Assembly (NCBI GenBank): GCA_013415695.1
Contig: JAAEEP010000010.1
Coordinates: forward strand, 1 to 64,000
Source: Methanomassiliicoccales archaeon
Lineage (GTDB): Archaea > Thermoplasmatota > Thermoplasmata > Methanomassiliicoccales > JAAEEP01
Length of the DNA stretch: 64,000 nt
Direction of reading: 5' to 3'
Under the pieces are notes generated by a model. It worked only from the letters and a program-made list of their open reading frames with translations. It made no database searches and was not told the origin of the DNA. A program made the translations under genes and the position numbers. The number at the start of each line of letters is the position of its first letter. The stretch's first letter is position 1. Positions 1-64,000 of the stretch are shown here, in pieces.

Positions 1-48
1 GAAGGCGAAATACCCCTTCCTGAAGAGCGGGGCGGCGGCGGAGGCTCG

Positions 49-2394
49 ATGACCAAGGTCATCGCGGCCATTGTCGTCATTATTATTGTTGTGGCGGCGA
101 TAGCCGGAGCCCTGATTCTGATGGGAGGTGAGGCGGAGAACCAAAAACCCACTGCTGTGGCAACAGCAAGTGCGGTCTTGGCCATGCCTGGCGATACAAT
201 AACTTACGATGGAACGGAAAGTGAAGATCCAGATGGTGACATTGTTGAATTTTCCTGGAACTTCGGTGATGGTGTAACGACTTCTGGAAACATGAGCGTT
301 GCGTCAATCGTCGAACACTCATACGATTATCCAGGGAAGTATATCATCATTCTGACCGTTACAGATGACAAGGACAAGTCAGATACAACCTGGAACTCAC
401 TCCTCTACGTTGAGATTCTGAACCCTGAGACAACCGGAGATGTCACCAATGATACAGTGCCATTCGCGATTGCGGCAGCTTCTGCCCAAGTAATTGAGAA
501 CAACACTGCTATCGACTTCGATGGAAATGCATCCAGGGCATACAGCGGAGATGATTTCTCTGTAGCCAACATTGAAGAGATGTTCTGGTCCTGGGGTAAT
601 GGTAACTCTTTCTCGGGTAACTATTCCGAGGCAGGTACTGCCTCTTACACTTACACCGGTGATGGGGTTGTCTACGCATCATACCTGAGGGTCACCAGCA
701 TTCACGATGCTGTCCAGAGGTACTATCACACCATCGTCATACTACCGGCCGATGTGACCGGTGGCGGCGCTGTCAAGAACCCTGACTTATTCGTAGAGGT
801 TACTATCGGGGAAGCGAAGACTCTCGATCCTTCAGTTGCCTACGACACCGCTAGTGGTGAGATACTGGAGAACGTCTACGAGCACCTGGTCTATTACGAC
901 CGGGAGAGCACCATAAACCTTGTGCCTCAGCTGGCTACCGCTGTCCCAACAGTGGGCAACGGCATCTCTGAGGACGGTCTCAACTACACGTTCACCTTGA
1001 GGCAAGGTGTGAAGTTCCACTACACCAATGCAACTGGTGTAGCCTACACAATGGACGGCTATGACGTGGAGTACTCCATCGAGAGAGTCCTTACAATGAA
1101 CGATCCCGAGGGTCCTGGGTGGATGCTCGCCCAGATCATGTACCCTGACTGGCCCGGTCCAAACAAAGTGCTTGACCCGAATCTCATAAATGCCTCAGTT
1201 GAAGTCAATGCCACTAATGCATTCGAAGTTACAATTCACCTGATCAGTCCATATCCCGGATTCCTGAAGGTTATGGCGTATACCGTCGGTTCCGTGGTTT
1301 GCACTGAGGCAGTTGAAGATCATGGTGGCGTTATTCCGATCACTCAGAACGAGTGGATGATCAGAAACGAGGCCGGTACTGGACCTTACATGCTCAAGAC
1401 ATGGGAGGCCAACCAATACATTCTGATGGAGAGGTTCAACGACTACTGGAGGGAGCCTGCTCCCGTTAAGTATGTCATCATAAAGAAGGTCCAGGACACT
1501 GGAACCAGGCTCATGATGCTGCTTGCCGGTGACGCGGACTTCGCCTACGTACCAAGGGTTCAAAGACCATCCGTGATCAATAACCCTGATCTCAGGATCG
1601 TCGAAGGGCTGCCAACATTCAACATGGACTTCCTCGGATTCAACTGGAATATGTCTATGGATCTGGATGTCGGAGATGTACCCGCGGACTTCTTTGCGGA
1701 TATGAATATCCGTAACGCGTTCATACATTCATTCGACTTCGAGAGCTTCCTGGCAAACGTCTGGTTGGATACGGCTATACAGCCCAATGGTCCAATACCT
1801 CTGGGAATGTTCGGCTACGACTCGAGTATTCCCAACTACACCACGGACTTCTCATTGGCCGCTGAGTTCCTGAACAAGACTACCTATGGGGAAGATGGTT
1901 TCACTATCAGACTGTATTACAATGCAGGCAACGATGAGAGAGAAGCCGCATGCTTCCTGCTGAGGGATGGTCTTGATATTGTGTCGAATCTGATTGCCGG
2001 AGAGATCAACGTTGAAGTACAGGCACTTGACTGGCCTACATACCTCGACGCGCTCTATGGGTTTGCTCTTCCAGTGTTCTTCCTTGGATGGGGACCTGAC
2101 TACGCGGATCCGGATGACTACGTCAATCCATTCCTGCACAGTAACGGTGCGTACCCATACTTCCTGAGCCTCAGCAATGCAACCCTCGATGCAATGATCG
2201 TGGAAGCTGCGATGGAGCTCAATGATACCCTCAGGGCCGAGATGTACTCTGAAATCTCTCAGGCGGTCTACGAGAACGCGTACTATGTCTGGACAGCTCA
2301 GCCAACGAACTTCCATGTCGAGCGTGCTTGGGTGGTTGGATACTACTTCAACCCAATGTTCTCTCAGTTTATCTTCTACGACATGAGCAAGTAG
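49..2394 (+). CDS. Peptide ABC transporter substrate-binding protein with PKD domains
   Basis: This is the extracellular receptor of an oligopeptide/dipeptide (SBP_bac_5) ABC importer. Residues 4-26 form a hydrophobic membrane anchor; there is no lipobox cysteine, so the protein is held by this helix. A PKD-like domain follows at about 33-122 (WNFGDG core), a second PKD-like stretch at about 130-235 (WSWGNG core), and the SBP_bac_5 domain from about 245 to the end. The ATG at 49 has a GGAGG four nt upstream. The frame is also open to base 1, encoding a Gly-rich stretch (about 16 codons), so the real start may lie outside the window. The transporter's permeases and ATPases follow after a T-rich terminator, so the receptor is probably transcribed separately and at a higher level. 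Confidence 0.9.
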   Translation: MTKVIAAIVVIIIVVAAIAGALILMGGEAENQKPTAVATASAVLAMPGDTITYDGTESEDPDGDIVEFSWNFGDGVTTSGNMSVASIVEHSYDYPGKYIIILTVTDDKDKSDTTWNSLLYVEILNPETTGDVTNDTVPFAIAAASAQVIENNTAIDFDGNASRAYSGDDFSVANIEEMFWSWGNGNSFSGNYSEAGTASYTYTGDGVVYASYLRVTSIHDAVQRYYHTIVILPADVTGGGAVKNPDLFVEVTIGEAKTLDPSVAYDTASGEILENVYEHLVYYDRESTINLVPQLATAVPTVGNGISEDGLNYTFTLRQGVKFHYTNATGVAYTMDGYDVEYSIERVLTMNDPEGPGWMLAQIMYPDWPGPNKVLDPNLINASVEVNATNAFEVTIHLISPYPGFLKVMAYTVGSVVCTEAVEDHGGVIPITQNEWMIRNEAGTGPYMLKTWEANQYILMERFNDYWREPAPVKYVIIKKVQDTGTRLMMLLAGDADFAYVPRVQRPSVINNPDLRIVEGLPTFNMDFLGFNWNMSMDLDVGDVPADFFADMNIRNAFIHSFDFESFLANVWLDTAIQPNGPIPLGMFGYDSSIPNYTTDFSLAAEFLNKTTYGEDGFTIRLYYNAGNDEREAACFLLRDGLDIVSNLIAGEINVEVQALDWPTYLDALYGFALPVFFLGWGPDYADPDDYVNPFLHSNGAYPYFLSLSNATLDAMIVEAAMELNDTLRAEMYSEISQAVYENAYYVWTAQPTNFHVERAWVVGYYFNPMFSQFIFYDMSK

Positions 2395-2398
2395 GTAA

Positions 2399-2428
2399 AA
2401 CCCCTTTTTCTTTTTCCTTATTTTTTTA
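2399..2428 (+). terminator. T-rich transcription terminator after the substrate-binding protein gene
   Basis: Just after the stop codon there are three successive T runs (2405-2409, 2411-2415, 2421-2427) with no hairpin. This is the usual form of an intrinsic archaeal terminator. It separates the receptor gene from the permease/ATPase genes downstream. Confidence 0.7.
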
Positions 2429-2553
2429 TATTAAATAGATAATATGATATTTTTCCCACGACTGATTTCGTAGTAAAAAACTGGACGATTTGCAGATTAT
2501 ATGGCCATCATATTTATAGTACCAAAACGTGTATAAACAATTTGAAAAAAGCC

Positions 2554-2560
2554 TTTTATA
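2554..2560 (+). promoter_or_regulatory. Likely TATA box for the peptide transporter permease operon
   Basis: TTTTATA at 2554-2560 lies about 26 nt before position 2583, which would be a transcription start a few bases ahead of the GGGAG ribosome site (2584-2588) and the TTG start at 2596. Other AT-rich boxes exist in 2430-2530, so this assignment is an inference from spacing. Confidence 0.45.
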
Positions 2561-2595
2561 GCATGATAGTGTTTTTCCGGTCTGGGAGTGACGGC

Positions 2596-3615
2596 TTGAA
2601 GATGCGGACATACATCATACGGAGGTTGTTACTACTCATCCCAGTTCTTCTGGGCGTCTCTATCCTCGTTTTCACTCTTACTCGTGTAACCGGTAATCCT
2701 GCCGCAGCATACATCACGGAAAAGATGAGCCCCGATGCGGTAGAGGCCATCAAAGAGAGTATGCATCTCAATGACCCTGTCTTCGTACAGTATTGGTATT
2801 GGCTCGTTAATATGGTCCAAGGGAATTGGGGGATTAGTAAAGTCAATGCAAATCAACCAGTTACTAAAAGTATAGCAGAATTCTTTCCTGCAACTTTCGA
2901 GCTAACAATGGTTAGTATGGTCATAGCTGTCATGGTGGGAATTAGTTTGGGCACGGTTTCTGCTGTTAGAAGAGACAAACCCATCGACCATGCGACCCGT
3001 ATCATGGCGTTATCGGGGGTATCACTACCCGTTTTCGTTTTGGCAATCATTCTTCAATTCATATTCTACTTCCATCTGGGATGGTTTCCCTCAGGTGGAC
3101 GAATCAGCAACCAATACATCTTAGAAGGATTCACCGAGTACACCAACTTCTATCTGATAGATAGCCTCCTAAACGGTAAATTGGATCTTTTCGCGGACGT
3201 GGCTTGGCATCTTGCCCTCCCTGCCATCACGCTTGCCTTCGGCACCATCGCAATAATCACCCGTATGATGAGATCTAGCATGCTAGAGGTGTTGGGACAG
3301 GACTATATTAAGACCGCGAGATCGAAAGGACTTCCTGATAAAACAGTCATCAAGAAACACGCAAGGAGGAACGCATTAATCCCGACGACCACTATAATCG
3401 GACTTGCATTTGGAGGCCTATTAGCAGGGGCTGTTCTCACCGAATCTATATTTTACTGGCCAGGACTTGGGAGATGGTCTGTCGATGCGCTCCTACAGAA
3501 CGACTGGAATTCCATATTAGGATTCACCATACTGATAGCTATAGTCTATGTATTGGCGAATCTGATTGTCGATTTACTATATGCATACCTTGACCCGAGG
3601 GTAAGACTGGAGTGA
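2596..3615 (+). CDS. Peptide ABC transporter permease (DppB/OppB family)
   Basis: Membrane-spanning subunit of the peptide importer. The N-terminus has the family's typical basic start followed by a first helix, then a periplasmic-side loop and five further helices. The EAA-like coupling motif is visible near the C-terminal third (ARSKGLPDKTVIKKHARRNA). I chose TTG at 2596 because GGGAG lies 7 nt upstream; ATG 2602 is only two codons later, and a longer reading from 2542 has no ribosome site. About 340 aa matches the family. The stop at 3613-3615 overlaps the ribosome site of the next permease, so the two are translationally linked. Confidence 0.92.
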   Translation: MKMRTYIIRRLLLLIPVLLGVSILVFTLTRVTGNPAAAYITEKMSPDAVEAIKESMHLNDPVFVQYWYWLVNMVQGNWGISKVNANQPVTKSIAEFFPATFELTMVSMVIAVMVGISLGTVSAVRRDKPIDHATRIMALSGVSLPVFVLAIILQFIFYFHLGWFPSGGRISNQYILEGFTEYTNFYLIDSLLNGKLDLFADVAWHLALPAITLAFGTIAIITRMMRSSMLEVLGQDYIKTARSKGLPDKTVIKKHARRNALIPTTTIIGLAFGGLLAGAVLTESIFYWPGLGRWSVDALLQNDWNSILGFTILIAIVYVLANLIVDLLYAYLDPRVRLE

Positions 3616-3620
3616 TATCG

Positions 3621-4673
3621 TTGAAGGATCAACACGACGAAGAGAGAACAGAGGCGGAGGCTCAATCCGATGATGTCACCAGGGGTTCGAGGGAGAAAGG
3701 TGTAATTTCGAAACAATGGGATCTGTTAAAGAAGAATATGGCTCCTCGATTTAGAGAGTGGAGATTCTCTTTATTCCTCATGAAAAAGAGCCCTCTGGCA
3801 ATTGTCGGGCTTGTCATTGTCATCGCTTTCTTTGTCATTGCTATTTTGGCCCCAGTGCTTGCGCCCCCGTATCATGCCGATGACCCTACATACATTCCAA
3901 GGGATTGGCAAACCCCAAAACCACCCGGAGCCGAGACCGTCATAATGGTGGGAACCACGCCAACGAACTGGACTATGATCTTCGGGTCGGGAAAGCTTGG
4001 CATCGATATCTACTACGGCGTAATATGGGGCACTCAGACATCAATTTACATTTCGTTATTGGTTGTAACCATAGCAGCCATCATTGGCATAGTTTTGGGA
4101 GCGATAGCCGGCTATTTCGGTGGGGTAGTCGACGAACTACTTATGAGGGTCACGGATGTGTTCCTTTCCATCCCTGGCTTGATCTTGGCCATGGCAGTTG
4201 CGGCCGTTCTAAGTAGATCATTGGAGAACATCATGCTCGCCTTGATCGTGGTGTGGTGGCCACCGTATGCAAGATTGGTCAGAGGTCAGGTCCTTTCGAT
4301 CAGGGAAAACACATATGTGGAAGCAGCTAAGGCAGTCGGATCTAAAAGGAGCAGGATTCTCTTTAACCATATAGTACCCAATTCACTCGCCCCAATGCTG
4401 GTGGCGGCTACCATGGATTTGGGTGTCGTGGTGCTTGTAGCCGCAGGACTCAGTTTCATCGGATTCGGCGTACCAGCAGGAACGGCCGAATGGGGAAAGC
4501 TCATATCTGACGGTCAGCAGTATTTCCTGACCACCCATTACTATCAGGGGGTGGCGTATAATCCATGGTGGATGTGGGTCTTCCCAGGAATATTCATATT
4601 CTTATTCGTAATGGGATTCAATCTGTTTGGTGACGGTCTAAGGGATATACTCGATCCCAGGCTGAGGAGGTGA
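3621..4673 (+). CDS. Peptide ABC transporter permease (DppC/OppC family)
   Basis: Second membrane subunit of the peptide importer. A hydrophilic cytoplasmic N-terminus of about 50 residues is followed by the OppC_N hydrophobic segment, then the BPD_transp domain with five helices. The coupling motif EAAKAVGSKRSRILFNHIVP is clear. The start is TTG at 3621 with GGAG at 3609-3612, overlapping the stop codon of the previous gene; GTG 3612 is possible but lacks a ribosome site. The gene is followed by the first ATPase gene after a single base, as expected for one operon. Confidence 0.92.
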   Translation: MKDQHDEERTEAEAQSDDVTRGSREKGVISKQWDLLKKNMAPRFREWRFSLFLMKKSPLAIVGLVIVIAFFVIAILAPVLAPPYHADDPTYIPRDWQTPKPPGAETVIMVGTTPTNWTMIFGSGKLGIDIYYGVIWGTQTSIYISLLVVTIAAIIGIVLGAIAGYFGGVVDELLMRVTDVFLSIPGLILAMAVAAVLSRSLENIMLALIVVWWPPYARLVRGQVLSIRENTYVEAAKAVGSKRSRILFNHIVPNSLAPMLVAATMDLGVVVLVAAGLSFIGFGVPAGTAEWGKLISDGQQYFLTTHYYQGVAYNPWWMWVFPGIFIFLFVMGFNLFGDGLRDILDPRLRR

Positions 4674-4674
4674 G

Positions 4675-6186
4675 ATGACGGTGGATGAAGATGTCTTGAT
4701 TGAAATCAGGGACCTTTACACCAATTTCTACACCTACCAAGGCGTGGTAAAGGCGCTGGATGGCATTAATCTACAGATCAGGAAAGGAGAGACATTCGGC
4801 CTTGTTGGTGAGACTGGATGCGGGAAAAGTGTAACGGCCAACTGTATCCTTAGACTAATTCCTTCACCGCCTGGCAAGATAGAGAAGGGGTCCATATATT
4901 TCGCCATGCCTAATGAAAAGCGCATGGAGATGCTCTCGCTCGAAAGTAGGCTGTCCGAGATAAGAAAAGGGCTCTCTGAAGCGGATGTCGGAACGATCCA
5001 GAACTACTTCTACGGTAACGGAAAGAAGATTTCAAAGGATAAGAAACGCCAGATATACGGTGCCATGGATTCCAACTCGCGGGATTACATAGATGTTTTC
5101 AATGAGCTTCAGAAACTAAGGACTCCTTATGATCTCCTCAAGGCGAGTGAGAAACATATCAGGAAGATTCGAGGAAAGTACATCTCAATGATCTTCCAGG
5201 AACCCATGTCATCACTGAATCCCACCTTCACGGCGGGAGACCAGATCGCGGAGAACATCCTCCTCCATGAAAGGAAGGATGTGGCCACCTCTGCCGTTGA
5301 TCTGATCGATCGCAGAATCAAAGAGCTGAGAACCTCCCAGGCCAAGAAGGTCAAGACTGGATCAGGAGATCTGCAATGTTCTCACTGCAAGAACATCGTG
5401 AATGCTGAGGACGAATCCTGTTCCAACTGCGGATCACTTTTTTACTCAGAATCGTTCAAAGCCTTCAAGATCCTCATACTGCGCTCATATCGCAAGGATT
5501 GCGTCAATCTGGGCAAGAATCCAAATAACACCTGGTTAAGAATCAAATCGAAGATTCCTATTGCGAACAGGTTCGAGAAGATTATCAAGCAGGAGGCACG
5601 AGATCGCGCAAAGACCATGCTAGAGCTGGTCAGGATCCCGGACCCTTCCAATGTTCTAACATCATATCCACACGAGTTGAGTGGTGGGATGCAACAAAGG
5701 GTCACGATCGCTATGGCCTTGGCGTGCAAGCCACGAATGCTCATAGCTGATGAACCCACCACAGCCCTGGACGTTACCATCCAGGCTCAGATCCTCAAAC
5801 TCATGAACGAACTCCAGGAGGACATGGGGACCTCCATTCTCCTAATAACTCACAACCTCGGCGTTGTGGCAGAGACATGTCAACGTGTGGGAGTGATGTA
5901 CGCAGGCAACATGGCAGAGATCGGATCCGTGATAGAGATATTCAAAGAACCTTTGCATCCCTACACCCAGGGACTCATGAACTCAATCCCAAAATTGACT
6001 GAGGAATTGAGCAGACTGGAGATCATCGAGGGCAATGTGCCAAACCTTGTTCGCCCGCCCCTAGGCTGCAGGTTCAACCCCCGCTGCCCCTTCGCCATGG
6101 GAGTGTGCAGGAAAGTGAAACCGCCACTGATCGAGGTCAAACCCAATCACTTCGTATCCTGTCATCTTTATTCGGAGGGAAGTTGA
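4675..6186 (+). CDS. Peptide ABC transporter ATPase (DppD/OppD family) with an internal zinc-ribbon insert
   Basis: Cytoplasmic ATPase powering the importer. Walker A GETGCGKS is at residues 45-52, the Q-loop glutamine at 175, signature LSGGMQQR at 335-342, Walker B MLIADEP at 355-361 and H-loop His at 393. The C-terminal oligo_HPY region has cysteines 465, 471, 478 and 496, a pattern tied to an Fe-S cluster in some DppD proteins. At 503 aa it is far longer than the usual 320-350: about 90 residues are inserted between Walker A and the Q-loop, and about 110 between the Q-loop and signature. The second insert carries a CxxC-x10-CxxC zinc ribbon (C235, C238, C249, C252). All catalytic motifs are intact, so the protein should be active; the inserts are probably lineage-specific. 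Confidence 0.93.
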   Translation: MTVDEDVLIEIRDLYTNFYTYQGVVKALDGINLQIRKGETFGLVGETGCGKSVTANCILRLIPSPPGKIEKGSIYFAMPNEKRMEMLSLESRLSEIRKGLSEADVGTIQNYFYGNGKKISKDKKRQIYGAMDSNSRDYIDVFNELQKLRTPYDLLKASEKHIRKIRGKYISMIFQEPMSSLNPTFTAGDQIAENILLHERKDVATSAVDLIDRRIKELRTSQAKKVKTGSGDLQCSHCKNIVNAEDESCSNCGSLFYSESFKAFKILILRSYRKDCVNLGKNPNNTWLRIKSKIPIANRFEKIIKQEARDRAKTMLELVRIPDPSNVLTSYPHELSGGMQQRVTIAMALACKPRMLIADEPTTALDVTIQAQILKLMNELQEDMGTSILLITHNLGVVAETCQRVGVMYAGNMAEIGSVIEIFKEPLHPYTQGLMNSIPKLTEELSRLEIIEGNVPNLVRPPLGCRFNPRCPFAMGVCRKVKPPLIEVKPNHFVSCHLYSEGS

Positions 6187-7262
6187 TGGAAGACATTCTC
6201 ATCGAAGCGAGGGACATGAAGAAATACTTCCCGATCAGGGGAGGATTGTTCAAGAAATCAATTGGCAGTGTCAAAGCTGTGGATGGTGTGACCTTCCCGA
6301 TACGTAAGGGTGAGACACTTGGCCTCGTCGGTGAGAGCGGTTGCGGCAAGACAACCGCAGGTAGGACAATGCTGCAACTTACTCCACCTACTGCTGGTCA
6401 CATTTACTGGAAGATGCCAGAAGAGGATCGAAAAAGGCTTATTGAATTGGAAAAGGAATTGAATGGTCGGGAGATCGATAGCAAGACTGGCGAGTGGGAC
6501 GAGATCCTGGAAATCCAAGAGAAGTACGCACTTGACAAGAAGGATTCCGAGACTCTCAGAATGCTACGCAAGGAGATGCAGATCGTGTTCCAGGACCCTT
6601 TCTCATCACTTAATCCGAGAATGCTGATTAAAGATGTCATCGGGGAACCCCTGCTTGTCCACGGCATCTCAAAGGGAGAGGAGCTTCGAAATAGGGTGAC
6701 ATCGATGCTGGAGAGAGTTGGACTTAATCCCGAGCACCTGTATCGTTATCCGCACGAATTCTCAGGAGGCCAGAGACAGAGGATCGGAGTGGCTAGGGCA
6801 CTCGCGCTCAACCCGGAGTTCATTGTTTTGGACGAGCCCACATCAGCCTTGGACGTTTCTGTTCAGGCTCAGATATTGAACCTCCTAAACGATCTTCAGA
6901 ATGAGTTCGATCTCACATACCTCTTCATCTCACATGACCTGAGCACTATCAGGTACATGTGTGACCGCATTAACGTCATGTACCTGGGAAAGGTGGTGGA
7001 ATCGGCACCGAAAGATGGCATCTTCGACAATCCCAAACATCCTTACACCAAGGCGTTACTTTCTGTCCTCCCCGTTCCAGATCCGACCTACTCAAAGGAA
7101 CGCATTGTGCTGAGCGGGGATGTACCAAGCCCTGCCAACCCACCTTCTGGTTGCAGGTTCCACACCAGATGCAAGTTCCGTGAAGCGGTTTGCGAGAGAG
7201 AGGAACCCTTACTACGGGAGATCGCCAAGGACCACTACGTGGCATGCCACATGGTCAAGTGA
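6186..7262 (+). CDS. Peptide ABC transporter ATPase (DppF/OppF family)
   Basis: Second ATPase of the peptide importer, 358 aa. Walker A GESGCGKT is at 49-56, Q-loop Gln at 136, signature FSGGQRQR at 192-199, Walker B FIVLDEP at 212-218 and H-loop His at 250. The C-terminal oligo_HPY cysteines are at 323, 329, 336 and 354. An extra charged helical stretch of about 50 residues (77-128) sits between Walker A and the Q-loop, a smaller version of the insert in the partner ATPase. The ATG at 6186 shares its A with the preceding TGA stop, which indicates coupled translation; a longer reading from 6105 overlaps the upstream gene and is rejected. Confidence 0.93.
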   Translation: MEDILIEARDMKKYFPIRGGLFKKSIGSVKAVDGVTFPIRKGETLGLVGESGCGKTTAGRTMLQLTPPTAGHIYWKMPEEDRKRLIELEKELNGREIDSKTGEWDEILEIQEKYALDKKDSETLRMLRKEMQIVFQDPFSSLNPRMLIKDVIGEPLLVHGISKGEELRNRVTSMLERVGLNPEHLYRYPHEFSGGQRQRIGVARALALNPEFIVLDEPTSALDVSVQAQILNLLNDLQNEFDLTYLFISHDLSTIRYMCDRINVMYLGKVVESAPKDGIFDNPKHPYTKALLSVLPVPDPTYSKERIVLSGDVPSPANPPSGCRFHTRCKFREAVCEREEPLLREIAKDHYVACHMVK

Positions 7263-7269
7263 GCTGGGC

Positions 7270-7584
7270 ATGGCCAGGAAGAGACAGATAAAGGTTGAGA
7301 GAGTCTCCGCAACGGAACCTTCTGATGAGGATATCCCCAAGAAATTCAGGGATGAGGGTTGGAACAAGTGGTTCAAGGAGTCCTACGCCAAGTGGTGGTA
7401 TGGTCTCCTCTGCATGATCGTAGATCTTTTCCTGGCCCTTGAGGTATCACGATATCTTTCTGGATCATGGATCTACTTTGTTCCTTTGATCGTGGTGCTG
7501 ATATTGGTCATGTTGGAGATATACCTCTTCCACCGCCTCTGGGGTGGCCTCGATTTTCTTTTTGGAGATAGAAGATTAATATAG
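7270..7584 (+). CDS. Small two-helix membrane protein of unknown function
   Basis: A 104-residue protein starting 7 nt after the second peptide-transporter ATPase. The first 45 residues are charged and rich in Lys/Arg and Trp, followed by two hydrophobic helices at about 46-67 and 72-92. I do not recognise a family. Its position suggests that it is cotranscribed with the importer and could be an accessory subunit, but nothing in the sequence shows this. GAGCTGGGC precedes the ATG at 7270; a longer frame from 7120 lies inside the ATPase gene and was not used. Confidence 0.72.
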   Translation: MARKRQIKVERVSATEPSDEDIPKKFRDEGWNKWFKESYAKWWYGLLCMIVDLFLALEVSRYLSGSWIYFVPLIVVLILVMLEIYLFHRLWGGLDFLFGDRRLI

Positions 7585-7608
7585 CTGGGCATCTCTTAGC
7601 TCTTTTTG

Positions 7609-8313
7609 ATGGCAGCTAGTGTCACACTGGTCATATTAATTACTGCCGTCATAATTGTACTCATCATGCTGGCGGCAGTCATGGGTGTTTTCCAACTATC
7701 CCTGGTGGACTACACCGAAAGGGATGACTGGGACGAGATTATCTTCTATGCAATACTTGCCGTCCTCGCAATGGTGGCGCTCTCCTTCCTTAACCTGGGC
7801 ATCACGGAGGAGCCCATATCCATCAGCTTGAATGTGACAGGGGTGTTCATACCAACTGGGATTGTAATTTTCCTTATGATCACCCGTCGGTTAGATCTCG
7901 CAGCCGCCTTGATATCTATAGGGCTAGTGGCCATTGTTGGTTTTCCATTGACACAGATCGTGGATGGTGGAGCTTACATATTCTTCCCGTTCTGGCTGAT
8001 ACCCGCGGGTGTTGCGGCCGCGTGTGGTTTCTTCTTTACCAGAAACATGGACCCAGAGACCGTTTTAATCAGGGGTGGGGCGATAGCCTTCGCCTCTGGC
8101 TGCCTTGGCATGCTCGTAGGTGGGGATCTCCTCCATTTACCAGAAATGCTTGATTCGGGAGGCACTATGTTGATAATGGGAGCAGGAGGCATACTGGACT
8201 TCATCTTCCTCACAGGAGTGGTAGCACTTTCGATCTTATGGTGCGTGCAAGCGGGCGTCCCTGCATTGAGACGTTTCTTGGATTCGAAGAGCGAGAGCGA
8301 TATCGCTTCGTAG
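7609..8313 (+). CDS. DUF1614-like polytopic membrane protein
   Basis: A 234-residue protein with about seven hydrophobic segments. The C-terminal half resembles DUF1614: a conserved LGxLxGxDLLHL-type stretch (LGMLVGGDLLHL) is followed by a GGILDFIFLTG segment, the counterpart of the GGAGTFDGIFLTG signature. The function of this family is unknown. ATG at 7609 directly follows a TTG, and there is no good ribosome site. The gene lies 24 nt after the preceding small membrane protein and may be read through from the transporter operon. Confidence 0.78.
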   Translation: MAASVTLVILITAVIIVLIMLAAVMGVFQLSLVDYTERDDWDEIIFYAILAVLAMVALSFLNLGITEEPISISLNVTGVFIPTGIVIFLMITRRLDLAAALISIGLVAIVGFPLTQIVDGGAYIFFPFWLIPAGVAAACGFFFTRNMDPETVLIRGGAIAFASGCLGMLVGGDLLHLPEMLDSGGTMLIMGAGGILDFIFLTGVVALSILWCVQAGVPALRRFLDSKSESDIAS

Positions 8314-8373
8314 ACTGGTATTCTTGCAACATTTTAATCTACTGGAAATGTCATTTCGGTGGCGGGAGAGAGG

Positions 8374-8751
8374 GTGACGGTTGTAAGCATGGAGGACGTA
8401 GTTCTAGCGTTGAAGAACACGCTAGGAAAGAAGGGTATGGCAGATGAAGATATCGAGAAGCTCGCTGAGTACCTGCTTTCGTTCTTCGGTTACACAGATG
8501 AAGTGATCGATAACCGACTCACCTCCGAGGATCGAGATGTTTTCTACATGCTGGAAGAGGAGGGTTTCCTCACAACCACTCAAGAAGAGGTTCACCTCAA
8601 GAAAGGAAAGCTCTGGAGAATCCATTATTGGATACTGAAGAGAGAACAGATCCTCCGAATGGCCAGGATAGAGGAAAAGCCAGAGGAGAAGAAGGACGAT
8701 TTCTCTGCCGTCTATGATGATATATCGGAGGAGGCCTGGGACAGGAGCTGA
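8374..8751 (+). CDS. DUF6015-like small archaeal protein
   Basis: A soluble protein of about 125 residues. A helical N-terminal half with EDVVLALKNTLGKKG and a central EDRDVFYMLEEEGFLTT segment precede a WRIHYWIL stretch, an order I associate with the archaeal DUF6015 family; its function is unknown. GTG 8374 has GGGAG five nt upstream; ATG 8389 with GGTGA upstream and GTG 8359 are alternatives. TTTTAAT at 8333-8339 is a plausible TATA box, about 25 nt before 8360. The acidic/basic C-terminal tail after residue 105 looks disordered. Confidence 0.75.
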   Translation: MTVVSMEDVVLALKNTLGKKGMADEDIEKLAEYLLSFFGYTDEVIDNRLTSEDRDVFYMLEEEGFLTTTQEEVHLKKGKLWRIHYWILKREQILRMARIEEKPEEKKDDFSAVYDDISEEAWDRS

Positions 8752-8823
8752 CTTATTACCAGTCAGATCACCTGGCAACCCTTTTAATAGTGCCTTCCCG
8801 TTAAGCGAGACTCGAGGAATTCG

Positions 8824-10431
8824 ATGGACCTTACTCCCTACCTGATAGCACTTATCGTCATCCTTGGATGGACCGCGATGGTCTACGGTCTGAAGAAGAA
8901 AGGGACCTTGGAGAAGGTAGGGCTGTCCAACTGGGGTCCATTTCTGATGTGGAAGACAGAAAAAGGTAAGAATTTCATCGATAAGCTGGCCAAACCGCGC
9001 CGATTCTGGCTTGTTTTCGCGGCTTTCTCAAAGGTCCTCTGCCTTCTCGTAATGATCTTCATCATGGGCCTGCTCATATGGGAGGCCACCTTAGTAACCA
9101 ACATTCCGGCCGAAAGCGCCCCTACGCCAGAGATGATCATAGGAATTCCAGGTATCAATCCCTTGATACCCATCTGGTATGGTATACTGGGTTTAATCGT
9201 AGCAATCGTGTTTCATGAATTCGCCCATGGTATACTGACTAGGGTGGGTGACCTCAAGCTCAAGACGCTGGGACTGATATTCTTCATATTCCCTATGGGA
9301 GCTTTCGTAGAACCTGATGAGGACGAGCTAACGAAGACCACCAAACGCAAGAGAATGAATGTCTTCGCGGTGGGAGCATCCATGAACATCATTGTTGCGG
9401 TGTTCTGCGCCTTCCTGTTCTCGACGGTATTTCTCTCCTCGGTGGCACCGGTCAGGGACGGCCCCGTGGTGGTGACGGTGGCCGGTGACAGTCCGGCATC
9501 CCATGGAGATCTGGAGTTCGGTTCACAGATAGTGGAGATCGGTGGGACCGTTGTGGTCGATCCAGATGATCTGAACGACATCGATGCTCCATATCCAGGT
9601 GATCTGGTTTCGGTCAAGTATTTCTTCAAGAGTCAGGAGTTCAATAGTCTGTTCTATTCAGGTGTGACCATCACCTCTTCATCAAAGGGTCTTCCCGCCG
9701 CGGATGCGGGAATGAAAACAGGAATGATATTGCAATCGATCAATGACACAGTGCTGTACAATCCTGATGATTTTACAGAGACGATGTCAAGAACCCACCC
9801 TCAGCAGACCGTCAATGTCACTGTGATGTCCTGGAATGATACGACCCAGAGCTACCTGCCTGTAGCCAGCATTCATCAAGTGACCCTGACCAGCAGAAAT
9901 GATTATCTGAGGAGCATTGGGGTGGACCCAGGCGATGAACCGGATAAGGGGTTCTTAGGTGTGAACAGCGCTTTCCTCGGGGTGGGTACCACCACTCCGG
10001 AAGCTCTGCTCACAGTGCTTTCCAATCCCTTAGAGGGGGCAACCTCAGCTGGGGATCTGTTCAGTGGATTCATCATCTACATTGCCCTTCCATTCAGAGG
10101 ATTGGCTCCCGTTCAATCGCCTATCACAGACTTATTCGATGTGACCGGAGCCCTTGGAGCTCTTCCGGTTGATCTCTTCTGGATACTTGCGAACTCTTTC
10201 TATTGGATATTCTGGATCAACCTCATGGTTGGAATGACGAATGTCCTCCCTGCAGTTCCCCTAGATGGTGGCTATCTCTTCCGCGATGGAATCGATTCCA
10301 TTATCAGGAGATTGAAGAAGAGTGCATCCCAGGAGGACATCGAGAGATACGTTGGCAGTATAACTCTGGCATTGGCAATGGTCGTGCTATTCTTGATCAT
10401 ATGGCAGTTGATAGGCCCGCGAATATTGTGA
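8824..10431 (+). CDS. Site-2 protease family zinc metalloprotease with PDZ domain
   Basis: Intramembrane protease of the M50 (S2P/RseP) family, 535 aa. The zinc-binding HEFAH motif is at 131-135 inside a membrane helix, and the second metal ligand motif LDG is at about 480-482 in NVLPAVPLDGGYLF. Between them are membrane segments and an extracytoplasmic region with at least one PDZ-like domain (about 205-345). Such enzymes cut transmembrane substrates, often to release regulators or clear signal peptides; the substrate here is unknown. The TATA-like TTTTAATAG at about 8782 lies too far for a leaderless start, and the region before ATG 8824 has GAGGAAT as a weak ribosome site. Confidence 0.9.
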   Translation: MDLTPYLIALIVILGWTAMVYGLKKKGTLEKVGLSNWGPFLMWKTEKGKNFIDKLAKPRRFWLVFAAFSKVLCLLVMIFIMGLLIWEATLVTNIPAESAPTPEMIIGIPGINPLIPIWYGILGLIVAIVFHEFAHGILTRVGDLKLKTLGLIFFIFPMGAFVEPDEDELTKTTKRKRMNVFAVGASMNIIVAVFCAFLFSTVFLSSVAPVRDGPVVVTVAGDSPASHGDLEFGSQIVEIGGTVVVDPDDLNDIDAPYPGDLVSVKYFFKSQEFNSLFYSGVTITSSSKGLPAADAGMKTGMILQSINDTVLYNPDDFTETMSRTHPQQTVNVTVMSWNDTTQSYLPVASIHQVTLTSRNDYLRSIGVDPGDEPDKGFLGVNSAFLGVGTTTPEALLTVLSNPLEGATSAGDLFSGFIIYIALPFRGLAPVQSPITDLFDVTGALGALPVDLFWILANSFYWIFWINLMVGMTNVLPAVPLDGGYLFRDGIDSIIRRLKKSASQEDIERYVGSITLALAMVVLFLIIWQLIGPRIL

Positions 10432-10448
10432 TCCATAAGTCGAAGAAA

Positions 10449-10715
10449 TCATGGACTCTTGTTCTTGTTGCAATCCGGGCAGAGTTCTTGGTCGAGCGAG
10501 CTGATATTGGAGAACACGTCGAAGACCTTCTCACACCTGGAGCATTTCTTGAATGCTAAGAATACTGGGCGGAAATCATCGCAATCCATTACCCTTCCAC
10601 GGCGATTTCGATTACAGAGGGTGGCCTCGCAGTTGTCACATAGGCTTCTACGGCTGACATTGATATATCGATGTTCACCGATCCTCACTTTAGTCAAGTA
10701 ATCGCCCTGCTTCAA
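10449..10715 (-). CDS. Small zinc-ribbon protein
   Basis: An 88-residue protein with eight cysteines in two groups: C26, C29, C34, C45 (ending in a CDDFRP stretch) and C58, C61, C79, C82. The second group is a classical CxxC...CxxC zinc ribbon; the first resembles small archaeal proteins of unknown function with a CDxFRP motif. The start is TTG at 10715. It lies directly downstream of nrdD on the same strand with a 97-bp gap containing a T-rich stretch, so it may have its own transcript. I cannot assign a function; nucleic acid or protein binding through zinc is likely. Confidence 0.7.
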   Translation of the reverse strand: MKQGDYLTKVRIGEHRYINVSRRSLCDNCEATLCNRNRRGRVMDCDDFRPVFLAFKKCSRCEKVFDVFSNISSLDQELCPDCNKNKSP

Positions 10716-10812
10716 TCTCTATCATCAAGATAGATCGTATTTCAACTTTCTTTATCATATCAAGGGAATGAGTCTTGCATGCTCGAATTGAAAAAGAAGA
10801 AGGGGAAGGGGT

Positions 10813-12927
10813 TTAGTTGAGGGCTGAACGATGCCTTTCCTTAAGTTCTCCTAGCTTTCCTTTGTTCCAGCTGCTGATCTTCGAGAAGAATCCAGTCACA
10901 CGGGTTATGCCTTCCACATTGGGCGATTGGCATTTAGGGCACGTATCGTGGAGTCCTCTCACAGTTTGCCCGCAGCTAAGGCAGGAGGTAAACTCGGGGC
11001 TAAAAGCGATCTGAGTATTCTGAGTGTTATGGAATGTCTTCTTGACAAAGGCAGCGATACTCTCTGCCGGTGGTTTCGACTCACCAAGCCAGACGTGTGT
11101 CAGCGCACCAGCCTCTATCAGCGGGTGGTACAGTCCCTCCATCTTGACCCTCTCGATCGCACCTATGTTCGATCCCACATTCAGGTAGGTGGAGTTTGTG
11201 TAGTAGATCTCCCCTGTGGTCCTGTTCCCCCTTATCGCGGTGGGGGCCTGCAATGGGAAGTACTTCATATCCAATTTGGCAAAGCGGTATGCCGTACTCT
11301 CGGCGGGGGTCTGCTCCAACGGCATTCGTATACCGTACTCCTCACCGATGCTCTCGGCCTCCTTCTTCATTGAGGCTATTACCCTCAGACCATACTTCAG
11401 TGCGTCCTTGGACTCGTGCAGTTCCTCTCCGGTATGATATTGGACCAATTCGTTGAGTCCGACCATTCCTACCAAGAAAGAGGCTTTGTCCAGTCTATAA
11501 TATGGCTCACCATCGAGATTCATGGTTAGCAGTGACAGGGGGCCCATCTTTCCCATATCCAGGAGCTGAGCAATGAACTCCTTCTTCTGAACATGTGCTT
11601 TCGCCACCATTTCCATCCGTTCCCGGATGAGCTCATTGAGCCTGGTATCGTCCTGATGCGCCTCGTATGCTATCCTGGGAAGATTCAAGGTGACGTTCTG
11701 CATCGCGGAGTATCGCATCTTCCAAGGAGTCTTGGCATCCTCGAGGTCGCTCCTGTCGAGCTTGAACGTCAATCTGCAACACTCACTTATCTTCGCGGTA
11801 TCTCCACGGTCAAAAACAAAATATGTATTGCCCTTTTCCGCTGCAACCTGGGATATCTTCTCCAGGAACTGATCGCTGCCTTCTGTACGGAAGAATTTCT
11901 CCGTCATATGGACATTGGGCTTGGGGAAGAAGAATGGTCTCCCCAAAGCGTCCCCCTCCATATATACATCGAATAGAGCATCGATGAATCTCTGACTCTC
12001 ATCGAGATAATCCTCATAGTTCTGTCCCGTGAATTCTCCCTTTGGGCCTATTGCAGGCACTCCCACGAAATGATCCGGTATCTCCCAGTAGAGATTCAGA
12101 TCGCTGAAGATCGATTGACCTCCTCTGGCTACCGCTTGCTGGGCAAATTCGAAAACGAGGATCTGGGCAAGCTGTTTCATCCTGGAGTAATCAATGCCCT
12201 CCAGGTATGGTGCAAGAAAGATGTTAAACGCATCCCATCCTATGGCCCCTGCGAAATGCCCCTGCAGTGCTGCCGAGAACTTTATTATCTGTTCGATAAG
12301 CACCTCTGGGTGCTTTGCTGGCTTCGCAATAGAGATGGCATTGGGTAGATTTAACCCGAACTTCTTCACGTACTCTATCGATTGACCGCTACAGTAAGGA
12401 CGGTCGACCATACCCAAGTCATGCAGATGTATGTCCCCCCTCATGTGAGCATCTGCCATCTCCTGACTGAATACCTCTAGCAGAGCAAATTCCTTCTTTA
12501 TCCTCTCAGAGAGTGTGAGATTAGTAGCCTCTGGCCCATGTGGAACATTGGCATTCTCCTTGTTTGGACACATGATGATCTGACGGGCATCGTACAGTGG
12601 AACACCAAGCCGGGTGTGCTGCTTCCTGATCCCTGCCAAGCTATACTCAACGAGCTTGGCGTTTGTCAGCTCTCTGATCAAAGGTGCTGTAACGATATCA
12701 AGATCAAGTTCCGCGATTAGTTTCTCGACCTCGGTCGCAACGATTCGGGCAGCATCCAGACTGATGTCTGTCTCACGTACCAAAGCGTCGTATATCCTCG
12801 ATTTGTCCCATTTCTTGATCTCTTCATCTGATGTCCTGACGAATAAGGACAATTCGGTAGATTCCTTATCATCGGAATGTAATTCTTTATGATCGTGCAT
12901 ATGCTCTGCTGCTTTCATTCTGTCCAC
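10813..12927 (-). CDS. nrdD: Anaerobic (class III) ribonucleoside-triphosphate reductase
   Basis: Catalytic subunit that makes deoxyribonucleotides without oxygen, using a glycyl radical. An N-terminal ATP-cone-like region (about 25-110) is followed by the glycyl radical enzyme barrel. Near the C-terminus a structural zinc site is formed by C649, C652, C663 and C666, followed by the radical loop RVTGFF with Gly at about 679. The 704-residue length fits the family. The start is GTG 12927 or ATG 12918; neither has a strong ribosome site. No gene for the radical SAM activase NrdG lies beside it. It diverges from a winged-helix gene across a repeat-rich promoter region. Confidence 0.95.
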   Translation of the reverse strand: MDRMKAAEHMHDHKELHSDDKESTELSLFVRTSDEEIKKWDKSRIYDALVRETDISLDAARIVATEVEKLIAELDLDIVTAPLIRELTNAKLVEYSLAGIRKQHTRLGVPLYDARQIIMCPNKENANVPHGPEATNLTLSERIKKEFALLEVFSQEMADAHMRGDIHLHDLGMVDRPYCSGQSIEYVKKFGLNLPNAISIAKPAKHPEVLIEQIIKFSAALQGHFAGAIGWDAFNIFLAPYLEGIDYSRMKQLAQILVFEFAQQAVARGGQSIFSDLNLYWEIPDHFVGVPAIGPKGEFTGQNYEDYLDESQRFIDALFDVYMEGDALGRPFFFPKPNVHMTEKFFRTEGSDQFLEKISQVAAEKGNTYFVFDRGDTAKISECCRLTFKLDRSDLEDAKTPWKMRYSAMQNVTLNLPRIAYEAHQDDTRLNELIRERMEMVAKAHVQKKEFIAQLLDMGKMGPLSLLTMNLDGEPYYRLDKASFLVGMVGLNELVQYHTGEELHESKDALKYGLRVIASMKKEAESIGEEYGIRMPLEQTPAESTAYRFAKLDMKYFPLQAPTAIRGNRTTGEIYYTNSTYLNVGSNIGAIERVKMEGLYHPLIEAGALTHVWLGESKPPAESIAAFVKKTFHNTQNTQIAFSPEFTSCLSCGQTVRGLHDTCPKCQSPNVEGITRVTGFFSKISSWNKGKLGELKERHRSALN

Positions 12928-12985
12928 TTCCCAAAACGGGATCCAAGCGCATCCCCGCCGTAGAGTAAATTTTGCTATTCCTCTC

Positions 12986-12996
12986 TTTAAATAAAG
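12986..12996 (-). promoter_or_regulatory. TATA box of nrdD
   Basis: On the minus strand CTTTATTTAAA (12996-12986) is a good archaeal TATA box. A start about 25 nt downstream falls near 12962, leaving a leader of some 35-45 nt before the nrdD start codon. Confidence 0.55.
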
Positions 12997-13017
12997 CTAT
13001 TTTTGAATCCAGTTAGG

Positions 13018-13096
13018 ATACCAATGAGGTAACAAATAAACCCCGTTATCACCACGAGAAAGGCTTATTAGTTACCAATATTGTTACCATATTGGT
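13018..13096. promoter_or_regulatory. Repeat-rich operator in the nrdD / regulator divergent promoter
   Basis: Related hexamers recur here: TACCAAT at about 13019-13025, GGTAAC 13028-13033, GTTATC 13045-13050, GTTACC 13071-13076 and GTTACC 13083-13088 (12 bp apart). In addition, ACCAATA (13074-13080) and TATTGGT (13090-13096) form a perfect 7-bp inverted repeat with a 9-nt spacer. This arrangement is typical of a binding site for a dimeric regulator. The most obvious candidate is the winged-helix protein encoded immediately to the right. Confidence 0.5.
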
Positions 13097-13129
13097 GATC
13101 AAGCGTTCCATCCAGAGAAGGAACTCAAC

Positions 13130-13684
13130 GTGATAATCTTCGAACTACTAAAGAAAGATGGAAAATCAATCAGCGCTCTGTCCAAAGAATTGGAGAAAAA
13201 CGGATACAAGTTCCATCGCCTCATACTCACAGGTTATCTGCGAGCCCTTGCAGACATGAAGATACTGAAGGAGAGAGATGTTCCACCCGCCAAAATATAT
13301 TTGCCAGCAAAGGTCAGGAGGAAGGACATCTATGAGATTGTGGGAGAAAGAGCCTTGGAGAGAGGTGCATCCTCCGAGGAAACCAATGAAATCTCATTAT
13401 TCTGCCTCAGCAAGCTCTTCGGCAGGGCAATCTTTGAAGAGGAGTTCAAGAGAACGGGGATCAGGGATGAACCCATTGGTAGAATTGCCACTCAGGAAGA
13501 GAGACAAGAAGCCAAGAAGTTTCTGATGTCCTCGGGGTTTAAGATTGCGAACAGCAACAGGGCTTTCATGCCCCAGAGGGAATTTCACGAGATCCACCTG
13601 GAGATCTTGGAATCCATTATCAGTGATGATTACGGGCTCTCACATCTGGTCAAAGAGATCAAGCAGACAAAACTCAGCTTATGA
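13130..13684 (+). CDS. Winged-helix-type regulator, divergent from nrdD
   Basis: A 184-residue protein whose first 70 residues (FELLKKDGKSISALSKELE, then LTGYLRALADMKILKERD) read as a winged helix-turn-helix; the rest is helical and charged with no family I recognise. GTG at 13130 is the first start codon in this frame after the stop at 13037; GAAGGA lies about 6 nt upstream. The upstream codons are open and could encode a slightly longer N-terminus if a rare start were used. Its position opposite nrdD suggests control of nucleotide reduction or of its own synthesis, but this is only inferred. Confidence 0.72.
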   Translation: MIIFELLKKDGKSISALSKELEKNGYKFHRLILTGYLRALADMKILKERDVPPAKIYLPAKVRRKDIYEIVGERALERGASSEETNEISLFCLSKLFGRAIFEEEFKRTGIRDEPIGRIATQEERQEAKKFLMSSGFKIANSNRAFMPQREFHEIHLEILESIISDDYGLSHLVKEIKQTKLSL

Positions 13685-13802
13685 TTCCTTAGTCATTTGA
13701 GATTGAGTATGTTCACGATTAGCAGATAAAGGAGCCAAATGGACGAAAGCCAATTGTCAATTTTCAAGAATCTATTTATCTTTAAAGTCCATACTCGTGG
13801 CC

Positions 13803-14801
13803 ATGGACCTAAAGGCCCTTGCTCAGGCTATCCGGAATCATCCAGGGGTTACACGGAAGAGGAGCATTTCTGAAGTCATGCACTTCATTCCATCAATTGG
13901 CCACAACAAGGTCCTGGCATCCTGCGGTGAAGATTGCGCCGTGCTGGAATACGGAGACTCTGTTCTACTTCTGGCCGCAGATGGCATAATGGAGCCCCTC
14001 ATGAAGGCCAGCCCCTACTATGCAGGTTACTATTCGGTTCTGGTCAATATCAATGATATTTCGGCAATGGGCGGAATACCAATCGCCATGGTCGATATAA
14101 TCTCTATGAAGGACCTCAAGATATGTGCTCAGGTAATGAGAGGAGTGGAGATAGCGGTCAAGAAATTTGGAGTCCCCATAGTTGGGGGACATACCCATCC
14201 TGACTGCGAATACCACGCCATCGATATCGCCATACTGGGCACGGCTAAAAAAGACGAGGTGATCTATAGTCATACGGCCAAGGTCGGTGACGACATCATA
14301 TTCGCCATGGATCTCGATGGTTTCTATCCAGATGCCCTTCCTTATGCTTGGGACACCACCACCATGAAAGACAACCAGCTGGTGAGGGCGCAGGTGATGA
14401 TTATGAACGAGATCTCCAGCAAGGGTTTGGTCAATTCAGGAAAGGATATGAGCAATCCTGGATCCATAGGAACATTGGGTATGCTCCTCGAGACCAGTGC
14501 CAAGGGAGGGACTGTGGATGTAGATCTCATCCCCCGGCCCGACAATACGGATTTCATTCAGTGGATAATGGCCTACCAGGGCTGTGGGTTCGTGGTCACT
14601 TGCCCGCCCCAGAACTCGGAGGAGGTCATCGATATGTTCAAGAGAGTCGAGGTGACGGCATCGGTGGTAGGAAGCATCGACGATTCCAACAAACTCGTGC
14701 TCACCTCCGGTGGAAAGGAAGACGTTCTCTTCGACTTTAACAGTGATATCATAACAGGGTGCAAACCCTCTACAATGGCCGGTATGAACCACAGGTTCTG
14801 A
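13803..14801 (+). CDS. Methanogenesis marker 2 family protein (AIR synthase-related)
   Basis: A PurM/SelD/HypE-like ATP-binding protein, 332 aa. It shows the GEDCAVLEYGD motif near residue 45, the LLLAADGI stretch, an SVLVNINDISAMGG segment, and the subfamily signatures WDTTTMK and GKDMSNPGSIGTLGMLLE. These match what I know of methanogenesis marker protein 2 (TIGR03267), whose biochemical role is not established. ATG 13803 has no ribosome site; an AT-rich box (TTTATCTTTAAAG, about 13773-13785) lies the right distance upstream for a leaderless message. Finding it beside a 2-oxoacid dehydrogenase system suggests either a methanogenic relative or retention of this gene in a non-methanogen. Confidence 0.85.
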   Translation: MDLKALAQAIRNHPGVTRKRSISEVMHFIPSIGHNKVLASCGEDCAVLEYGDSVLLLAADGIMEPLMKASPYYAGYYSVLVNINDISAMGGIPIAMVDIISMKDLKICAQVMRGVEIAVKKFGVPIVGGHTHPDCEYHAIDIAILGTAKKDEVIYSHTAKVGDDIIFAMDLDGFYPDALPYAWDTTTMKDNQLVRAQVMIMNEISSKGLVNSGKDMSNPGSIGTLGMLLETSAKGGTVDVDLIPRPDNTDFIQWIMAYQGCGFVVTCPPQNSEEVIDMFKRVEVTASVVGSIDDSNKLVLTSGGKEDVLFDFNSDIITGCKPSTMAGMNHRF

Positions 14802-14839
14802 TCGATTCATAATTCTAGCATTGTTGAATTGAAGAGAGG

Positions 14840-15160
14840 AGAAGGTGCTAGGCCACAGCGGTTGCCGGCCGGTCCGAGGAAGATTGTTCGATCGACTTCT
14901 CAACCCCGCACCCCTTCGAGCGTCAGTAGTCCACGGTTGGACTGCTCCCGTCAGGGCCTGGCCCGTTCCCCATGATTAGAGCAAGGAATGCCGCCCTCCG
15001 GCTGCATCGCGATGCCGCCACTGGCCCCGAAGGACAGGGCTTCATAGTTGTTGATCGGGTCTTCAACGCTCCGGTTACGACGTCCACTGCTGTCACCCTC
15101 GCTATCGACGATTTCGATGTAGAAGGGCACGCCGAACGCCCCGGTCAAGCCTAGCAAACT
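14840..15160 (-). ncRNA. ffs: Archaeal signal recognition particle (7S) RNA
   Basis: No protein gene occupies this GC-rich 530-bp gap. On the minus strand the 5' end reads GCTAGGC (15155-15149) and its complement GCCTAGC closes the 3' end (14853-14847), forming helix 2. The Alu-domain part GGGGCGTTCGGCGTGCCC follows the start, and the S-domain helix 8 core CCAGGCCC-TGAC-GGGAGCAG is at about 14962-14943, matching the universal CAGGYCC / GGRAGCAG consensus. The loop is UGAC instead of the usual GGAA. A TATA box lies 25 nt upstream and a pyrimidine-rich stretch follows the 3' end. About 320 nt is normal for archaea. Exact ends are approximate. It works with SRP54 (55.3 kb). Confidence 0.92.
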
Positions 15161-15180
15161 CCGAAGTAAGGTTAGGAGCT

Positions 15181-15190
15181 ATTTATAATT
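15181..15190 (-). promoter_or_regulatory. TATA box of the SRP RNA gene
   Basis: On the minus strand AATTATAAAT (15190-15181) lies about 25 nt before the inferred 5' end of the SRP RNA near 15160. The sharp boundary between this AT-rich box and the GC-rich RNA supports the assignment. Confidence 0.7.
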
Positions 15191-15344
15191 AACCTGGGTC
15201 CACCCTCAAGCGGGTTTCACAGTGTTACTTCCAGCATATTGCGGGATTGATAGAAAAGAATATGTATTGTATTCAAGTTCCGATTAATTAAGATTAAACT
15301 CTAATAATAATGTTTGAAGCTTAATCTTTGAGTTGGGGATTAAC

Positions 15345-16262
15345 ATGCGCCTAGGTCCCTTTACGTCCGATGAGAAAGAGGGAGGAACAGACAAGGATAG
15401 GGGGAAGGCCACTCAGGACGCCTTGAAAGAGGGAGATGCCATATTCTTCTACAGGAAGGATCTGTGGTTTGGAATTCGTAACCACCTCCTCAATATCGTT
15501 CTCGGAGTTCTCCTGCTTCTAGTGATCTGGTACCTAGTGGCTGAACTGGTCAATTTGTGGAAGGGGCTTACACTTTTCCCGACACCGGCTGAGACCCTTT
15601 CCAGACTCGTTGACCTTCTGGGTGGACAGAAACTATATGGTGTGACCGTTTACAGCCATGTGAGCGCTAGCTTGGCCCGATGGGCTGCCGGTTATGCGCT
15701 GGCGGTCTTTTTCGGGATCGTCATGGGCATATCTCTAGGAGTTTCCAGGAGAACCCACGACGTTGGCATAATACCCATATACATATTCCAAATGATACCG
15801 GGGCTTGCTTGGGTCCCCATAGCCATGCTGATCTTTGGCCTGGGAAATATCTCCACGATATTCATGATATTCATGACCGCCCTTCCTCCCATCGCCATTA
15901 GTACTTCCAGCGGAATAAGGGCGGTCCCTCCAAACCTCGTAAAGGCGGCTCAGATGACCGGAGCAAGCCGGTCGCGGATATTCTTCCACGTTCTTCTTCC
16001 CGCCTCCGCAATGTCGGTCATAAACGGATTGAGGATAGGGCTGGCGAACGGGTGGAGGGTTCTCATCGCCGCGGAGATGGTGGTGGGTGTCGCGATCGGA
16101 CTAGGATACTCAATATTCCAGTCCCGTTGGTCCCTTGACTTCGAGGCCGCCTTCGTTTGCATCGTGATAATATGTATGATCGGCCTGGTCATCGAGAAAC
16201 TACTCTTCGTTGTGCTGGAGGACAAGATCAGGCAGAGAATGGGCTTGACGGAGGAGGGATAG
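15345..16262 (+). CDS. NitT/TauT-type ABC transporter permease
   Basis: Membrane subunit of an importer of the nitrate/sulfonate/taurine type, 305 aa. A charged N-terminus of about 35 residues precedes about six helices of the BPD_transp_1 domain, with the coupling segment LVKAAQMTGASRSRIFFHVLLP. ATG 15345 has GGGGA about five nt upstream; a TTG at 15333 would place the ribosome site inside the gene. The next gene begins three nt after the stop. The substrate cannot be read from the permease; see the receptor and the methyltransferase-like gene of the same operon. Confidence 0.9.
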   Translation: MRLGPFTSDEKEGGTDKDRGKATQDALKEGDAIFFYRKDLWFGIRNHLLNIVLGVLLLLVIWYLVAELVNLWKGLTLFPTPAETLSRLVDLLGGQKLYGVTVYSHVSASLARWAAGYALAVFFGIVMGISLGVSRRTHDVGIIPIYIFQMIPGLAWVPIAMLIFGLGNISTIFMIFMTALPPIAISTSSGIRAVPPNLVKAAQMTGASRSRIFFHVLLPASAMSVINGLRIGLANGWRVLIAAEMVVGVAIGLGYSIFQSRWSLDFEAAFVCIVIICMIGLVIEKLLFVVLEDKIRQRMGLTEEG

Positions 16263-16265
16263 AGA

Positions 16266-17132
16266 ATGCTAGAGATCGGCGGGGTTTCCAAGGTTTTCCA
16301 CGACCGGCGAAAAGGTCGGGGAGTTATCGCTCTCAGGGATATCCACCTGTCCGTGGCTAGGAACGAGTTCCTGGTCATCATTGGACCCAGTGGCTGTGGC
16401 AAGAGCACCCTCATCAACATGATAGCAGGATTCGACCGACCAACCCGGGGTAGGATCCTTCACGAGGGGGAGGTGGTTACAGGACCATCGCCGAGAAGAG
16501 CAGTGGTATTCCAAGACCACTCCCTCTTCCCCTGGATGTCCGTGATGGAGAACATAGAGTTCGGCCTGGTATCCAACGGAATTTCCCCTTCGGTCAGGAG
16601 GAAAACAGCCCTCCACTACCTGGAGCTTGTGGGATTGTCCGATTTCAAGGATGCGAGACCATGCGAGCTTTCGGGAGGCATGATGCAGAAAGTCGCTGTG
16701 GCACGCACCCTGGCCCTTGAACCTGACCTTCTTCTCATGGATGAGCCCTTTGGCAGTTTGGATGAAGAGACACGACGCCGAATGGATAGGGAGCTCCTCA
16801 GCATCTGGAAGAAGGAGAAGAAAACGGTGATTTTCATCACCCACAACCTAGAGGAGGCCGTCCTCCTGGCGGACAGGATCGTCCTGATGTCCACAAGGCC
16901 GGGTGAGGTAGAGGCCGAGTGGATCGTGCGGAGGGAAAGGCCCCGGGATCCGATGTCTCCCTGCATGTGCGAGCTCAAGCGGGAGATCTCCGCCAGACTC
17001 ACGGGCGTCTATCATCCCGAGAATGGTGAACAGAACCATGGACAGATCCCTGTAGAAATCGAGACAGAATGTTCCTCATTGAGGGACAAACTGGCTGAAC
17101 ATTCAATTGAGAAGTTGAAGATGAGGAGATGA
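16266..17132 (+). CDS. NitT/TauT-type ABC transporter ATPase
   Basis: Energy-coupling subunit of the same importer, 288 aa. Walker A GPSGCGKS is at about residues 40-47, the Q-loop in VVFQDHSLFPW, the signature LSGGMMQKVAVA, Walker B LLLMDEP and the switch histidine in FITHNLEEA. All catalytic elements are intact. The C-terminal 50 residues are charged and probably regulatory or disordered. A GGAGGGAT ribosome site precedes ATG 16266. The stop overlaps the region just before the receptor gene, as expected for an operon. Confidence 0.92.
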   Translation: MLEIGGVSKVFHDRRKGRGVIALRDIHLSVARNEFLVIIGPSGCGKSTLINMIAGFDRPTRGRILHEGEVVTGPSPRRAVVFQDHSLFPWMSVMENIEFGLVSNGISPSVRRKTALHYLELVGLSDFKDARPCELSGGMMQKVAVARTLALEPDLLLMDEPFGSLDEETRRRMDRELLSIWKKEKKTVIFITHNLEEAVLLADRIVLMSTRPGEVEAEWIVRRERPRDPMSPCMCELKREISARLTGVYHPENGEQNHGQIPVEIETECSSLRDKLAEHSIEKLKMRR

Positions 17133-17137
17133 ACTGT

Positions 17138-18148
17138 ATGGAAATGAAGAACGGTAAGCTAGTGATGCTGGTCGTCATAGTTGTGGTGGCGGCTTCGGTC
17201 GGGGTTGCCGCCCTCGCCCTAAATGGGTCGGCGGACGAGAGTCTTAGGATAGCATACTCCAACAAGGTGGACTATGAGCCACTCATAATCGCCAACGAGT
17301 TGGACCTGTACTCCGAAGAGGGTGTTAAGGTCACAACTTACACGGTGACTGGCGGAATACAAGCGGCAGAGGCACTTGCCACCGGAGCAGTGGATTTGGC
17401 CGCGATGGGTGATTCACCGGCATTGCTTCTTCTATCCCAGAATTCAGAGATGAGGATAGTCGGAAGATACGGCGGTGGGGAGGGTATGCACAGGATTGTG
17501 GGATGGAACGATATCACGACTCCTCAGGAGCTTATAGGAAAGAGTGTTGGCATCCAGTTCGGTTCGAGCACGCACGGGGCCTTCCTTAGCTGGGCCGACT
17601 CTGAAGACCTGAACCTCTCAGAGGTCAATCTGGTTCCCCTTTCCCCCACCGACATGCCTCAGGCCATAGCCACGAGGCAGATCGACGCCATGGCGGGGAG
17701 CGAGCCATGGCCAACGAACGTGGAGAACACTTGTGGAGACCAGGTACACGAGATCGGCAATTCCAGCGGGTTGGGAAATACGTTCCCATTGGTGCTGGTT
17801 ACCACCAAGACCGTTATCGATACCAGGAGCTCGGAACTGCAGTCGGTCATGAATGCCATAGGAATGGCGGTGGACATCATCAACCAGGACAGAGAATATT
17901 CGGCCTCGATCTGCTGCAACCTGACAGGCCTCTGCGCCGAAGATCAGCTCCGCTGCATGGAACCGCTATTCTACGAAATGGATTTCAACCAGACCGACCA
18001 GGACAGCATGGAGCTGACCGCATCCTTCCTGGTAGAGTATGGAAAGATACAGGAGATCCCTCCATTGGATGATCTCGTGGACAGACGCTTCCTTGGAGTG
18101 GGAGGGTGCTGCGACCCCGTGGAGACTGCGACATGCATCATCGAATGA
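17138..18148 (+). CDS. NitT/TauT-type ABC transporter substrate-binding protein
   Basis: Membrane-anchored receptor of the importer, 336 aa. A helix at about 7-28 anchors it; there is no lipobox. The rest is an NMT1/SsuA-type periplasmic binding fold, with the hallmark LRIAYSNKVDYEPLIIANEL and the GAVDLAAMGDSPALLL stretch. Near the C-terminus there are unusual cysteines: CC and C in CCNLTGLCAEDQLRC, and GGCCDPVETATC at the very end. GGAG at 17125-17128 is nine nt from ATG 17138 and directly abuts ATG 17129, so the later start is preferred. The ligand is unknown; the neighbouring MtaA-like gene hints at a methylated or tetrapyrrole-like compound. Confidence 0.87.
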   Translation: MEMKNGKLVMLVVIVVVAASVGVAALALNGSADESLRIAYSNKVDYEPLIIANELDLYSEEGVKVTTYTVTGGIQAAEALATGAVDLAAMGDSPALLLLSQNSEMRIVGRYGGGEGMHRIVGWNDITTPQELIGKSVGIQFGSSTHGAFLSWADSEDLNLSEVNLVPLSPTDMPQAIATRQIDAMAGSEPWPTNVENTCGDQVHEIGNSSGLGNTFPLVLVTTKTVIDTRSSELQSVMNAIGMAVDIINQDREYSASICCNLTGLCAEDQLRCMEPLFYEMDFNQTDQDSMELTASFLVEYGKIQEIPPLDDLVDRRFLGVGGCCDPVETATCIIE

Positions 18149-19203
18149 CCTCACTGGAAAGGATAGAGTCCACCTTGAAAGGTGAGATTCCAGACATTGT
18201 CCCCGTTTTCCCCCGGGACCTGACGCTCTCGCTCGATGTCGTGCCTTTCACCACATCTGAGGTCTGTGGCGATGGATACGATGCGGAAAAAGCTTCCAGA
18301 TCTGTGATAGCCCTCCAGGGGATGATCGGACATGATGCGGTTGTGGGTGCCATTCACTACATGGGCATGGAGCTCCCCGCGCTGGGAGGCGAATTGAATT
18401 TTCCAGAGTGGGGAATACCCTCTGTGACGGGACATCCTTTCGAGAATTTCGAGAGAATCGATTCCGCCCAGGTCCCCGATGTGAATCGTGATGAGCCATT
18501 GTGCTCGATAATGGAGTCCTACGATCGGGTATGCAGTGAGATCGGGGGAAGGGTTGCTGTGATTCCCAACGTTGAAGGGCCAATGACCAAGGCGGGCCTG
18601 CTCCGAGGAATCGACAATCTATCTTTGGATCTGGTGACCCGACCCGAACTCGTGGAAAGGCTCATCGATTTCTCGACCGAGATGGCCTTGGATTTCATAA
18701 GGGGTGCGGCTGAGAAGGGGGCCGCCCCTTTCGTCTTCCTAGCATCCGCAACCGACAATCCAGATCTTTTCGGTGCAGAGGTGTTTCAACGGTTTTCCCT
18801 GAGACCATTAGAGAGAATCGTGAAAGAGGCGGCGAAGGTCGGTCTGAAGACCATCTTTCATCCTCACGGGGTATTCCAAGGAGATTTCGCCCCTCTGGTC
18901 GATGAGGCGATGTCGACCGGCATATCGGGATTCCAGTTCGCCGAGAGGAACGACCTCCCCGCAGCGAAGAAGAGATGGGGATCGCGCACCTGCATACTGG
19001 GAGGTGTGGATGCGTTTACCACATTGCTACTTGGTCCCTCTTCAAGGATAGAGGAGGATGTCAGACGTTTCATGGATTCGTGCGCTCCTGGAGGAAGATA
19101 CGTGTTCATGTGCTCAGGATCGCTCCATAGGGGCTTGCCCATCGAGCACTTGCAGGCTATGGTCAATTCCTGCAGGAAGTACGGAAGGTATCCTTTATCG
19201 TGA
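18133..19203 (+). CDS. Uroporphyrinogen decarboxylase / MtaA-type methyltransferase family protein
   Basis: A 356-residue TIM-barrel protein of the URO-D superfamily, which includes methylcobamide:coenzyme M methyltransferases (MtaA/MtbA/CmuA). Visible elements are LERIESTLKGEIPD at the start, PNVEGPMTKAG in the middle, and a possible metal site of HPHG plus a cysteine in FMCSGSLHRG near the C-terminus, which resembles the H-x-C...C zinc site of MtaA with His replacing Cys. ATG 18133 has GGAG eight nt upstream and overlaps the receptor gene by 16 nt, so the two are cotranslated. I infer a role in metabolism of the imported compound, possibly methyl transfer; heme synthesis is less likely because the gene sits with a transporter. 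Confidence 0.85.
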   Translation: MHHRMTSLERIESTLKGEIPDIVPVFPRDLTLSLDVVPFTTSEVCGDGYDAEKASRSVIALQGMIGHDAVVGAIHYMGMELPALGGELNFPEWGIPSVTGHPFENFERIDSAQVPDVNRDEPLCSIMESYDRVCSEIGGRVAVIPNVEGPMTKAGLLRGIDNLSLDLVTRPELVERLIDFSTEMALDFIRGAAEKGAAPFVFLASATDNPDLFGAEVFQRFSLRPLERIVKEAAKVGLKTIFHPHGVFQGDFAPLVDEAMSTGISGFQFAERNDLPAAKKRWGSRTCILGGVDAFTTLLLGPSSRIEEDVRRFMDSCAPGGRYVFMCSGSLHRGLPIEHLQAMVNSCRKYGRYPLS

Positions 19204-19302
19204 ACATTTCAAACCGCTATCTTCAGTATATCGGGTTAGGCGCGATGGACCCACAATATCTTTATTAGGTGCTAGTTCACATATGTTAACCGAGGGGATT
19301 TC

Positions 19303-19905
19303 TTGAAAGCGGAGGAGACTGCAATTGTTTTCATAGAGTTCCAGAACGACTTCTGCAAGGAAGGCGGGGGGCTCTATGGAGGAGTCAAGGAGCAGATCGC
19401 TGCTCAGAACACCGTAGGGAATGCGAAGGACTGTATCGAGAAGGCCAGAGGTAAGGTGCTGACCCTTATCATGCCCATATTGTTCGAGGAGGACTACTGC
19501 GACGCTGGATGCGAGGGAGTGCTTGGTCCCATCCATATCGGAGCCATCGAATCCAGGTCGTTCCGAAAAGGAACTTGGGGCGGTGCCATTATCGACGAGT
19601 TAAAACCCACCAACATGGACATCGTGGTAGATGGGAAGCGTACACTGGATGGATTCAACTCCAGCAACATCGACTTCCTGCTGAGGGTAAACTGTATCAA
19701 GAATGTTGCCTTCTGTGGATTCCTTACCAATGTCTGCGTTGAAGGTACCGCAAGATCGGCCTATGACAAAGGGTACAAGGTCTTTCTGTTGAAGGACTGC
19801 TGCGCCGCTCTATCCGGAGAGGAGCAGAAGTACGTGGAAGAGAAGTTCTTCCCCCTGATCGGGGAGGTAATGACCCACCAGCAATTCTTGAACTGCCTGG
19901 AGTGA
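19303..19905 (+). CDS. Isochorismatase-like cysteine hydrolase
   Basis: A 200-residue Rossmann-like hydrolase. The Asp-Lys-Cys triad is visible: Asp in FIEFQNDFC near residue 15, Lys in VDGKRTLDGF, and the nucleophile in GFLTNVCVEGTARSA near residue 150. Members hydrolyse isochorismate, nicotinamide or ureido compounds; I cannot tell which here. The start is TTG 19303 with GAGGGGAT five nt upstream, and an AT-rich box near 19256-19264 could be its promoter. It is about 100 bp from the transporter operon and is followed by a T-rich terminator, so it may be a single-gene unit. Confidence 0.88.
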   Translation: MKAEETAIVFIEFQNDFCKEGGGLYGGVKEQIAAQNTVGNAKDCIEKARGKVLTLIMPILFEEDYCDAGCEGVLGPIHIGAIESRSFRKGTWGGAIIDELKPTNMDIVVDGKRTLDGFNSSNIDFLLRVNCIKNVAFCGFLTNVCVEGTARSAYDKGYKVFLLKDCCAALSGEEQKYVEEKFFPLIGEVMTHQQFLNCLE

Positions 19906-19919
19906 TTCCAACTCCCCCT

Positions 19920-19936
19920 ATCCTTTTTTTCTTCTA
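19920..19936 (+). terminator. T-rich terminator after the cysteine hydrolase gene
   Basis: A seven-T run (19924-19930) followed by CTTCT lies about 15 nt after the stop codon. It marks the boundary before the lipA operon. Confidence 0.6.
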
Positions 19937-20013
19937 TCTCCTAGAAAGACTCATCTCCGAAAATATGTAAAAGGACAGGCTGCAATATCTAACATCAAGA
20001 GGGAAGGAGACCT

Positions 20014-20880
20014 TTGCCGAGGAGTCTTGACAAGCCCCCATGGTTGAAGGTGAGGGCGCCCACCGATCCCAAGTTCAAGGAGATGATGGACCTCATCAGC
20101 ACCATGGGATTAAGAACGGTATGCACGGCATCCAGGTGCCCCAATATATCTGAGTGCTGGAGCTCTGGCAATGCCGCCCTCATGATCCTCGGAAACACCT
20201 GCACCAGGAACTGCGGATTCTGCGCAGTTCAGTATGGCAATCCCAAAGGGGAGATCGATTCCGACGAGGGTGAAAAGATAGCGGAGATCGTCGAAAAGTT
20301 GGGACTTAGCCACATTGTCATCACCTCGGTGACCAGAGATGACCTTTCTGATGGGGGAGCAGGGCAGTTTGCATCGGTGGTGACAAGCATAAAGAAGCGG
20401 AGCAAGGAAACCACTATCGAACTCCTCGTACCCGATTTCAATGGAGAGGAAACGTCCATCCAGACCGTGGTCGAATCACATCCCGATGTGCTCGGCCACA
20501 ACCTAGAGACTGTCAAGAGACTCCAGGCCAAGGTTCGCGACCGAAGGGCATCGTATGAGCAGTCCCTGCGGGTCCTGAGAAGGATAGGTGAGTTCGACGA
20601 GACCATCTTCGTAAAGAGCTCCCTAATGCTCGGCCTTGGAGAGAGCGAGGAGGAAGTATTGGAGGCCATGGAGGATCTGCTCGAGGCCGGCGTGGACTTT
20701 CTTACACTGGGCCAGTATCTTCAGCCCAAGGGTGTCAGGTTGCGAGTATCGGAATATATTCCCCCCAATCGATTTCAGGACTATCGGAAGAACGCCCTGG
20801 ATATCGGATTTCGATTTGTAGCGGCAGGTCCGTTCGTACGTAGCTCGTACAAGGCCATGGAGGCTTTAGATTCGGTTTGA
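20014..20880 (+). CDS. lipA: Lipoyl synthase
   Basis: Radical SAM enzyme that inserts two sulfurs into octanoyl groups on lipoyl domains. The auxiliary cluster cysteines are C37, C42 and C48 (CTASRCPNISEC) and the SAM cluster is C63, C67, C70 (CTRNCGFC). The C-terminal RSSY serine motif is present (VRSSYKAMEA), so both clusters are complete. 289 aa is normal. The start is TTG with AAGGAGA upstream. It heads an operon with the E1 and E2 subunits of a 2-oxoacid dehydrogenase, whose E2 lipoyl domain is the obvious substrate. It begins only about 110 bp after the terminator of the preceding gene. Confidence 0.96.
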   Translation: MPRSLDKPPWLKVRAPTDPKFKEMMDLISTMGLRTVCTASRCPNISECWSSGNAALMILGNTCTRNCGFCAVQYGNPKGEIDSDEGEKIAEIVEKLGLSHIVITSVTRDDLSDGGAGQFASVVTSIKKRSKETTIELLVPDFNGEETSIQTVVESHPDVLGHNLETVKRLQAKVRDRRASYEQSLRVLRRIGEFDETIFVKSSLMLGLGESEEEVLEAMEDLLEAGVDFLTLGQYLQPKGVRLRVSEYIPPNRFQDYRKNALDIGFRFVAAGPFVRSSYKAMEALDSV

Positions 20881-20889
20881 GGTGTTGTC

Positions 20890-21966
20890 TTGCTGATTGA
20901 CGATTATGACCCACTGAAGGGTAAGAGGCTTCAGATCCTGAAGGAGACCGGAACGGTAATCAAGACGCTGGAGCCACAGCTGGAAGAGGACGTGCTCCTG
21001 AAGGCATACAGAACCATGGTGCTGACCAGGGCCGCGGACGATAAGGCAGTGAAGCTGCAGAGGCAGGGTCGGTTGGGCGCCTATCCGCCTGGCCTTGGCC
21101 AGGAGGCGAGCCAGCTTGGACCGGCCATGGCACTGGATAAGAATGATTGGTTGATCTGGGCATTCAGAGAAATGGGGGCTCTCATTTGGAAGGGCGTTCC
21201 CCTTTGGCGGCAGTTCCTTTACTGGATGGGCAATGAGGAGGGTAACAATTTTCCGGACGGGATCAGGGTGACCCCGACCTCGGTGCCGGTTGGATCGCAG
21301 ATACTGCATGCGGTGGGAATCTCCTATGCCTCAAAAATCAAGAAGGAAGGCTCGGTGGCGCTGGTCTACTTCGGAGATGGCGGGTCGTCCGAGGGGGACT
21401 TTCATGAGGGGCTGAACATGGCGGGAGTGCTGAACACTCCCACCGTTTTTGTCTGCCAGAACAACCAGTACGCAATCTCTATGAGAAGGGCCAAGCAAAC
21501 CGCTTCCCAAACGATCGCACAGAAAGCACTTGCATATGGATTCGAGGGAATACAAGTCGATGGCAATGACCTACTGGCCTTGTATGCGGCTACCAAGGAG
21601 GCCGTCGACCGAGCGCGAAATGGTGAAGGTCCCACACTCATCGAATCATTCACATATAGGAGAGGGGACCACACCACCTCCGATGATGCCAGCCGCTACC
21701 GCCCTGAGAAGGAGGTCACGGAGTGGGAGAAAAGGGATCCCATCCTTCGCTTCAGGAAGTATCTCGAGAAGAAGAAGCTTTGGGATGATGAGAAGGAGAA
21801 GAAACTCCTGGACGAGATCCAGGATGAGGTGGAGAGGTGCGTTGCCAAGGCAGAGGCCTATCATAAACCCTCCATAGAGGATATCTTCAAGCACACTTAC
21901 GCCGAGATGCCACCAGAACTGAAGGATCAGATGGACCGCCTGCAACAGAGGGAGGGGTCCGAATGA
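20890..21966 (+). CDS. pdhA: 2-oxoacid (pyruvate) dehydrogenase E1 alpha subunit
   Basis: Thiamine-diphosphate-dependent E1 alpha subunit, 358 aa. The TPP motif begins at GDGGSSEGDFHEG (about 162-174) and ends with the NN pair at 191-192 (VCQNNQYAIS). The N-terminal dimer-loop region KLQRQGRLG and the phosphorylation-loop equivalent YRRGDHTTSDD are present. Together with E1 beta it decarboxylates a 2-oxoacid and transfers the acyl group to E2. Substrate class (pyruvate or branched-chain) cannot be fixed by eye. TTG 20890 is used with GAGGTG upstream, overlapping the lipA stop. Confidence 0.94.
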   Translation: MLIDDYDPLKGKRLQILKETGTVIKTLEPQLEEDVLLKAYRTMVLTRAADDKAVKLQRQGRLGAYPPGLGQEASQLGPAMALDKNDWLIWAFREMGALIWKGVPLWRQFLYWMGNEEGNNFPDGIRVTPTSVPVGSQILHAVGISYASKIKKEGSVALVYFGDGGSSEGDFHEGLNMAGVLNTPTVFVCQNNQYAISMRRAKQTASQTIAQKALAYGFEGIQVDGNDLLALYAATKEAVDRARNGEGPTLIESFTYRRGDHTTSDDASRYRPEKEVTEWEKRDPILRFRKYLEKKKLWDDEKEKKLLDEIQDEVERCVAKAEAYHKPSIEDIFKHTYAEMPPELKDQMDRLQQREGSE

Positions 21967-22931
21967 AGATGAACATGGTATCGGCCATCAACCTGGCGCT
22001 TCATCAGGAGATGGAGAGGGATGAGACCGTGGTGGTGATGGGAGAGGATGTCGGCGTCGATGGAGGGGTATTCCGGGTGACGGAAGGCCTGATCGAGAAG
22101 TTCGGTCCCGACCGTGTCATCGACACGCCCCTCTCCGAATCAGGGATCGTGGGCACGGCCATCGGGATGGCGATGAACGGTCTTCGGCCCGTTGCGGAGA
22201 TGCAGTTCATGGGATTCTCCTACCTCTCTCTGAATCAAATGATAACCCATGCGGCCAGGATGAGGAACAGGACCAGAGGACGACTGTCTGTCCCCATGGT
22301 GCTCCGCATGCCTTATGGCGGAGGAGTGAAGGCTCTCGAGCATCACTCGGAGAGCACGGAGGCTCTCTATGCCCAGATACCTGGATTGAAGGTGGTGGTC
22401 CCGTCGTCACCAAAACAGGCCAAAGGGTTGCTTACATCCTCCATCAGGGATCCAGATCCAGTTGTCTTCCTTGAGCCGAAGCGATCGTACCGCCTGATCA
22501 AGGAAGAAGTTCCTGAAGAGGCCTACACCATACCGATCGGAAAGGCAAGGGTGATGCAGGAAGGCGATGATGTCACCGTGGTGGGGTGGGGGGCCATGCT
22601 CCCTTTGATCGAGACGGCGACAAAGAAGCTGGAGGATATCTCCGCGGAGATCATCGACCTTCGCAGCATCTCGCCAATGGACACTGAAACCATACTGGAA
22701 TCGGTCAAGAAGACGGGAAGGGTCGTGGTGGTTCAGGAGGCTCCAAGGAGCTTCGGCGTTGGTGCCGAGATATCGGCAAGGATCATGGAGAAGTCCGTTC
22801 TGCACCTTGAGGCTCCGGTGGAGAGGGTAGCAGCCCCAGATATCACGGTGCCTCTGCCCAGGTCAGAGGATTACTATTACATCAATCCTGACAGGATTAT
22901 GAGAGGCATAGCCAAGGTGATGGAGTTTTAA
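21963..22931 (+). CDS. pdhB: 2-oxoacid (pyruvate) dehydrogenase E1 beta subunit
   Basis: E1 beta subunit, 322 aa, of the transketolase-like fold. The pyrimidine-binding region with GEDVGVDGGVFRVT near residue 28, the DTPLSESGIVGTAIGMA stretch, and the C-terminal transketolase domain (VVQEAPRSFGVGAEIS) are all present. ATG 21963 overlaps the E1 alpha stop by four bases (ATGA) and has GGAGGGG upstream, so the alpha and beta subunits are made in coupled fashion, as expected for a heterotetramer. Confidence 0.95.
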   Translation: MKMNMVSAINLALHQEMERDETVVVMGEDVGVDGGVFRVTEGLIEKFGPDRVIDTPLSESGIVGTAIGMAMNGLRPVAEMQFMGFSYLSLNQMITHAARMRNRTRGRLSVPMVLRMPYGGGVKALEHHSESTEALYAQIPGLKVVVPSSPKQAKGLLTSSIRDPDPVVFLEPKRSYRLIKEEVPEEAYTIPIGKARVMQEGDDVTVVGWGAMLPLIETATKKLEDISAEIIDLRSISPMDTETILESVKKTGRVVVVQEAPRSFGVGAEISARIMEKSVLHLEAPVERVAAPDITVPLPRSEDYYYINPDRIMRGIAKVMEF

Positions 22932-22940
22932 GGTGATGAA

Positions 22941-24191
22941 ATGACAACTGAGTTCAAATTCCCGGATCTGGGTGAGGGAATAACAGAGGGTGAGATCAAG
23001 AAGTGGCTGGTGAAAGAAGGAGATGTCATCGAGGCAGATCAGTCCCTGGCCGAGGTGGAGACAGATAAGGCGGTGGTTGAGGTGCCATCTCCCAGCGCGG
23101 GAAAGGTGCTCAAGCTCAACTATAAGGAGGGCGAAGTTGTCCTCGTGGGCGAAATACTGGCTGTAATCGGTGAGGAGGAAGGGAAGCCCGAAGAGATCGT
23201 ACCGGTTGAAGTTCGGAGGGAACCCGAGGAGAGACGGAAATCCGTCTCTGTGGTCGGGGAGCTGCCAGAAGCCCCGGAGGAGGAGCAGATCCTTGAAGCG
23301 GAACCAGTGGGTGTCCTGGCCATGCCAAAAGTGCGCAAGCTCGCAAAGGAACTTGGAGTAGACATCTCCAAGGTCAAGGGTACTGGAAAGGAAGGCAGGG
23401 TGCTGGAGAGGGATATCAAAGGTGCGGTCGAGGAGAAACCCAAGGAAGAGAAGAAGCCCAAGAAGATCCCGAAGTTCGACATATATGGGTGGGTAGATAG
23501 GGTCCCGGTCAGGGGAGTTAGGAGGACCATTGCCAAGCGGATGGTCGAATCGCTTCAGAAGACCGCTCCAGTGACCGCTACCGAGATCGCGGACGTCACG
23601 GAATTAGTGGAGCTGAGGGAGAGGGAAAAGAAGACCGTCATGGAGACACGCAGAATCAAGCTCACCTACATGCCGTTCATCGTGAAGGCGCTGGTGGAAT
23701 CGCTGAAAGAGCATCCCTACTTGAACTCCACCATGGATGACGAGAACCAGGAGATCATCCTGAAGAAGTACTACAACATTGGGATAGCAGTGGCTACAGA
23801 GGACGGGCTCATCGTACCCGTAGTAAAGGGGGCGGATCAGAAGAGCATCTTCGAGCTGGCGGAGGAGATTCAGAGGCTGGCGGAGGCGGCGAACAACCGG
23901 ACTATCGATATGGCCGATCTGAAGGGGGGCACCTTCACCATAACCAATTACGGGGTGTTCGGCGGTCTATACGCAACACCGATCATCAACTACCCTGAGG
24001 TCGCGATCCTCGGTACAGGTGCAATAAGGAATACACCCATTGTCATCGATGGCGAGGTGAAGATACGGAAGATCATTCACCTTTCGCTCACCTTTGATCA
24101 CCGGGTCCTGGATGGGGCTGAGGGTCAGAAGTTCCTCAATACCCTTGTGAGATATCTGGAGGATCCTGAGATAATATTGATGTCCGCCTAG
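22941..24191 (+). CDS. pdhC: 2-oxoacid dehydrogenase E2, dihydrolipoyl acyltransferase
   Basis: Core acyltransferase of the complex, 416 aa. One lipoyl domain at 1-78 has the lipoylation site Lys43 in ETDKA; a proline/glutamate-rich linker follows; the peripheral-subunit-binding domain is at about 127-160; a second linker leads to the catalytic domain from about 180, with active-site His387 and Asp391 in DHRVLDG. The binding domain suggests that an E3 is recruited, yet no dihydrolipoamide dehydrogenase gene is present in the window. GGTGATG precedes the ATG. The gene ends the operon; the next genes face the other way. Confidence 0.95.
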
Positions 24192-24207
24192 AGACGATAT
24201 GAATCCG

Positions 24208-24543
24208 TCATCCATTCAGTCTGGAGATAATCTCAATTAGGGTCCCGATCTCCGCCTCCAGCCCTTCGTCACCGACCTCTCTCTCAGCGCATATGAAACT
24301 GTCGTGGTCGCATGCGAGTTCATATCCACGCTCACGGATATCTTGGATGATCATGAACTTCAGTTTTATCATCTCCAGATCAACTCGTGGGCATTGGGGA
24401 AACATGTCAATCACCAGCTCAATGACTGGGGTGCCCTGTTCATTGCTCACCACGCAGAGCCTTGAATGTCGATCCTTATAGAGGGTTCGAGATTTCTCCC
24501 CCTCCTGAAATCGATCTGTAGACTCTCTCTCACTTTGATCCAT
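24208..24543 (-). CDS. Hypothetical protein, third gene of the ABC-2 exporter operon
   Basis: A 111-residue soluble, acidic protein that I do not recognise. A predicted beta-strand and helix pattern (RLCVVSNEQGTPVIELVIDMF) sits in the middle and a short acidic C-terminal helix at the end. ATG 24543 has GAGGTGA six nt upstream and lies 10 nt after the permease stop, so it belongs to the exporter operon. It is convergent with the E2 gene. Confidence 0.72.
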   Translation of the reverse strand: MDQSERESTDRFQEGEKSRTLYKDRHSRLCVVSNEQGTPVIELVIDMFPQCPRVDLEMIKLKFMIIQDIRERGYELACDHDSFICAEREVGDEGLEAEIGTLIEIISRLNG

Positions 24544-24552
24544 TGGCTCACC

Positions 24553-25209
24553 TCAGAACTGCTTCTTGCTGAAGTAGACCCCGGCGATTGTCATGAAAAC
24601 AATGGTGATTGCCATTGCTATCAGGGCGGTCATCACTGTTCCGTTTTCCCATCCCATGAGTGAGGGCAGTGCACTTAGGGCAGAAATCTGGGCACCTCCG
24701 TAGACGACCAGTATCGCACCCACCAGCACAGAGGGCGAGGCTACCCCGATGAGCACACCCACCGCGCTCGCAACTCCCATTATCGAGACACTCAGTACCA
24801 AGGATTCCATCAGGGATTCCATGGGTGGAAGGACACCACTGGTTCCGAGATCCAGTACCATTGTGAGCGAAAGCGCGATGAGGGCAGCTGCCACCACGCA
24901 CAGGAATACGGTCAGGAACTTGGATATGAGGAGATTCCTGCGCCTGATGGGTCTGATGACGAAGAGATCGTAGACCCCGTTGCTCTTCTCGTTTATTATT
25001 GATACGGCAAGCATGACCGAGACCAGGGTTCCTCCGATGCTTGATATCATCAAGGCAGTGAATGTGCTAAAGGGAATCTCACCCTGCATATCCGGAGACC
25101 ACAGCTTGAGCAGTATAGCCATAAGCGGCAACCCCATCCAAAGGAAAAGCATGACCTTTGAGCGGTAGAATCCATTCAGCTCGTCCTTGAAAAGAATGCT
25201 GAAGCTCAT
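24553..25209 (-). CDS. ABC-2 type transporter permease
   Basis: Membrane subunit of an ABC-2 exporter, 218 aa with six hydrophobic segments. The segment INEKSNGVYDLFVIRPIRRR between the second and third helices is the typical ABC-2 cytoplasmic loop that contacts the ATPase. The ATG overlaps the stop of the ATPase gene by four bases (ATGA). The exported compound is unknown; exporters of this form carry drugs, lipids or other small molecules. Confidence 0.87.
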   Translation of the reverse strand: MSFSILFKDELNGFYRSKVMLFLWMGLPLMAILLKLWSPDMQGEIPFSTFTALMISSIGGTLVSVMLAVSIINEKSNGVYDLFVIRPIRRRNLLISKFLTVFLCVVAAALIALSLTMVLDLGTSGVLPPMESLMESLVLSVSIMGVASAVGVLIGVASPSVLVGAILVVYGGAQISALSALPSLMGWENGTVMTALIAMAITIVFMTIAGVYFSKKQF

Positions 25210-26153
25210 GCCACTACCTCCGTAGTCACGAATCTCATGTACAGATCATCCAGATTAGGCATAACGGGAGAGAAGCTCTCGATGCCATATCCCATGTCTA
25301 TAAGCTGTCTAAGTAGGGAGTTTGTCTCTTGAGCCCTCCCATCAATCTCCAGGATGAATGTGTTGGAGGATGTCCACCTTACATCATTGACACCCTCGAT
25401 GTCGAGGGGGCTCGCAGCCTTCTTTGGCCTATCAGACACGGTCACTTCGAAGGCATTGGCAATCAGGAACATCCTCTTCAGTTCCTCAATCGTTCCAATG
25501 CTGAGAACCGTTCCCTGATTTACGATGCATATCCTGTCCGCGACATCCTCAACATCGCTGAGAATGTGCGAAGAGAAGAACACCGTGGTGCCCGTCTCGC
25601 TTATCTGCCTGATAACCTTCTTGAGATTATAGCGGCTGGTGGGATCCAACCCGGCCAGTGGCTCGTCCAGTACAAGGATCTTCGGATGATGAATCATGGC
25701 CTGTGCCAGTCCCACCTTCTGAATATTCCCCCCTGAAAGGTTGGATATCTTCCTTCTCCTCGATTCAGAAAGACCGACCATTTCCAAGACCTCTGTTAGC
25801 CTTGCCTCTAGCTCCTCTCCAGATAGTCCGGATAGCCTCCCAAATGTGCTGAGGGCCTGTTCCACAGTCTTCCACTCCTGGAATGCCACTTTCTGGGGGA
25901 GATAGCCTACAAGGGCTTGCGATCCTCCGTTGGAGGAGATGAATTTGCCATCAATAATCAGTTGACCCCTGAAATCAGTGATCAGCCCCACCAGTGATTT
26001 TATGGTAGTTGTCTTGCCCGCTCCATTGGGGCCAACGTACCCAAGGACCTCTCCCCTTCTCATGGTGAAAGTGACGTCCCTTAGAGCGGGGAACCCCTTG
26101 AACTCCTTAGAAATGTGATCGAAGACCACGATATCGTTCGCATTCGTGTTCAT
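25206..26153 (-). CDS. ABC-2 type transporter ATPase
   Basis: Cytoplasmic ATPase of the exporter, 315 aa. Walker A GPNGAGKT is at about 38-45, Q-loop in VGYLPQKVAF, signature LSGGNIQKVGLA, Walker B ILVLDEP and H-loop in FFSSHILSDVED. The C-terminal 90 residues form the DUF4162-like extension often seen in these ATPases. Between this gene and the upstream regulator is a short palindrome (CCACG-gact-CGTGG at about 26158-26171) just ahead of the start codon. Confidence 0.92.
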   Translation of the reverse strand: MNTNANDIVVFDHISKEFKGFPALRDVTFTMRRGEVLGYVGPNGAGKTTTIKSLVGLITDFRGQLIIDGKFISSNGGSQALVGYLPQKVAFQEWKTVEQALSTFGRLSGLSGEELEARLTEVLEMVGLSESRRRKISNLSGGNIQKVGLAQAMIHHPKILVLDEPLAGLDPTSRYNLKKVIRQISETGTTVFFSSHILSDVEDVADRICIVNQGTVLSIGTIEELKRMFLIANAFEVTVSDRPKKAASPLDIEGVNDVRWTSSNTFILEIDGRAQETNSLLRQLIDMGYGIESFSPVMPNLDDLYMRFVTTEVVA

Positions 26154-26301
26154 TTTTCCACGGACTCGTGGATTTCATGATAAGGTATGAACTCTCGTTC
26201 CATAGGGACTATCAGAATGGGACACCGAGATCGGTTCGATCTTCTCATTTCTCAACCGGTCTGATGAAATTCCGGACATTCTGAGATAGGCCAGATAATT
26301 A

Positions 26302-27198
26302 TTATCGAACCCCGGCCCTTTCCCTAATGAGATCGTCTATCCAGGTCTCGAAGGTTTTCTGATTATAGTAGATATTGGGTACCACACTCTCCACCCTTTC
26401 GTCCTTGCGTATATCCTCGATGATCCTTGTCATCTCCTTCATGTTCTTGGTCCATAAGTTGCAGTACACGATGTCGTGGGGGTCGAAGAGGCAGGAAAGC
26501 CCTATCACGTGAGGGCGGTATTTGTCCATGAGGGAGGGCACCATCTCCTTTCTCTTCTCAGGATCCGATACCTTGAGATGGAGGATGGTGATGATGTCGC
26601 TGGATGCGGTGGGAACGAAGTCAATCGTGAGAGCTATCAGTCCTTCTTTCTCCATCCGGGAAAGACGCCTCCTCACCGTCTTGGTGGTGACCCCTAGCTC
26701 CTCCGCAATATCGGACACTGCCATTCTCGCATCATCCTTTATGACATTTAGTATGCGATAATCCATACTGCTCAAAGGGGGTAAGACCATCTCGGGGGGC
26801 TGGAAGAACCCGAATGATGGATTGATCATCTCTCCTTTCTTCCTTGTCACTTCCAGGAGGTCCTGCAGTTCTGATAGATCGCGCAGAAAGGCATGAACGT
26901 AGATCATGTTACCTCCCGCCATGATCACCTTGAATATTCGCCGATCTTTGCCCAGTTCCTCCACCGCCTTATCAAGATAGGATGATTGGGAGAAACCGCT
27001 GACGAGAACCAGGACCGGTCGAAATACCATGAAGGACACAGTCGCCTGAAAGCGGTTGAATATGCCCAGCTCCTGCAGGGTCTGGACCCTCTTGTGAACT
27101 GCGTTGACGGAGAGATCCAGCGTGTCCGCGAGTTCCCTGAACGAAATCCTCGAGTTCTGGGCAAGCCTAATGGTGATCTCGATATCCACCTCGTCCAT
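26302..27198 (-). CDS. Lrp/AsnC-like regulator with two HTH domains
   Basis: A 298-residue protein built as two Lrp-like halves. The first HTH is at about 5-50 (ISFRELADTLDLSVNAVHKR) and a second at about 140-185 (MAVSDIAEELGVTTKTVRRR), each followed by a beta-rich RAM-like region. Such double proteins bind DNA as pseudo-dimers. I placed the start at ATG 27198: GGTGATG lies eight nt upstream and TTATATAT at 27222-27229 fits a start of transcription right at it. A longer reading to 27249 would run through the TATA box. Targets are unknown. Confidence 0.83.
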   Translation of the reverse strand: MDEVDIEITIRLAQNSRISFRELADTLDLSVNAVHKRVQTLQELGIFNRFQATVSFMVFRPVLVLVSGFSQSSYLDKAVEELGKDRRIFKVIMAGGNMIYVHAFLRDLSELQDLLEVTRKKGEMINPSFGFFQPPEMVLPPLSSMDYRILNVIKDDARMAVSDIAEELGVTTKTVRRRLSRMEKEGLIALTIDFVPTASSDIITILHLKVSDPEKRKEMVPSLMDKYRPHVIGLSCLFDPHDIVYCNLWTKNMKEMTRIIEDIRKDERVESVVPNIYYNQKTFETWIDDLIRERAGVR

Positions 27199-27367
27199 CG
27201 GACTAGCATCACCTGTTACAATATATAATTTGATGGAAATAGGTGCCATCCAACATAATATCTCGATGTTTCGCCAGATCTTCTATCAGCGTTCGAAATC
27301 GGGCGTTCAGTGATGCTGGGAGGTCAAAGGCATTTCCACAACGTTGCGATCATTTTGCGAGAATTGG

Positions 27368-28099
27368 CTAACGGGAATAGGTCCACTCATCACTGCCGTA
27401 CCTCTCGACAACGAGCCTATGGACTTGCACCATCTCTTTCTTGGAAAGGGCTCCCATTTCCCAGTCCTTTTCAGAGGTGAAGGCCACCCTCAATGCCCTC
27501 AGGACCAGATGCCATGGAACTTCGATCTCGTTCAGGATGCATGTGACTCGTTCATCGAATTCCACGATATCCTTGTCGGAAAGTTTCTCCTTACCTACCT
27601 TGAGAACCGAGAACATGGTTCCTAGATCAAGATCGTACAGCAATGTTCCGTGCATGAGGAATACCCCACCCCTTCGTGTTTGGGCACTCCCCGATATCTT
27701 CCTTCCACTTACCAGAACGTCGTTGATCGGGTGAAACTGGCCCTGAAGGCCGAGAAGGTCCAGTGCATCGATAATCCAGCCGCAGATCGTGCGGTAGGAA
27801 GCGGAGATATCATCATCTACCATTTCTAGGGGGCATATCACACTGTATGTGATCTCTCCATCCCTATCATGATATACTGAACCAGCGCCCGTCCTTCTCC
27901 TCACAATGTCCACGCCGATCTCCTTGCAGACCTCAACGTCGACCTCTTCCTCCACGCTCTGGAAACATCCTATGGAGACCGCACTCGGTTCCCAGCCGTA
28001 GAACCTAATGGTGGGAGGCGATTCTCCCCTGCCCACAGCGATCGAGACGGCCTCGTCAATTGCCATGTTCACGGAGGCGGTCTTCAGCTCGAAATCCAT
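27368..28099 (-). CDS. lplA: Lipoate-protein ligase, catalytic subunit LplA
   Basis: Attaches lipoate to lipoyl domains, 243 aa. Visible motifs are NMAIDEAV near the start, the lipoyl-AMP loop RRRTGAGSVYHD, and the catalytic lysine in SGRKISGSAQ. The enzyme lacks the C-terminal domain of bacterial LplA; that part is encoded by the gene directly upstream. This split arrangement is established for Thermoplasma acidophilum, where both parts are needed. The start ATG lies 11 nt after the lplB stop with GTGGAGA upstream. Confidence 0.92.
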   Translation of the reverse strand: MDFELKTASVNMAIDEAVSIAVGRGESPPTIRFYGWEPSAVSIGCFQSVEEEVDVEVCKEIGVDIVRRRTGAGSVYHDRDGEITYSVICPLEMVDDDISASYRTICGWIIDALDLLGLQGQFHPINDVLVSGRKISGSAQTRRGGVFLMHGTLLYDLDLGTMFSVLKVGKEKLSDKDIVEFDERVTCILNEIEVPWHLVLRALRVAFTSEKDWEMGALSKKEMVQVHRLVVERYGSDEWTYSR

Positions 28100-28110
28100 T
28101 AATCTCCACT

Positions 28111-28416
28111 TCAGATCAGTGCCTCCTCAAGCAGGTCGGCGATATCCTCGGCCGAAAAACCGATGAACTGAGCGTTCCTTTCTGCAGCAATGCCATTCAC
28201 CACTTCCAGGAAGAAGTCCCTTCCCTTATCTAGAGGGATGCCAAAAAGCCCCATCTCAATATCTACCAGCGTCTCCTCCGGATGAAGAAGAAAGTCTCCG
28301 GTTATCCTCACCGATCTGATCGTCTCCCCATCGTGGATGAGACGCACCCTCACCAACTTGCCACCCTTCACCTTCCTCTCGGAGAAGCCCTGGAGCAGCT
28401 CTCGTTGCCCGATCAT
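28111..28416 (-). CDS. lplB: Lipoate-protein ligase accessory subunit LplB
   Basis: The separate C-terminal domain of lipoate ligase, about 101 aa, required to activate lipoate in the split enzyme. Recognised by KVKGGKLVRVRL and the GDFLLHPEE motif. I placed the start at ATG 28416, where it overlaps the stop of the upstream thioredoxin-fold gene by four bases (ATGA); a GTG at 28461 would give 15 more residues and a 49-nt overlap. It is followed by lplA. Confidence 0.9.
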   Translation of the reverse strand: MIGQRELLQGFSERKVKGGKLVRVRLIHDGETIRSVRITGDFLLHPEETLVDIEMGLFGIPLDKGRDFFLEVVNGIAAERNAQFIGFSAEDIADLLEEALI

Positions 28417-28697
28417 CCCTTTGACCACTTTTTCAGTGATTCTTGGGTCACTCTTCCGCACAAGGCCTTACCGGTTTTCTCGTTGTAGAAGGATGGGACG
28501 CCTAGATCGCCTCCGCATGCCTCAGCTATCGGTTCACCGTACTCCCTGAGCAGGTTAGCGTTGGCCTCGCTGTGCCAGACCTCAAGCTCCACGATCTCCA
28601 CACCTTCGGATTCCTTGAAAGCCTCCACCAGCGGTCTGATCTGAGCACAATGCGGGCACTCCCTTCCAAAGAACCAGATCAATCTGTTACCTTTCAT
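28413..28697 (-). CDS. Thioredoxin-fold protein with CPHC active site (glutaredoxin-like)
   Basis: A 94-residue thioredoxin-fold protein with the redox motif CPHC at residues 14-17 after a short beta-strand (LIWFFGRE), and a cis-proline segment GVPSFYNEKTGKALCG near the end. It probably reduces or oxidises a disulfide partner. GGTGATG precedes the ATG. It sits between the FTR-like gene and lplB on one strand with overlapping or near-overlapping ends, which suggests a link between disulfide chemistry and lipoate metabolism. Confidence 0.85.
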   Translation of the reverse strand: MKGNRLIWFFGRECPHCAQIRPLVEAFKESEGVEIVELEVWHSEANANLLREYGEPIAEACGGDLGVPSFYNEKTGKALCGRVTQESLKKWSKG

Positions 28698-28701
28698 GTC
28701 A

Positions 28702-29121
28702 TCACCTCTTCACGAACAAGCTGCACCAGCACTCGCCCTCTTCCTTATAGGTTTTCTGCGCGGGGAAGTTGCAGGGGCACACCAATTTCAGATCCTTCTC
28801 CAAATCTCCTGTGGTGATGCGGCATGGGCAGAACCTGAGGCCGTGGTTCTTCTGGTTCTCTAGGACGCCTGATGCAAGTGTCTCGACCACGTGCATGTCC
28901 TTGTTCAGGGTGTACTCTTTCCCCCTGGTGAACTCCTCCCAGATATCGATTATCTGCTCCTTAGAGGTGACGTCCTCCCCCTCTCCTATAATCGTCAGTG
29001 CCTCATTCATGTCAGACCTAGCGAAAGCGTTCCTGGCCCCGCAGGTGGGACACACCTCGGGTCCTTTTATGCCCAGGTGGATATCGTTGCAGACATGGCA
29101 TCGCCACAGATGTTTCCTCAT
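28702..29121 (-). CDS. Rubredoxin-like domain fused to ferredoxin:thioredoxin reductase catalytic chain
   Basis: A 139-residue redox protein. The N-terminus has a rubredoxin-type iron site (C8, C11, C24, C27). The C-terminal half carries the CxC...CxC...CxC pattern of the ferredoxin:thioredoxin reductase beta subunit: C98/C100 (FCPCR), C115/C117 (CPCNF) and C131/C133 (CWCSLF), which hold a 4Fe-4S cluster beside a redox disulfide. The fused rubredoxin could be the electron donor. ATG 29121 lies about 27 nt after TTTTAATAT on the minus strand, consistent with a leaderless start and the head of the lpl operon. Confidence 0.88.
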   Translation of the reverse strand: MRKHLWRCHVCNDIHLGIKGPEVCPTCGARNAFARSDMNEALTIIGEGEDVTSKEQIIDIWEEFTRGKEYTLNKDMHVVETLASGVLENQKNHGLRFCPCRITTGDLEKDLKLVCPCNFPAQKTYKEEGECWCSLFVKR

Positions 29122-29209
29122 GATACCATTAGAATGAATCCTAAGGATATTAAAACAATTGGAAATCCCTGATCTATTGGGTCCAGGTTTCAATTCCTAT
29201 GAATGAATC

Positions 29210-29938
29210 CTATTCTATTGTATTTGAAAGGGCATCGTAATCCAGCTTGCAGATCCAGCGGTGATACAGCTCCATCGATCTCTCCGAAAGGAGCACATAG
29301 GTGTCTAGATCGCCCCGCATCATCTCACCAATTCTGAGGTTGAAGCTGCGGCCTCCAACCTCGATATCGGTATTCGTATCTGATATTGAGTTGTTGTGTA
29401 CAGCGAGATTGCGGAGAAGCATGATGTTCATCCATTCTGTCTCCTGTTCCTTCGGTATCAATTCTAAGCTTCCAGATTCCTGAATGATCCCCTTCAGGAA
29501 GATGTAGCGGTTGCGAGACCTCAGCTCATCCAGTCTCCTGGAAAGCCTAGAATCAGGGTAAATGGACAATGAGCGTTTCGCACAGTGTTCCACTACTGAC
29601 ATGCACCCGACGAAAAGGGACCTCGTTATCTCAACGCACCTCTCGGTGTTCTCCTCCATCATGAGTTGTGCTAGTAAATCCTCACGAACCGGCTCGTAGT
29701 TCTTCCAGACCTTCAGAAAATAGTCCAGCACCTCTGTGGTGACCGTCGCCTTGTTGTGGATCAAGAAGAAGCAGCCGTATCTTGGGTCGTTGGGCACCCT
29801 TCGAGTACCGATCATGTCAGAGATCGCACTTCCGTATATCATTGAGTTTTCTCTGAACGCTTCAAGTCGGTCAATGAGTGCCTGCACGAGCCTCCCTCGA
29901 GATTGGGCCATGGACATCAGGATAGTTATGCTTTTCAC
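29210..29938 (-). CDS. HEPN-like protein of unknown function
   Basis: A 242-residue, mostly helical protein. Near the C-terminus LLRNLAVHNNSISD contains an R-x4-H motif (R176, H181), the signature of HEPN-domain proteins, many of which are RNases in toxin, antiviral or stress systems. No adjacent nucleotidyltransferase or small antitoxin gene is present, and the rest of the protein matches nothing I recognise. It is flanked by the lpl operon and a PPC-domain gene, both on the same strand, with gaps. Function is open. Confidence 0.68.
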   Translation of the reverse strand: MKSITILMSMAQSRGRLVQALIDRLEAFRENSMIYGSAISDMIGTRRVPNDPRYGCFFLIHNKATVTTEVLDYFLKVWKNYEPVREDLLAQLMMEENTERCVEITRSLFVGCMSVVEHCAKRSLSIYPDSRLSRRLDELRSRNRYIFLKGIIQESGSLELIPKEQETEWMNIMLLRNLAVHNNSISDTNTDIEVGGRSFNLRIGEMMRGDLDTYVLLSERSMELYHRWICKLDYDALSNTIE

Positions 29939-30104
29939 ATCCGGATCAATTGATTATCGCAATTTACCGACCCTGTTGAAGATTCAAGTACGAACAAATT
30001 CAAATTCGAGCCCTGTTGTGACGAAAGGGGTTACATATTTGGCACTTCATCCTTTGACATTGAGTATGATGGCCGACCTGAAGAAGATATTCGATAGGCG
30101 GCAA

Positions 30105-30551
30105 TCATTCGAAGTCTAGCAGAACGAACCCCGTGTCCTCCTCGAATTTTCTCAATGCCCCAGAACCGACCAGCTCAAATACCACTATCTCCGCCACCTG
30201 CCAGATGTTCACACCTGCCCTTGTACAGCCAGCTGCCGTGCTGTCTCCTCTCCCAGCCGCGACATGCATGTGGAGGACTGCCTTTCCTTTTTCGTCCCTC
30301 ACCAACGTCCCTACTCCGGAGATTTCGTTGACACCGTTTAGTATCCTCTTCATGGGATTGATGGGGCTGGCCTTGATATCCTCGGGACCGACAACGAGCC
30401 TAGAGCCATCTGCTGCACCTCCGAGAGCAAGGACCGCCCCTGTCTCTATCCTCATTTCTTCGGCGAATCGCTCCAGGATACCGTGGAGATCTTCTCCATC
30501 CTCCAACCTCAGAATGAATATCCGGCCCAACCGCGCCTCGGAGAACTTCAT
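30105..30551 (-). CDS. PPC/DUF296 domain DNA-binding-like protein
   Basis: A 148-residue single-domain protein of the PPC (DUF296) family, found in plant AT-hook proteins and alone in prokaryotes; prokaryotic members form trimers and their role is unclear. Recognisable parts are GRIFILRLEDGED at the start, LGGAADGSRLVVG, and the HMHVAAGR motif. ATG 30551 has GAGGTG six nt upstream; a reading from 30575 would include that site. No cofactor or partner is evident nearby. Confidence 0.83.
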   Translation of the reverse strand: MKFSEARLGRIFILRLEDGEDLHGILERFAEEMRIETGAVLALGGAADGSRLVVGPEDIKASPINPMKRILNGVNEISGVGTLVRDEKGKAVLHMHVAAGRGDSTAAGCTRAGVNIWQVAEIVVFELVGSGALRKFEEDTGFVLLDFE

Positions 30552-30684
30552 GTGACACACCTCATCAAATACCACTACCAGAATCTCTCAACCCAGATAT
30601 CGTTTTTCCCATTTCTTGGGGGAGATTGTAGATTGATAGACTCTAAGTATGCGGTGATGCAATTTAATCGGAGGAGCTATAGAA

Positions 30685-31173
30685 ATGCAGATTTCAGAGA
30701 ATGTAAAAGAGGCGGCTTTCGCGGCTGGATGCTTCTGGGGAGTGGAAGCCAGGTTCTTAGAGGTCGAGGGTGTTGTTAACACTGAGGTTGGCTATATGGG
30801 TGGCATCAAGGAAGAACCCACCTACAAGGAGGTGTGTTCAGGCAAGACCGGTCATGCCGAAACCGTGCATCTGTTCTATGATCCGAATAAAGTGTCGTAC
30901 CATGAGCTTCTGGAGACATTCTGGAGTATGCATAATCCGACCACCCCTAACAGGCAGGGGGTGGATGTGGGGACCCAGTACAGATCCGTCATATTCTACT
31001 ACGACCAGGAGCAGAGAGAATTGGCTGAGAGGTCAAAGGAGGCTCTCGATGCCTCGGGACGATACAGGAAGAAGATCGTGACTGAGATCGTGCCAGCGCC
31101 AAATTTCTGGAGAGCGGAGGAATATCATCAGCGCTACTTCGAGAAGAAGGGAGGCGGAACCTGTCACGTTTGA
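30685..31173 (+). CDS. msrA: Peptide methionine sulfoxide reductase A
   Basis: Repairs oxidised methionine (S-sulfoxide) in proteins; 162 aa. The catalytic motif GCFWGVE is at 15-21 with Cys16, and the conserved [20 protein letters not shown], and [12 protein letters not shown] stretches are all present. GGAGGAG precedes ATG 30685. No msrB gene is near. It transcribes away from the PPC gene and appears monocistronic. Confidence 0.95.
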
Positions 31174-31320
31174 GAGTCTTGACTTCTTTGTTAGCAATTG
31201 CTTGATTGGATCAATCCTATAGCTCAGAATAGTCCTAGAGCATTAGGTTTCAACTCGATTTTACTCGCATCATCGATAAGAAAATATTCTTTGAACCCGA
31301 TAGATCGATGGGAGATGCAG

Positions 31321-32235
31321 ATGACTGGAATTCCAGGTTTGGAGGAACTGCACCTGCTGCTAACCTACAGGTGCGACATGGAGTGCGATCATTGCTTCGT
31401 CTGGAGCTCACCCCGGTCCTGGGCGACGATGAACCTGAAGGATATCACATCCATAATCGATCAGGCTGCTGAGGTCCCGACCATCAAGACCATCTACTTC
31501 GAGGGTGGGGAGCCCTTCCTGTACTATCCGCTCCTTTTGAAGGGCATCGAGTATGCGAGAATCAGAGGATTCGATATAGGTGTGGTGACCAACGCATACT
31601 GGGCCAACAATGAGGATGACGCTTCTCTATGGCTTGAACCTCTTCTGGACAAAGGGATAGTCGATCTCAGCATCAGCATCGATGAGTACCATGGGACGAA
31701 TGAGCCTAAGCGCAATGTGGAGAGGGCTGTTAAGGCTGCCAGGGAAGTCGGGCTCCCAGTCAATGTTCTGGAGATACAAGGCATAAAGGCGTATGATAGG
31801 GAAATTCCTGTACAGAGTGATGCAAATAAGTTGTACTTCAGAGGAAGAGCGGCTGAGAAGCTTGTGAAAAATGCTTCTAGATACCCCCACGACCAATTGG
31901 GGGGCTGTCCAGAGAACCCTCCCAACATTAGAAGGCTTCATGTCGATTGTTTCGGGAATCTACAGTTTTGCCAGGGAGTTTCCATAGGAAACATATGGAT
32001 CCAACCCTTGTCCAAGATCGTGGTAACATTCGTTCCAGAGAAGCATCCGATAATCGGACCACTCATGAGGGGTGGCCTTTCCGAACTCTCTAGAACCTGC
32101 GGGATGATGCCTTCAGACAATTATGCTGACGCCTGCCATTTCTGCTATCTCATTCGGGTTGAGATGATCTCCAGGCGGATGTATAGGGGAATACTCAGAC
32201 CACTTCAAACCTACGGTATGGAAGGAATGGACTGA
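31321..32235 (+). CDS. Radical SAM protein with SPASM/twitch-like C-terminus
   Basis: A 304-residue radical SAM enzyme. The SAM-cluster motif is C18, C22, C25 (CDMECDHC), followed by YFEGGEPFLY, the usual GGEP SAM-binding motif. The C-terminal half has further cysteines (LGGCPE, HVDCFGNLQFC, SRTCG, DACHFC), which may hold an auxiliary cluster as in SPASM-type peptide or cofactor maturases. I do not recognise a substrate and see no precursor peptide gene next to it. ATG 31321 has GGAG six nt upstream; upstream start codons would cover the likely TATA box (AAATATTC, about 31282). Confidence 0.85.
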   Translation: MTGIPGLEELHLLLTYRCDMECDHCFVWSSPRSWATMNLKDITSIIDQAAEVPTIKTIYFEGGEPFLYYPLLLKGIEYARIRGFDIGVVTNAYWANNEDDASLWLEPLLDKGIVDLSISIDEYHGTNEPKRNVERAVKAAREVGLPVNVLEIQGIKAYDREIPVQSDANKLYFRGRAAEKLVKNASRYPHDQLGGCPENPPNIRRLHVDCFGNLQFCQGVSIGNIWIQPLSKIVVTFVPEKHPIIGPLMRGGLSELSRTCGMMPSDNYADACHFCYLIRVEMISRRMYRGILRPLQTYGMEGMD

Positions 32236-32297
32236 TAAGAGGCCCTAGTTCGACAGTCAGCGGTCAATGAACTGTGCTATGGCGCAGCCATTGGGCT

Positions 32298-34676
32298 CTA
32301 TGACTTGAACCCCTTGATCGTTTCCGCCAGCTGGTTGAGCCTCTCCTGGACAAGCTGGTTGATGGTCCCCTCCTCCCAGCTTCCATCCGGCTTCCTCTCA
32401 CCCGCCGATACGCCCGTGAGAACTTCTATACCCTCGTCGATGGTACTAATCGGCCAGATGTGGAATTTGCCTTCTTTGACCGCGTCCAAGACCTCCTGTT
32501 TCAACATCAGATTCTGGACATTGCTATGAGGTATGAGGCATCCCTGTTCTCCCGTCAAGCCTCTAGCCTTGCATAACTCAAAGAATCCCTCAATCTTCTG
32601 GTTCACGCCTCCAATGGCCTGGACCTCGCCCTTCTGGTTCACAGAACCCGTTACTGCGAAGTTTTGCTTGATGGGCTTTCCAGACAATGCAGAGAGCAAC
32701 GAGTAGAGCTCGGTACTGGAAGCGCTGTCACCGTCCACGCCGCTGTATGACTGCTCGAAGACCAATCTAGCGGTGAGGCTCAGAGGCTTCTCTCTCGCGT
32801 AACGATCGCTCAAGAAACCGCTCAGAATGAGCACGCCCTTGGTATGCGTCGGGCCTCCCATCTCTGCCTCTCTCTCGATGTCTACTATACCCTTACGGCC
32901 AACAGAGATGCTAGCGGTTATCCTGGATGGTTTCCCGAAGGCGTAATCTCCCAAGCCAAGGACGGCCAGACCGTTCACCTGGCCAACCTTCTCCCCCTCG
33001 GTGTCCACCAGAATCGAACCTCGTTCCACCATCTCCTGCATCTTCTCCTGGATCAAGTTGGACCTGTACACCTTCTCCTCCAGCTGCCTGTCGATATGCT
33101 TCTTGGTGATTAGCTGGTCGCCCTCCTCCTTTGCGTAGAAGTTCGCCTCCCTTACGATGTCAGCGACCTCGGAGAACTGGGTGGAGAGTTTCTCCTTATC
33201 CGATACCATTCGAGAGGAGTACTCAATTATCGCTGACAATCCAGTAGGGTCCATATGATAGAGGTTCTCCTTCTCGCAGAGGGTGCAGATGAAGGACGCG
33301 TATCTCATGATGTTCTCCTCATTGCGGTCCATGGTGGTGTCGAATTCGGCCTTGACCTTGAACAGCTTTTTGAAGTCCTTATCCTGAGCGTACAGGATGC
33401 TGTAGATCATCGGATCTCCGAGAATGATCACCTTAGCCTCAAACGGGATCGCCTCTGGCCTGAGGGTCTTGGTCACCATGTATCCGAAGCGTTGGGCTGG
33501 CTCCTCTATCTCCAAACTCTCATTGGATATTGTCTGCTTGAGACTCTCCCAGACTATGGGATCCACGGCTAGGCGCTCGATTGGCACTACCAAGAAACCA
33601 CCGTTCGCCCTGTGGGCCGCTCCTGCCCTGATCATCATGTAACTGGTTATTAGGGCACCGAACCTCGGTTCCTTCTCAATGGCCCCGAAGAGCCTGGGGT
33701 ATGTGGGATTCCACTCCATTTCCACCGGGGCTCCCTCAAGATGAGAGTTGTCCACCACAAGGTTAACCATGTAATTCTCGGTAGGATCGGGCATGGGTGC
33801 CTGAGGAAATTGACCCTGGACTGCTTGGGGTTCCTGAAGAAGGATGAAGAGGTTCTCCAATATGTCCTCCTCCACCTCAGATAGGTACTGGATCACTCCA
33901 TCACAGTCGCTGAAGAGCTCCCTGATGTTCGCCAGGAATGGTTCCATGACAAAGCGTGCAACCTCATTGTTCAGCTTCTTGATCCCTTCATTAGCCCTTC
34001 TCTCCAGCTCACGAAGCTGTCGAAAGGTGGTTCCAATCTTATCCTGAGTCTCCTTTCTCTTAACAAGGATCTGATTTCTAACATCCTCAGAAAGCTGGGC
34101 AAGTTGCTGCTCGGACACTGGCTGTCCATCTATAATAGGTACTAGCACCAATCCAATGGGTGACTGTTGAAGTTGGAAGCCTGATTCTGCTGCGGTGCGG
34201 CCGATCATGTTGGTCAGATTGTTACGCTCTCCCTCTATCGCTTCCAGTGTCTGGCTTCTCTTATCGGCGTACTCCTCGCTCTCGAAGGCCTGCTTCAGGC
34301 CTTCCCTCACCTCAGAAATGAAACGCTCTATGTTCTTCTTGAACTCCACTCCCCGGCCAGCTGGGAGCCTAAGCGCCCTGGGACTGTTTACATCCTTGAA
34401 GTTATTCACATAGCACCAGTCCGGTGGAGCGGGCATGTCCTTCGCCAAGTGCTTGATGAACTCTACTATCGCGGTCTTCCTTCCAGTACCTGGCATACCT
34501 GACACATAGATGTTGAATCCCTTTTCCTTGATGTTGAGTCCGAATTTAAGGGCCTTAACCGCCCTATTTTGGCCTATTATCTCCTGAAGAGGAGTGAGTT
34601 CCTCAGTCGACTTGCATTCGAAAGTCACGTCCTCACAAATATTGCGACACTCATGGAAAGCAAGTTCCTTTACCAT
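32298..34676 (-). CDS. Lon-like ATP-dependent protease (AAA_32 plus Lon C-terminal domain)
   Basis: A large serine-lysine protease, 792 aa. The Walker A-like loop is GMPGTGRKT at 60-68, followed by a long helical AAA_32 region and, from about 560, the Lon proteolytic domain. The catalytic dyad is Ser651 in VDGDSASS and Lys694 in GVNQKIEG, 43 residues apart as in E. coli Lon. There are no transmembrane helices, so it differs from the membrane-bound archaeal LonB; the AAA_32 form is best known from bacteria (YcbZ/LonC-like). A GGGGGGAACCG ribosome site precedes the ATG, and a TATA-like box is at about 34712-34725. Confidence 0.93.
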   Translation of the reverse strand: MVKELAFHECRNICEDVTFECKSTEELTPLQEIIGQNRAVKALKFGLNIKEKGFNIYVSGMPGTGRKTAIVEFIKHLAKDMPAPPDWCYVNNFKDVNSPRALRLPAGRGVEFKKNIERFISEVREGLKQAFESEEYADKRSQTLEAIEGERNNLTNMIGRTAAESGFQLQQSPIGLVLVPIIDGQPVSEQQLAQLSEDVRNQILVKRKETQDKIGTTFRQLRELERRANEGIKKLNNEVARFVMEPFLANIRELFSDCDGVIQYLSEVEEDILENLFILLQEPQAVQGQFPQAPMPDPTENYMVNLVVDNSHLEGAPVEMEWNPTYPRLFGAIEKEPRFGALITSYMMIRAGAAHRANGGFLVVPIERLAVDPIVWESLKQTISNESLEIEEPAQRFGYMVTKTLRPEAIPFEAKVIILGDPMIYSILYAQDKDFKKLFKVKAEFDTTMDRNEENIMRYASFICTLCEKENLYHMDPTGLSAIIEYSSRMVSDKEKLSTQFSEVADIVREANFYAKEEGDQLITKKHIDRQLEEKVYRSNLIQEKMQEMVERGSILVDTEGEKVGQVNGLAVLGLGDYAFGKPSRITASISVGRKGIVDIEREAEMGGPTHTKGVLILSGFLSDRYAREKPLSLTARLVFEQSYSGVDGDSASSTELYSLLSALSGKPIKQNFAVTGSVNQKGEVQAIGGVNQKIEGFFELCKARGLTGEQGCLIPHSNVQNLMLKQEVLDAVKEGKFHIWPISTIDEGIEVLTGVSAGERKPDGSWEEGTINQLVQERLNQLAETIKGFKS

Positions 34677-34920
34677 CGGTTCCCCCCTTAATGTGAATAG
34701 GATGATTGCCCGCTTTATTTAAAGGACGTCTCAGCGACTATTTACCATACCACTGGAGCAATGTTTATGACCGCCGGATGGACACATATCGATGAAGGAT
34801 TGGTTTCCTGACTTACCATGAATACTCGCTTGAAAAACCACTATCCAGATTTTAATATTTTTAATCATATACATAACCTACGAACAGCATTTATATAGTG
34901 TACACCACCTGCCAATTTAT

Positions 34921-35802
34921 GTGACTGGGTTCGGGCTCAGACGTTCCCCGGCAATCGCCATCCTGTTGGCGCTGATCTGCGTCGTTGCAGTACTTCTGCT
35001 AATCGCCAATATAGGAAATGTCACCGATGAGGAAGGAGAGGGAATACTGGGACCTGCAGGGAACCTGATCGCAGAAAGAATCGCCGAGATTCTGTTCGTG
35101 TTCTGGATCGCGCTCTTCATCTCCTTTATGGTGATTAACTTCAAGGGAAAGGCCGGCACTCGCAAGGGGATAGAGACTAATGGAGGGTTCTCCTGGGCCG
35201 GGCCCCTATCTATCATGGTTCTGATCGGCTTCATTGTGGTCATCAAGATCCTGACTGGAGATAGTGGGGGAGGGGCTGGATCTGATGATGGCGAAGGTGG
35301 AGGTGGAGCGGGAGAGATAATTCCGGGAACGGGAGGTGGGGGACCGGAAAGCTATCTGATCTTTATAATCACTGCCGTTATAATCGGCGTAGTGCTGTTC
35401 ATCGTAGTTAGGGAGCTCAGGTCCAGGAGGCCTCGTCCACCTACGATGACCTCAGATAATGAGATGAAGGTCATAATCGAGAGAGCAGTGGACTCATTGG
35501 AGGCAGGCGGTGACCCACGGACGGTAGTGTACAGAAGCTACATGAACATGTGTAACCTGCTGGAACGAAGGGGGCTTACAGACATATCCTATCTGACCCC
35601 GGGAGAGTTCGCATCGATAGCGGTCGGGGAGTTCCATTTGCCCCACCAGCAAGTGGAGGAGCTCACCCAGCTATTCGAGGAGGCTAGGTACAGCGATCAT
35701 CTCGTGGGCGAAGGGATGAAGGAGCGGTCGATACGGTGCCTGAGGGCGATCAAGATATCTCTTGAAAATGAGAAGAGGGGATCCATTGGATCGGTATCTT
35801 GA
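34921..35802 (+). CDS. Membrane protein with DUF4129 C-terminal domain
   Basis: A 293-residue protein with about four hydrophobic segments, a Gly/Asp-rich linker (about 118-142) and a soluble C-terminal DUF4129 domain (RSYMNMCNLLERRG, followed by LTPGEFA). DUF4129 proteins commonly accompany MoxR and DUF58 proteins, as here. The GTG at 34921 has no ribosome site but lies about 27 nt after ATTTATATAG (34889-34898), so it is probably leaderless and the first gene of the operon. Confidence 0.82.
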   Translation: MTGFGLRRSPAIAILLALICVVAVLLLIANIGNVTDEEGEGILGPAGNLIAERIAEILFVFWIALFISFMVINFKGKAGTRKGIETNGGFSWAGPLSIMVLIGFIVVIKILTGDSGGGAGSDDGEGGGGAGEIIPGTGGGGPESYLIFIITAVIIGVVLFIVVRELRSRRPRPPTMTSDNEMKVIIERAVDSLEAGGDPRTVVYRSYMNMCNLLERRGLTDISYLTPGEFASIAVGEFHLPHQQVEELTQLFEEARYSDHLVGEGMKERSIRCLRAIKISLENEKRGSIGSVS

Positions 35803-36394
35803 GCGTTTGGATGACATTGAGTCATACAGCTGGGTTGATCGGTCGAGGGCAGCAAGGAAGAGAGCTTTCGACCTATTGGTGATAGTGAGCATCTCCCTAT
35901 CACTCCTCGTCGTGCTCCTCCCAGCCATCGATATCATCGTGGAAGATCCCAATACCCGCTGGGCAGCACTAATCCTGATAGTAGTGGCCATGGCTATCCT
36001 CGTTCTCAGGCAGGTGGCGCTGGCAGAGCCGCCAGGGCCGAGCTTGACCGCGAAGAAAAGGATGAAAGGTTCCAGGGGTCCACTTGAAAGACTGAAGGAG
36101 TCGATCGATTCCGCCTCTGGAGGATCGAGCTATGGCCAGATGCTGTCCATGCTGGAGCTGAGAAGCGCTTTCAGGGGGAAGATCATGGTCATGAGGGGAT
36201 ATACAAGAGAAGAGCTGAATACCCTGATCAATGACCGATCAGCCCTTCACAGAGTGATCAGGGATGAGCAGCTTGAGCAGTTACTGAACATCGACCTCAA
36301 GAAAACCTATATGGTCAAAGATGGGAATCATGGCGGGGGGGAGTTTTGGCAAATGATCAACAAGCTTACGGATAAGGTGGAGGACTGGAGATGA
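35786..36394 (+). CDS. Membrane protein of unknown function in the MoxR operon
   Basis: About 202 residues with two hydrophobic helices near the N-terminus (about 30-50 and 62-78) and a long charged cytoplasmic C-terminus. TTG 35786 has GAGGGG five nt upstream and overlaps the DUF4129 gene by 17 nt; ATG 35768 is an alternative. I recognise no family. Its place between DUF4129 and MoxR genes and the overlapping ends at both sides show that it is part of this operon. Confidence 0.75.
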   Translation: MDRYLERLDDIESYSWVDRSRAARKRAFDLLVIVSISLSLLVVLLPAIDIIVEDPNTRWAALILIVVAMAILVLRQVALAEPPGPSLTAKKRMKGSRGPLERLKESIDSASGGSSYGQMLSMLELRSAFRGKIMVMRGYTREELNTLINDRSALHRVIRDEQLEQLLNIDLKKTYMVKDGNHGGGEFWQMINKLTDKVEDWR

Positions 36395-37341
36395 GACTTG
36401 AACAGGTGGGGAAGACATGCAACGCGATAATGGACGAGATAGGGAAGGCGATAGTTGGCAAGAGAGAGATCATGGAGAGGGTCATTCTTGCCGTGCTTTG
36501 TGACGGGCATCTTTTGTTCGAGGACTTCCCAGGTCTGGCCAAGACCCTAATGGCCAAGTCATTCGCGGTGGCCAGTGGCTGCGATTTCAAGAGAATTCAA
36601 TTTACCCCAGACCTGCTTCCCGCCGATATCACGGGCACCTACGTCTTCCGAAGGGATGGCGGCAGTTTTGACCTAAGAAAGGGGCCGGTGTTTGCAAACA
36701 TCCTGCTGGCAGACGAGATCAATAGGGCTCCTCCCAAGACCCAAGCCGCTCTGCTGGAGGCCATGCAGGAGAAGCAGGTGACCTTGGAAGGGAATACCCA
36801 CCCCCTGCCAAGACCTTTCATCGTTCTCGCCACCCAGAACCCGCTGGAGTACGAGGGAACATATCCCCTCCCTGAAGCTCAGGTTGACCGATTCCTTCTC
36901 AAGACGGAGGTAGGGTATCCCTCGGTCGAAGAGGAGAGGGAGATCCTTGACAGGAGGAAGGAAAGGAAGCGCGAGGAGGTTGACCTTGCTCAGGTGTGTT
37001 CCCCCGAAACCATAATGGAAATGCAGGCCGCAGTGGAGCAGGTCCATGTTGAAGACAGTATGCGTGATTACATTGTAAGTATCGTGGATGCTACTAGAAA
37101 TAACTCTCAGCTGGAGGTTGGAGCGAGTCCTAGAGGCTCATTGGGGCTGATGAGGCTTTCTATGGCTTTGGCCGCCATCAACGGAAGGGACTACATCATC
37201 CCTGATGATGTCAAGAAGGTGGCGATTCCAGCCCTCGCTCATAGACTCATCCTGCAGCCCGATCCCTGGATAAAGGGTGTCAGGGCCGAGCAGATCCTGG
37301 GCCGCATACTCATGGAGATTCCCGTTCCGAAGGTGGAGTGA
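36391..37341 (+). CDS. MoxR family AAA+ ATPase
   Basis: A 316-residue MoxR-type ATPase. Walker A is in EDFPGLAKT near residue 48, Walker B in LLADEINRAPP, and the sensor region in VLATQNPLEYEGTYPLPEAQ; the C-terminal lid domain (AAA_lid_2) is present. MoxR proteins act as chaperones that help assemble or activate partner proteins, usually encoded next to DUF58 and vWA proteins. The ATG overlaps the previous stop by four bases. Confidence 0.94.
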   Translation: MRLEQVGKTCNAIMDEIGKAIVGKREIMERVILAVLCDGHLLFEDFPGLAKTLMAKSFAVASGCDFKRIQFTPDLLPADITGTYVFRRDGGSFDLRKGPVFANILLADEINRAPPKTQAALLEAMQEKQVTLEGNTHPLPRPFIVLATQNPLEYEGTYPLPEAQVDRFLLKTEVGYPSVEEEREILDRRKERKREEVDLAQVCSPETIMEMQAAVEQVHVEDSMRDYIVSIVDATRNNSQLEVGASPRGSLGLMRLSMALAAINGRDYIIPDDVKKVAIPALAHRLILQPDPWIKGVRAEQILGRILMEIPVPKVE

Positions 37342-38619
37342 GTGAGGTTCGGCGGGGCCTATGCCCTTTTTGTAATGGCTATAGTGATCCTCGTGGTGGG
37401 ATTCTCCACTAGGAACTGGGAGCTGATCAGTCTTGTGCTCCCAATTTCCCTTTATCTTCTCGTCGCTAGCCTTCTACGTCCCCCTTCAGACATATCGGTG
37501 GCTGCCGAAAGAGCGGTCGATTTGAACCGCGTTATGGAGGGCGACACAGTGGAGGTTGAGCTGAAGGTGGAGAACCGTGGAAGCCATTCCAGCCACATCG
37601 AAATCCATGATAAGATTCCCAGGAGTTCTACATTGATCCGGGGAAGCAATCGCCATCCAATCGCCCTTGGCCCGGGTCAGAAGGCGATGTTCCGCTACAC
37701 GATCCGCCTTGATAGAAGGGGGAAGCCAAGAATTGGCCCGATCATTGTACGTTGGAGGGATCCCCTTTTCGTTTTTCAGGAAGAGAAATTCCTAGACGTT
37801 GAGAGTGGGCTTACGGTCATCCCTTATGTTCACGAAATCGGTCGACAAACGCTTTCACCCGAAAGGCTCCGCATGCCGGTTGGCAGCACCCGGTCAAGGC
37901 GTAGAGGTCTGGGGACGGACTTCCATTCGATTCGGGAGTACTTCCCAGGGGACGAGCTCAAGAGGGTCAACTGGAAGGCATCAGCCAGGATGGATGGACT
38001 GCTAGTGAATGATTTCGAGAGCGAGCGCAGTGGCGACATCACCGTCGTACTCGATGCAACTGGAGAGGACGAGTCCGCGTTGGGAAGGGAGACGATGGAT
38101 AGGGCAATGGAGGCGGCGGTCAGCATCTCATCGAATGTTCTCAGGAACCGACATAGGGTGGGAATGGTCATAGTGGGACAATACATCGATACGGTTATGC
38201 CCGCATATGGGAGACGGCAGTTCTACCGCATCGTGGACCATGTGCTCTCGGTGGAATCGGGAGAGGTGAGATCGCTATGGAACACCCTGACCTCCCTGGA
38301 AGGGAGATTCCCATTCGAATCCACTCTGATAATCGTTTCGCCTCTTACTGGGAGAGGAGTGATCGAAGGTGTGAAAAAACTTGTAGCGAAGGGACATAGT
38401 GTGGCCATTGTGTCTCCATCTCCCATTGAGATGGAGAGGAACAATCTGCAACCATCGACCTCATTGGATCTGGCATATCGCATATGGAGCGTAAGGAGAT
38501 CGAACCTGGTGTCCGAGCTCAGGAAGTACTGCAAGGTGTACGACTGGAATACCTATGAGCCTCTGGAAAAACACCTGATGGAGGTGAGAAGATCCGGGAC
38601 GGGAAGGCCTTCGGCCTGA
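37342..38619 (+). CDS. DUF58 family protein
   Basis: A 425-residue protein anchored by two N-terminal helices (about 5-50), followed by a beta-rich region and the DUF58 core GTDFHSIREYFPGDELKRVNW, broken by no gap. The C-terminal part from about 228 looks like a vWA-type fold (TVVLDATGED). It is the usual partner of MoxR. GTG 37342 directly follows the stop of the MoxR gene. Role is probably in cell-envelope or protease-like quality control, but this is inferred from family association only. Confidence 0.9.
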   Translation: MRFGGAYALFVMAIVILVVGFSTRNWELISLVLPISLYLLVASLLRPPSDISVAAERAVDLNRVMEGDTVEVELKVENRGSHSSHIEIHDKIPRSSTLIRGSNRHPIALGPGQKAMFRYTIRLDRRGKPRIGPIIVRWRDPLFVFQEEKFLDVESGLTVIPYVHEIGRQTLSPERLRMPVGSTRSRRRGLGTDFHSIREYFPGDELKRVNWKASARMDGLLVNDFESERSGDITVVLDATGEDESALGRETMDRAMEAAVSISSNVLRNRHRVGMVIVGQYIDTVMPAYGRRQFYRIVDHVLSVESGEVRSLWNTLTSLEGRFPFESTLIIVSPLTGRGVIEGVKKLVAKGHSVAIVSPSPIEMERNNLQPSTSLDLAYRIWSVRRSNLVSELRKYCKVYDWNTYEPLEKHLMEVRRSGTGRPSA

Positions 38620-38636
38620 AGCGAGCCCTCATCGTT

Positions 38637-39170
38637 ATGAAGTTGATGTCCATTCTTTTTGTGGAGGTAGCCAGCCTCATTGCACTAGTCCAGAGACCCT
38701 CAGAGGATCTACCCTGGATACTTGTAGCGACTGGTTTGGTGTTCTTCATGGGAGCTCTGTTGCTTTTCGATAGGATATCAAGTTTCACGCTGGTAGCGGG
38801 CGTCCTGATAATTGTGGATCTCATGGTCGCATCCATTGTCAGGGGATTCGACGTCCTTTATCTGTGGTCTTTGCTTGCGATCGGGATCTTCTCCATCATA
38901 CTGGGCATTGCAGCGGCAGGTCAATCGAGGATCGTTAGTGGCATAGCTGAGATGGATGAAGACCAGGAACGGTATCTACTGAGGGAGGTACTGAGATCTA
39001 TTGGTATCTCTCTCCTAGCCATATTCGGGGTAATGGTGCTTTCCCTGGCAGTCCTTTCATTGACATTCCTAGCAGAGATTGGTTTGTCCTCCGCGGCCGC
39101 CTTGGCTGCCTTGGCGATAGTCACCATGGTGTCGCTCGGAGCCCTGGTTGCAATGAGGGAGAGGATCTGA
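38637..39170 (+). CDS. Polytopic membrane protein, last gene of the MoxR operon
   Basis: A 177-residue protein with about five hydrophobic helices and a short charged loop (EMDEDQERYLLREVLR) between the third and fourth. No known family seen. ATG 38637 is the first start codon in frame; the frame is open for about 15 more codons upstream with no usual start codon. It ends three nt from the stop of the SOUL gene that runs toward it. Confidence 0.72.
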   Translation: MKLMSILFVEVASLIALVQRPSEDLPWILVATGLVFFMGALLLFDRISSFTLVAGVLIIVDLMVASIVRGFDVLYLWSLLAIGIFSIILGIAAAGQSRIVSGIAEMDEDQERYLLREVLRSIGISLLAIFGVMVLSLAVLSLTFLAEIGLSSAAALAALAIVTMVSLGALVAMRERI

Positions 39171-39174
39171 ACCA

Positions 39175-39702
39175 CTAGGAGACCTCTACCGCGACCTCAT
39201 TCCTTCGGAGGAAACCAGGGGTAAATGGGGGATTGTATCGCAATAGAAATGGTTCACCCCGAGTCGATATTCCCTCCCCACCGATGATGTCCAGGAGAAC
39301 CTCGACCTTCTCCTTCACTACTTCCCTGCTGGAATGTCCCCGGAACCTTAGGACGGCAAGAGTTCTCCCCTTGACCTCGCTTATGATGATACGCTCATCC
39401 ATAGGCACGGGGATGGTGTCGATGGTGTATCCAGCTGGCATGATGAATGACATCGCACCCTTGTCTGAGATTACAGGTGCGGTCATGGGGATCTTCTCGA
39501 AGTACCTCTCGGCGTTGATTACTGGTGCGGTCATGGGGATCTTTCTTCTTGAGCGATTGTTGCCACTGATGTACCTGAAGAGTATTCCAAATGCATCGCC
39601 ATCGGTCATTCCCTCAACGGTTGCCATTGTTATCGTCTGATAGCGTCTGATCTCTACATTTCCCAGGACCCTGAGGACATCATACTCTGGAGATTCCACC
39701 AT
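39175..39702 (-). CDS. SOUL family heme-binding-like protein
   Basis: A 175-residue single-domain SOUL/HBP protein. The start has YDVLRVLGNVEIRRY, followed by the family's paired KIPMTAPVI motif, which occurs twice 17 residues apart. SOUL proteins bind heme or tetrapyrroles in eukaryotes; in archaea the ligand is unproven. The gene is convergent with the MoxR operon and divergent from the methyltransferase gene upstream. Confidence 0.9.
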   Translation of the reverse strand: MVESPEYDVLRVLGNVEIRRYQTITMATVEGMTDGDAFGILFRYISGNNRSRRKIPMTAPVINAERYFEKIPMTAPVISDKGAMSFIMPAGYTIDTIPVPMDERIIISEVKGRTLAVLRFRGHSSREVVKEKVEVLLDIIGGEGISTRGEPFLLRYNPPFTPGFLRRNEVAVEVS

Positions 39703-39772
39703 ATTCTCTGATATCTATTCGAGCATGACATTTATTAATGATGCCCACTTCACATTTCATGGAGGGTGAGCC

Positions 39773-40579
39773 GTGGACCAGTTCAAAGAAACCAACCGCA
39801 AGCGATGGGATGAGAGGGTACACCAGAACGCAGCTTCTAGGTTCTATGACCTAAAGGGTTTCAAGGAGGGTCATACAAGTCTCAAGAGTATCGAGATCGG
39901 AGAGCTGGGAGACGTTTCTGGAAAAAGTATTCTTCACCTCCAATGTCATTTTGGGATGGACACCCTTTCCCTGTCTAGAAAGGGAGCTAAGGTGACGGGG
40001 GTCGACTTCTCTGGAGAGGCGATATCACTCGCCCGATCGCTTTCCGAAGAGCTTGGAATTAGTGCTAGGTTCATCCAGTCAGATATTTACAAGCTCAATG
40101 AGGTGCTGGACGAGGAATTCGATATCGTGTTCACCAGCTACGGCGTGCTATGCTGGCTTCCGGACATCGATCGGTGGGGGGAGATCGCCGCGTCATTTGT
40201 CGCCCCGGGCGGGTTCTTCTACATCGTGGAGAACCATCCGTTCGGGATAATGATCGACGAGAACGTCGAGGACCGATTTCAGGTTAGCTACCCCTACTTC
40301 TGCAATGAGGCTTTGAGATTCGAGGACGAGGGGACTTATATCGATCCGGATCAAAGGCTGGAGAACAAGCTGAGCTACGAGTGGATGCACACCATGGGGG
40401 GAATAATCAACTCGCTCATACGGAACGGTCTGGTCATCGAGTTTCTGCACGAGTTCCCCTTTGGTTTCTTCCCAATTCACCCCTCTATGAATGAAGGTGA
40501 AGATGGCTATTGGTACTTCAAGGATGAGAATTTCAACGTTCCGATGATCTTCTCATTGAAGGCGTGCCGTCCCAGATGA
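39773..40579 (+). CDS. Class I SAM-dependent methyltransferase
   Basis: A 268-residue protein with a Rossmann methyltransferase core: motif I is ILHLQCHFGMDTLSL (about 46-60), followed by KVTGVDFSGEAI and the motif IV-like DIVFTSYGVLCWLPD. The Cys/His of the glycine-rich loop replaces the more common GxGxG. Substrate unknown; close relatives are often annotated as tellurite-resistance-like or Ubie-like methyltransferases. GTG 39773 has GGGTGA upstream. Confidence 0.88.
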   Translation: MDQFKETNRKRWDERVHQNAASRFYDLKGFKEGHTSLKSIEIGELGDVSGKSILHLQCHFGMDTLSLSRKGAKVTGVDFSGEAISLARSLSEELGISARFIQSDIYKLNEVLDEEFDIVFTSYGVLCWLPDIDRWGEIAASFVAPGGFFYIVENHPFGIMIDENVEDRFQVSYPYFCNEALRFEDEGTYIDPDQRLENKLSYEWMHTMGGIINSLIRNGLVIEFLHEFPFGFFPIHPSMNEGEDGYWYFKDENFNVPMIFSLKACRPR

Positions 40580-40616
40580 TTGCTTATTATAATCGTTGGG
40601 TTCTTTCTAGACATTA

Positions 40617-40796
40617 ATGGCAGACAGAACATCACTTGGAAAAGAGGATGCAAGAATGTTCATCCTTATGGGATCGATTCTCTTTTCTTTGGGTCTGGTA
40701 GTTCTACTGATCACAAGAATTGCGGGCATAGGGATGACCGCGATAGGTGGATTCTTACTGGCAGTGGGGGTCTTTAACTATCTGAAGCAGCACTGA
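40617..40796 (+). CDS. Small two-helix membrane protein (59 aa)
   Basis: A short open frame of 59 residues. It starts with a charged segment (MADRTSLGKEDAR) followed by two hydrophobic helices at about 14-33 and 38-52 and ends with LKQH. TTATTATAAT at about 40584-40593 lies some 27 nt before ATG 40617, the spacing of a leaderless archaeal gene. Nothing else explains this stretch. Function unknown. Confidence 0.6.
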   Translation: MADRTSLGKEDARMFILMGSILFSLGLVVLLITRIAGIGMTAIGGFLLAVGVFNYLKQH

Positions 40797-40960
40797 TGCC
40801 ATTTTGAAAATTCGATGTTCTCTCAAGAGACAGATCACGAGGTTGTCATATGAGGACAATTCTCACCTCACTCTTTGATTGATGCGCCCCTTAGAATATA
40901 TCAAACATTTCCCTCCGCAAGTGTAATGGCTGATGTCATGCAATTTAATTCTGAGGAAAA

Positions 40961-41413
40961 ATGGTTGGAAGAATGGAGACCCAAGACAATCTGAGAAGGT
41001 TCTTCAGTTCACAATCCCTTGGAGTTCTGGCTACTGAGGGAGATGGCAAGCCGCACACCAGCCTGGTGGCATTCGCATTCACCGAGGATCTTAAAAAGAT
41101 CATATTCGCAACTACACGCGCTTCGAGGAAGTGCTCCAACATCATTTTTAATCCGAATGTGGCAATGCTTGTGGATAACAGGGTAAACACTATTATGGAT
41201 TTCAAGGACGCCATGGCAGTTACCGCCTTGGGAAAGGCCAGAGAACCCAAGGGAGTGGAGAGGGAGGGGCTTCTAAGGCTCTACATGGAAAGACATGACT
41301 ACTTGGGCGACTTCGCGGAATCGCCCACCATCGCATTACTGGTGATAGATGTCGAGATGTACAACATCGTGACGCGTTTCCAGAGGGTGCTGGAGTTGAA
41401 GATGCATGGGTGA
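40961..41413 (+). CDS. Pyridoxamine 5'-phosphate oxidase-like flavin/FMN-binding protein
   Basis: A 150-residue split-barrel protein of the PNPOx-like family: SQSLGVLATEGDGKPHTSLV near the start and IIFATTRASRKCSNI (about 45-60) are typical. Members bind FMN or F420 and reduce or oxidise small substrates; the substrate here is unknown. The AT-rich box CAATTTAATTC (about 40940-40950) precedes the gene closely, suggesting a leaderless start at ATG 40961 or 40973. It overlaps the next gene by eight nt. Confidence 0.83.
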   Translation: MVGRMETQDNLRRFFSSQSLGVLATEGDGKPHTSLVAFAFTEDLKKIIFATTRASRKCSNIIFNPNVAMLVDNRVNTIMDFKDAMAVTALGKAREPKGVEREGLLRLYMERHDYLGDFAESPTIALLVIDVEMYNIVTRFQRVLELKMHG

Positions 41414-43544
41414 ACTGGTGATTTCCCTGGATTCTATCCAGGAGGAAGACAGGGGCAGATGTGGTGGAAAGGCCACCTCATTGGGGTCTCTGGTTCAAAG
41501 GGGCTTCAGAGTTCCCCTGGGCCTCTGCGTGACGACGGACGCTTATAGGGAGTTCCTGAGAAGAACCCCCATCAAGGGAAAGATGACCCTGGAACTATCC
41601 AGAAAAATATTTGAGGAGATGCGATGGGAAGAGATGTGGGATCTGAGCCTTCGTATGAAGACGCTGTTCCTCAACACAGCCCTCCCGGGAGATCTCGAGA
41701 AAGCATTACTCCAGAAGCTCAATACTCTTGAGGCGGACCCCGTGGTCGTGAGGTCTTCTTCCCTTGCTGAAGACAGTAGTAGCACCTCTTTCGCCGGGGT
41801 CCATGATTCCTTCGTAAATGTGCAAGGAACTTCAAAGATTATGGACCACCTGCGAATGGTCTGGGCCTCGCTATGGTCGGATCGGGCATTCCTTTATCGG
41901 CGAGAGCTTGAGCTTGATCTCGAGAGCAGTGCCATGGCGGTGCTCGTACAGAAGATGGTAAAAGGGGAAAGGTCGGGTGTGATATTCTCCCGCGATCCAG
42001 ACGATGAAAACCTGGCTATGTTGGAGGCTGTCCCGGGCATGAACCAGGGAATGGTGGACGGTACGGTGCCACCAGATAGGTGGACGATCAACCGCTCATC
42101 AGGGGAGATCGTGAGCTTCACTCCTTCATCTCGAGACAAGATGGCTGTGCCCGCTTCGGAGGGGATTGAGTATCGGAATATTGGTGACAAGGGAGCGGTC
42201 AACATGTCAGATGAAGATGTGAAGGAGGTTTTCCAGAGGGCTTACTCCATCGAGAGATTGTTCAAAGCCCCTCAAGACATCGAGTTCACCTTTGATGATC
42301 ATGAGCTATTCATCCTTCAGTCGAGACCGATCACCACTATCACTGAAGACGGGCAAAGGGCGTGGTATCGGACCCTTAGACGCAGTTTCGATAACCTGAT
42401 CGCGCTCAAGGAAAAGATAGAGGGTGAGATTCTACCGGATATGATAGATGAATCTCGCAAACTGGAGTCCATCGACCTTGCCATAATATCAGACGAAGAG
42501 TTGGCAGGTGAGATTGAGAATAGGAAGGCCATTTTGGACTCTTGGGAAGAAGTGTACAAAGATGATCTGATACCATTTGCCCATGGCATGAGGCTTTTCG
42601 GAGAGGTCTACAACGCTACCATGAAGCCAAAGGACCCGCATCAGTTCCTAGAGGTGCTGGCTTCCGATGATATGCTGAGCATTCAACGCAATAAAGCCCT
42701 CGTGGGAATAGCCAAGAGAGCGGCCCAAGATGAGGAATTGTTGAAACAGATCAGATATGGGAGGGTCGAAGATTCCTCATTGAGGGAGGAAATGGAACTG
42801 ATAGTGAAGAATATGGGAGGTAGACTCCGAGGCTCCTCCAGTACCATTGAGGGACTCGGCAGGATCATAGTCCAGATGGTGGAAATTGGAGATCTTGATC
42901 GCGAGGAACGGGTAAGAGTCGATGAACTCGAGAATCAATTTCTGGCCGAATTCTCGGGAAACGAAGTGGAAAGGGCCAAGAAACTCCTTGATCTAGGACG
43001 GACCAGCTATCGTCTCAGAGATGATGACAACATTCTGCTGGGAAGGATCGAGGGGGAACTGGAAAGATCGAAGGTGGAGGGGATCTCAAGGATCGCCGAT
43101 AAGTCGCCTGATCTGAAGTCCATTCCTCTGACCTCTATCATTGGCCTGCTTCGAAACCCTGAGATGGAGTTGGAATTCAATGAGGAGAAGGTAGAGAGTG
43201 AGCAGCACCTCAAATCCAGACAACTCGTGGGCCAGCCAGCCATAAAGGGGATCGCGACGGGAAGAGCAAGAGTCGTTATTGATGAGGAACAACTTTTCGA
43301 TTTCAAGAGGGGGGAAGTGCTGGTCTGCGATTCGCTTGATCCTAACATGACATTCGTGGCTCCCCTTTGTTCGGCAATAGTTGAACGAAGGGGTGGGATG
43401 CTCATCCACGGCGCGATAATCGCCAGGGAATATGGCATTCCCTGCGTGACCGGGATACCCGACGCCACCGAGGTCATAGAGACTGGTGATAAGGTAACCG
43501 TTGACGGTTTCTTGGGGATAGTGACCGTCGACCGAATGAAATGA
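41406..43544 (+). CDS. PEP synthase-like phosphotransferase lacking the PEP-binding barrel
   Basis: A 712-residue protein. The N-terminal ATP-grasp (PPDK_N) domain, about 1-320, has GGKATSLGSL at the start, VVRSSSLAEDSSSTSFAG near 117 and FTFDDHELFILQSRP near 300. A helical middle (about 330-600) matches nothing I know. The C-terminal phosphohistidine domain, about 620-712, has the swivelling His in GGMLIHGAIIAREYG. The TIM-barrel that binds PEP/pyruvate in PEP synthase is absent. This ATP-grasp/middle/His order is that of rifampicin phosphotransferases, so the protein likely phosphorylates another small molecule or acts with a separate partner. The gene overlaps the preceding flavin-protein gene. 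Confidence 0.88.
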   Translation: MGELVISLDSIQEEDRGRCGGKATSLGSLVQRGFRVPLGLCVTTDAYREFLRRTPIKGKMTLELSRKIFEEMRWEEMWDLSLRMKTLFLNTALPGDLEKALLQKLNTLEADPVVVRSSSLAEDSSSTSFAGVHDSFVNVQGTSKIMDHLRMVWASLWSDRAFLYRRELELDLESSAMAVLVQKMVKGERSGVIFSRDPDDENLAMLEAVPGMNQGMVDGTVPPDRWTINRSSGEIVSFTPSSRDKMAVPASEGIEYRNIGDKGAVNMSDEDVKEVFQRAYSIERLFKAPQDIEFTFDDHELFILQSRPITTITEDGQRAWYRTLRRSFDNLIALKEKIEGEILPDMIDESRKLESIDLAIISDEELAGEIENRKAILDSWEEVYKDDLIPFAHGMRLFGEVYNATMKPKDPHQFLEVLASDDMLSIQRNKALVGIAKRAAQDEELLKQIRYGRVEDSSLREEMELIVKNMGGRLRGSSSTIEGLGRIIVQMVEIGDLDREERVRVDELENQFLAEFSGNEVERAKKLLDLGRTSYRLRDDDNILLGRIEGELERSKVEGISRIADKSPDLKSIPLTSIIGLLRNPEMELEFNEEKVESEQHLKSRQLVGQPAIKGIATGRARVVIDEEQLFDFKRGEVLVCDSLDPNMTFVAPLCSAIVERRGGMLIHGAIIAREYGIPCVTGIPDATEVIETGDKVTVDGFLGIVTVDRMK

Positions 43545-43622
43545 AGGGCCTATTCTGCAAGAATGATCGTATGGCATGAATCTGGTCTTTCACATCACTA
43601 TTTGAGGAGCATTAAATAAGGG

Positions 43623-44666
43623 ATGACCTCAAATCTTACATTGTTGAAAGCAAGAACTTCACTTCTAGTCCTGTTCATAGCGGTGATCATAGCACTCCCG
43701 ATAGTGTCAGCCCATGTTCCTAACTTTCCCGAGGGCAATGATACCCTCGACACTGCACTTCATATCGATGATCCAGCCAAATCGATTGTGGTTTATTCCA
43801 ACCTCCACCATAATGATGAGGCACAATACTACAGCTTCCACATTGAACAAGGCGGGAGGATCTACCTGGGAATGTTAATTCCAATCAATTCAGAGGAGGG
43901 CTATATACCCAGCTTCGTACTGATGGGGCCCGGATTGGGAGAAGAAGGTGAGCTTCCCTCCTTCATAGAAAGACCTGAAGATGCTGGATATATCGTTATC
44001 GAGGGAATGCTCCCGGAACAGGGTGAGTATGAGGGGTTCTCACCCAGTACTTTTTACGAGCTGGCAGAAATTAACATAAACGCACCAGCCGGGGGTGAAT
44101 ATTATGTTGCCGTATATTCCGAGGAGGGAGAGGGCAACTATGCTCTTGTCGTGGGTTATATCGAATCCTTCACCATCATTGAATTCATCAGGGTTCCCCT
44201 TGACCTGATTGTCGTGTACCAGTGGGAAGGTCAAAGCCTTCTAGAGGTACTCTCTCCGTTCATCATCACTGTAGTGATGGGACTCATCCTGATGATGTAC
44301 GGGATGAGAAAGCGGGGCTTGGAGGTGCCCATCTATGGGCTGGTGGGTGCGATAGCGGGACTCTTCTTCGTAGGGAGCTCTGCCATTATGCTCTACCAGA
44401 TGATATACGCACTGAATCAGGTGCCAGCCAACTCGCAGATCATCATAACATTATTATTCACGCTAGTACCACTGATCATGGGAATCGCGATTATCAGGAT
44501 CGGACTCATGGGATCTAGAAAGCCCTCCAGGGGGATCAGAGCCACCATGTTCATCATCGGTATCCTCGCTCTGTTCGTGTGGGCTGGTTACTTCGTCGGA
44601 CCGGCTCTGGCCATCATTGCGGCAGTACTTCCCGTCTCCATCGCCTCGCGAATTATCAGAATCTAG
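43623..44666 (+). CDS. Membrane protein with extracellular PPC-like domain
   Basis: A 347-residue protein. A signal-like helix (about 12-28, ending VSAHV) is followed by an extracellular beta-rich domain with NDTLDTALHI and DEAQYYSFHIEQGGRIYLG, resembling the bacterial pre-peptidase C-terminal (PPC) fold, and then five to six helices from about residue 205. ATTAAATA just before the start (43611-43618) looks like a TATA box but is too close, so a later start or another promoter is possible. Function unknown. Confidence 0.8.
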   Translation: MTSNLTLLKARTSLLVLFIAVIIALPIVSAHVPNFPEGNDTLDTALHIDDPAKSIVVYSNLHHNDEAQYYSFHIEQGGRIYLGMLIPINSEEGYIPSFVLMGPGLGEEGELPSFIERPEDAGYIVIEGMLPEQGEYEGFSPSTFYELAEININAPAGGEYYVAVYSEEGEGNYALVVGYIESFTIIEFIRVPLDLIVVYQWEGQSLLEVLSPFIITVVMGLILMMYGMRKRGLEVPIYGLVGAIAGLFFVGSSAIMLYQMIYALNQVPANSQIIITLLFTLVPLIMGIAIIRIGLMGSRKPSRGIRATMFIIGILALFVWAGYFVGPALAIIAAVLPVSIASRIIRI

Positions 44667-44708
44667 ATAACGCAACTCTAATATTCTGAAACCATCAATA
44701 CTACACCC

Positions 44709-44858
44709 ATGGCGGTCTGTCCACATTGCAAGGGAGAGGTGACCAAGGACAATGTGGAGGTGGAGGAGGTTGTGAAGATCAAACCGTTCAAGATGAGGAA
44801 CTTCATGTTCATCTGTCCCCACTGTTATAGCGTTCTTGGGTTTGCCAGCAATTTCTAA
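44709..44858 (+). CDS. Mini zinc-ribbon protein (49 aa)
   Basis: A 49-residue protein with two CPHC knuckles: C4/C7 (CPHC) and C36/C39 (CPHC), separated by a charged stretch (VEVEEVVKIKPFK). This is a minimal zinc ribbon. CTCTAATATTC (about 44674-44684) lies about 27 nt before ATG 44709, so it is probably leaderless. It is too small for routine gene finders, but the spaced cysteines and promoter make it convincing. Function unknown. Confidence 0.68.
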   Translation: MAVCPHCKGEVTKDNVEVEEVVKIKPFKMRNFMFICPHCYSVLGFASNF

Positions 44859-44962
44859 GGATCTGCAAGTACTGGGTTCGATAGAAGGTTGTCTGGTCAG
44901 TTGGAGATGATAGTATCGAAAGAGATGAAGAGACCTATCAGGGGAAGCTGACGATTGTTCCA

Positions 44963-45409
44963 ATGCGATGGGAACATGCAAGAGATATCACCGACTGGCA
45001 CTATCCTGGATTCTACTCATTCTACGATCTAAGAAACTATCCTGAGGACATCGAGGAGATCTTTGATGAAAGTAAATGGGGAACCAACCTATTCTCTGTC
45101 CTGAACGGAAAGGGAGAACTGTTAGGGGAACTGTCCTTTCAGGAAGAAGGAAATGAGCTGGAAATTGGCATAGCAATGAGACCAGATATGGTGGGGAGGG
45201 GGATGGGTAAAACCCTTCTCCAGGCAGGGATGGATTTCGCAAGGCACAGATTCGAATTCGACATTTTCAGGATTGGAGTATGGAAGCTTAACGGCAGGGC
45301 GATAAGGGTTTATGAGAGAGCTGGATTCCAAAGTGAAGGAGAATTCTTCAATGATATTGAGGGAATCGAATATCGATTCATTAGAATGACGAGGAGAAAA
45401 GACCTCTAA
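44963..45409 (+). CDS. GNAT family N-acetyltransferase
   Basis: A 148-residue GNAT acetyltransferase. The acetyl-CoA loop is in MRPDMVGRGMGKTLLQ and the helix/strand after it in AIRVYERAGFQSEGEF. The ATG at 44963 is the first start codon in frame, but the coding pattern continues upstream (KLTIVPMRWEHARD), as GNAT domains usually begin with this strand. One base earlier in the sequence the other frame offers ATG 44908 with GGAG upstream, joining in frame if one base were added near 44946. The N-terminus is therefore uncertain. Confidence 0.82.
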   Translation: MRWEHARDITDWHYPGFYSFYDLRNYPEDIEEIFDESKWGTNLFSVLNGKGELLGELSFQEEGNELEIGIAMRPDMVGRGMGKTLLQAGMDFARHRFEFDIFRIGVWKLNGRAIRVYERAGFQSEGEFFNDIEGIEYRFIRMTRRKDL

Positions 45410-45882
45410 TCACTTTCTGGATCCAAGAGATCCATATCATACATTACATATCTCGATTCCTTCATCCCAAGCCTTTGATAGACCTCCCTAGCAGATGCAT
45501 TCTCTCGGTCAACATACAGCCTCAGCCCAACAATATCAATCCTTTCACGAGCCATAGAGCGAATCTTTTCGAAGATTGAGGAGAATATTCCTTTGCCTCT
45601 CCAATCCTTGTAAACGTAGACGCTCTGGACCCACCAGAAATACCCATTCCTCCAGTCACTCCATTCCCTCGTTATCAGGCACTGACCGATCATTCGTTCA
45701 TTATCCTCGACGATTAAGTAGAACCCTCTGTCTGAACTGCTCAAAACGGTTTCCACGCCCTTGAGCGCCACTCCTTCTTCAAGACTCATCCCCTCAGTCT
45801 CAAGGGCGAGTTGAATGTTATTCTTGACAATCATCAGTGTATCAGATTTGCGTGCTTCCCTTACAATCGGTCCGATTTTCAC
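45406..45882 (-). CDS. GNAT family N-acetyltransferase
   Basis: A second, unrelated GNAT protein, about 158 residues. The strand-helix KDWRGKGIFSSIFEKIR carries the acetyl-CoA loop (R-G-K-G) and NASAREVYQRLGMKES is the conserved last helix. I place the start at GTG 45882, which overlaps the true stop of the upstream DUF3795 gene (GTGTGA). The frame is open further upstream to 45978, but there it overlaps DUF3795 coding sequence. It ends four bases into the end of the other GNAT gene, facing it. Confidence 0.8.
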   Translation of the reverse strand: MKIGPIVREARKSDTLMIVKNNIQLALETEGMSLEEGVALKGVETVLSSSDRGFYLIVEDNERMIGQCLITREWSDWRNGYFWWVQSVYVYKDWRGKGIFSSIFEKIRSMARERIDIVGLRLYVDRENASAREVYQRLGMKESRYVMYDMDLLDPESD

Positions 45883-46351
45883 ACCTCCATGTAGTTCATT
45901 TGCCACAGTTGACCAAGGCAGTGACGACATCTGCATTCGTACCATGAGATTGGCCCACCGCAGCTCGGACACCTCCATTTTGAATTCTGCTGCTCGAGCC
46001 AGCCAGATTCATCCTTGTGAAATTGGATAAGATTCTCCCTGAGATCCTCCCCCTGTCCTGGGCGAAAGCACTAATTTCCTCAAAAGATCTGCAACCCAAA
46101 TTCTGGAACTCTACGCAATTGAAACAGGTCTCGATACCTTTCTTTTCCATGCACTTGCGGATCTCGCATGCCCTACAGTACATCCAGAGCTGGTCGTAAG
46201 GACCTCGATAACCCGAGCAGTGAATATCTTCTTTCGATGCCCTAGGTTGATTTGAAAGCTCCTCTAGAAGCTCGCCACCATCTTGGAAGGACCGGAATAT
46301 AGTGCAGGCTCCACAATAGGCCCCGCATATCCCGGCAGGTCTTCTATCCAT
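45879..46351 (-). CDS. DUF3795 cysteine-rich protein, frameshifted
   Basis: DUF3795 proteins are small, cysteine-rich and of unknown function. The N-terminal part is typical: CGAYCGACTIF near residue 9, YCRACEIRKCM and CFNCVEF. From about residue 116 the frame is lost and runs to a stop at 45896. In another frame the normal C-terminus continues: WLEQQNSKWRCPSCGG, ISWYECRCRHC, ending at 45879. The break lies at a CTGG tandem (45999-46006 on the minus strand): adding one more CTGG unit gives the seamless sequence RMNLAGWLEQQ. The gene is thus one 4-bp repeat unit short, either a real mutation or an assembly error. Confidence 0.87.
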
Positions 46352-46419
46352 CAGGTTGATATTACACTCCCATCTACTTTTTTACATTGGTGAGGGATGA
46401 GAAATAAGTAATCTATTCA

Positions 46420-46608
46420 TTAAGGATCATAGGCCCAGAATATGCTTCTTCTTGGCTTCGAACTCCTCCTCTGTATTATGCCCTTGTCCTTCAGCTCTGC
46501 CAATTTCTCGAGCTCGTCCATGTAGTCTGGCTCTTCATCTGACATATCATCTGGATTCTTATCGCTTTGCTGCTGAACCACTGCTTTCTGCTGAGCGCTA
46601 AGTGCCAT
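46420..46608 (-). CDS. SHOCT domain protein, frameshifted near the end
   Basis: A small protein with a short Gln-rich start and a SHOCT domain (DELEKLAELKDKGII). As read it ends in QRRSSKPRRSIFWAYDP. In the neighbouring frame the canonical SHOCT end TEEEFEAKKKHILGL appears and stops at 46427. One base is missing near 46473-46479 to join the two. SHOCT domains are oligomerisation or membrane-partner modules with no catalytic residues. The ribosome site GAGGAGA abuts the ATG. Confidence 0.72.
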   Translation of the reverse strand: MALSAQQKAVVQQQSDKNPDDMSDEEPDYMDELEKLAELKDKGIIQRRSSKPRRSIFWAYDP

Positions 46609-46791
46609 TCTCCTCTTTATTCAGCCTTCGTGTCCTTCTTCTTGCTCCGCCTCTACCGACCGGTCTCAAATCCTAGGGCATTATCGTACCTCTATGAGCC
46701 CATTCTCAAGTTGACACTGCTTAGTATATCCGATTATGTAAGAATGAAGCCTTTCCAGTATGATATCGTAATGGTGCGCAATAGTAAAGGA

Positions 46792-47109
46792 TCAGAGAGA
46801 GAACGGAATATATGGATCGAGTATATCTGGCCATATGATGTAGACCAAGGCGAACAGTATCACGATTATCTGGATGATCAGGAAGACGGCCACCAGTTTG
46901 AACTTCAATTTCTGTGTCTTGTGCCGGAATCTCTTCATCCCCGCATAGGCACCGAACGGACCGAAAAATGAGGCTACCAGTAGTTTGCTCTCTGAGACTC
47001 TCCATTTCTGATTCATTGCACGCATCTTATCGCTCCTGAAAAGAAGGAACGAGTACATGTTCAGTATGAACACGACCGAGACCAGAATGATGAAGTACAG
47101 CGAGTCCAT
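46792..47109 (-). CDS. DUF1294 family small membrane protein
   Basis: A 105-residue protein of the DUF1294 type: a first helix, then WRVSESKLLVASFFGPFGAY with the family's FRHKTQKLKFK motif, and a last helix. Function unknown. ATG 47109 is about 27 nt from TTTATATC (47134-47141, read on the minus strand), consistent with a leaderless start. Confidence 0.87.
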   Translation of the reverse strand: MDSLYFIILVSVVFILNMYSFLLFRSDKMRAMNQKWRVSESKLLVASFFGPFGAYAGMKRFRHKTQKLKFKLVAVFLIIQIIVILFALVYIIWPDILDPYIPFSL

Positions 47110-47253
47110 GACTAGGGATTAATGCATTCTAGCAGATATAAATGTCACTGACTTGACATGTTATCTAAAGATGAGGTCTCTATCGCGCATCTCAAGTGCA
47201 GTGAAGGATTCCGATAGCGGTCAATCCTTTCTTCTAAGACGGATTCGCACCGA

Positions 47254-48399
47254 TCATCCTTGGGCACTCTTTTCCTTGCGACTGACCATCCTGGTCTTGA
47301 TCGACTGGGTCAACACATAGGAGACCACTCCCGCTGTTACCACCGGCACCATCTCACCTGTGGATAGACCTAGGAACATCATGGCAAAGAGACTGATGCT
47401 AAGGGGTATTGGAAGGATGACAGCGGGAATGGCAGCGGCCAAAGCCCCCGCCGAGAGCGCGATCGGAATCTCGGGAAACAGCAGGGTGAATATTGTTCCC
47501 AGGGTCCCACCCATAAAGAATGTGGGGAAGATGGGACCGCCTACGAAGCCGGTTGCAAGGGCTCCCGAAGTGGCGAGGATCCTCGCAATGACCGCCAGCA
47601 AGAGAACGACTATGCCAATGGTCGAGGCGAACTCGAAAACGTGGGCAAGTTCCTCCAACCCGAAGAACAGGGAGAGTGGAAGTGCGAAGGCAAGAGTCCC
47701 TAATAGAAAGCCCATCATCGTGCACTTGATAAGTGGTCTCCCCTGCAATGGTTTCAATAGACTCTTTATCAACTTCATACTAAAGACGAAGATTAGACCA
47801 AAACATGTCCCCACCAGACCAAAGAATATGCCCAGGAGGATATGCCAGGTCTGGAAATCATATGAGGGGAGGTTGATGAAGCCTATCTCTGGGTTAACAC
47901 CGATCAGGGTGTAGAAGATGGCGAACCCTGACACTGCTGCTATGGAATCCATGGCGAGGGCCCTGGTGAACTCGCGCCTGCTCGGATTCGAGAGTTCCAA
48001 GGCCATCATAACCCCAACGAAGGGAGATGTGAACAGACCGCCGAACGCCCCGCTAACGCTGGCGATGAAGGTATCTTTGCTATCCTCCTCGGAGAATCCT
48101 CTCCTCTTGGTAATCACGGAAGTCAGGCCGCCCGCCATCAGTCCTGCTGGAGCTTCAGGTCCAAGGCTGAATCCGCCGATAAGGGTTATGAATCCATTGA
48201 GGAGCTTCCACGACACCTTTGAAGCTTCGATTTCCCCGGTCATCATTGACTCGAAAATATTGTCCTCTCCAAAGCTAACGAGGTGGTAAATGAGTCCCAC
48301 CAACAGACCGGCCATTGTGAATAGAGGAATTATCCACCAAGGCATTCCAAAGGGTTCGTAGTTGATCTCTGGCCAAATTAGGCTTTTAACTGTGTTCAC
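47254..48399 (-). CDS. ClC-type chloride channel/transporter, N-terminus uncertain
   Basis: A chloride channel or H+/Cl- exchanger. The ClC filter motifs are visible: GGFSLGPEAP (equivalent to GxxGPEGP) near residue 75 and GGPIFPTFFMG near the C-terminal half. No CBS domains are present. GTG 48399 lies inside the normal first helix; the frame continues upstream in frame to 48504 and encodes the expected helix (LLIWAAILGALGSVGILLYI) but has no ATG, GTG or TTG. A TTG at 48508 with GGGGAGTGA upstream is out of frame by one base. A one-base insertion near 48505 would explain this. Confidence 0.9.
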   Translation of the reverse strand: MNTVKSLIWPEINYEPFGMPWWIIPLFTMAGLLVGLIYHLVSFGEDNIFESMMTGEIEASKVSWKLLNGFITLIGGFSLGPEAPAGLMAGGLTSVITKRRGFSEEDSKDTFIASVSGAFGGLFTSPFVGVMMALELSNPSRREFTRALAMDSIAAVSGFAIFYTLIGVNPEIGFINLPSYDFQTWHILLGIFFGLVGTCFGLIFVFSMKLIKSLLKPLQGRPLIKCTMMGFLLGTLAFALPLSLFFGLEELAHVFEFASTIGIVVLLLAVIARILATSGALATGFVGGPIFPTFFMGGTLGTIFTLLFPEIPIALSAGALAAAIPAVILPIPLSISLFAMMFLGLSTGEMVPVVTAGVVSYVLTQSIKTRMVSRKEKSAQG

Positions 48400-48516
48400 T
48401 CCAACGATGTAGAGAAGGATACCGACGGAACCAAGGGCTCCAAGAATCGCAGCCCAGATAAGCAGCTGCCAAAGTGCTCTCTCTTTATTGTGAAGATCCT
48501 CGATTCAACTCACTCC

Positions 48517-48809
48517 CCTTGCCCTTACCCGAATAATTGGCCAGCATTATTCTTAAAAGGTATCGCTTCTTTGATTTATTAGATTTCACAAGGAATCCAC
48601 CTTGCTATAAGATGATTATATAGAAGATAGGACAGATTCTGAAGTCTGGATGGTCGGGGGGCATTGTGATGGACGTTGTCCTCACAATAAGAATTGCGAA
48701 AGGCGGTTTCGATCATAGCACTCCCTATGACTTCCTCGATGCCCAGGATGGATCTCATTTGTAGTAATCGAATTGAATTATCCTAGGACCCATATTAGGG
48801 GGAAAAAGA
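48517..48809. other. Intergenic region without a clear gene; one hairpin
   Basis: No convincing protein gene is seen. GATTATATAG (about 48614-48623) resembles a TATA box; about 40 nt further is a hairpin on the plus strand, ATTGTGA (48663-48669) and TCACAAT (48682-48688) enclosing GGAC/GTCC with a three-base loop. Two short reading frames (22 and 31 codons) overlap it, neither with supporting features. The region may hold a small RNA or the leftover of a gene. Confidence 0.4.
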
Positions 48810-48884
48810 TGGTGGACCGAGCGGGATTTGAACCCGCGGCCTCTGCCTTGCGAAGGCAGCGATCTTCCACTGATCTATCGGCCC
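48810..48884 (-). tRNA. tRNA-Ala (anticodon CGC)
   Basis: Complete cloverleaf on the minus strand. Acceptor arms GGGCCGA (48884-48878) and TCGGTCC pair with a G3-U70 wobble, the identity mark of alanine tRNA. The anticodon stem CTGCC/GGCAG encloses TTCGCAA, giving anticodon CGC. The T arm GCGGGTTCAAATCCCGC is standard. The 3' CCA is encoded. No intron. A TATA-like GTTATATCC lies upstream at about 48913-48921. Confidence 0.97.
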
Positions 48885-49066
48885 TTTCGACCACACAAAC
48901 GGAAGGTTGGATATAACTCTTTCCCAACCAACCCATGGGCCAGTTAGAGATTGACTAATTGCATCTATCCAGACAAGAATCTTCACACTAGCATCATCAA
49001 ATCATATTCACTTTCTCATGTCTTCGAAAGGTAAACCCTATATCTCAGTAATATTATGGTTTCCAA

Positions 49067-50011
49067 ATGGTCTCTCGCAAAAGAAAGGTCGCAATGCTGT
49101 CGGTGTACAGCAACACCTTCCTTGTAGTCCTCAAATTCATCACCGGATTCCTAATGGGTTCTGTCAGTGTTATTTCTGAGGGCATACACTCAGCGATTGA
49201 CCTGGTCGCTGCAATAATCGCCAATTACTCAGTCAAGAAATCTGAGGAACCTGCGGACGAGAGGCATCCCTACGGCCACGGCAAGTTCGAAAACTACGCG
49301 GGAGTGATAGAGGCCATACTCATCTTCATCGCAGCCGCCATAATTGTCTATGAGTCAGGACTGAGACTGATCTTCGGTTCGGAGGTAGAGTTCCTTATAG
49401 CGGGACTTGCGATAATGGCCCTCTCGGCCGTGATAAATTATTTTGTCTCAAGAAAGCTGTATCAGGTTGGGAAGGAGGAGGACTCCATGGCACTTGTTGC
49501 AGATGGTCTCCACCTCAGGACCGACGTCCTCACATCAATTGGTGTTTTCCTAGGTCTGATGGCCATAACCATCACAGGATGGACCTTTCTGGACCCTATT
49601 ATCGCGATAGGGGTGGCGTTGCTCATAGTGAAGGCTTCAATAGACCTCACAAGGGAGGCTAGTAAGGGGCTTGTGGATGAAACACTACCTGATGAGGACC
49701 TTGGTAAGATTGAGACTGTGCTTTACAATCATAGAGAGTACTTCGAAGGATTCCACGCACTCAGGACTAGAAAATCTGGTGCAGAGAGATTCATTGACCT
49801 GCATCTGGTGATGAGGCCAGATGTCAAGCTCAATGATGCCTTCCGAGTATGCCGCCATCTTGAGGATGAGATAAGCGGAAGCATGCCCAAGACCAATGTA
49901 ATGATTAGATGCGAGCCATCAGACTTTGAGGACCTAGAGGGCCATCTGGGAGATTATTACCTTATTGACAAAGAGACTCGAGAGACAGATTTCAAAGACA
50001 AGAAGGATTGA
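49067..50011 (+). CDS. Cation diffusion facilitator (metal efflux) protein
   Basis: A 314-residue CDF transporter that exports divalent metals (Zn, Fe, Mn or Co) in exchange for protons. Six helices, with the metal-site sequences SEGIHSAIDLVAA in the second helix, DERHPYGHGKFE after the third, and DGLHLRTDVLTSIGV in the fifth (D and H ligands). The C-terminal cytoplasmic domain from about 205 holds HLVMRPDVKLNDA. ATG 49067 lies about 25 nt downstream of CCTATATC, so it is probably leaderless. Confidence 0.92.
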   Translation: MVSRKRKVAMLSVYSNTFLVVLKFITGFLMGSVSVISEGIHSAIDLVAAIIANYSVKKSEEPADERHPYGHGKFENYAGVIEAILIFIAAAIIVYESGLRLIFGSEVEFLIAGLAIMALSAVINYFVSRKLYQVGKEEDSMALVADGLHLRTDVLTSIGVFLGLMAITITGWTFLDPIIAIGVALLIVKASIDLTREASKGLVDETLPDEDLGKIETVLYNHREYFEGFHALRTRKSGAERFIDLHLVMRPDVKLNDAFRVCRHLEDEISGSMPKTNVMIRCEPSDFEDLEGHLGDYYLIDKETRETDFKDKKD

Positions 50012-50017
50012 TCATTT

Positions 50018-51376
50018 TCAGATCTTTATGCCGAGGAGCAGCTCAGCCTTCGCTACTGTCCTGTCGACGATCTCTGGAGACTTTCCCACGTAGTTCTTGG
50101 GATCCATCACCTTCTCAAGCTCATCATCGGATATCAGAGAAATGACCTCGTCATTATTCCTTAACGTCTCCATTAGATGGACGTCCTTTTCATCGGCCTC
50201 CATGCTCGCTCTACGGACAATCTCGTGAGCTACCTGACGTCCCATGCCCTTCTCTACGAGGGCGATCATCACAGCCTCAGCCATTATCTTTCCCTTGGCC
50301 ATGGCCAAGTTGGACAGCATCCTATCCTTGTTCACCGCTAGGAAAGAGAGCATTTTCCTTGTCTTGGCCAGGATGTCATCGGTCAGGACTATGACATGTG
50401 GTATGATGAATCTCTCTGCGCTTGAGTTGGTAAGATCCCTCTCATGCCAGAGGATCATATTCTCATAGGTAGGTGTGACGAAGGATCGGACTATTCTCGT
50501 TAGGCCGCACACGTTCTCGGAGATCACGGGGTTCTTCTTATGTGCCATGGTCGAGCTTCCCACCTGCTTCTCGGCATCGAAGGCCTCGCATACCTCTTGG
50601 ATCTCACTCCTTTGCAGGTTGCGAACCTCAGTTGCGTACCTCTCACACGAGGTACAGATGCTTGCCATCAGTGTTATGAGTTCCGTGTATCTGTCTCGGC
50701 CAACGATCTGGGTAGCGACCTCCTCCACGCCGATGCCCAAATCCTTCATGACCAATTCCTGGATCCGGAAGAAATGCTCACCCAGGGCAGCGCCTGTGCC
50801 CACAGCTCCCGACATCTTCCCTACGAGGATCCTCGCACTCACTTCGTTGATCCTCTCCCTGTACCTGATCATCTCAGCGAGATATCCAGCAACCTTGAAG
50901 CCAAAGGTGATTGGAATGGCATACTGGCCATGGGTCCTTCCTACCATCACCGTACCTCGATGCTTCTTGGCCACCGTTGCCAGCGAAATGATGAGCTCGT
51001 CGATATCCCTTGAGATTATCTTCAGAGCCTCACCAAGTTGAATCGCCGTCGCCGTATCTATGATGTCATTGGAAGTTGCCCCAAGGTGGACGAATCTTCC
51101 TGCATCTCCACATTGCTCTGTTAGGGCCCTGACAACAGCCATGATATCGTGCTTAGTCTCGTCCTCGATCTCCTTGACCCTCTCTATTTTGATATGCTCT
51201 AAATTGGCCTTTCTGGCGATCTCACTAGCCGCCTCTCTAGGTATGTTGCCGACCTCTGCATGGGCCTTGGCAAGAGATACTTCCACTTTTAATAGAGCCA
51301 GGAGCCTGCTCTCTTCGGCGAATATCGACTTGATGTCGTCCCTTCCGTACCTGTAGTCTAGAGGGCAAAGAAGCAT
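50018..51376 (-). CDS. purB: Adenylosuccinate lyase
   Basis: Purine biosynthesis enzyme that releases fumarate from SAICAR and adenylosuccinate, 452 aa. The N-terminal CPLDYRYGRDD, the HLGATSNDIIDTA segment and the superfamily signature GSSTMAHKKNP are present; the last has Ala-His where many enzymes have Met-Pro. 452 aa matches archaeal PurB. GAGGAA lies just upstream of ATG 51376. It diverges from the KaiC-like gene across about 60 bp. Confidence 0.95.
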   Translation of the reverse strand: MLLCPLDYRYGRDDIKSIFAEESRLLALLKVEVSLAKAHAEVGNIPREAASEIARKANLEHIKIERVKEIEDETKHDIMAVVRALTEQCGDAGRFVHLGATSNDIIDTATAIQLGEALKIISRDIDELIISLATVAKKHRGTVMVGRTHGQYAIPITFGFKVAGYLAEMIRYRERINEVSARILVGKMSGAVGTGAALGEHFFRIQELVMKDLGIGVEEVATQIVGRDRYTELITLMASICTSCERYATEVRNLQRSEIQEVCEAFDAEKQVGSSTMAHKKNPVISENVCGLTRIVRSFVTPTYENMILWHERDLTNSSAERFIIPHVIVLTDDILAKTRKMLSFLAVNKDRMLSNLAMAKGKIMAEAVMIALVEKGMGRQVAHEIVRRASMEADEKDVHLMETLRNNDEVISLISDDELEKVMDPKNYVGKSPEIVDRTVAKAELLLGIKI

Positions 51377-51436
51377 TTCCTCACTTTGAGGAGATTAATA
51401 TGGTCGGACTTTAAGCTTATGGTGAGGCACCCCAGC

Positions 51437-53101
51437 ATGACGTCAGTAAGTGAAGATAGGGACAAAAGAATAAAATGTGAAATAAGGATATCATACCCGG
51501 CGTTCAACTTGAGCGAATACGAGACTGGCAAGACCCCCAGCGAAATACTGGATTTTCTGAGATCTTCGGGAGGCCATTCCCTGCTGATCAAGGGCAGGGC
51601 TGGAACGGGCAAGACCACCTTGGCACTTCAGATCATTGAAGAGTTGGCGGAGGAGCAGGTGGACTATTACCTGTCGACGAGGGTATCTGACGAGTCTCTT
51701 TACAGGCAGTTCCCGTGGCTCAAGGAGAAGGCTAAGAGGAACGAGATACTGAAGGCGGGTAAGATCTTCCTCACCAAGGCAAGACCTCCCGAACCCAAGA
51801 GTAAGGATAGTGAACAGGATTCCGTACTCAAGGCGGCCCAGGAACTCATTAGCGCCTTCACGGGAAAGAACGGGGAGTATAGCGTTGTCCGCTCTGAACT
51901 GCAGAAGCTGGAAGGGCAGATAGAGTCTGGAGAACTAGGTGACCTCGATGGCGAGGACTTCTCTCTGGAGTATGACGAAAGCTCAGTGACACTAGATTTC
52001 GGAATAATGCTTCCGGAACTGGAGCTGGCTTATGATCTAGCCGAGTCTCATCTCCCCAAGAGGTCGCTAATGGTCATCGACAGTATTGAGGCACTATCGG
52101 AGAAATACGGCATAACCGCCCAGCGGATCATGTCAACGCTCCAGAAGGATCTTGTCGAGAGTTCGGGTACCAATGTCGTCTATGTGATGGAAGCCTGGGA
52201 GAACACTGACCTCGATTACCTAGGCGATGGTGTGGTAATACTTAACTCAGAGGAGCACAAAGGTCGCAGGATGAGGGAGGTAATCACAGAGAAGCTCAGG
52301 GGCTCGAAGATAGACCGATGGAAGTACATGTTCACACTTCTGAACGGGAGGATGCACATCTTTGATCCAGTTTGGCCTGGAATGCCTGAGCAGTTCAACC
52401 CTCACTACCCGGTCAATGATCCCAACCCTAGCAGAGTCTCTTCCGGCAACGAGAACATCGACACTGTTTTTGGCGGGTTCCCGCGAGGGGCGATATCCTT
52501 GATAGAGGTGGGACCAGACGTGCCCCAGGAAGCCGTGAAGAGGATCGAACTCTCTCTGGTTGCGGATTTCCTTTCTAAGATGAGAGGGATCGTGTGGTTC
52601 CCCTTGACTTCAATGAACTACAATCTGTTCAACCAGCAGATAAACCAACTCATCAACCCCGATTGTGTGAACAAGTGCCTGAAGATCCTTCATCATGACA
52701 GCTACACAGAAACTGGATATCCATTCATCAATGTGGTCGAGGGAACCGATGCGTCCCACGATCTCAAATGGAACTCCCTGAAGTACCTGCTCTCGGGCAG
52801 CACCTCTCCACATCTCTCCCTGCTGGGCTACGATGCTTTGGAATCTATCTACGGCCCCGATGTCATGAACTCCACTGCGGGCCATCTAGATGCCATGAGG
52901 CGTTTGGGTAATGTGATCGTGGCGGAGGCCACCAGCTCATCCAACTCCCTGAAAGCATTGGCCAACCAATCTACCGTTCATATCAAAATAGAGAGCCTAT
53001 CGGGAACGGTGATGATCTGCGGCGATAAGCCACATACCAAGTACCACTACCTAGAGTTTAATGATGATAGACTTAGACCCAGACTTATACCCATGGTCTG
53101 A
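51437..53101 (+). CDS. KaiC/GvpD-like RecA-superfamily ATPase with two domains
   Basis: A 555-residue protein. The first RecA-like domain has Walker A GRAGTGKT at 53-60, a charged linker insert (about 105-190), and Walker B RSLMVIDSIEAL. The second, from about 340, has the same general fold (GNENIDTVFGGFPRGAISL) but no Walker A, so it is probably structural. Proteins of this type are found as signalling or gas-vesicle-regulating ATPases in archaea (GvpD, KaiC-like). ATG 51437 is supported by GGTGAGG nine nt upstream; ATG 51419 and TTG 51386 are in frame. Two winged-helix genes follow. Confidence 0.85.
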   Translation: MTSVSEDRDKRIKCEIRISYPAFNLSEYETGKTPSEILDFLRSSGGHSLLIKGRAGTGKTTLALQIIEELAEEQVDYYLSTRVSDESLYRQFPWLKEKAKRNEILKAGKIFLTKARPPEPKSKDSEQDSVLKAAQELISAFTGKNGEYSVVRSELQKLEGQIESGELGDLDGEDFSLEYDESSVTLDFGIMLPELELAYDLAESHLPKRSLMVIDSIEALSEKYGITAQRIMSTLQKDLVESSGTNVVYVMEAWENTDLDYLGDGVVILNSEEHKGRRMREVITEKLRGSKIDRWKYMFTLLNGRMHIFDPVWPGMPEQFNPHYPVNDPNPSRVSSGNENIDTVFGGFPRGAISLIEVGPDVPQEAVKRIELSLVADFLSKMRGIVWFPLTSMNYNLFNQQINQLINPDCVNKCLKILHHDSYTETGYPFINVVEGTDASHDLKWNSLKYLLSGSTSPHLSLLGYDALESIYGPDVMNSTAGHLDAMRRLGNVIVAEATSSSNSLKALANQSTVHIKIESLSGTVMICGDKPHTKYHYLEFNDDRLRPRLIPMV

Positions 53102-53165
53102 ATATTACTATCAGCATTGATATCCTCACAATAAATGTTTTAAGAAGAGTATCAACTAAACCAAG

Positions 53166-53519
53166 ATGATGGGCAGTGGTTCCTTGAACGAAGGTCAGAT
53201 ATCACGTTTAATAGCTGACGAATATGCAGCGAGGATACTCAAAGCCACGTACCAGCGTCCCATGTCGGTGCAGCAGCTGAGCAGGATGTGCGACATCCCA
53301 ATTGCGGTGGCCTATCGACGCATCGGAGAGCTGGAGGAGCATGGTCTGGTTCGCTGCGTGAGGCAGGAGGAGGTGTACAGAGGAAAAAAGGTGAAGTTCT
53401 TCTCCTGTGCTGTCAAGCTGGTCAAGTACCTATTCGACCAAGGTGATTTCACCATCGAGGTCGATTGGATCCCTGAAGAAGAGCTCTCTCCTTGTGAAGA
53501 GCTTGGCGCGGAGGGATGA
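53166..53519 (+). CDS. Winged-helix regulator, first of a tandem pair
   Basis: A 117-residue protein with a winged HTH: LIADEYAARILKATYQRPMS then LSRMCDIPIAVAYRRI and LEEHGLVRCVRQEE. It shares the pattern of the gene at 53684 (IPIAxxYRRIxELExxGL), so the two are paralogues. The C-terminus is a short acidic tail. ATG 53166 lies about 27 nt after TTTTAAGAAG, so it is probably leaderless. Likely targets include the neighbouring ATPase gene, but this is inferred from proximity only. Confidence 0.82.
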   Translation: MMGSGSLNEGQISRLIADEYAARILKATYQRPMSVQQLSRMCDIPIAVAYRRIGELEEHGLVRCVRQEEVYRGKKVKFFSCAVKLVKYLFDQGDFTIEVDWIPEEELSPCEELGAEG

Positions 53520-53683
53520 TCAACCCTCGAAAAATAGTCACATCAAATGAATGGTGTTATGATTTCGATTCTCCAGGAGTGTATTCCAAGACCATTCTAG
53601 GACTTTGATATAGAACCGTTCTTATTAATATCCTATTTTGTATTCACCTAAAAAGGAAAGGTTCAGTCTCAGGGGATTGGAAT

Positions 53684-54094
53684 ATGGATATGCTGAAGAC
53701 CTCTCAGCTGTTGACCGACGAGTACTCCGTGAAGATACTTGTAGCCACTCTTCGGTGTCCCCACAGTGCCCAGGAAATCTCCAATGAGTTTGCGATACCG
53801 ATTGCCGCATGTTACCGGCGCATCAAGGAGTTAGAGAGATTGGGGCTTCTAGAATGTACTGAGCGCCGCCTCTCCCGGCAAGGAAAACGCATTTCGTACT
53901 ACATCTCCCTGCTGAAGAACGCATATGTCTTTTTCGAGAGCGGGAAACTTCGGGTGCGCTTCCAACTCAAAACAGGCGGTGCGGACCGCTACGGTGACGG
54001 ATGGCACGACATAGATATCACCACCTATAACGAGACCTCCGAGGAGACGAGTGAGGAGGAGCTCGAGAACGGTGATGACAGCGAGAATAACTGA
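53684..54094 (+). CDS. Winged-helix regulator, second of a tandem pair
   Basis: A 136-residue paralogue of the preceding gene: LLTDEYSVKILVATLRCPHS, FAIPIAACYRRIKELERLG, followed by a wing (ERRLSRQGKRISYYIS) and a very acidic tail with Ser/Glu/Asp/Asn (last 25 residues). The two genes are 164 bp apart; the gap holds AT-rich sequence consistent with separate promoters (TATTAATATCC near 53623). They may form hetero- or homodimers. Confidence 0.82.
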   Translation: MDMLKTSQLLTDEYSVKILVATLRCPHSAQEISNEFAIPIAACYRRIKELERLGLLECTERRLSRQGKRISYYISLLKNAYVFFESGKLRVRFQLKTGGADRYGDGWHDIDITTYNETSEETSEEELENGDDSENN

Positions 54095-54197
54095 GGCTGG
54101 CCTACTCCACATCAGGCTCGTTTTCACCGAAAGGGTTATAAACGAAACTCATTATGTCCACCTTGCTTCCATTTCCTAAATAACCGAGTGTGAACTT

Positions 54198-55067
54198 ATG
54201 ACCGAACTCTTGGAGGACCTTGAAAAAAAGAGACAAGCCAGCAATTATGAGGCTGAAAAGCACAAGCAGGTGCGAGATCAGCTCAACGAGGAGACCAAGA
54301 AATGGGTGGAGACCAGGGATGAGCTCAATGCCAAGGTCCGCGAGCTCATCGAGGAGGCCTCCAAACACAGAGAAACCAGGGATCAGTTGAACGCCAAGGT
54401 CAAAGAGGCCAAGGCACAACGGGATGATTGGAACAAGAAGGTCAGCGATCTCAACGATACGGTCATGCAGCTCAAGAAGGACAACATGCCAAAGGAAGGG
54501 CCTCCCATCAAGAAGCTCAAGAAGGAGCTCAAGAACATGGAGTTCAAGCAGATGACCTCAGTCCTATCTCCTGAGAAGGAGAGAGAGCTCATCGATCTCC
54601 TCTCTGATATGCAGGCGCAGATCAAGGAGAGGGAGAAGTCCATGGAACAGAACTCAGAGATCAAAGAGGCCATCAAGGAACTGAGGGAAGCTAGAGACAA
54701 GGCCGAAGATCACCACAAGCAGGTGGGCGTGCTTGCTGAGAAGGCACAGTCTGAGCATGACTCAATGATAGATCTCTATGAGAAGGCCGATGAGATGAGA
54801 AAGCAGGCCGATGAGGCTCAGGAGAAATTCATCGAGTGCAAGCTGAAGGCGGACGAGGAACACAGAAAGCATATCGATTTCATCCGCCAGGTGCACGATT
54901 ACGACAAGATAATCACTGGTCTCAGACAGAAGGTTCGTAAAGCAAAGAAGAAGAAGGAAGAGAGCGATGCTAAGAAGGAAGCGGAGGAGATCTTCGAAAA
55001 ATTCAGGAGCGGCGAGAAGCTTTCCACCGAGGACATCATGGCGCTTCAAAAATCTGGGTATCTATGA
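54198..55067 (+). CDS. Long coiled-coil protein (COG1340-like)
   Basis: A 289-residue, highly charged protein that is almost wholly coiled coil; Lys/Glu-rich heptads run from residue 10 to 255. The last part (AEEIFEKFRSGEKLSTEDIM then ALQKSGYL) matches the C-terminal signature I associate with COG1340, once called phosphoserine-phosphatase-like but without catalytic residues. It may act as a structural or ribosome-associated protein; the role is unproven. The ATG has no obvious ribosome site. Confidence 0.82.
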   Translation: MTELLEDLEKKRQASNYEAEKHKQVRDQLNEETKKWVETRDELNAKVRELIEEASKHRETRDQLNAKVKEAKAQRDDWNKKVSDLNDTVMQLKKDNMPKEGPPIKKLKKELKNMEFKQMTSVLSPEKERELIDLLSDMQAQIKEREKSMEQNSEIKEAIKELREARDKAEDHHKQVGVLAEKAQSEHDSMIDLYEKADEMRKQADEAQEKFIECKLKADEEHRKHIDFIRQVHDYDKIITGLRQKVRKAKKKKEESDAKKEAEEIFEKFRSGEKLSTEDIMALQKSGYL

Positions 55068-55178
55068 CCTCTATTTTTGCCAATTGTTAAGATATCTTAA
55101 TGTTTTCTTACTTAAAGATTCCTTCATCAAGGTATGTTTAAACGGCAAAGGTTATATAGTGTTAAGTTAATTATATTG

Positions 55179-55251
55179 TCGGGAAGTTCTGGGCTAGTTG
55201 TAGAGTGCATCCCATCCCTTCTGACAGGCTAGCCCTTCCCAACCCTTTTTT
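55179..55251 (+). ncRNA. Putative small RNA with long hairpin and C-rich loop
   Basis: A GC-rich island in AT-rich surroundings with no coding potential. GTTATATAG (55151-55159) is a TATA box about 25 nt before 55179. The transcript would fold into one arm: GGGAA (55181-55185) with TTCCC (55236-55240); GGGCTAG (55191-55197) with CTAGCCC (55229-55235), a perfect 7 bp; TGTAGAG (55199-55205) with TTCTgACA (55219-55226). The loop TGCATCCCATCCC is C-rich. Six Ts at 55246-55251 would end it. I do not recognise the family: no H/ACA or C/D boxes are seen. It lies 84 bp before srp54. The strand and ends are inferred. Confidence 0.6.
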
Positions 55252-55334
55252 CTAACATCGCTTACGAACAAAGACCTTTGTATGTAAACCTTAATTACAA
55301 AGTTCGTAATTTGAGCCGTGAAAGGTGCAAGAAC

Positions 55335-56684
55335 ATGGTACTTGAAGGACTGGGGAAATCACTGAGGGATATTCTCGCTAAAGTGGCCAAAGCGGGTCAT
55401 GTAGACGAGAAGCTCGTAAAGGAGATCTCCAGGGACATCCAGAGAGCCCTTCTCCAGGGAGATGTTAATGTCAAACTGGTGCTCCAGCTGACCAAGGACC
55501 TGGAGCGGAGGGCATTGAACGAGAAGCCCCCTGCTGGCATGAGTATAAGGGAGCATCTTGTCAAGATCATTTACGAGGAACTAGTGAAGATACTGGGGGA
55601 GAAACGCAGCATCCCCATCAAAGGCCAGACCATAATGATGGTCGGTCTCTACGGCCAAGGGAAGACAACACACTGCGGAAAACTGGCATACTACTTCAAC
55701 AAAAAAGGAATGAGTGTTGGACTCATAGCCGCCGATGTTCACCGACCTGCGGCCTATGATCAGCTGGCGCAGTTGGGGGAGAAGATCAGTATTCCCGTCT
55801 TCGGAGATCCGAATGAGAAAAACGCTCCAAATATTGTGAAAAAGGGGATGGAGCATTTCTCAGACACGGATATTGTAATAATCGATACCTCGGGCAGACA
55901 TGCACTTGAGGATGATCTCATAGAGGAACTCAAGGCAGTGTCCAAGGTCGCAGAGCCGGACGAACGTATCCTCATTCTTGATGCAGCGACAGGTCAGCAA
56001 GCGGGACCCCAAGCAAAGGCCTTCCATGATGCTGTAGGAGTGACCTCCGTCATCATCACCAAGATGGACGGCACGGCCAAGGGCGGGGGAGCCCTAAGTG
56101 CCGTGGCCCAGACCGAAGCTTCCATCGTCTTCATTGGCACGGGGGAGCACCTCCGGGACCTAGAGGCATTCGAGCCCGCGAGATTCATTTCACGCCTTCT
56201 GGGAATGGGCGACATACAAACATTGATGGAGAAAGCCCAGGAGTCAATGACCGAAGAACAGGCCTTAGAGACCACCAAGAAGATCATGGCTGGCCGCTTC
56301 ACGCTCAAGGAGATGTACGAGCAGATGGAGATGCTCACCAACATGGGACCCCTGCAGAAGCTCATTTCCATGATACCCGGCATGCCTGGACTCACAGATA
56401 AAGTGGACTTTGAGGCATCCCAGGAGAAACTCTATAGGTTCAGAGTGATACTCGATTCCATGACCGACGAGGAGATGGAGAACCCGAAGATCATCAAGTC
56501 ATCACGGGTGATAAGGATCGCCCGTGGCGCTGGAGTCGATCCCAGGGATGTTCGGGAACTTCTTAGGCAATACAACACCTCCAAGAAGGCGGTCAAGGGA
56601 TTCATGGGAAACCGCAAGCTCCGCAAGCAGATGTTGAAGCAGCTTCAGGCCGGGGGCATTGAGGACTTTGGAGGATTCTCATGA
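55335..56684 (+). CDS. srp54: Signal recognition particle 54 kDa protein
   Basis: GTPase of the signal recognition particle; binds the SRP RNA and signal peptides as they leave the ribosome. 449 aa. NG domain: G1 [10 protein letters not shown]2/G3 [11 protein letters not shown] and [14 protein letters not shown]4 [11 protein letters not shown]. The M domain (from about 300) has the hydrophobic, Met-rich groove ([16 protein letters not shown]) and the helix-turn-helix that binds RNA helix 8 ([31 protein letters not shown]). AAGGTG precedes ATG 55335. Its RNA partner is encoded at 14.8-15.2 kb in this window. Confidence 0.96.
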
Positions 56685-57268
56685 GGAGATTCGTCGTGGT
56701 GGGTCACCGGGCCATTACCTCGGGCGACTTCAAGCTGGATGACCTTTGCGGAAGTGCTGGTAGACTAGATGTGCTATTGAGAGCCATCAATTCATCATTC
56801 TTTCTCTCACATGACATCAGGAAGGATGTTGAGCTTCATCTGATACTACTGGGTGAGCCTGAGCCTCCAAAGACCGTTAGGCTGGTAGGATCTGAACTGA
56901 AGTACCTGAATCCCGATGAGAGGAGCACGGGTGCGCTGATACGTAACGCCCTCATGAAGAAAGCCAAAGGGGAGGAGAAATCCTCACCTGGCATATACAT
57001 CTCGAACCGGTCTTACAAGGACGTCCTTTCGACCATTCCAAAGGGGACCCAGTTCGTATATCTAAAAGAGGATGGAATGGACATCAGGAATATTGACCTG
57101 GGTGATGACGTGACCTTCGTTCTGAGTGACGACCAGGATCTATCCGCCGAGGAGGAGGAGATACTGATGGATTACAGTCCTGAGAATGTGAGCCTTGGAC
57201 CGATAAGCTATCACTCAGATCATTGCATCCTTGTGGTGAATAACGAGATAGACCGGAGGCTTCGCTAG
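56681..57268 (+). CDS. trmY: tRNA pseudouridine-54 N1-methyltransferase
   Basis: SPOUT-class methyltransferase that makes N1-methylpseudouridine at position 54 of archaeal tRNAs, 195 aa. The N-terminal VVVGHRAITSGDF, the DLCGSAGRLDVLLRAINSSF stretch and the C-terminal LGPISYHSDHCI SAM-binding knot are family hallmarks. The ATG overlaps the srp54 stop by four bases with GGAGG upstream, so it is in an operon with srp54. Confidence 0.94.
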   Translation: MRRFVVVGHRAITSGDFKLDDLCGSAGRLDVLLRAINSSFFLSHDIRKDVELHLILLGEPEPPKTVRLVGSELKYLNPDERSTGALIRNALMKKAKGEEKSSPGIYISNRSYKDVLSTIPKGTQFVYLKEDGMDIRNIDLGDDVTFVLSDDQDLSAEEEEILMDYSPENVSLGPISYHSDHCILVVNNEIDRRLR

Positions 57269-57329
57269 GACTACAAGGACCAATGGAAAAAGGTTCTTCT
57301 AGGGGTAAAGCGTTAAGCGGCCCGATAGT

Positions 57330-57521
57330 ATGGAGAAGATACCTCAGCACAAGCACTGCTCCGAATGCGGAAAAGCATTTATCGGCAGCGAAAAGTACTG
57401 CTCCACCGAATGCAAGAAAGGCGGGGAGAAGATACTGAAAACCCGCAAGAGGCAGCTGCTAATCCTCTATGTAGTTACCCTTGTCATACTAACTGTAGCT
57501 GTCATCATCATGGCGGTATGA
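57330..57521 (+). CDS. DUF2116-like zinc-ribbon protein with one membrane helix
   Basis: A 63-residue protein: HCSECGKAF and KYCSTECKK give a zinc ribbon (C10, C13, C24, C28 approx.), followed by a basic stretch and one helix (LLILYVVTLVILTVAVIIMA). This order is that of DUF2116, of unknown function. The stop is directly followed by the coaD fusion gene. Confidence 0.83.
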   Translation: MEKIPQHKHCSECGKAFIGSEKYCSTECKKGGEKILKTRKRQLLILYVVTLVILTVAVIIMAV

Positions 57522-58487
57522 ATGAAAGTCGCGATTGGTGGTACATTCAATATTCTCCACAAGGGCCACAAGGTTCTGCTAGATGCTGCATTTTCCAGGG
57601 GACTGGATGTCTTTGTAGGCATCACCTCGGATGACTTTGCACGAGGTCGAAAATCCAGCCATATTCCACTTGATGAAAGGAGAAAGAGGCTGGAGGAGTA
57701 TCTCTCATCCAACTTCGATCGCTGGGAAATAGGCGTTCTGGAGGATCCGATGGGTCCCACGGCATGGGAAGAGGACATTGGGATTCTTGTTGTCTCTCCT
57801 GACACCTACGCCACTGGAGAAATGATAAACGAAGTGAGGGTGAAGAACGGCTTGAAACCTATGGAGCTGGTTAGAGTCAATTATGTTCTCGCGGAGGACT
57901 ACCTTCCCATTTCATCCACCAGGATACTCGCCGGGGAGATAGATACAGAAGGAAAGCTAAGCAGACCTCTTAGAGTGATAGTTGGCTCTACCAATCCAAT
58001 CAAGATAACTGCGGTCAAGTCTGTTATGGAACGCGTCCTTAGGAGCTGTGAGATCTCCAACTTGAAGGTTGTAACTTCCGTAGGAGAGCAGCCCTTCGGA
58101 GATGCCACGTTGATAGGGGCCAAGGAACGGGCTCAGGCCGCTTTAAAGCATGGGGATCTTGGCGTAGGGATCGAGGCTGGAGTATTCGAGAGGGAAGACG
58201 GGCTGTACGACATTCAGTACTGCGCCATTACAGATAGGGCAGGATGGATAACCGTGGGTCATGGTTCCGGCTTCAGGTATCCACCCAGAGTTGCCGAAAT
58301 GGTAAAATCCAGTATGACTGTGGGTCAAGCGTTCGAGAAGATACACGGCATCAGTAATATCGGAATGAAGGAAGGAGCTATTGGTTTCCTGACAAAGGGG
58401 ATGCTGACCCGAGAGTTGCTCACCGAACAGTCTGTGATGGCTGCAATGATTCCAAGGATGAAGGTGGACCTCTATACCGACATCTGA
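57522..58487 (+). CDS. Fusion of archaeal phosphopantetheine adenylyltransferase and YjjX/DUF84 NTPase
   Basis: A 321-residue two-domain protein. The N-terminal 150 residues are archaeal-type CoaD: GGTFNILHKGHKVLL has the HxGH-like catalytic motif, and ISSTRI is the family's ISSTxI motif. The second half (from about 150) is a DUF84/YjjX inosine/xanthosine triphosphatase: VGSTNPIKITAV at the start and VGIEAGVF in the middle. CoaD makes dephospho-CoA; the NTPase removes deaminated nucleotides. Both domains look complete. Separate genes are the rule, so the fusion is notable. ATG 57522 directly follows the preceding stop. Confidence 0.92.
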   Translation: MKVAIGGTFNILHKGHKVLLDAAFSRGLDVFVGITSDDFARGRKSSHIPLDERRKRLEEYLSSNFDRWEIGVLEDPMGPTAWEEDIGILVVSPDTYATGEMINEVRVKNGLKPMELVRVNYVLAEDYLPISSTRILAGEIDTEGKLSRPLRVIVGSTNPIKITAVKSVMERVLRSCEISNLKVVTSVGEQPFGDATLIGAKERAQAALKHGDLGVGIEAGVFEREDGLYDIQYCAITDRAGWITVGHGSGFRYPPRVAEMVKSSMTVGQAFEKIHGISNIGMKEGAIGFLTKGMLTRELLTEQSVMAAMIPRMKVDLYTDI

Positions 58488-58702
58488 ACCCTCTCTCGCC
58501 TGAAATAATCTATGTAGACCTCGACCGACGCACAGTTAGCCGGTCCTGGGCATCCAAATTTTGCATATCGTGAACAGTATGCCCCGTCAACAAGAAATTC
58601 GCATTCGATCTCCTTGTTGGCTTGACATTTCTCACCTATGCAGCCGAATCCTTGGTAGACCCCTCTGCAAAGGCCATCCTCGGCCAGAAATGGGCAATTC
58701 AT
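58472..58702 (-). CDS. Small protein of two four-cysteine modules
   Basis: A 76-residue protein with eight cysteines in two modules: C3, C12, C21, C26 and C34, C43, C51, C57. Each follows C-x8-C-x7/8-C-x4/5-C. The sequence continues with a short basic tail. The neighbour immediately upstream has the same plan. Metal or cluster binding is likely. I do not know the family. The gene overlaps the end of the coaD fusion by 16 bp on the opposite strand. Confidence 0.68.
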   Translation of the reverse strand: MNCPFLAEDGLCRGVYQGFGCIGEKCQANKEIECEFLVDGAYCSRYAKFGCPGPANCASVEVYIDYFRRERVQMSV

Positions 58703-58966
58703 CTAGATCCGTCCCCTGGATTCCCTGAACTCTACGAAGTGGGACATGTAGCTCTCCATGGTCTCACAGTTATCCCTTCCTGAACAGTAGAATCTCTGAT
58801 AGCGTGGGCAATAGAGCCCTTGCCATTTCTCTCTGTGGCATTCATCCGCTACGGTGAAAACTCCGCGGCCTAGAAATCCCAATCTGCAGTTATCTTTGCC
58901 TATGCACTCCCTTCCTTCGATTAATCGGTGAGCGCACAGGTTCCCATGATAGCGGTACCTGCACAA
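58703..58966 (-). CDS. Small protein of two four-cysteine modules, paralogue of the next gene
   Basis: An 87-residue protein with C2, C11, C21, C27 and C43, C53, C61, C67, the same two modules as the downstream gene. Both modules end in NC or KC followed by a helix (ETMESYMSHFVEF). The start is TTG at 58966; ribosome-site support is weak (GGGATGG). It and the 58472 gene are cotranscribed and are probably an old duplication. Confidence 0.68.
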   Translation of the reverse strand: MCRYRYHGNLCAHRLIEGRECIGKDNCRLGFLGRGVFTVADECHREKWQGLYCPRYQRFYCSGRDNCETMESYMSHFVEFRESRGRI

Positions 58967-59062
58967 GCTAGACCATCCCTTCCTGATATAATTAATTCAA
59001 ACTGGCACTATAAAACTATTGTAATCATTACAGCGATGTGTTTAGATACTGACCGAATTGTA

Positions 59063-60022
59063 CTATCTAGCCCCTGATATTCTTTTTTTCGATAGGTTCA
59101 AACGGGAGAGTATACCAGTCCCTTCTCCCCTGAAGTAATCTTCGGTGAACATGAACTTGGTCATTATCACTAACCATATGATCTCGACAGGAGTTGATAT
59201 CGCTGCCGGGAGGGCTGCCTCTGCCCCTATAAGCGTTGCAGCCAGGGCTGCAGCCATTCCGGTGTTCTTATAGGTAGTGAACAGAACCATGTTCACTCCC
59301 TGCTTCCTCCCGAGACGTGACTTCTTGGCGATCCAGTAGACGGCAAGGCCGGGAATGAATACCCTGGCAGTGGCCGCTGCCAAGAGAATGACTATTAGAT
59401 ATGGATCTCTGAAGAAGAACTCGCGGTTAGCTCCTACTACAGCGAAGCAGACCACCAACAAGGATAGGTTGATGATGGCGACCCTGGTGTCGGCACTCAT
59501 TGTGACCCTCTTCACTCCCCTGGAAATGATGATGGGGAGGAAGATCATGATAAGGACGGAGCTGACCAGGCTAAGCGGGTTCACCTCCATACCTAGAATC
59601 GCGATCATGAGGAGGGGGGTTATCCCAATGGATGCCAAGTATATGATCGCTGTGGAAACGAGAGAGTTCTTTACATTGCCCCTTAGCAGGAAGGTGAAAG
59701 GTATCACGCATACGGCCGAAGGCACCACTGCCTCGATTATCCACCCGCTTCGGATGGGATCCTCGAACAGGAAGGCGATGAGGATCGTGGAACCAGTGCC
59801 AAGTCCAAAGGTAAGGAGAAGGGCAAGGATCGTGGTAGAGAAATGCTCTTTGACCTCCAGACCCTTGAAGCTTATCCCACAAAGCGAGAGGGACATCATG
59901 ACTACCAGGGCCACGGTGATGAACTCGGAGTTGAAGAGCGGAAAACCGCCCAGGGCTAGTCCCAACACGAACCCTATAGACATCATGATGGGATTGTTGA
60001 GTATGATCTCCCTTAGTGCCAC
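59063..60022 (-). CDS. SBF/BASS-type sodium-dependent transporter
   Basis: A 319-residue membrane protein with about ten helices, of the bile-acid:sodium symporter (SBF/BASS) superfamily; YKNTGMAAALAATLIGAEAA near the C-terminus fits the conserved RNxGLA region. It may carry organic acids, and arsenite or other substrates are possible in this superfamily. It is divergent from the radical SAM gene at 60224, with repeats between them. The two small four-cysteine proteins lie downstream. Confidence 0.78.
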   Translation of the reverse strand: MALREIILNNPIMMSIGFVLGLALGGFPLFNSEFITVALVVMMSLSLCGISFKGLEVKEHFSTTILALLLTFGLGTGSTILIAFLFEDPIRSGWIIEAVVPSAVCVIPFTFLLRGNVKNSLVSTAIIYLASIGITPLLMIAILGMEVNPLSLVSSVLIMIFLPIIISRGVKRVTMSADTRVAIINLSLLVVCFAVVGANREFFFRDPYLIVILLAAATARVFIPGLAVYWIAKKSRLGRKQGVNMVLFTTYKNTGMAAALAATLIGAEAALPAAISTPVEIIWLVIMTKFMFTEDYFRGEGTGILSRLNLSKKRISGAR

Positions 60023-60140
60023 GGGGGCCGTGAAACGGATGTTCCTTTTTAAGATTTCGCATCATAACCGTTGAATATCATCGGTTCTTTGGGATTTGAA
60101 AAACGAAAGTGGACCTGAAATTCCATAATTTCGAATAATT

Positions 60141-60180
60141 TGATTATTGTGGATAATCATATGATTCCCCCGGATAATCA
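60141..60180. promoter_or_regulatory. Operator-like repeats between transporter and radical SAM genes
   Basis: TGATTAT (60141-60147) and ATAATCA (60153-60159) form a perfect 7-bp inverted repeat with a 5-nt spacer. GGATAATCA occurs at 60151-60159 and again at 60172-60180, exactly 21 bp (two helical turns) apart. The site sits between divergent genes, so a regulator could control both. Confidence 0.45.
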
Positions 60181-60223
60181 CATCACCGGAAAGATTGTCT
60201 ATATGACCGTCGATTGAGGCATC

Positions 60224-61192
60224 ATGACTAAGAGGGAGGATATAATCTCCTTCGGCCCTGTTCCCTCGCGACGTCTGGGTAGGAGCCTCGGCGTCAACAA
60301 CATACCTCCCAAGACCTGCACCTATTCCTGCGTGTATTGCCAATTGGGGAGAACGAGTGGAATGACGCTTAAGAGATCGAGTTTCTTCGGTCCGAAGCGT
60401 GTTCTTGAAGATGTTGGGAAAAGGGTGAGCTGCCTCGAAAAGATGGGCGAGAGGATCGACTATATCGCCTTCGTTCCCGACGGTGAGCCAACGCTCGATA
60501 GGGATTTGGGTTCTGAGATATCGGGAATGAAGGAACTGGGATATCCAGTAGCCGTCATAACAAACTCCTCCCTATTATCGGACATCGAAGTCAGGGAAGA
60601 GCTCGCCATGGCAGATTGGGTAAGTCTTAAGGCAGATGCTGCTTTGGAAGAGGCTTGGCGAGCGGTGGATCGGCCCCATGGGAAGCTCACACTCGAGGAA
60701 ATGATCGATGGAATGCTTCTCTTCAAGGATGATTATGAGGGAACCCTGTGCACAGAGACTATGCTAATAAATGGTTTGAACGACACCCCCGCTGTTCTAG
60801 AAGCCACCTCAGATCTGATAGCCGACATTTCCCCAAATCGGGCATATCTGTCCATCCCGGTCAGACCACCCGCCGAAGGTTGGGCATTAGCACCCGATGC
60901 AGAGCATATCATACTGGCCCTGACGATTTTCATGGAAAGGGGTTTGAAGAGTGAGATGCTTTCCTCACTTGGAGAGGGGAGATTCTCTCTGGCGGGTGAT
61001 ATCGAAACGGAGATACTCCGCATCACATCGGTCCATCCCATGGACAAGAGGTCTCTTGGCGATCTCCTGAAGACCGCTCATAAGGATTGGACTCTGGTTG
61101 ATGAGCTCATGGATAGGGGAGAATTGATCAGCCTCAAGCTCGGCAATGAGATCTTCTACATGAGGAATCTCGGTACAAATACGGGGAAATGA
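60224..61192 (+). CDS. Radical SAM protein (COG0731-like)
   Basis: A 322-residue radical SAM enzyme. The start FGPVPSRRLGRSLGVNNIPP and the cluster motif C32, C36, C39 (CTYSCVYC) are typical of the COG0731 group, which includes wyosine-type tRNA-modifying relatives; these share PSRR and DGEPTLD motifs. The C-terminal 80 residues may be a wHTH-like domain (PMDKRSLGDLLKTAHKDW). Function is not settled. ATG 60224 is about 25 nt from TCTATATGA, so it is probably leaderless. Confidence 0.86.
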   Translation: MTKREDIISFGPVPSRRLGRSLGVNNIPPKTCTYSCVYCQLGRTSGMTLKRSSFFGPKRVLEDVGKRVSCLEKMGERIDYIAFVPDGEPTLDRDLGSEISGMKELGYPVAVITNSSLLSDIEVREELAMADWVSLKADAALEEAWRAVDRPHGKLTLEEMIDGMLLFKDDYEGTLCTETMLINGLNDTPAVLEATSDLIADISPNRAYLSIPVRPPAEGWALAPDAEHIILALTIFMERGLKSEMLSSLGEGRFSLAGDIETEILRITSVHPMDKRSLGDLLKTAHKDWTLVDELMDRGELISLKLGNEIFYMRNLGTNTGK

Positions 61193-61222
61193 TAAAAGGG
61201 ATCCACTAGAGATATTCATTCG

Positions 61223-62245
61223 ATGAACAGATCCCCCGAGCTGAAGGTTGGATTTGGAATGATCAACGAGATCATTCTGCAACCGATCAGGTCTATACTA
61301 TTGAGAACTAGTCTCGAAATCGGAGTCTTTGATGTCCTCTCGGATTTCACTTCCTCCATAGATGTTTCAAAGAGATTGGGTACACATCATGATAACACCC
61401 GTTATCTTCTGGATGGACTGGCGTCCTGTGATCTGGTGGAAAAGAATAATCAGATGTATAGGAATACCGAGATGTCCAGACTCTATCTCGTAAGCGAGAG
61501 CGCCAACTATATGGGCTCTTATATACAGCTATACCAGAGATCACTCATCGATGCCTTGGACGACCTGACGGAAATGGTGCAAAAAGGCTCGATACCTTCG
61601 CCCCCCAAGGTTGTTGACGGCTCTTATGACGAATTCGAAGAGTATGTAAAGGCTCTGGCCAGCGCGGCAAAGGGAGGGACCGCTCGAATAGCGGCCCGTA
61701 TCGTGAGTCAACAACCAGAGTTTCCAACCATGCGAAGGATGCTTGATATCGGTGGTGGACCCGGAATAATAGCAATGGCCATTGTAGATCCACATCCTTT
61801 CATGAAGGGAGTTATCTTCGAACAGCCAGCCATGGCCGAGGTGGCAAGAAAAAATATTTCGGATTTCGGAATGGAGGACAGAATGGAGGTTATCTCCGGG
61901 AACTTCCTGACCGATCCTTTAGAAGAATCTTTTGATCTTATCTGGACCAGTTTCTGCCTCTACTTCGCGAAGCATCATCTGGACGAGACGATCAAAAAGA
62001 TATTTGAAGCTCTAGAGCCGGGAGGCATTTTCATCTCGCTGCATGAAGGCTTGAATGAGGAAGGTACAAAGCCGGAGATACTAGTGCTTCCAAACATCGC
62101 GATGAACATGAACGGGCATGACACGGCCTTCGAAAGTGGCGAGATCGTGGAAGCGATGAGGCGAAGCGGATTCTCAGATGTCAGGAGCAGACCTGAAGAC
62201 AGTCCCTTTGGAGAGGTTGAGGTCGTCATAGGAAAGAAAGAATAG
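61223..62245 (+). CDS. O-methyltransferase family protein (dimerisation plus Rossmann domain)
   Basis: A 340-residue SAM methyltransferase similar in plan to hydroxyneurosporene/acetylserotonin O-methyltransferases. An N-terminal helical winged dimerisation domain (about 1-100) precedes a Rossmann domain with motif I MLDIGGGPGIIAMAI at about 172-186 and DLIWTSFCLYF later. Substrate unknown. ATG 61223 follows the radical SAM stop by 31 nt and could be read through or from its own TATA (GATAAAAG at 61192). Confidence 0.85.
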   Translation: MNRSPELKVGFGMINEIILQPIRSILLRTSLEIGVFDVLSDFTSSIDVSKRLGTHHDNTRYLLDGLASCDLVEKNNQMYRNTEMSRLYLVSESANYMGSYIQLYQRSLIDALDDLTEMVQKGSIPSPPKVVDGSYDEFEEYVKALASAAKGGTARIAARIVSQQPEFPTMRRMLDIGGGPGIIAMAIVDPHPFMKGVIFEQPAMAEVARKNISDFGMEDRMEVISGNFLTDPLEESFDLIWTSFCLYFAKHHLDETIKKIFEALEPGGIFISLHEGLNEEGTKPEILVLPNIAMNMNGHDTAFESGEIVEAMRRSGFSDVRSRPEDSPFGEVEVVIGKKE

Positions 62246-62249
62246 AAAG

Positions 62250-62336
62250 CGCCGAGGGGGAGATTCGAACTCCCGTGGTGCAGAGCACCACCGGCTCTCA
62301 AGGCCGGCGCCGTGATCCGGGCTTAGCTACCTCGGC
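62250..62336 (-). tRNA. tRNA-Ser (anticodon TGA)
   Basis: Class II tRNA on the minus strand. Acceptor GCCGAGG (62336-62330) pairs with CCTCGGC; discriminator G (62250). The anticodon stem CCGGC/GCCGG encloses CTTGAGA, giving anticodon TGA. The long variable arm (TGGTGC...GCACCA) is typical of serine. The CCA end is not encoded. A TATA-like box CTTATACGG is at about 62366-62374 on the minus strand. Confidence 0.97.
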
Positions 62337-62470
62337 CCACATTTGGCAAAGCCCTTCCCCCGTATAAGCTTTATCTCATTTTCACCTGACTGAGGCCTTG
62401 TGATCTCCCCTCACGAAGAATCTTTACAGATAAGACTAGGCCTCAGGTTGCCACAATTGGTAATCTCTAC

Positions 62471-64000
62471 TTAGAAAATCTTGCCCAGCCTGGTTGAAAG
62501 CATGGTGTCGATATCCAGCTCGAATGCGCCAACTGGATAGCCCAGCTCCATTTTTGAAATTACCTCAGGGTCGATCTCCCCGAAATGTCCAACTTCGATC
62601 CCTTCTATGGATACAGAGGCGGCCCTTCCCCCTAGATACATACCCGACGATAATGGTCTGATCTCATGGTCAATGGAGATGTCCCTCAGGATGCTCTCCG
62701 TCAAGGATTTCATTTCGGTGAAGCTTACCCTGGAATGGACCGAAAGACCTGCTAGATGACGGGTTCGCTTCAGATCGACCATCACATCACCTACCTCGAA
62801 GATCCTTTGAGGAAGATCGCGGTGCTTGTTCTTGCGAACCACCTCGAAAAGGCTTGGTAGCAAGTGCCAGCGCATGCAAGTGTAATCCTCTCCAAGAGGA
62901 TTCTGGATCTCCACCACTTCATGAGACGGGATGCTCATCATCGCGAACTGTTCTCCAGGGTTGGATAGCATTAGTGTAGTTACCTCCATGTATCCATATC
63001 CTATCATGAGCTGCTTGATCTGATCAGAAGCACGCTCTATAGGCCTGAGGCTGCCAAATGTCTGGACCCGAGGAAGTGTCGAGCCGAAGTTCTCATAACC
63101 ATGGCCAATGGCCACGTCCTCGGCAAGATCCACGGGATGTAGGATATCCAGTCTGGTTGCGGGTACCAATACCTTCACTTTGCCGTTGTCAACGGATGCA
63201 TCATATCCCATTCTCTTGAGGGCGATCACTATCTCCTCATCGGTGATGTTCATTCCGAGGAAGGAACGGCAGAAATCGGCATCAAGCTCCCATCTCCGAG
63301 GCTCCAGATCCGGAGTGATGAATTCCTCCTCGGCAATAACCTTGACTGTCTGGATTATGGCTCCCCGCTCAGCTATGGAGGTCGCCACAATATTGAGCGC
63401 TCCGGATATTGCCTTGAAATCTGTACCGGTGACGTCGATGAACAGGTTCTCCGTCGACTCGGTCACCGTGGTCAGGCGACCGTTTATGATCGGTGGGAAT
63501 GAAAGTACTTCATCGTTTCGGTCCAGGATCAGCGGGTAGTGTTCCTTCCCCTCCAGAACGAACGCGTAATCGATCCCCTTTTCATGCCTCTCGAGGATCT
63601 CTCGAAGATTCATCTCCTCATCCTTGGCCAGAGGAACGAATGATACAGATTCCGGGTCGACGGCCTTGTACTTGAAGGGTGGCTCTACCCTGTCAAGGTC
63701 ATGGATTCCGATGGAAACCTTGGCCCTCTTCCGCCCCATAGTTAGGTGGAGCTTCTCCTGGACCTCCATGAGCGATTTGATGAGTTCGTCAGTCATCACC
63801 ACGTTCCTGATTACTCCTGCAACCACGTAAGGCCGTACTTCAAGGACGCTGGGATCCCTATAAAGCACCATACCCGAATCCTCAGTGGGATAGAGCTTCA
63901 TTCCGGCCTCCTTCCCTAAGAAGGCGCGTAACGCTCGCGCTATGCCCTCCACGCTGAAAAGATCCGGCCTGCTGGGGAAGAACTCCATCGCGATCTCACC
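62471..64000 (-). CDS. pheT: Phenylalanyl-tRNA synthetase beta subunit (partial, 5' end beyond window)
   Basis: C-terminal part of the beta chain of the phenylalanyl-tRNA synthetase. The reading frame is open to the last base; the MEFFPSRPDL ATG at 63988 matches an internal conserved NRPDLLSVEGIARAL-type stretch, so the true start lies outside. The B3/4 domain follows (about residues 90-200 of this segment), then the B5 domain and the C-terminal pseudo-catalytic core. The stop at 62471-62473 is complete. It is separated from tRNA-Ser by about 130 bp with nothing recognisable. Confidence 0.95.
   Translation of the reverse strand, partial: GEIAMEFFPSRPDLFSVEGIARALRAFLGKEAGMKLYPTEDSGMVLYRDPSVLEVRPYVVAGVIRNVVMTDELIKSLMEVQEKLHLTMGRKRAKVSIGIHDLDRVEPPFKYKAVDPESVSFVPLAKDEEMNLREILERHEKGIDYAFVLEGKEHYPLILDRNDEVLSFPPIINGRLTTVTESTENLFIDVTGTDFKAISGALNIVATSIAERGAIIQTVKVIAEEEFITPDLEPRRWELDADFCRSFLGMNITDEEIVIALKRMGYDASVDNGKVKVLVPATRLDILHPVDLAEDVAIGHGYENFGSTLPRVQTFGSLRPIERASDQIKQLMIGYGYMEVTTLMLSNPGEQFAMMSIPSHEVVEIQNPLGEDYTCMRWHLLPSLFEVVRKNKHRDLPQRIFEVGDVMVDLKRTRHLAGLSVHSRVSFTEMKSLTESILRDISIDHEIRPLSSGMYLGGRAASVSIEGIEVGHFGEIDPEVISKMELGYPVGAFELDIDTMLSTRLGKIF

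Follow-up and report, generated by a model that had tools for sequence, protein, structure and literature searches.

In the window analysed here, meaning the whole 64,000-nucleotide stretch of a contig from a Methanomassiliicoccales archaeon, we identified a gene for a small RNA (55179-55251, plus strand) which is very likely a trans-acting antisense regulator coordinating cell division and chromosome segregation. Genome comparison indicates that the gene is real and conserved across the phylum, with a covarying structure and a near-invariant C-rich loop. It also reveals conserved sites complementary to this loop in mRNAs of division and segregation genes, at which the changes seen between genomes are mostly compatible with wobble pairing. 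A search covering part of the literature found no description of the RNA or of its loop sequence. This is probably a regulator of the archaeal cell cycle that had not been described before.

The small RNA gene and its homologues

The gene, all of whose elements lie on the plus strand, is preceded by a TATA box, TTATATA (55152-55158), recognised from sequence and homologue comparison. The predicted start of the RNA is at ~55179, ~26 nt past the box, and its length would be ~72 nt. Three nested helices lie between 55181 and 55240. The outermost, P1, pairs GGGAA (55181-55185) with TTCCC (55236-55240) and was defined by fold and alignment. P2, in which GGGCTAG (55191-55197) pairs with CTAGCCC (55229-55235), and P3, in which AGAG (55202-55205) pairs with TTCT (55219-55222), were defined by alignment; both arms of P3 are also able to pair with extended target sites. 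Within P3 is the loop (55206-55218), C-rich and contained in 5'-GAGUGCAUCCCAUCCCUUCU-3', with seed TGCATCCCATCCC and core GCATCCCATC. The gene ends with six T (55246-55251), a probable terminator. An ORF check of the window found nothing of 40 aa or longer over the element. An earlier note on this DNA, made from the letters of the region, had reported a TATA box with a start at the right distance, three nested stems, a six-T terminator and no coding frame, and all four observations stand.

Upstream of the gene is a coiled-coil DUF7121 gene (54198-55067, plus strand) and downstream is srp54 (55335-56684, plus strand), the ATG of which, at 55335, lies 83 nt past the end of the T-run. Neither neighbour is counted as part of the system. 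A similar coiled-coil stretch adjoins the RNA in a distant family (L484), and the archaeal SRP RNA (Rfam RF01857) is encoded in the same window at 14846-15156 on the minus strand.

The fold of the single RNA sequence only modestly beats chance (MFE -22.1, z = -1.7, 13/200 shuffles equally good) and is weak evidence by itself. The T-run was not flagged by a terminator scan, which searches for bacterial-type promoters and terminators and is uninformative for an archaeon. Comparative evidence convinces where the fold alone would not, and for this reason we judge the small RNA to be real. A TATA-like box at the matching distance was observed in 137/147 homologues versus 7 in a control window; this is a second count, made with a widened window and a slightly wider pattern, the first, narrower window having yielded 46/141 versus 4 in the control. 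A T-rich 3' end was observed in 108/141 homologues versus 7 in the control. The element thus appears to be an independent non-coding gene bounded by a promoter and a terminator.

Covariation in relatives, which the earlier note had proposed as a check, was assessed in an alignment of 79 non-redundant homologues (A1), most of them gathered with a 20-mer from the loop. Helix P2 covaries strongly, with 94.9% of cells paired and double changes at 6/7 pairs, and on this comparison qualifies as a conserved RNA secondary structure. Over the named structure, double-change cells numbered 106, versus 36.4 +/- 11 in shuffles. P1 is present and poorly aligned, with 59% of cells paired. P3 and the loop hardly vary, part of this invariance being due to the collection of homologues with the loop 20-mer.

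A covariance model, R1, matches the gene itself at 55179-55250 with 77 bits. Using a 111-nt query, a match was found in 60/61 genomes of the same order, a count in which a few best matches are short (e.g. G019, G051, G058, G060) and may be the target site instead of the RNA gene. R1 matched 165/300 genomes sampled from the class and 175/390 genomes of the phylum sample. Some uncertain members are included in these two counts, because among the weaker deep-family matches of the class that we read, most have the loop and a few, from the weakest end, are not copies of it. Twenty matches from other classes were also fetched and read: in these, the loop and a stem are present, usually with a TATA-like box and T-run as well. 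Finally, a scan of ~85,000 genomes with the 20-mer GAGTGCATCCCATCCCTTCT returned at least 118 stretches; among the matches listed, the 80 with titles are all labelled Thermoplasmata, Methanomassiliicoccales or otherwise archaeal. Among the 118 matches listed, 111 are of RNA-gene type and 7 are in other places. Together, the order-wide matches, P2 covariation, TATA boxes and T-rich ends uphold the earlier proposal of an independent small RNA. Its family, which the earlier note did not recognise, has no Rfam assignment: Rfam 15 contained no family above its curated threshold for this RNA, and at E up to 10 it gave nothing but weak matches, such as an antisense match to SCARNA4 (17.6 bits versus a cut-off of 60).

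Copies of the RNA are also carried by three IMG/VR contigs from two tailed-virus lineages (L287, L288 and L289), in which the loop is kept while the stems are unrelated to those of the host. L287 and L288 share one sequence; the copy is at ~3970-4050 of L287, a contig with portal, protease and major head genes. In L289, the copy lies on the minus strand at ~4957-5040, has a TATA-like box and is flanked by terminase and portal genes. A fourth viral contig, L400, has a site of the target type at 60-90, closely followed by the start codon of an open frame of 273 codons. A sequence search of an annotated phage collection gave no match.

Complementary sites in division and segregation genes

The complement of the loop, GGGAUGGGAUGCAC (for the seed, GGGATGGGATGCAC), recurs outside the RNA gene at fixed positions, in mRNA sense. 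The seed TGCATCCCATCCC is present in 41/41 genomes searched and a reversed control pattern in none. Three locations recur. Site (a) is in the leader between an RHH gene and a downstream ftsZ-like gene. Site (b) follows a CdrS-like RHH gene: it lies in the 3'UTR, usually 8-14 nt past the stop codon and before the terminator. Site (c) is in the smc leader; here a palindrome, GTCCGAC..GTCGGAC, usually precedes the core GATGGGATGC. As estimated from motif positions, the ftsZ-like and smc leader sites are ~55-75 nt before the start codon. We use the name “CdrS-like” because the RHH target scores 50.2 bits (E = 1.9e-13) with NCBIfam NF058555 (CdrS), below the (haloarchaeal) cut-off of 100. Similarly, we write “ftsZ-like” because the tubulin-family target scores 227 bits (E = 3e-67), over the N-terminal part only, with TIGR00065 (FtsZ equivalog), the cut-off of which is 295; it contains the Tubulin GTPase domain PF00091 (E = 6e-42).

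Sites were scored by orthologue, exact matches not being required, in sets of 35 ftsZ-like, 36 cdrS-like and 30 smc genes; cdrS and some ftsZ genes were rescanned since the first regular expression had missed many cdrS. The core GATGGGATGC was intact or G:U-changed in 35/35 ftsZ-like leaders, 36/36 cdrS-like 3'UTRs and 28/30 smc leaders. Of the 36 substitutions at site positions 2-12, all but 4 are G:U-compatible (32). Counted as distinct changes, 9 are wobble-compatible versus 4 that are not (binomial p = 8e-5 under a simple null which ignores phylogeny). With the loop near-invariant, homologues offered no example of RNA and target changing in a compensatory way. In the one natural test of this, genus g42 of family f9, where the loop reads CCCGUCC, a search for the matching target site matched RNA genes only. 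These comparisons point to conserved complementarity between the RNA and mRNAs encoded elsewhere.

The 7 matches outside RNA genes among those listed by the 20-mer scan were read after the targets were known but had not been selected by target gene. All 7 adjoin RHH genes: one (L169) is a CdrS-like 3'UTR, five (L203, L215, L249, L254 and L276) are RHH-ftsZ leaders, and one (L174) lies downstream of an RHH gene, its own downstream gene being without identification.

Outside family f2, the ftsZ-like leaders that were read contain the site in every genome except G005, an order member which is not among the 35 scored leaders. In f2, some ftsZ leaders have GGATGGGA elements, which are shorter and in places tandem, while others show no clear element, and 10/10 smc leaders read have at least GGGATGC. 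The RNA persists in this family even though cdrS turned up in just one f2 genome. In the deep families, pairing is able to extend over an arm of P3 to 20 bp, and some sites are degraded or were not found (e.g. the cdrS site in G074 and the smc sites in G066, G121, G128 and G158). Given these weak or absent smc and cdrS sites, we make no claim that all sites are present in all genomes.

Some sites are less widespread. One touches the start of a gene encoding a small WM(K/R)xHT protein, another the start of the gene after smc in one f2 genome. In the host genome, a perfect 14-nt site lies at the start of a gene for a Xer-like tyrosine recombinase (L081, host contig C1:1114), a target which we claim for this genome only. 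Duplex energies with the RNA in the host genome were -43.4 kcal/mol for ftsZ, -45.4 for cdrS and -45.1 for the Xer-like gene; these were exceeded by only 2/5116 background windows from the 64-kb window, both of which are most likely the RNA's own antisense strand. The smc duplex reached -31.1 kcal/mol (rank 17). When both RNAs were folded, cofolding gave a clear gain for the three targets and little for smc (ddG -3.4).

The WM(K/R)xHT protein recurs with a target site at L053, L056, L111, L135 and L506, mostly together with the palindrome; the one member tested had no Pfam match. GTCCGAC..GTCGGAC itself adjoins the site in nearly all smc leaders (L370-L399) and is found before the WM(K/R)xHT gene at L053, L111, L135 and L506. 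It is possibly a shared operator or a 5' hairpin. In two genomes (L138 and L155), a target-type site directly precedes ORFs that, by eye, resemble MFS transporters; neither these nor matches inside ORFs were treated as conserved targets.

The earlier note had suggested that the loop could pair with G-rich, Shine-Dalgarno-like leaders and that complementary sites be sought there. Such sites were found in ftsZ-like and smc leaders, and GGGATGGG-type sites exist and are conserved. The Shine-Dalgarno part of the suggestion did not hold: the main sites are one specific GGGAUGGGAUGCAC element, not generic Shine-Dalgarno sequences, and one of their homes, the cdrS-like 3'UTR, is not a leader.

Weighing other explanations

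The earlier note also considered a regulatory leader of srp54. An SRP54-type P-loop is indeed encoded within 900 nt downstream in 102/141 homologues scanned, as would be expected if the RNA were a cis-regulatory leader or attenuator of that gene. However, the RNA is not always upstream of srp54. Adjacency is common within the class, but ten copies sampled from other classes have other neighbours, and the virus copies are located among head and tail genes with no srp54 nearby. Most copies, moreover, end in a T-rich stretch, and control of srp54 would leave the ftsZ-like, cdrS-like and smc sites unexplained. We therefore find this alternative unsupported and highly improbable. Because other-class copies adjoin different genes, the position near srp54 is probably inherited context and not function. 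It is even harder to see the RNA as an H/ACA or C/D guide for modification of rRNA or tRNA. It is a short archaeal stem-loop RNA, and CTGA occurs in some copies, but no C box or ACA box was apparent by eye, the Rfam comparison yielded nothing above threshold, just the weak antisense SCARNA4 match, and Rfam found no rRNA or tRNA in 20 of the host loci matching the loop complement with up to 2 mismatches. With neither box motifs nor an rRNA or tRNA target found, we rejected this candidate as extremely unlikely.

Two other explanations accept the sites and read them differently. GGGATGGGATGC might be a double-stranded DNA operator, bound for example by a CdrS-like RHH protein, and might occur in the RNA gene incidentally. 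One of the target genes does encode an RHH protein, ftsZ1 of Haloferax has an upstream DNA motif to which CdrS binds (PMC8406309), and the palindrome next to the smc site resembles a real operator. Yet the orientation is constant, with the G-rich strand in the mRNAs and the C-rich strand in the RNA; the cdrS site lies past the stop codon and before the terminator; and site changes are mostly G:U-compatible, a preference for which an operator offers no obvious reason. In addition, the motif forms the loop of a covarying hairpin, and the viral copies retain this stem-loop layout. An operator is thus very unlikely. Alternatively, the direction of control could be reversed, with the mRNA sites titrating the RNA like sponges, or the RNA could be mainly protein-binding, with pairing secondary. 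Being in a 3'UTR, the cdrS site could leave translation unaffected, and some genomes have it as the loop of a hairpin of its own (GAGAAT-site-ATTCTC). Against this, the site is common to several different genes and some copies touch start codons, suggesting that it is the mRNAs which are regulated; we consider a reversed direction unlikely.

A proposed RNA layer in cell-cycle control

An antisense RNA acting in trans on division and segregation mRNAs is thus the reading we prefer. In this model, a TATA promoter would drive synthesis of a short RNA, the nested stems of which would present the C-rich loop in single-stranded form. The loop would make the first pairs with GGGAUGGGAUGCAC in a small number of mRNAs, after which the duplex could grow into the P3 arms, to 14-20 bp. 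The recurrent targets would be the ftsZ-like leader downstream of the RHH gene, the CdrS-like 3'UTR and the smc leader; less widespread ones would be the starts of the WM(K/R)xHT gene, of the gene after smc and, in the host genome, of the Xer-like recombinase gene. Division and chromosome-segregation genes would most likely be adjusted together in this way. Where a site touches the start codon, translational repression is expected, while sites in 3'UTRs and leaders would be expected to control mRNA stability or processing. Transcription, pairing in the cell, the sign of regulation and the cell-cycle role are what we infer, whereas the gene, its covarying structure, the conserved complementary sites and the wobble-compatible changes are seen in the sequences. 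More tentatively, we suggest as a possibility which falls somewhat short of probable that one RNA, phylum-wide since an early Thermoplasmatota ancestor, jointly controls division and segregation post-transcriptionally and that the copies in tailed viruses act on the same host genes.

Known systems share parts of this scheme. DicF is a prophage-encoded sRNA of E. coli, narrow in range, directed against ftsZ mRNA. As described, it resembles the present RNA in aiming at a tubulin-family division gene and in having virus-borne copies, but the RNA here differs, being encoded by a conserved gene of the host and having several sites in division and segregation genes. RsaE/RoxS-type sRNAs of Firmicutes use unpaired UCCC/CCC motifs, mainly on the Shine-Dalgarno regions of metabolic genes. 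Also compared by description, these likewise pair C-rich unpaired motifs with G-rich mRNA regions, whereas here the site is one specific element of 10-14 nt, in most cases at some distance from the start codon. The closest known relative in manner is sRNA162 of Methanosarcina mazei, an archaeal sRNA whose pairing partner is a trans-encoded mRNA and which has been proposed to mask a ribosome binding site. Its primary transcript measures 191 nt, pairing is through a single-stranded linker, and no more than two close relatives were found to have homologues (PMC3510493), whereas the present RNA, at ~72 nt, is predicted to pair by its apical loop and spans a phylum. In haloarchaea, the CdrS/CdrL-ftsZ2 network ties the same kinds of genes, an RHH CdrS and ftsZ, into division control; that network is transcriptional (PMC7439475, PMC8406309), while the layer proposed here consists of RNA pairing with mRNAs.

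Targets are known for few archaeal small RNAs, and the RNAs of this kind that we found described have narrow ranges. The viral copies suggest that viruses, too, may use RNA-based control. If true, our proposal would mean that the archaeal cell cycle is controlled at the level of RNA too, and would make this control testable in cultured Methanomassiliicoccales.
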